Assembly (NCBI GenBank): GCA_003487955.1
Contig: DNNJ01000147.1
Location: 803 to 11,605 of the forward strand
Reading direction: 5' to 3'
DNA length: 10,803 bases
Source: Clostridiales bacterium
Lineage (GTDB): Bacteria > Bacillota > Clostridia > Tissierellales > Sedimentibacteraceae
The notes beneath the pieces are model-generated. The model was not told the origin of the DNA, did no database searches, and saw only the letters and a list, made by a program, of their open reading frames with translations. Shown here piece after piece: positions 1 to 10,803 of this stretch. Each line of letters starts with the position of its first letter. The stretch's first letter is position 1. Made by a program: the position numbers and the translations under genes.

Positions 1-86
1 GCACCCGCGAAGGGTGCGACATGCCAGAGACAAAGACCAATGGCAAAGGTCAAAATTTCAATCCACGCACCCGCGAAGGGTGCGAC
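1..86 (-). CRISPR. Leader-end of a type I-C CRISPR array (partial)
   Basis: A complete 32-bp repeat lies at 55-86 and the last 20 bp of a second, identical copy at 1-20. They flank a 34-nt spacer at 21-54. On the minus strand the repeat starts GTCGCACCC and ends GTGGATTGAAAT, the pattern typical of subtype I-C. It contains a perfect 7-bp stem (CGCACCC/GGGTGCG) around a 5-nt loop. Exactly 11 nt (TGGATTGAAAT) follow the stem, which fits Cas5c cutting at the stem base to leave an 11-nt 5' tag. The array is read on the minus strand, like the cas genes, so 21-54 is the leader-proximal and most recently acquired spacer. The array continues past the left edge; its length cannot be judged. Confidence 0.97.
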
Positions 87-96
87 TCCACTTTTA

Positions 97-141
97 TGTA
101 CTAATTATTAAATTAAATTGGAAAACATTAGCATTAGTACA
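97..141. repeat. 9-bp perfect inverted repeat in the leader
   Basis: TGTACTAAT at 97-105 and ATTAGTACA at 133-141 are perfect inverted copies separated by 27 bp. The near arm starts 10 bp from the first repeat. Arm centres are 36 bp apart, so a dimeric protein could touch both sides of a bend. It could be a leader-anchoring or bending site used during spacer integration, but no sequence-specific protein can be named. Confidence 0.5.
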
Positions 142-214
142 CAAAAATAACCAAATACTTTTATAAAATTGAAAAACTTATTAAGTATATATGTTTATTA
201 CTTTAATCTTTGTT

Positions 215-253
215 GCGAACCGTCTATAAGAATTATGTTTATTATACGTTCGC
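215..253. repeat. Interrupted inverted repeat just after the cas2 stop
   Basis: GCGAAC (215-220) and GTTCGC (248-253) are inverted copies, and TATAA (225-229) pairs with TTATA (242-246) inside them. The fold is an imperfect hairpin with a 12-nt loop. It begins one base past the cas2 stop codon. No T-run follows on the minus strand, so it does not look like an ordinary rho-independent terminator. It may be a leader protein site or a structure at the end of the cas mRNA. Confidence 0.4.
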
Positions 254-254
254 G

Positions 255-548
255 TCATAGAATAAACACACCTTTATCAGGATTATAACTATTATCCTTG
301 CCAAGTGTCTCCACTCTTCTTTCCCAGTTCTTACCTAGTAAATAGAACCGAAGGCTATCCTTCTCACAATCGATTACATTTAATAGTTCATTCTTTATAG
401 TCACCAATTGTGCTGGGTTAATTGAACACTCAAATACAGAATTTTGAACTCTCTGGCCGTAATTTACACAAATTTTTGCAACTTGACGCAGTCTTCTTTT
501 TCCACCATCGCTTTCTGTATTTACGTCATATGTAATCAAAACTAACAC
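255..548 (-). CDS. cas2: Cas2, CRISPR adaptation nuclease-fold protein (type I-C)
   Basis: The 97-aa product is the usual size for subtype I-C Cas2. It opens with the ferredoxin-like first strand MLVLITYDV, whose Asp8 is the conserved family acidic residue. RVQNSVFEC follows at about residues 33-41, then the C-terminal region around LRFYLLGKNW. Cas2 dimers bridge two Cas1 dimers in the integrase that inserts spacers at the leader end. The start is GTG at 546-548, placed 7 nt after AAGGAG. An ATG offset by two bases (548-550) is closer to that site, but it reads into a stop after two codons and cannot be used. A 26-nt gap separates the gene from cas1, and the CRISPR leader follows directly. 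Confidence 0.96.
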   Translation of the reverse strand: MLVLITYDVNTESDGGKRRLRQVAKICVNYGQRVQNSVFECSINPAQLVTIKNELLNVIDCEKDSLRFYLLGKNWERRVETLGKDNSYNPDKGVFIL

Positions 549-574
549 ATCAACTCTCCTTATAAGTCAAAATA

Positions 575-1606
575 TTATGAAACAAAGAATGGAGGGTAGG
601 CTTCTATATCACCTCTTATATATCTAGCCATAAGGCATGCCTGAACATATGGTATTAAGCCAAATTCTATTCTTTCATGAATAAAAGGATGTTCAATAAT
701 ATCTTGCTTTCTTTTTTGCCATGAAGATAAAAATGTTCTTTTTGTTTCATCTTTCATTAATATTCCACCATTTTCTTTTGGAACAAATCCGTCTTCATTT
801 ATTTGTCTTCTATTAATTAGCGATAGAACAAATCTATCTGCCACATATGATCTCAATTCTTCGATCATATCTAATGCTAAACTAACTCGTCCCGGTCTAT
901 CTGTATGAAAAAATCCAACATATGGATCTAATCCTACTGTTTCTAATGCACTTGACATTTCATATGTAATTAATGTATAAGCATAAGAAAGTAACGCATT
1001 CAAGTTGTCACGAGGAGGTCTTCTTGATCTCTCTTTAAAAAAGAAGACTTCTTTTTGATGTAAAATCAATTCATTTATTCCTTGAAAGTATGCTCTTGAA
1101 ACCTCTCCCTCTATACCACGGAGTTCATCACTTGAGCAGCAATTCATGATTTTGTTTATTGAATTACTCATCTTTTCTTGTATTTCCAATAATAAATCAT
1201 TATTTACAACATTGTTATGATCGCGCAAAGCTCTATTAAGAACTTTTCTTCCGTTAACAACCTTTCCTATAATAAAATTTCGGGAAATATCAAGCGATTT
1301 TTCATCATCATCAGCAATTCTGTATTGTGTCCTGCGAAGTAATACATTACCATTGACTTCACCTTGAACTCTACCAAGAAAGTTACCATATTGACTTAAA
1401 AAACTTACTGTAACACCATGTTGACCACATAATTTCATTAAGGCAGGACTCATGCCATTGAAGTTAAAGCATACTACTCCTTCTAGTATGTGAATTGGTC
1501 TCCTGCCTATTTCTTCATCATCAATCTTCACCACAATATTTTCTCCATCTTTAGACAAATATGCATTTGGATTAGTGATATACAATGTATTAAGCAATTT
1601 TCTCAT
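575..1606 (-). CDS. cas1: Cas1, CRISPR spacer integrase (type I-C)
   Basis: The 343-aa product is full length for subtype I-C Cas1. Its N-terminal beta domain (about 1-90, with LEGVVCFNFNGMSPALMKLC) is followed by the alpha-helical catalytic domain. The metal-binding residues are all present: Glu166 in GIEGEVSRAYF, His234 in GLDPYVGFFH, and Asp246 in LALDMIEELR. Cas1 catalyses the transesterifications that insert prespacers into the first repeat, with Cas2 as bridge and Cas4 as PAM-selecting partner. ATG at 1604-1606 is one base after the cas4 stop (TGA-A-ATG) and 6 nt after GAGG, so translation is probably coupled to cas4. No truncation or missing residue is seen. Confidence 0.98.
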   Translation of the reverse strand: MRKLLNTLYITNPNAYLSKDGENIVVKIDDEEIGRRPIHILEGVVCFNFNGMSPALMKLCGQHGVTVSFLSQYGNFLGRVQGEVNGNVLLRRTQYRIADDDEKSLDISRNFIIGKVVNGRKVLNRALRDHNNVVNNDLLLEIQEKMSNSINKIMNCCSSDELRGIEGEVSRAYFQGINELILHQKEVFFFKERSRRPPRDNLNALLSYAYTLITYEMSSALETVGLDPYVGFFHTDRPGRVSLALDMIEELRSYVADRFVLSLINRRQINEDGFVPKENGGILMKDETKRTFLSSWQKRKQDIIEHPFIHERIEFGLIPYVQACLMARYIRGDIEAYPPFFVS

Positions 1607-1607
1607 T

Positions 1608-2279
1608 TCATACCTCTTTTATATTTGTATATCTTTCAATATAGTTTAAAATATTAACTTTCTTTTTCGTGAGTCTTGGCATACATATATCGTATAAAGA
1701 GCACAGTTTACAATTTTTATATGATTCTGCTTCAGGAGTAATTCCGGTTTCATATATCCTATGCATTTCACGAGCAACATTTTTAGCTTGCTTTCTTAAC
1801 TCATCAGTTATTTCGACCTTCGTTCTTCTATTTGTTTCGTGATAATATAGGTCAGATGACTTAAACACATAACCGAACATTTCTTCCAAGCAAATAACTT
1901 GTGCAGTTAATTGCATTATATCTCTTTTATCTTTCTTAGGCTTACCCCTTTTGTATTCTACGATATTTGGAAGCCACAAACCGTCTCTATTCGCTACCTT
2001 AATTCCTGCTTTATTTTGAGTATACTCTAAAACATCGACAATACCAGACAATCCTAATTCTTTAGATGAAATTGGGACAGCCCTTGATATAAACAAATCC
2101 TTTCTTGATTCTATAATAAACGGATCATCCGCTTTTTCATGTATATAATTCCCTTCCATAGTTGCTTTATTATCAGCCCATTGTTGTTCAATATGAATTA
2201 ATGCCCATTGCCTTTTACAAAAGTAAAAATGTTGTATACCAGATAACATTAAATAATCATCTTCATTATAGTCCATCAT
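1608..2279 (-). CDS. cas4: Cas4, Fe-S exonuclease that trims prespacers
   Basis: The 223-aa product is a RecB-family nuclease of the Cas4 (DUF83) type. Four cysteines that would hold the [4Fe-4S] cluster are present: Cys21 in YFCKRQW, and Cys190, Cys193 and Cys199 near the C terminus. Catalytic-site candidates are His47 (EGNYIHEKA), Asp82 (GIVDVLE) and Glu108/Lys110 (VEYKRG), the classic RecB D-ExK arrangement. In I-C systems Cas4 works with Cas1-Cas2 to cut prespacers at the PAM and set their orientation. The first ATG overlaps the end of cas7 by 14 nt and lies 9 nt after GGAAG. A second ATG follows immediately (Met2) and could serve equally well. Confidence 0.96.
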   Translation of the reverse strand: MMDYNEDDYLMLSGIQHFYFCKRQWALIHIEQQWADNKATMEGNYIHEKADDPFIIESRKDLFISRAVPISSKELGLSGIVDVLEYTQNKAGIKVANRDGLWLPNIVEYKRGKPKKDKRDIMQLTAQVICLEEMFGYVFKSSDLYYHETNRRTKVEITDELRKQAKNVAREMHRIYETGITPEAESYKNCKLCSLYDICMPRLTKKKVNILNYIERYTNIKEV

Positions 2280-3120
2280 TTATTTCAACTTCCAACCCTG
2301 ACAAAGATTCTAAATTGATGTCATAATCTTCAAATTTTTTAGGGTTATCAATACCATCCTTTAAATCAATCTTTAAAGAACGATGTACTTGTGCTGATGA
2401 ATATTGCCCTGTTTGATTATTATGCTTCCACCAGTAAAGTTTCCTCACTTCCATGCTGCCATCCGGCCTTGCTGATGAGGTGTCATTTACAAATAGTGTA
2501 CTCAATGCTTTTTTAATTAATTCAGCATCTTCATTAGAAAAACCAGTTTTTTCTGCTAGTTGTTGGTTTATACTACCCTTGATTAAATACATTCCAAAAT
2601 CAATTCTATGCTTCATACCCATAGTATCTGAAGATTTTTTATCCTTTGTTTCGCTGTTAACACTCTTTGTTATTTGCATACTGTAAATATCAACAGGTGA
2701 TAAACTTACAGCAGAATGTATTGAAACAGGACCTCGTACTCCTACTGATACACTATCATCTTTAAATGCAAAAACTTGTCCAAAGGATCTTACGTCAATC
2801 CATTTTTCACAAGCAGCCTTTGCATATGCATCTTTATCTTTATCTTTTAATGCTTTTTGTAATGGTTCATACCCCTTTGCCCTATCACTTAAGCTTTTGT
2901 ATCCATCATCACAGCGCTCATCAGATTGCACAAATATACTACCTTTTTCAAAATCTTGTAAACGATTCCTGACTTTTCTTTTAATGCATACATCTGATAT
3001 TTCTCCAAAACCATCATAATTTTCTCTTGGACGATTCCCATTTAGCGGATCTCCATTAGGATTTGCATTTTTTACAGTTACAAGTAAAGTAAAATCAACC
3101 TTGTTAGTAAATTTACTCAT
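2266..3120 (-). CDS. cas7c: Cas7c (Csd2), Cascade backbone subunit
   Basis: The 284-aa product is a Cas7-type RAMP protein, several copies of which polymerise along the crRNA to form the Cascade backbone. Recognisable parts are the start VDFTLLVTVKNANPNGDPLN (residues 8-27), the stretch WIDVRSFGQVFAFK (107-120), VGVRGPVSIHSAVSLSPVDI (127-146), the MGMKHRIDFGMYLIKG block (167-182), and LYWWKHN (228-234). I chose ATG 3118-3120 because GGAGG lies 9 nt upstream and the protein then begins MSKFTNKVDF, as usual for the family. An in-frame ATG 24 nt upstream would add a lysine-rich tail encoded inside cas8c and has no comparable site. The start overlaps the cas8c stop by 8 nt, suggesting coupled translation. 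Confidence 0.96.
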   Translation of the reverse strand: MSKFTNKVDFTLLVTVKNANPNGDPLNGNRPRENYDGFGEISDVCIKRKVRNRLQDFEKGSIFVQSDERCDDGYKSLSDRAKGYEPLQKALKDKDKDAYAKAACEKWIDVRSFGQVFAFKDDSVSVGVRGPVSIHSAVSLSPVDIYSMQITKSVNSETKDKKSSDTMGMKHRIDFGMYLIKGSINQQLAEKTGFSNEDAELIKKALSTLFVNDTSSARPDGSMEVRKLYWWKHNNQTGQYSSAQVHRSLKIDLKDGIDNPKKFEDYDINLESLSGLEVEINDGL

Positions 3121-3505
3121 TTTTTTCTTCCTCCATTTCATCAATAATATTGTTTGTTTTTTTATCTTTCATAAAATCTGATTGACTATAATATCCTAAT
3201 AAATAAAGCTCTGTCAATGCATCATTATTAAACCCCTCTAAATCAAGCATAGCTCCTATTTCACTTATCATTGTATCATATTTTATTTTTTGTCCTGGTT
3301 TTAGTTTATTCATGTATGGTAATATATTCTTATAAATAATTTCCCACGTTTTAGCCGGTCGTTTCGAAAATATATTCATGTATCTTTTGGCATTTGTTTC
3401 TCTTTTTTCGCCCTTTTCAAAAGTTAAAAACTCAACCCTGTCAGCAACTGCAAGCAGTCTACCAAACAAATAACTCCTATCCTTATTTTCAACACTCAAG
3501 GTCAT
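3113..3505 (-). CDS. cas11c: Cas11c, small Cascade subunit from an internal start in cas8c
   Basis: Inside cas8c, in the same frame, ATG 3503-3505 (codon 503 of cas8c) is preceded 8 nt upstream by a perfect AAGGAGG (minus strand, 3514-3520). Initiation there gives a 130-aa, largely helical protein starting MTLSVENKDRSYLFGRL and sharing the Cas8c C terminus. It is established that I-C Cascade contains a small subunit (Cas11c) translated from within cas8c, and that type I-C interference needs it. The position, size and start sequence here fit. The internal ribosome site is stronger than that of cas8c itself, as needed for a subunit present in several copies. I infer translation from the sequence alone. 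Confidence 0.9.
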   Translation of the reverse strand: MTLSVENKDRSYLFGRLLAVADRVEFLTFEKGEKRETNAKRYMNIFSKRPAKTWEIIYKNILPYMNKLKPGQKIKYDTMISEIGAMLDLEGFNNDALTELYLLGYYSQSDFMKDKKTNNIIDEMEEEKNE

Positions 3506-5011
3506 ACCTAATTCCTCCTTATTTCTTTTATCTTTATAATATTTGTATTTAATTAATGCACATGTATTTGTCAATACTCTCTGCCAATTATACCCGGACA
3601 TTGCCATTGGTCTACTTGCATTTAACACTGCCGCATGGACAATATCATAAGGAATTTTTCTGCCATCGATAATACAAGGTAATAATCTTTCTACTGTGTT
3701 TCGAATAAGTTTACTATTTGCAGTAAATTCGATTTTTTGAAATTTATTTTTTTGCTCTGTTCCATAAGCAGCTAAGGCTATCTCCCTCGGTGAAGGGACT
3801 CCAACAAAATAATAACCTCCTTCATCATTTTTATAATAGTGTTTCCAACTGCAATGAAGGTGCCAATCTTTTATCCTTTCAAGGAACTCGGAACCATTTA
3901 ATTCCTTGTAATATGTAATTGATAATCTACCTGTTGTAGCTGCATCAACTGAGATAATTGCAATTTTCGTCTTTGTAGTTAAATCAGCTTTATAACCTGC
4001 TATAGCCCTATTCAATCTATCCGCGTAACTTTTTGCTGTATCTGCTTCTTTCTTTATTTCCTCTTGGAAAAATGTATCTTCAGTATTTTCAAGTGGCATA
4101 GGTATTTTAACACCATTTGCGGCCCAAGCAACTATAGCCGCTCCATCTCTTTTATATCCTTGTTTCTGTATCAACCATCTAAGTGTATTATGTGCTTTTT
4201 GAGATGTTTCATATCCAACAGAAGCTGCTTGTGTGCTCTCGGTAAACCTGCCCCTAAATGTAAATCCGTCTTTATCGTTTGCCGAAATTAGTTTAGACTT
4301 ATCGCCTGAGTGTCTTATTTTAGAAGGATGCTTGTCCGAACAATAAACATTTTTACCTGTAATGTAACAAATATCTTTATCTACATTAATGCTTTCATAA
4401 TAATTAATAAAGCTGTCATACAATTTATTGTCTAGCCAAACTCTGCCTTCATCCTTATTATCAATGCAGTTTTGTACGATAAACCTTACAAAGCAATCTG
4501 TTTGATTAATCCCTTGTATTTTATTAATCTTACTTGAAAGTATTCCATCATCATCAAGATCCAAAATCTTCTCATTTACTAAATCATTAATAAGTTGTCC
4601 TTTTTTTAAATATTCAAGAATAGCAATTACCTTCTTATGGGGATATTGTGAATTACACCAGCTTTCCAATTGGTTCAAGTATTTATTATAATACTCATCC
4701 TTGTTTTTATCATTGGTGAAATGTGAGTAGTCTCCTGCAATATAGCATAGTTTATCGCATAAGGGATGTGGAAATATACCATTGCCGCGTGCCCCTGAGT
4801 CTTCAGTCACAGGAATTATTGTTACTGCATTTTCTTTATCAGTAATTTTTTCTGCTCTTAAAAATTCTCCATATTCATCTATAGTTACTTCAATCTGAGC
4901 ATTCTGAGTAGAGTGAGATATAGGAAGAAGAACTGTATCATCTTTATCTATCTTACCCGCAAAACTTGAATTATTTTCATAAGTTTCATTTAGTAAGCTA
5001 ATCCACCCCAT
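3113..5011 (-). CDS. cas8c: Cas8c (Csd1), large Cascade subunit
   Basis: The 632-aa product matches the subtype I-C large subunit. In Cascade this protein sits at the crRNA 5' end, recognises the PAM and recruits Cas3. Visible family features are the start MGWISLLNETYENN, the block GARGNGIFPHPLCDKL (about residues 73-88), and GVPSPREIALAAYG in the middle third. The helical C-terminal part (from residue 503) is also produced separately as the small subunit. ATG 5009-5011 is preferred: AAGGTGG lies about 8 nt upstream and the N terminus agrees with the family. An upstream in-frame start would add nine residues from inside cas5. The gene overlaps cas5c by 14 nt and cas7c by 8 nt. Confidence 0.95.
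   Translation of the reverse strand: MGWISLLNETYENNSSFAGKIDKDDTVLLPISHSTQNAQIEVTIDEYGEFLRAEKITDKENAVTIIPVTEDSGARGNGIFPHPLCDKLCYIAGDYSHFTNDKNKDEYYNKYLNQLESWCNSQYPHKKVIAILEYLKKGQLINDLVNEKILDLDDDGILSSKINKIQGINQTDCFVRFIVQNCIDNKDEGRVWLDNKLYDSFINYYESINVDKDICYITGKNVYCSDKHPSKIRHSGDKSKLISANDKDGFTFRGRFTESTQAASVGYETSQKAHNTLRWLIQKQGYKRDGAAIVAWAANGVKIPMPLENTEDTFFQEEIKKEADTAKSYADRLNRAIAGYKADLTTKTKIAIISVDAATTGRLSITYYKELNGSEFLERIKDWHLHCSWKHYYKNDEGGYYFVGVPSPREIALAAYGTEQKNKFQKIEFTANSKLIRNTVERLLPCIIDGRKIPYDIVHAAVLNASRPMAMSGYNWQRVLTNTCALIKYKYYKDKRNKEELGMTLSVENKDRSYLFGRLLAVADRVEFLTFEKGEKRETNAKRYMNIFSKRPAKTWEIIYKNILPYMNKLKPGQKIKYDTMISEIGAMLDLEGFNNDALTELYLLGYYSQSDFMKDKKTNNIIDEMEEEKNE
3514..3520 (-). promoter_or_regulatory. 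Internal ribosome binding site for Cas11c
   Basis: The minus-strand sequence AAGGAGG is a full match to the anti-Shine-Dalgarno core and lies 8 nt before an in-frame ATG within cas8c. It encodes Lys-Glu-Glu (in KRNKEELGM) in the Cas8c frame, a choice of codons compatible with both jobs. Confidence 0.88.
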
Positions 5012-5732
5012 CAAAAACACCACCTTCCTCAAACTCACCTATAACAGTGAAATTACTATCATCAAAAGTCTTCATATTCATTTCCCTTAGCCTTCTATGT
5101 ATAGAACATTCTTCCGGTCTAATAAATTGAATGTAGCCGTTTACCATTTTAGGCATCCAAAATCTAGCTGTCATTTTATCTTTAGTTTCGTCATTATAAG
5201 CTTCATCCGGGTATGTCATTCCATGAAACATAAGACTAAAATCCATATCTGTGTCATCATAATAACCTTCGCCTTCACCAAACTTACAAGGTTCAACATA
5301 TCCTTGACATTCTCTTGTACCTAAAAAAATGTCTCTTCTTCCCCCTCTTGACAACATTCTTTTTGCAACAATATAATGTTTATTCTCGTTTCTATCTCTT
5401 TCCAAATCTTTACGGTTTTCATTCCATTCAAAGTGTGCTCTAACCTGATATTCTACATCCTTTAAATATGTATAAATAGATAAATCATTACCTCCTGTGT
5501 ACTTTATTGGACGTATTCCTTGAGATTGAGTTTGAATGCGGTTTATTATTCTCACATCATCAATAAACCATTGTAGAGTAGGTTTCCAATATACACTTTC
5601 CGTTATTCCTTTTAAGGCTTGATAGGTCGGCACTTGATATGTGAATTTTTCCCCTCCAATCCTGGTTAATGGGTCTGTAAACAACGCATATCTGCCATAC
5701 ACTTTAAACTCAATCAGGTTTTTTCTTTTCAT
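4998..5732 (-). CDS. cas5c: Cas5c (Cas5d), crRNA-processing endoribonuclease and Cascade subunit
   Basis: The 244-aa product is a typical Cas5d. Subtype I-C lacks Cas6, so this protein cuts the pre-crRNA at the base of the repeat hairpin and stays bound to the 11-nt 5' tag. From my recall of the Bacillus halodurans Cas5d sequence, its catalytic Tyr46, Lys116 and His117 correspond here to Tyr48 (SVYWKPT), Lys118 and His119 (NENKHYIV). Other signature stretches are VYGRYALFTDP (11-21), GGEKFTYQVPTYQALKG (26-42) and GGRRDIFLGTRECQGYVEPC (130-149). ATG 5730-5732 lies 7 nt after a perfect AAGGAGG, and the gene begins 19 nt after cas3 ends. The protein is predicted to process both ordinary crRNAs and the crRNA-like RNA upstream of cas3. 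Confidence 0.97.
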   Translation of the reverse strand: MKRKNLIEFKVYGRYALFTDPLTRIGGEKFTYQVPTYQALKGITESVYWKPTLQWFIDDVRIINRIQTQSQGIRPIKYTGGNDLSIYTYLKDVEYQVRAHFEWNENRKDLERDRNENKHYIVAKRMLSRGGRRDIFLGTRECQGYVEPCKFGEGEGYYDDTDMDFSLMFHGMTYPDEAYNDETKDKMTARFWMPKMVNGYIQFIRPEECSIHRRLREMNMKTFDDSNFTVIGEFEEGGVFDGVD

Positions 5733-5751
5733 ATATTAACCTCCTTAACTA

Positions 5752-8142
5752 TTACATAATTAAATCTTCCATCTCATCACTGACACCAATTACTTCATCA
5801 TAAAATCCTTCTCTAAGAATGAGAACATTCCCGTCTAAAACAGAATCATCAATTGCATTTCTTGCTTTAAGTTTCTCAATCATCATATCATTATTATACA
5901 TATTTACTGTATACCTTTGCATTTTTTTTAGCTCTCTTTTTATTTCTATAAAGTCATTACTTTCTCTAATTATACCAATATACTCCTTTCCATTTTTATA
6001 TGGAATTAAAATACCTATAGTATTACTATCAATAACTTCAAATTCTTGTCCTGCATACCCAAAAGCTTGTTTCAATATAATAGGAATTGACTCACCATTT
6101 CTCTCTTGATATGCTAAACTTCCAACAGGATTTTTGTCCAATAGATCTAAAATAGTTGTATTACTATCCTTAATTGTATAATCCATCTCATCTTTTCGAT
6201 TATAAAAGTATATTTCATAAAACAAGTTAATCATTTTAGGAGACAATAAATCATATTTCGCATAAATTGAATCGTTTTCTATTTTATCAAATATTTTTTG
6301 AGTTGCCCTCTGTGCCTCTTTAATATCTTTTAGTTTAGATACATTTTCATCCCTATAATTAATAACAAATACATTACCCATTTCAAGTTCTCCATTTCGG
6401 TTGCATCTTCCGGCTGCCTGTGCAATATTATCTAACCCTGCCAATGAACGAATCACACATTGAAATGAAATGTCAACGCCTGCTTCAATTAGTTGTGTAC
6501 TTATACAAATTACCTTTTGCCTGCCTAATTCCTTTTTTAAATCTTCAATTATATTACTCCTATGCTCCGCACACATATATGTTGTTAATTGAACAAGTTT
6601 AATATCAAGATTATTAAGTTTTAGAACTTCCTTTAATTTTATATGTAGATTTTTAACAGCTGTCTTTGTATTTAAAATAATTAGACAACTACCAACACTA
6701 TCCATTTTTGACATTACGAACTTAGCAAGTTCATCCGTATTATATCCACCTTGTACTATTGAATTAATTATAGATGTTCTTTTAAAATCTATAAATTGCT
6801 GCTCAATATTCTTTGTGATATTTACAGGTTGTCCATATAAAATATTTTTGTTAACTTCTCCAAGCAAAGGTTGTGTAGCTGAACATAATATTATTGTAGT
6901 ATTACATATCCGTGATAGAAAGTTCATCATTAAGTTGAAAATGCTTACACATTTTATAGGTAATGATTGTATTTCGTCAATTATTATTACAGAGTTTGCT
7001 AATTGATTCATTCTTCTAATGCTTTGCATCCTACCAGAAAACAATACTTCTAAAAATTGAACCATTGTTGTAAGTATTATTGGGCTGTCCCATGTTTCCC
7101 TTAAATATCTATATTCATTATCTGCATCATCTATAATAATATTCGAATGATGCTCCAAAATATAATCATCTGAACCTAAAGCTTTCCTGTATTCGTTAGC
7201 ATTTTGCTCTAAAATTGACAAATACGGGGCAACATAAATAATCCTATTTTTCAAATTTACCTTTGCATGCTCAATTGCATATCTTAATCCACTAAGCGTC
7301 TTGCCGCCGCCAGTAGGTATAGGAAGGCAATATATTCCTCCCGAATTCTTCCCAAATTCGTAGCATTCATCAGAAATGCTTTTTCTTAATAAAGATATCT
7401 TATTATCAATTTTAAAACCGTTAATATGATTGTTTAAGTTCAATTGCATTTTCTCCCAGATTTCATGTAATTCATTATCATCAATACTATGTGTAATAAT
7501 TCGCTCATTCATAAATTCAGAAGTATCTGACCAATCAGAATCAACAAGAATTGATAAAATCATTCTTTCAAAACAACTTAACAAAAAAAACGAGCAATTG
7601 TTGTCGTTCATATCAGCTGTGATACTGTTTTTAATTTTAATAAAAATTTCTTTAGATTCTTTAAAGGATTTTTCAAATAATTTTTCTAAATTATTTGTTT
7701 TTAATATAGTATTTATGCAATTACTTAGTACTTCTTCATAATGTATTTCAAATGTTTTGTTTGTTCTGCGTGTGAAATTATTTATACCATTAATATTAAT
7801 GCAATCAAATAATCCGTGATGAGATGCTATTGCTATAGAGATTAACTGGGCAGTTATTCTTTGAATTTGATTGCCATTATAATAATTATCAAATATATAC
7901 TTACCTCCAGCTGTTGAATGATCAATCTCTCCTTTATGTACGGATAATGGGTCTTCAACTGCTTTTCTTATATATACTTCATAAGCTTGCGAACCTTTTC
8001 CTAAATCATGCAATAAACCTGTCAAATATAACAAGTTTTCTAATCCAATATACTTTCCTTTATTTTTAGCTTTATTAGCTACACCAAATAAGTGTTCTAA
8101 TATGGTTTGTTCTTCCTTATTTGCGTTTATATGAGCAATCAT
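5752..8142 (-). CDS. cas3: Cas3, HD nuclease-helicase (type I-C)
   Basis: The 796-aa product has an N-terminal HD nuclease followed by a superfamily 2 helicase. HD residues visible are His17 (EHLFGVA), His45-Asp46 (LLHDLGKG), His75 (IDHSTAGG) and His108-His109 (IASHHGL). Helicase motifs are Walker A PTGGGKT (276-282), DEIQ (389-392), SAT (421-423), motif V around STQLIEAGVD (548-557), and motif VI QAAGRCNRNG (575-584). Cas3 is recruited by Cascade after full R-loop formation and degrades the displaced strand. I chose ATG 8140-8142: GGAGG is 4 nt upstream and the protein begins MIAHINANKEEQTILEHLFG. A TTG 63 nt upstream is in frame, but it lies inside the -35 box of the predicted operon promoter and has no ribosome site. 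It is the first gene of the cas operon. Confidence 0.97.
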   Translation of the reverse strand: MIAHINANKEEQTILEHLFGVANKAKNKGKYIGLENLLYLTGLLHDLGKGSQAYEVYIRKAVEDPLSVHKGEIDHSTAGGKYIFDNYYNGNQIQRITAQLISIAIASHHGLFDCININGINNFTRRTNKTFEIHYEEVLSNCINTILKTNNLEKLFEKSFKESKEIFIKIKNSITADMNDNNCSFFLLSCFERMILSILVDSDWSDTSEFMNERIITHSIDDNELHEIWEKMQLNLNNHINGFKIDNKISLLRKSISDECYEFGKNSGGIYCLPIPTGGGKTLSGLRYAIEHAKVNLKNRIIYVAPYLSILEQNANEYRKALGSDDYILEHHSNIIIDDADNEYRYLRETWDSPIILTTMVQFLEVLFSGRMQSIRRMNQLANSVIIIDEIQSLPIKCVSIFNLMMNFLSRICNTTIILCSATQPLLGEVNKNILYGQPVNITKNIEQQFIDFKRTSIINSIVQGGYNTDELAKFVMSKMDSVGSCLIILNTKTAVKNLHIKLKEVLKLNNLDIKLVQLTTYMCAEHRSNIIEDLKKELGRQKVICISTQLIEAGVDISFQCVIRSLAGLDNIAQAAGRCNRNGELEMGNVFVINYRDENVSKLKDIKEAQRATQKIFDKIENDSIYAKYDLLSPKMINLFYEIYFYNRKDEMDYTIKDSNTTILDLLDKNPVGSLAYQERNGESIPIILKQAFGYAGQEFEVIDSNTIGILIPYKNGKEYIGIIRESNDFIEIKRELKKMQRYTVNMYNNDMMIEKLKARNAIDDSVLDGNVLILREGFYDEVIGVSDEMEDLIM

Positions 8143-8176
8143 TATTCCTCCACTTATTACAGTATCTGGTGACTTA

Positions 8177-8205
8177 ATATTAACATGTTTGTTTTTACCT
8201 GTCAA
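8177..8205 (-). promoter_or_regulatory. Promoter of the cas operon
   Basis: On the minus strand a perfect TTGACA (8200-8205) is followed by a 17-bp spacer and TAATAT (8177-8182). TGT lies directly before the -10, giving an extended -10. Transcription would start near 8170, leaving a leader of about 28 nt with the cas3 ribosome site. No promoter of similar quality was noticed between the cas genes, so this one probably drives all seven. The PAM of the predicted Cascade target lies only 8 bp upstream of the -35. Confidence 0.75.
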
Positions 8206-8213
8206 TGATTTTT

Positions 8214-8232
8214 TTCGATAATATTAATTTAT
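8214..8232 (+). promoter_or_regulatory. Predicted Cascade target (PAM plus partial protospacer) upstream of cas3
   Basis: TTC at 8214-8216 is the canonical I-C PAM. The next 16 bases (8217-8232) equal the first 16 bases of the guide in the neighbouring crRNA-like RNA (8319-8334), except for one T/C difference at position 12. Similarity stops after position 16, so only a partial R-loop would form: enough to bind, not enough for Cas3 cleavage. The site sits between the cas promoter (-35 ends at 8205) and the divergent RNA promoter (-35 starts at 8255). A bound Cascade could therefore hinder both. Confidence 0.75.
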
Positions 8233-8254
8233 ATATCCCAGGAAATATCTCTAC

Positions 8255-8283
8255 TTGACTTTAGTTTCAATTTATAATAAGAT
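8255..8283 (+). promoter_or_regulatory. Promoter of the crRNA-like RNA
   Basis: TTGACT (8255-8260), a 17-bp spacer and TAAGAT (8278-8283) lie on the plus strand. A perfect TATAAT overlaps at 8273-8278 but has no good -35 at normal spacing. Either -10 puts the start at about 8285-8290, exactly where the degenerate repeat begins. Confidence 0.6.
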
Positions 8284-8288
8284 AAGTT

Positions 8289-8371
8289 GTCAGAAGTTAT
8301 TTCTCTGTGGATTGAAAAGATAATATTAACTTATGAAAACGAGTACTTTTAACTCGTTTTTTGCTTTTTTT
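8289..8371 (+). ncRNA. Putative crRNA-like cas regulator (CreR/CreA-type guide RNA)
   Basis: The RNA begins with a degenerate CRISPR repeat (8289-8318): GT, a stem CAGA/TCTG with a 9-nt loop, then TGGATTGAAAA. The last element equals the 11-nt crRNA tag of the array repeat except for its final base. As in the true repeat, the stem closes with C-G directly before the tag, so Cas5c could cut after 8307. The guide starts at 8319 (GATAATATTAACTTAT), and the transcript ends in a hairpin and T-run (8336-8371). There is no second repeat; the terminator hairpin appears to supply the 3' end. The guide matches 8217-8232 next to a TTC PAM, in exact register with the tag. RNAs of this kind, which direct Cascade to cas or toxin promoters with partial pairing, are known for other subtypes. 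The assignment here is inference from sequence. Confidence 0.78.
8336..8371 (+). terminator. Bidirectional rho-independent terminator
   Basis: AAAACGAGT (8336-8344) and ACTCGTTTT (8352-8360) form a perfect 9-bp stem around a 7-nt loop. On the plus strand a long T-rich tail follows (TTTTTT at 8357-8362, then GC, then seven T). On the minus strand only four T within the stem follow. The hairpin is therefore a strong terminator for the plus-strand RNA and a weaker one for the acetyltransferase gene that ends at 8379. Confidence 0.85.
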
Positions 8372-8378
8372 AGATTTA

Positions 8379-8951
8379 TTAAATGAACGACTCCTGTGTT
8401 TTCTTTCCCATATCGTACCCTAACTCATAATAATGATTATTATTAAAATCAAATGTCTTTATTACCTCAAGTCCAAGCTTATCTACATGGGCACGGTATG
8501 ACCTACCGTTTATTTTGTTTATAAATGTTATTAAAATCGGGTATCTGTCTTTCATCTGTAGTCTTGAAAATTCGAAAAGGTTTGGTAATACTTCAGTGCT
8601 GCGATATTTCTTGTCAATGCATATGGGACCGTACTGATAGGAATTTTCTGTTGACAAAACTTGACCAAGATATAGGTTGTTAGGTAAGTCATTTATCATA
8701 TATTGGAAAAGCGGCCAAGCTGACCAATACTGCCATGATGCTGCCATGGCATAAGCAATAACTTTGTCACCATCGCAAGCGATGGCAAGCCCGTTTTCTT
8801 TTTCTATCAGTTCTTTAAACTGGTCTTCAGTAAATAATGTTGTAACAAATCCATCCGGTTTATCTTCTTCTGATATAGTAGATATATGATATTTTTTCTG
8901 AATTTGTGAAACTCCGTAAATGTCTTTAAAAGTTGCATTTCTATATTCCAT
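8379..8951 (-). CDS. GNAT-like acetyltransferase of unknown substrate
   Basis: The 190-aa product resembles stand-alone GNAT N-acetyltransferases, which move an acetyl group from acetyl-CoA to an amine. It opens with MEYRNATFKDIYGVSQIQ, has a central strand LAIACDGDKVIAYAMAASW (55-73), then YGPICIDKKYR (107-117), and ends with RYPILITFINKINGRSYRAH (136-155) and KLGLEVI. The motif A region reads YRSTEVLPNLF, where an acetyl-CoA-binding GNAT normally has a glycine-rich R-G-x-G turn. The turn is therefore degenerate and activity is uncertain. ATG 8949-8951 is chosen because AAGGAG lies 8 nt upstream; an upstream in-frame start has no such site. The gene lies upstream of the cas operon on the same strand, but a terminator separates them and no CRISPR role is indicated. 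Confidence 0.72.
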   Translation of the reverse strand: MEYRNATFKDIYGVSQIQKKYHISTISEEDKPDGFVTTLFTEDQFKELIEKENGLAIACDGDKVIAYAMAASWQYWSAWPLFQYMINDLPNNLYLGQVLSTENSYQYGPICIDKKYRSTEVLPNLFEFSRLQMKDRYPILITFINKINGRSYRAHVDKLGLEVIKTFDFNNNHYYELGYDMGKKTQESFI

Positions 8952-8999
8952 AATTATTACTCCTTCATTTTTTATAGTAAGAAAGGAAATCGATACCAC

Positions 9000-9028
9000 A
9001 ATTATATCATCTATTGGTTAATATTGGT
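9000..9028 (-). promoter_or_regulatory. Possible promoter and operator of the acetyltransferase gene
   Basis: A perfect TATAAT lies at 9000-9005 on the minus strand, 48 bp before the chosen start codon. The expected -35 position has no good match. Instead ACCAATA occurs twice (9012-9018 and 9022-9028) with a 10-bp period, one helical turn, as in an activator or repressor site. This is a weak prediction. Confidence 0.3.
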
Positions 9029-9127
9029 ACTATTAATATAAATAATCGACAATTATTTTAGGAATAATCCAAATCAATTTATTATATTAAGTCTGCATAC
9101 GGTTCTTCGGTTGCTTTTATCAGATCA

Positions 9128-9364
9128 TCAGGTTAATATTTTATATGCCATCAATATATTAAAAAGCAATGCTATAATTGTAATTATAACAAATTTAGGT
9201 TTTTTGGTTTTATGGTGAAACAAAATCATTGCTGCAATGCTTCCAATTGTTCCTCCCATAAAGCTCACAAAATGAAGAGTGCTTTCTTTAATTCTCCATT
9301 TGTCTCTTTTTGATTTTTGTTTGTCCGCAAAGAATAAAGCAAAGGAAATTAAATTTATTATACT
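9128..9364 (-). pseudogene. DUF1294 family membrane protein, start lost
   Basis: The minus strand encodes about 78 residues ending at TGA 9128-9130. They include INLISFALFFADKQKSKRD, KWRIKESTLHFVSFMGGTIG, and MILFHHKTKKPKF before a hydrophobic end (IIALLFNILMAYKIL). The DK-x-KA-like turn, W-R-I-x-E, GG-x-IG and the HKTKxxKF motif are those of the small DUF1294 membrane proteins. Translation is open only from 9364, where an in-frame TAA (9365-9367) precedes it. No ATG, GTG or TTG occurs before the central Met of SFMGG, and no ribosome site was found. The first hydrophobic residues are thus lost or shifted out of frame. The family function is unknown. A rare ATT or ATA start cannot be excluded. 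Confidence 0.72.
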
Positions 9365-9490
9365 TTATTTTAATAAAAATTAATAGATGGTTCTTTTCAA
9401 ATTGTTTAAAATGATGAAATTCCTTAATTTAATTAAATTTCTTTAAGTATTCATATATATAGTTCAAATAATTATATTTGTATACATAAA
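9365..9490. other. AT-rich intergenic stretch, nothing recognised
   Basis: Between the broken DUF1294 gene and the moa terminator the sequence is almost only A and T, with stop codons in all frames. A 14-bp A/T palindrome (9426-9439) is present but has no evident meaning. The short stretch 9029-9127 on the other side of the DUF1294 remnant is likewise without a recognisable feature. Confidence 0.6.
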
Positions 9491-9514
9491 AGCTGTTACA
9501 GCACAGTAACAGCT
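9491..9514 (-). terminator. Terminator of the moa operon
   Basis: AGCTGTTAC and GTAACAGCT form a perfect 9-bp stem with a 6-nt loop, starting 18 bp past the MOSC stop codon. On the minus strand the hairpin is followed by TTTATG, a short T-run. Position and structure fit a rho-independent terminator. Confidence 0.75.
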
Positions 9515-9532
9515 AAAATCCATTCCTCGAAT

Positions 9533-9970
9533 TTATTTATCTATTATTTCAATTTCATCCCCCGGTTTTATCCAGCCGGGTTTTAAAATTTTTGTAAATA
9601 TTCCTTCCCTTGGCATTACACAGTCGCCTACTAGTTCTCTTATAGCACATCCTGCGTGGCATTCTTTTCCTATTTGAGTAACTTCCATTTCGGTTTCCCC
9701 GATTTTTAATTTTGTTCCTATTGGGAGCTCATATAAATTAATCCCTTCAGTTGTAAGATTTTCTGCAAAAACACCTACACACAAACCTTTTATATCCTGC
9801 TTGTTAATTTTGTCGATGCTTTCCTGACCCAAAAGACTTACCTGTCTGTGCCAGTTTCCGGCATGAGCATCTCCAACAAGCCCATGGTCTACTTCAAAGT
9901 AACCCTTTTCAATGGGTTTTTTCACAACTCCCTTTTTTTCGCTTATATTCACAGCTAATACTTTCGCCAT
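9533..9970 (-). CDS. MOSC-domain protein, molybdenum cofactor related
   Basis: The 145-aa product is a stand-alone MOSC domain, the fold shared with the C-terminal part of molybdenum cofactor sulfurases. Typical parts are the start AKVLAVNIS, GLVGDAHAG (30-38), HRQVSLLGQESI (41-52), ENLTTEGI (70-77), and the signature KECHAGCAIRELVGDCVMPREGIF (102-125). Cys104, Cys108 and Cys117 are the candidate functional cysteines. Such proteins are thought to bind or carry sulfur or cofactor; the exact reaction is not known. ATG 9968-9970 is chosen because AAGGA lies 8 nt upstream and the family N terminus begins there. An in-frame start further upstream would add 17 residues unlike the family. It follows moaC with an 85-nt gap. 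Confidence 0.88.
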   Translation of the reverse strand: MAKVLAVNISEKKGVVKKPIEKGYFEVDHGLVGDAHAGNWHRQVSLLGQESIDKINKQDIKGLCVGVFAENLTTEGINLYELPIGTKLKIGETEMEVTQIGKECHAGCAIRELVGDCVMPREGIFTKILKPGWIKPGDEIEIIDK

Positions 9971-10055
9971 TTTATTTTTCCTTTCCTTTATCATTTTCTC
10001 TAAAATAATCTTGACCTGCATGTTTAAGTCTTTGGGTAATTGTAGGCGCTTAGGT

Positions 10056-10532
10056 TTACCTTTTTCTCTCGAATACTCCTGTCTTGCCGCCGGATTTTTT
10101 CATCAGCATAATATCTGATACAATCATTTCTCTATCTATGGCTTTGCACATATCATATATTGTCAGACCTGCAGCAGCGACTGCTGTCAGTGCCTCCATT
10201 TCAACACCTGTTTGGCCTGTGGTTTTAACTGTTGCGGTTATTTCAACTTTGTTTTCATCAAAATTAAGATTAAAATTTATATCACATCCGGAAATCATAA
10301 TTGGATGGCACATGGGAATTATATCAGAGGTTTTTTTAGAAGCCATAATACCTGCTACCTGCGCTACAGAAAGAACATCTCCCTTTTTGATAGTTCCTTC
10401 CTTTATTCTGTTTAGGGTTTCTCTTTTCATATAGACACTGCCGTATGCCTCAGCTTCTCTCAATGTTTCTTCCTTGCTGCTTACGTCAACCATTTTGGCT
10501 CTGCCCTGGTCATTTATGTGAGTTAAATCCAT
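10056..10532 (-). CDS. moaC: MoaC, cyclic pyranopterin monophosphate synthase
   Basis: The 158-aa product is a full-length MoaC, which turns the MoaA product 3',8-cyclo-7,8-dihydro-GTP into cyclic pyranopterin monophosphate. Conserved active-site residues can be placed by comparison with Escherichia coli MoaC: Lys50, His76 (PMCHPI), Glu111 and Glu113 (GVEMEALTA), Asp127 and Lys130 (YDMCKAID). The start [18 protein letters not shown] is typical. ATG 10530-10532 lies 5 nt after AGGAGG and one base after the moaA stop, so the two are translationally linked. No defects are seen. Confidence 0.97.
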
Positions 10533-10533
10533 A

Positions 10534-10803
10534 TTAACCTCCTATTTGAAACATCATTCTGTGTGTATCACTTTTCCCGTCTGTTTCCAAATGATGTTCT
10601 TCGGGTTTATTATATACAGTATTTTCAATAACTTCAATGAGCTTCTTTTCATCATTTAAATATGGTTTAAGATTAATTTCTTCGGCTGAATGCAGACATG
10701 GCTTAATGGTGCCTGTTGCAGTAAGTCTGATTCTGTTGCAGACACTGCAGAACTTGCAGCTTATCGGGCTTATAAGTCCCACTGTACCCTTTGCACCGGG
10801 CAG
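10534..10803 (-). CDS. moaA: MoaA, GTP 3',8-cyclase (C-terminal part, cut by window edge)
   Basis: Eighty-nine C-terminal residues are visible and the frame is open to the right edge, so the gene continues outside. The segment holds the second iron-sulfur site of MoaA, Cys-X2-Cys-X13-Cys ([14 protein letters not shown]...PCL), which binds GTP. It also holds the conserved C-terminal Gly-Gly (MMFQIGG) that the enzyme needs. MoaA is the radical SAM enzyme that starts molybdenum cofactor synthesis from GTP. Its first, SAM-binding cluster lies outside the window. moaC follows after one base. Confidence 0.96.

What the first reader, a model, noticed from the sequence alone, without database searches (positions are those of the whole stretch)
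8289..8371. crRNA-like RNA divergent from cas3 in a type I-C locus
A short predicted transcript upstream of cas3 carries GTGGATTGAAA (8307-8317), an 11-nt exact copy of the 3' part of this locus's own CRISPR repeat. GT and a stem-loop that closes with C-G directly before the tag sit upstream, as in the genuine repeat, although the stem sequence is unrelated. A promoter precedes it and a terminator follows after about one spacer length. It has one degenerate repeat and no second one. Cascade-guiding regulators of this design (CreA, CreR) are known from other subtypes. I do not know of a described I-C example, so this may be a new member in which Cas5c, not Cas6, would process the RNA.
Basis: partly seen in the sequence, partly recalled or inferred. 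Interest (0 to 1): 0.95.

Follow-up and report, generated by a model that had tools for sequence, protein, structure and literature searches.

The report
Self-regulating guide RNA of type I-C CRISPR
In front of its CRISPR-Cas genes this bacterium carries a single worn CRISPR unit whose guide part matches the control region of those same genes, so the immune complex is predicted to turn down its own production; comparable guide-and-target pairs sit in 47 of 200 related gene sets examined.

Summary
The tag is real: GTGGATTGAAA at 8307-8317 (+) copies the 3' part of the locus's own repeat (0.01 expected per window). The guide after the handle (8319-8334) matches 8217-8232, just upstream of the predicted cas3 -35 box, at 15 of 16 bases, beside TTC (8214-8216), a known I-C PAM. 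The one mismatch is at guide position 12, one of the every-sixth bases that type I Cascade does not read. With exact letters the site occurs once in the 3.2-Mb assembly. Of 200 I-C loci, 47 carry a standalone tag (at most 1 mismatch) with a TTC-flanked target near cas3 or cas5c matching at least 13 of 15 readable positions; eight scrambled tags gave none at that stringency. Swapped guides gave 0 of 1920. Mismatches pile up at positions 6 and 12 even when targets are chosen without that rule. Guides and targets change together among relatives. This works like CreR, in a I-C form absent from the review passages I read (I-B, I-E, V-A named). The main 2023 survey was not held, so I-C may already be listed there. 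Transcription, Cas5c processing and repression are predicted, not shown.

The parts
8285..8367 (+). predicted creR RNA gene (transcript ends are estimates)
8273..8278 (+). possible -10 box of creR (TATAAT); alternative TTGACT 8255-8260 / TAAGAT 8278-8283
   Evidence: consensus only, near chance level
8289..8307 (+). degenerate repeat stem: GT, CAGA, 9-nt loop, TCTG, closing C8291-G8307
8307..8317 (+). repeat tag GTGGATTGAAA; predicted Cas5c cut after G8307 leaves handle 8308-8318
   Evidence: cut site recalled from Cas5d work
8319..8334 (+). guide, positions 1-16, pairing with the target except at position 12
8335..8371 (+). intrinsic terminator (stem 8335-8361, then T run)
8214..8216 (+). TTC, PAM of the target
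   Evidence: TTC as a I-C PAM in PMC8406640 passages
8217..8232 (+). target matched by the guide; a full-length protospacer would run to about 8250
8177..8205 (-). predicted cas3 promoter: TTGACA 8205-8200, TAATAT 8182-8177 (10 of 12, TG before the -10)
5752..8142 (-). cas3, first gene of the predicted operon
4998..5732 (-). cas5c, the predicted processing nuclease
   Evidence: TIGR01876, 251 bits
2266..5011 (-). cas8c (to 3113) and cas7, the rest of Cascade
255..2279 (-). cas4, cas1, cas2
1..86 (-). end of the CRISPR array; intact repeat at 55-86; more repeats lie beyond the window

Best explanation
Bases 8285-8367 (+) are predicted to encode a small crRNA-like RNA (a type I-C CreR) whose guide, matching 15 of 16 bases beside a TTC motif at 8214-8232 in front of cas3, would likely lead the cell's own I-C Cascade to that site and repress the cas3-cas5c-cas8c-cas7 operon without cutting it. 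Predicted steps: (1) transcription divergent from cas3, ending at the terminator 8335-8361; (2) Cas5c cuts after G8307, leaving an 11-nt handle; (3) Cascade assembles on this RNA; (4) it binds the target, whose PAM lies 8 bp from the predicted cas3 -35 box, and hinders RNA polymerase; (5) pairing stops after about 16 nt, too short for Cas3 cutting; (6) when array crRNAs or phage inhibitors draw Cascade away, the operon is released. Shown by sequence: tag, stem, terminator, guide-target match, PAM, conservation and co-change. Steps 1-6 are inferred.
For: Window: 15 of 16 guide bases matched beside TTC; with exact letters at the read positions the site is the only one in the 3,209,725-base assembly; 0 of 30000 random regions reached its score, 2 came within one. 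Family: 38 of 45 divergent tags have a TTC target with at least 13 of 15 readable positions, swapped guides 0 of 1920; 47 of 200 loci with at most one tag mismatch, 0 for 8 scrambled tags at that stringency. Reading rule, chosen without favouring it: of 39 targets picked on all of positions 1-16, mismatches are 26 at position 6, 26 at 12 and 0-3 at each other position; without any PAM demand 36 of 39 best sites have TTC; ignoring every sixth base gives 38 of 45 loci, other phases 16-22. Co-change: in eight related loci 1 of 40320 pairings, the true one, reaches the observed match. The guide-target match is short of the 27 bp needed for I-C interference in Xanthomonas (PMC8406640 passages). A solitary I-C repeat RNA, RacrIC1, inhibits a I-C system (PMC10651486 passages).
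Against: No expression data. The creR promoter is near chance level (19 of 47 relatives score at least 9 against 13% of shuffles). The window's stem is short and not the favoured free fold. The target lies upstream of the predicted -35 rather than over the promoter core, so the strength and even the sign of regulation are open; for L059 and L099, which share this placing, ranks other promoters first. With two mismatches allowed, 7 genome sites match the target pattern against 11 for the reversed control, one of them with a single mismatch on C300, so exclusivity rests on exact letters. 7 of 45 divergent tags lack a full target, among them the same-genus relative L034 (12 of 15). 153 of 200 loci showed no such element, 18 of the 200 having under 250 nt upstream.
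Confidence: 0.85

Rival explanations
1. Same RNA and same target, but Cascade bound upstream of the -35 would activate cas3, or act on creR's own promoter, rather than repress cas3.
For: In the window and L040, L059, L066, L099 the predicted -35 starts 11-13 nt past the first target base, on the far side of the PAM, a place where class I activators can sit (recalled).
Against: In many other loci the target covers the predicted -35 or -10, which fits blocking; CreR and CreA are described as repressors (passages).
Confidence: 0.08
2. A CreTA-type addiction module: the RNA is an antitoxin that keeps a toxin gene silent through Cascade.
For: Same kind of RNA; CreA also has a worn repeat, TTC and a 1-5, 7-11 seed (PMC8501985 passages).
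Against: The only exact-letter target in the assembly is in front of cas3; no open reading frame of 80 aa or more starts between creR and cas3 apart from the long start of cas3 itself. A small RNA toxin or shorter frame was not searched for. Across the family the targets lie in front of cas3 or cas5c.
Confidence: 0.03
3. A decayed leftover repeat or mini-array without function.
For: Only one degenerate repeat; the stem is short.
Against: Matched, TTC-flanked targets in 47 of 200 loci, co-change of guide and target and a reading rule that drift would not make.
Confidence: 0.03
4. A phage-type RNA anti-CRISPR (Racr) that only sequesters Cas5c or Cascade.
For: A solitary I-C repeat RNA of phage origin inhibits a I-C system (PMC10651486 passages).
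Against: The element recurs beside cas genes with a matched target; neighbours here include MOSC and MoaC proteins, which are not phage genes.
Confidence: 0.01

Closest known systems
CreR, cas-regulating RNA (Liu et al. 2023; seen only through passages of reviews PMC13131331, PMC12737573, PMC12948488)
   Same: crRNA-like RNA in the cas locus, partial match to its own cas promoter, no toxin found
   Different: described in the passage seen for I-B, I-E and V-A; here I-C, where Cas5c and not Cas6 processes; pairing runs over 1-5, 7-11 and 13-16
CreA of CreTA modules (PMC8501985, PMC9458426; passages)
   Same: one worn repeat plus terminator (H. hispanica form), TTC, free positions in the seed
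   Different: CreA represses a toxin RNA; here the target is in front of cas3; pairing is longer than 1-11
Standalone-repeat elements of Shmakov et al. 2023 (recalled; PMC10450183 not held)
   Same: computed standalone repeats with guides against cas promoters, mostly in type I (recalled)
   Different: cannot say whether I-C loci of this kind are listed there
RacrIC1 (PMC10651486, passages)
   Same: single I-C repeat unit acting on a I-C system
   Different: phage-borne inhibitor next to AcrIC5, not known as a promoter-targeting guide
tracr-L of type II-A (PMC8616872 passage on Workman 2021)
   Same: natural short-match guide that makes the effector repress its own cas promoter; 11-nt match, no cutting
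   Different: Cas9 and a tracrRNA form, no repeat-handle crRNA

Membership tests
CreR | crRNA-like unit with a repeat derivative inside the cas locus | tested here: met
CreR | partial, PAM-flanked complementarity to its own cas promoter region | tested here: met
   promoter predicted by consensus only
CreR | guide and target conserved together in relatives | tested here: met
   47 of 200 loci; co-change
CreR | no toxin gene under its control | tested here: inconclusive
   only exact-letter target is in front of cas3; no 80-aa frame in the gap; small RNA toxins not testable
CreR | RNA is made and loaded into the Cas effector | not testable with these tools
   needs RNA and pull-down data
CreR | represses cas transcription; relieved by crRNA competition or Acr proteins | not testable with these tools
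   needs reporter or mutant
CreTA | target in the promoter of a toxin gene | tested here: not met
   target lies in front of cas3
Racr | encoded by a virus or prophage | tested here: inconclusive
   flanked by cas3 and by an unassigned protein, then MOSC and MoaC; no prophage search was made
Type I-C CRISPR-Cas | cas3-cas5c-cas8c-cas7-cas4-cas1-cas2 with GTGGATTGAAAT repeats | tested here: met

The most novel reading that the evidence does not exclude
Type I-C systems across Clostridia carry one-repeat guide RNAs that turn Cascade into the regulator of its own operon, and in the window's class Cascade parked between two divergent -35 boxes is an RNA-guided switch that sets both cas3 and creR output and may even activate cas3: a natural CRISPR activation or bistable circuit.
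Probability: 0.12. Interest if true: 0.88.

Novelty: new variant of a known kind. Interest (0 to 1): 0.68.

Why it matters
I-C is one of the commonest type I subtypes and has no Cas6. An autoregulatory guide processed by Cas5c would extend cas self-control to it and supply dozens of natural guide-operator pairs. Their mismatch pattern (positions 6, 12 and 18 free, the rest of 1-16 kept) is an evolutionary record of how I-C Cascade reads DNA and of how much pairing selection keeps for binding. It makes a direct test possible of whether crRNA load and anti-CRISPR proteins raise I-C expression, and it offers natural repressor guides for I-C tools.

Tried and rejected
Rejected as main reading: CreTA, Racr, decayed repeat (see rivals). 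That the terminator sets the end of pairing: correlation 0.11 over 31 loci. That guide and target resemble each other through plain duplication: this would not put mismatches at every sixth base or end at position 16-17.

Led nowhere: Rfam search of 8100-8450 gave two matches far below the families' gathering scores. The viral-contig scan with the Cas5c alignment found no relative. Ten plasmid-borne I-C loci (Monoglobus, Paenibacillus, Lysinibacillus, Lacticaseibacillus, Thermus, Nitratidesulfovibrio, Zymomonas, Tistrella, Leptolinea, Rhizobium) gave no element; cas gene limits in the distant ones are rough. Two other exact tags in the assembly: C2:2942 (no target for its guide with up to 2 mismatches) and C329:28 (a stem precedes it, but no TTC site scored above 8 of 14 in the first 3 kb of that contig, sites in the assembly with 2 mismatches equal the control (3 against 4), and a neighbouring 572-aa frame ending in a YPNPSKG-type tail suggests to me a contig of another organism).

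Fetched but not put in the 200: L037 to L039. Two pairs look like the same contig by length (L081/L217, L117/L204; none a hit). Guides fall into 37 non-redundant groups among 50 compared. In one search the 42 best sites include L076, whose CAC site is a repeat next to its own guide and no target. Not done: whole-genome search in other phyla, structure prediction, prophage search.

Full report
Observation. The tag GTGGATTGAAA stands at 8307-8317 (+); its only other copy in the window is in the repeat at 55-86 (-), and 0.01 copies are expected. In the assembly it occurs 11 times: 8 in the array of this contig, once here, once on C2 and once on C329. Upstream lie GT and a 4-bp stem closing C-G on the first G of the tag; downstream a terminator at 8335-8361. 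The locus is a complete I-C system on the minus strand, so the element diverges from cas3.

The target. Reading on from the handle (8308-8318), guide 8319-8334 matches 8217-8232 at 15 of 16 bases, with TTC at 8214-8216. The single mismatch is at position 12. In type I effectors every sixth guide base is flipped out and does not pair (recalled); work on CreA found positions 1-5 and 7-11 critical (PMC8501985 passages). With exact letters at the read positions this PAM-target pattern occurs once in 3,209,725 bases (assembly 79.66% complete); with up to two mismatches 7 sites match, against 11 for the reversed control. In 30000 first-order random regions modelled on 8121-8290, none reached the observed 14 of 15 readable positions and 2 reached 13. 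The predicted cas3 promoter (TTGACA 8205-8200, TAATAT 8182-8177) begins 8 bp beyond the PAM.

Relatives. 200 I-C loci were examined: the window, 3 relatives, 80 from named genome contigs, 26 from the order, 40 from the class, 40 from the phylum and 10 plasmids. In the first 150, 53 tag copies lie upstream of cas3 or between cas3 and cas5c: 6 are an array (L041), 2 point with the operon (L091, L236), 45 diverge from it. Of these 45, 38 have a TTC-flanked target with at least 13 of the 15 readable positions in the first 18; guides swapped among loci gave 0 of 1920. The 7 that fail are L034, L036, L076, L112, L159, L163 and L167. L159 and L163 have TTT and L167 TAC beside a site with 13-14 of 15; L036 matches at 1-5 and 7-11 beside TTC but little further; L112 has CTC and 11 of 15; L034 has TTC and 12 of 15 at the usual place; L076 has no convincing site. 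A scan of all 200 with up to 3 tag mismatches and at least 13 of 15 gave 49 hits in 48 loci (34 exact, 13 with one, 2 with two mismatches) against 0, 0, 2, 1, 0, 3, 0, 0 hits for 8 scrambled tags, all of those with 2 or 3 mismatches. By set, loci with a hit of at most 1 mismatch: 2 of 4, 18 of 80, 12 of 26, 11 of 40, 4 of 40, 0 of 10. Of these 47, two (L236, L283) point with the operon. 18 of the 200 loci hold under 250 nt upstream.

The reading rule. My first scoring ignored every sixth base, which could favour the pattern, so I repeated it without that rule. Of the 45 tags, 39 have a TTC site matching at least 12 of positions 1-16; mismatches are 26 at position 6, 26 at 12, 0-3 at each other position from 1 to 16, then 14 at 17 and 29 at 18. 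Without any PAM demand, 39 have a site with at least 13 of 16, and it is flanked by TTC in 36, TTT in 2, TAC in 1. Ignoring every sixth base lets 38 of 45 loci pass 13 of 15; ignoring any other phase, 16 to 22. From 19 to 30 the mismatch level is random-like, 25-37 of 42. Pairing therefore covers 1-5, 7-11 and 13-16. Its end does not follow the terminator's position, so I infer that Cascade sets it.

Co-change. In eight related loci guide and target carry the same substitutions at positions 2, 3, 4, 7, 9, 10, 11 and 14; positions 13, 15 and 16 have some breaks. Own pairs match at 13.1 of 14 readable positions on average, crossed pairs at 9.0, and of 40320 assignments only the true one reaches the total.

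Anatomy of the family. A stem of 4 or more pairs closes on the first G of the tag in 35 of 47 (29% in shuffles), preceded by GT or AT in 28 of the 35. A terminator-like structure follows in 30 of 47 (14% in shuffles; 31 of 47 with a longer stretch). An array could be read in 34 of the 49 hits; the 11-nt tag equals the array's in 25, the twelfth base too in 15; for L069 and L239 the script read the array in a shifted frame, and in L239 tag and array in fact share the variant GTGGATAGAAAT. Target placing varies: just upstream of a predicted -35 (window, L040, L059, L066, L099), over the -35 (for example L067, L116), over the -10 (for example L158, L161, L168) or just after it (for example L150, L205). 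All rest on consensus promoters; for L059 and L099 prefers other promoters.

Mechanism and limits. The best reading is negative feedback: free Cascade loads this RNA, sits at the cas3 promoter and lowers its own supply; array crRNAs or phage inhibitors relieve it, as review passages describe for CreR (PMC12737573; PMC13131331). A 16-nt match is short of the 27 bp needed for I-C interference in Xanthomonas (PMC8406640 passages). That a solitary I-C repeat RNA can act on a I-C system is known from RacrIC1 (PMC10651486 passages). Cas5c would cut before U8308 (cut site recalled; a 5' handle held by Cas5c is described in PMC7684278 passages). Nothing here shows expression, processing or repression, and the site's place upstream of the -35 leaves the sign open.

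Novelty. A review passage lists CreR for I-B, I-E and V-A (PMC13131331); another says type I and V-A without naming I-C (PMC12737573). The literature searches showed no I-C CreR in the titles and abstract starts listed. Shmakov 2023 (PMC10450183) is not held and Liu 2023 appeared only as a cited reference, so a I-C entry in their tables cannot be excluded. I rate it a new variant: the principle is known, the I-C form with Cas5c and its 16-nt pairing I did not find described.

Noticed in passing
L238 (unnamed class genome): Two candidate units in one locus: one between cas3 and cas5c with a 15 of 15 target, one upstream of cas3 with a 2-mismatch tag and a 14 of 15 target.
   Followed up: no
window 8318 and relatives: The base after the tag is T in the arrays read with this tag, but among 47 standalone units it is T 25, A 16, C 3, G 2, N 1; the window has A. 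Cause unknown.
   Followed up: partly
window 8379-8954 (-): A 191-aa protein convergent with creR has no Pfam or NCBIfam hit at 1e-3.
   Followed up: no
G000:C318 (L032, L039): A second, distant Cas3-like match (29% identity) in the same assembly, perhaps another CRISPR type.
   Followed up: no
L034 (same genus, G016:C80): The nearest relative keeps tag and terminator-like sequence between cas3 and cas5c, but its best TTC site at the usual distance matches only 12 of 15.
   Followed up: partly
G000:C329:28-38 (L329, L339): Another exact tag, preceded by a stem, at the edge of a contig that may belong to another organism; no target found.
   Followed up: partly
G000:C300:13181-13199 (L333): A site one mismatch away from the PAM-target pattern of this guide; the reversed control gives as many loose matches.
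   Followed up: partly
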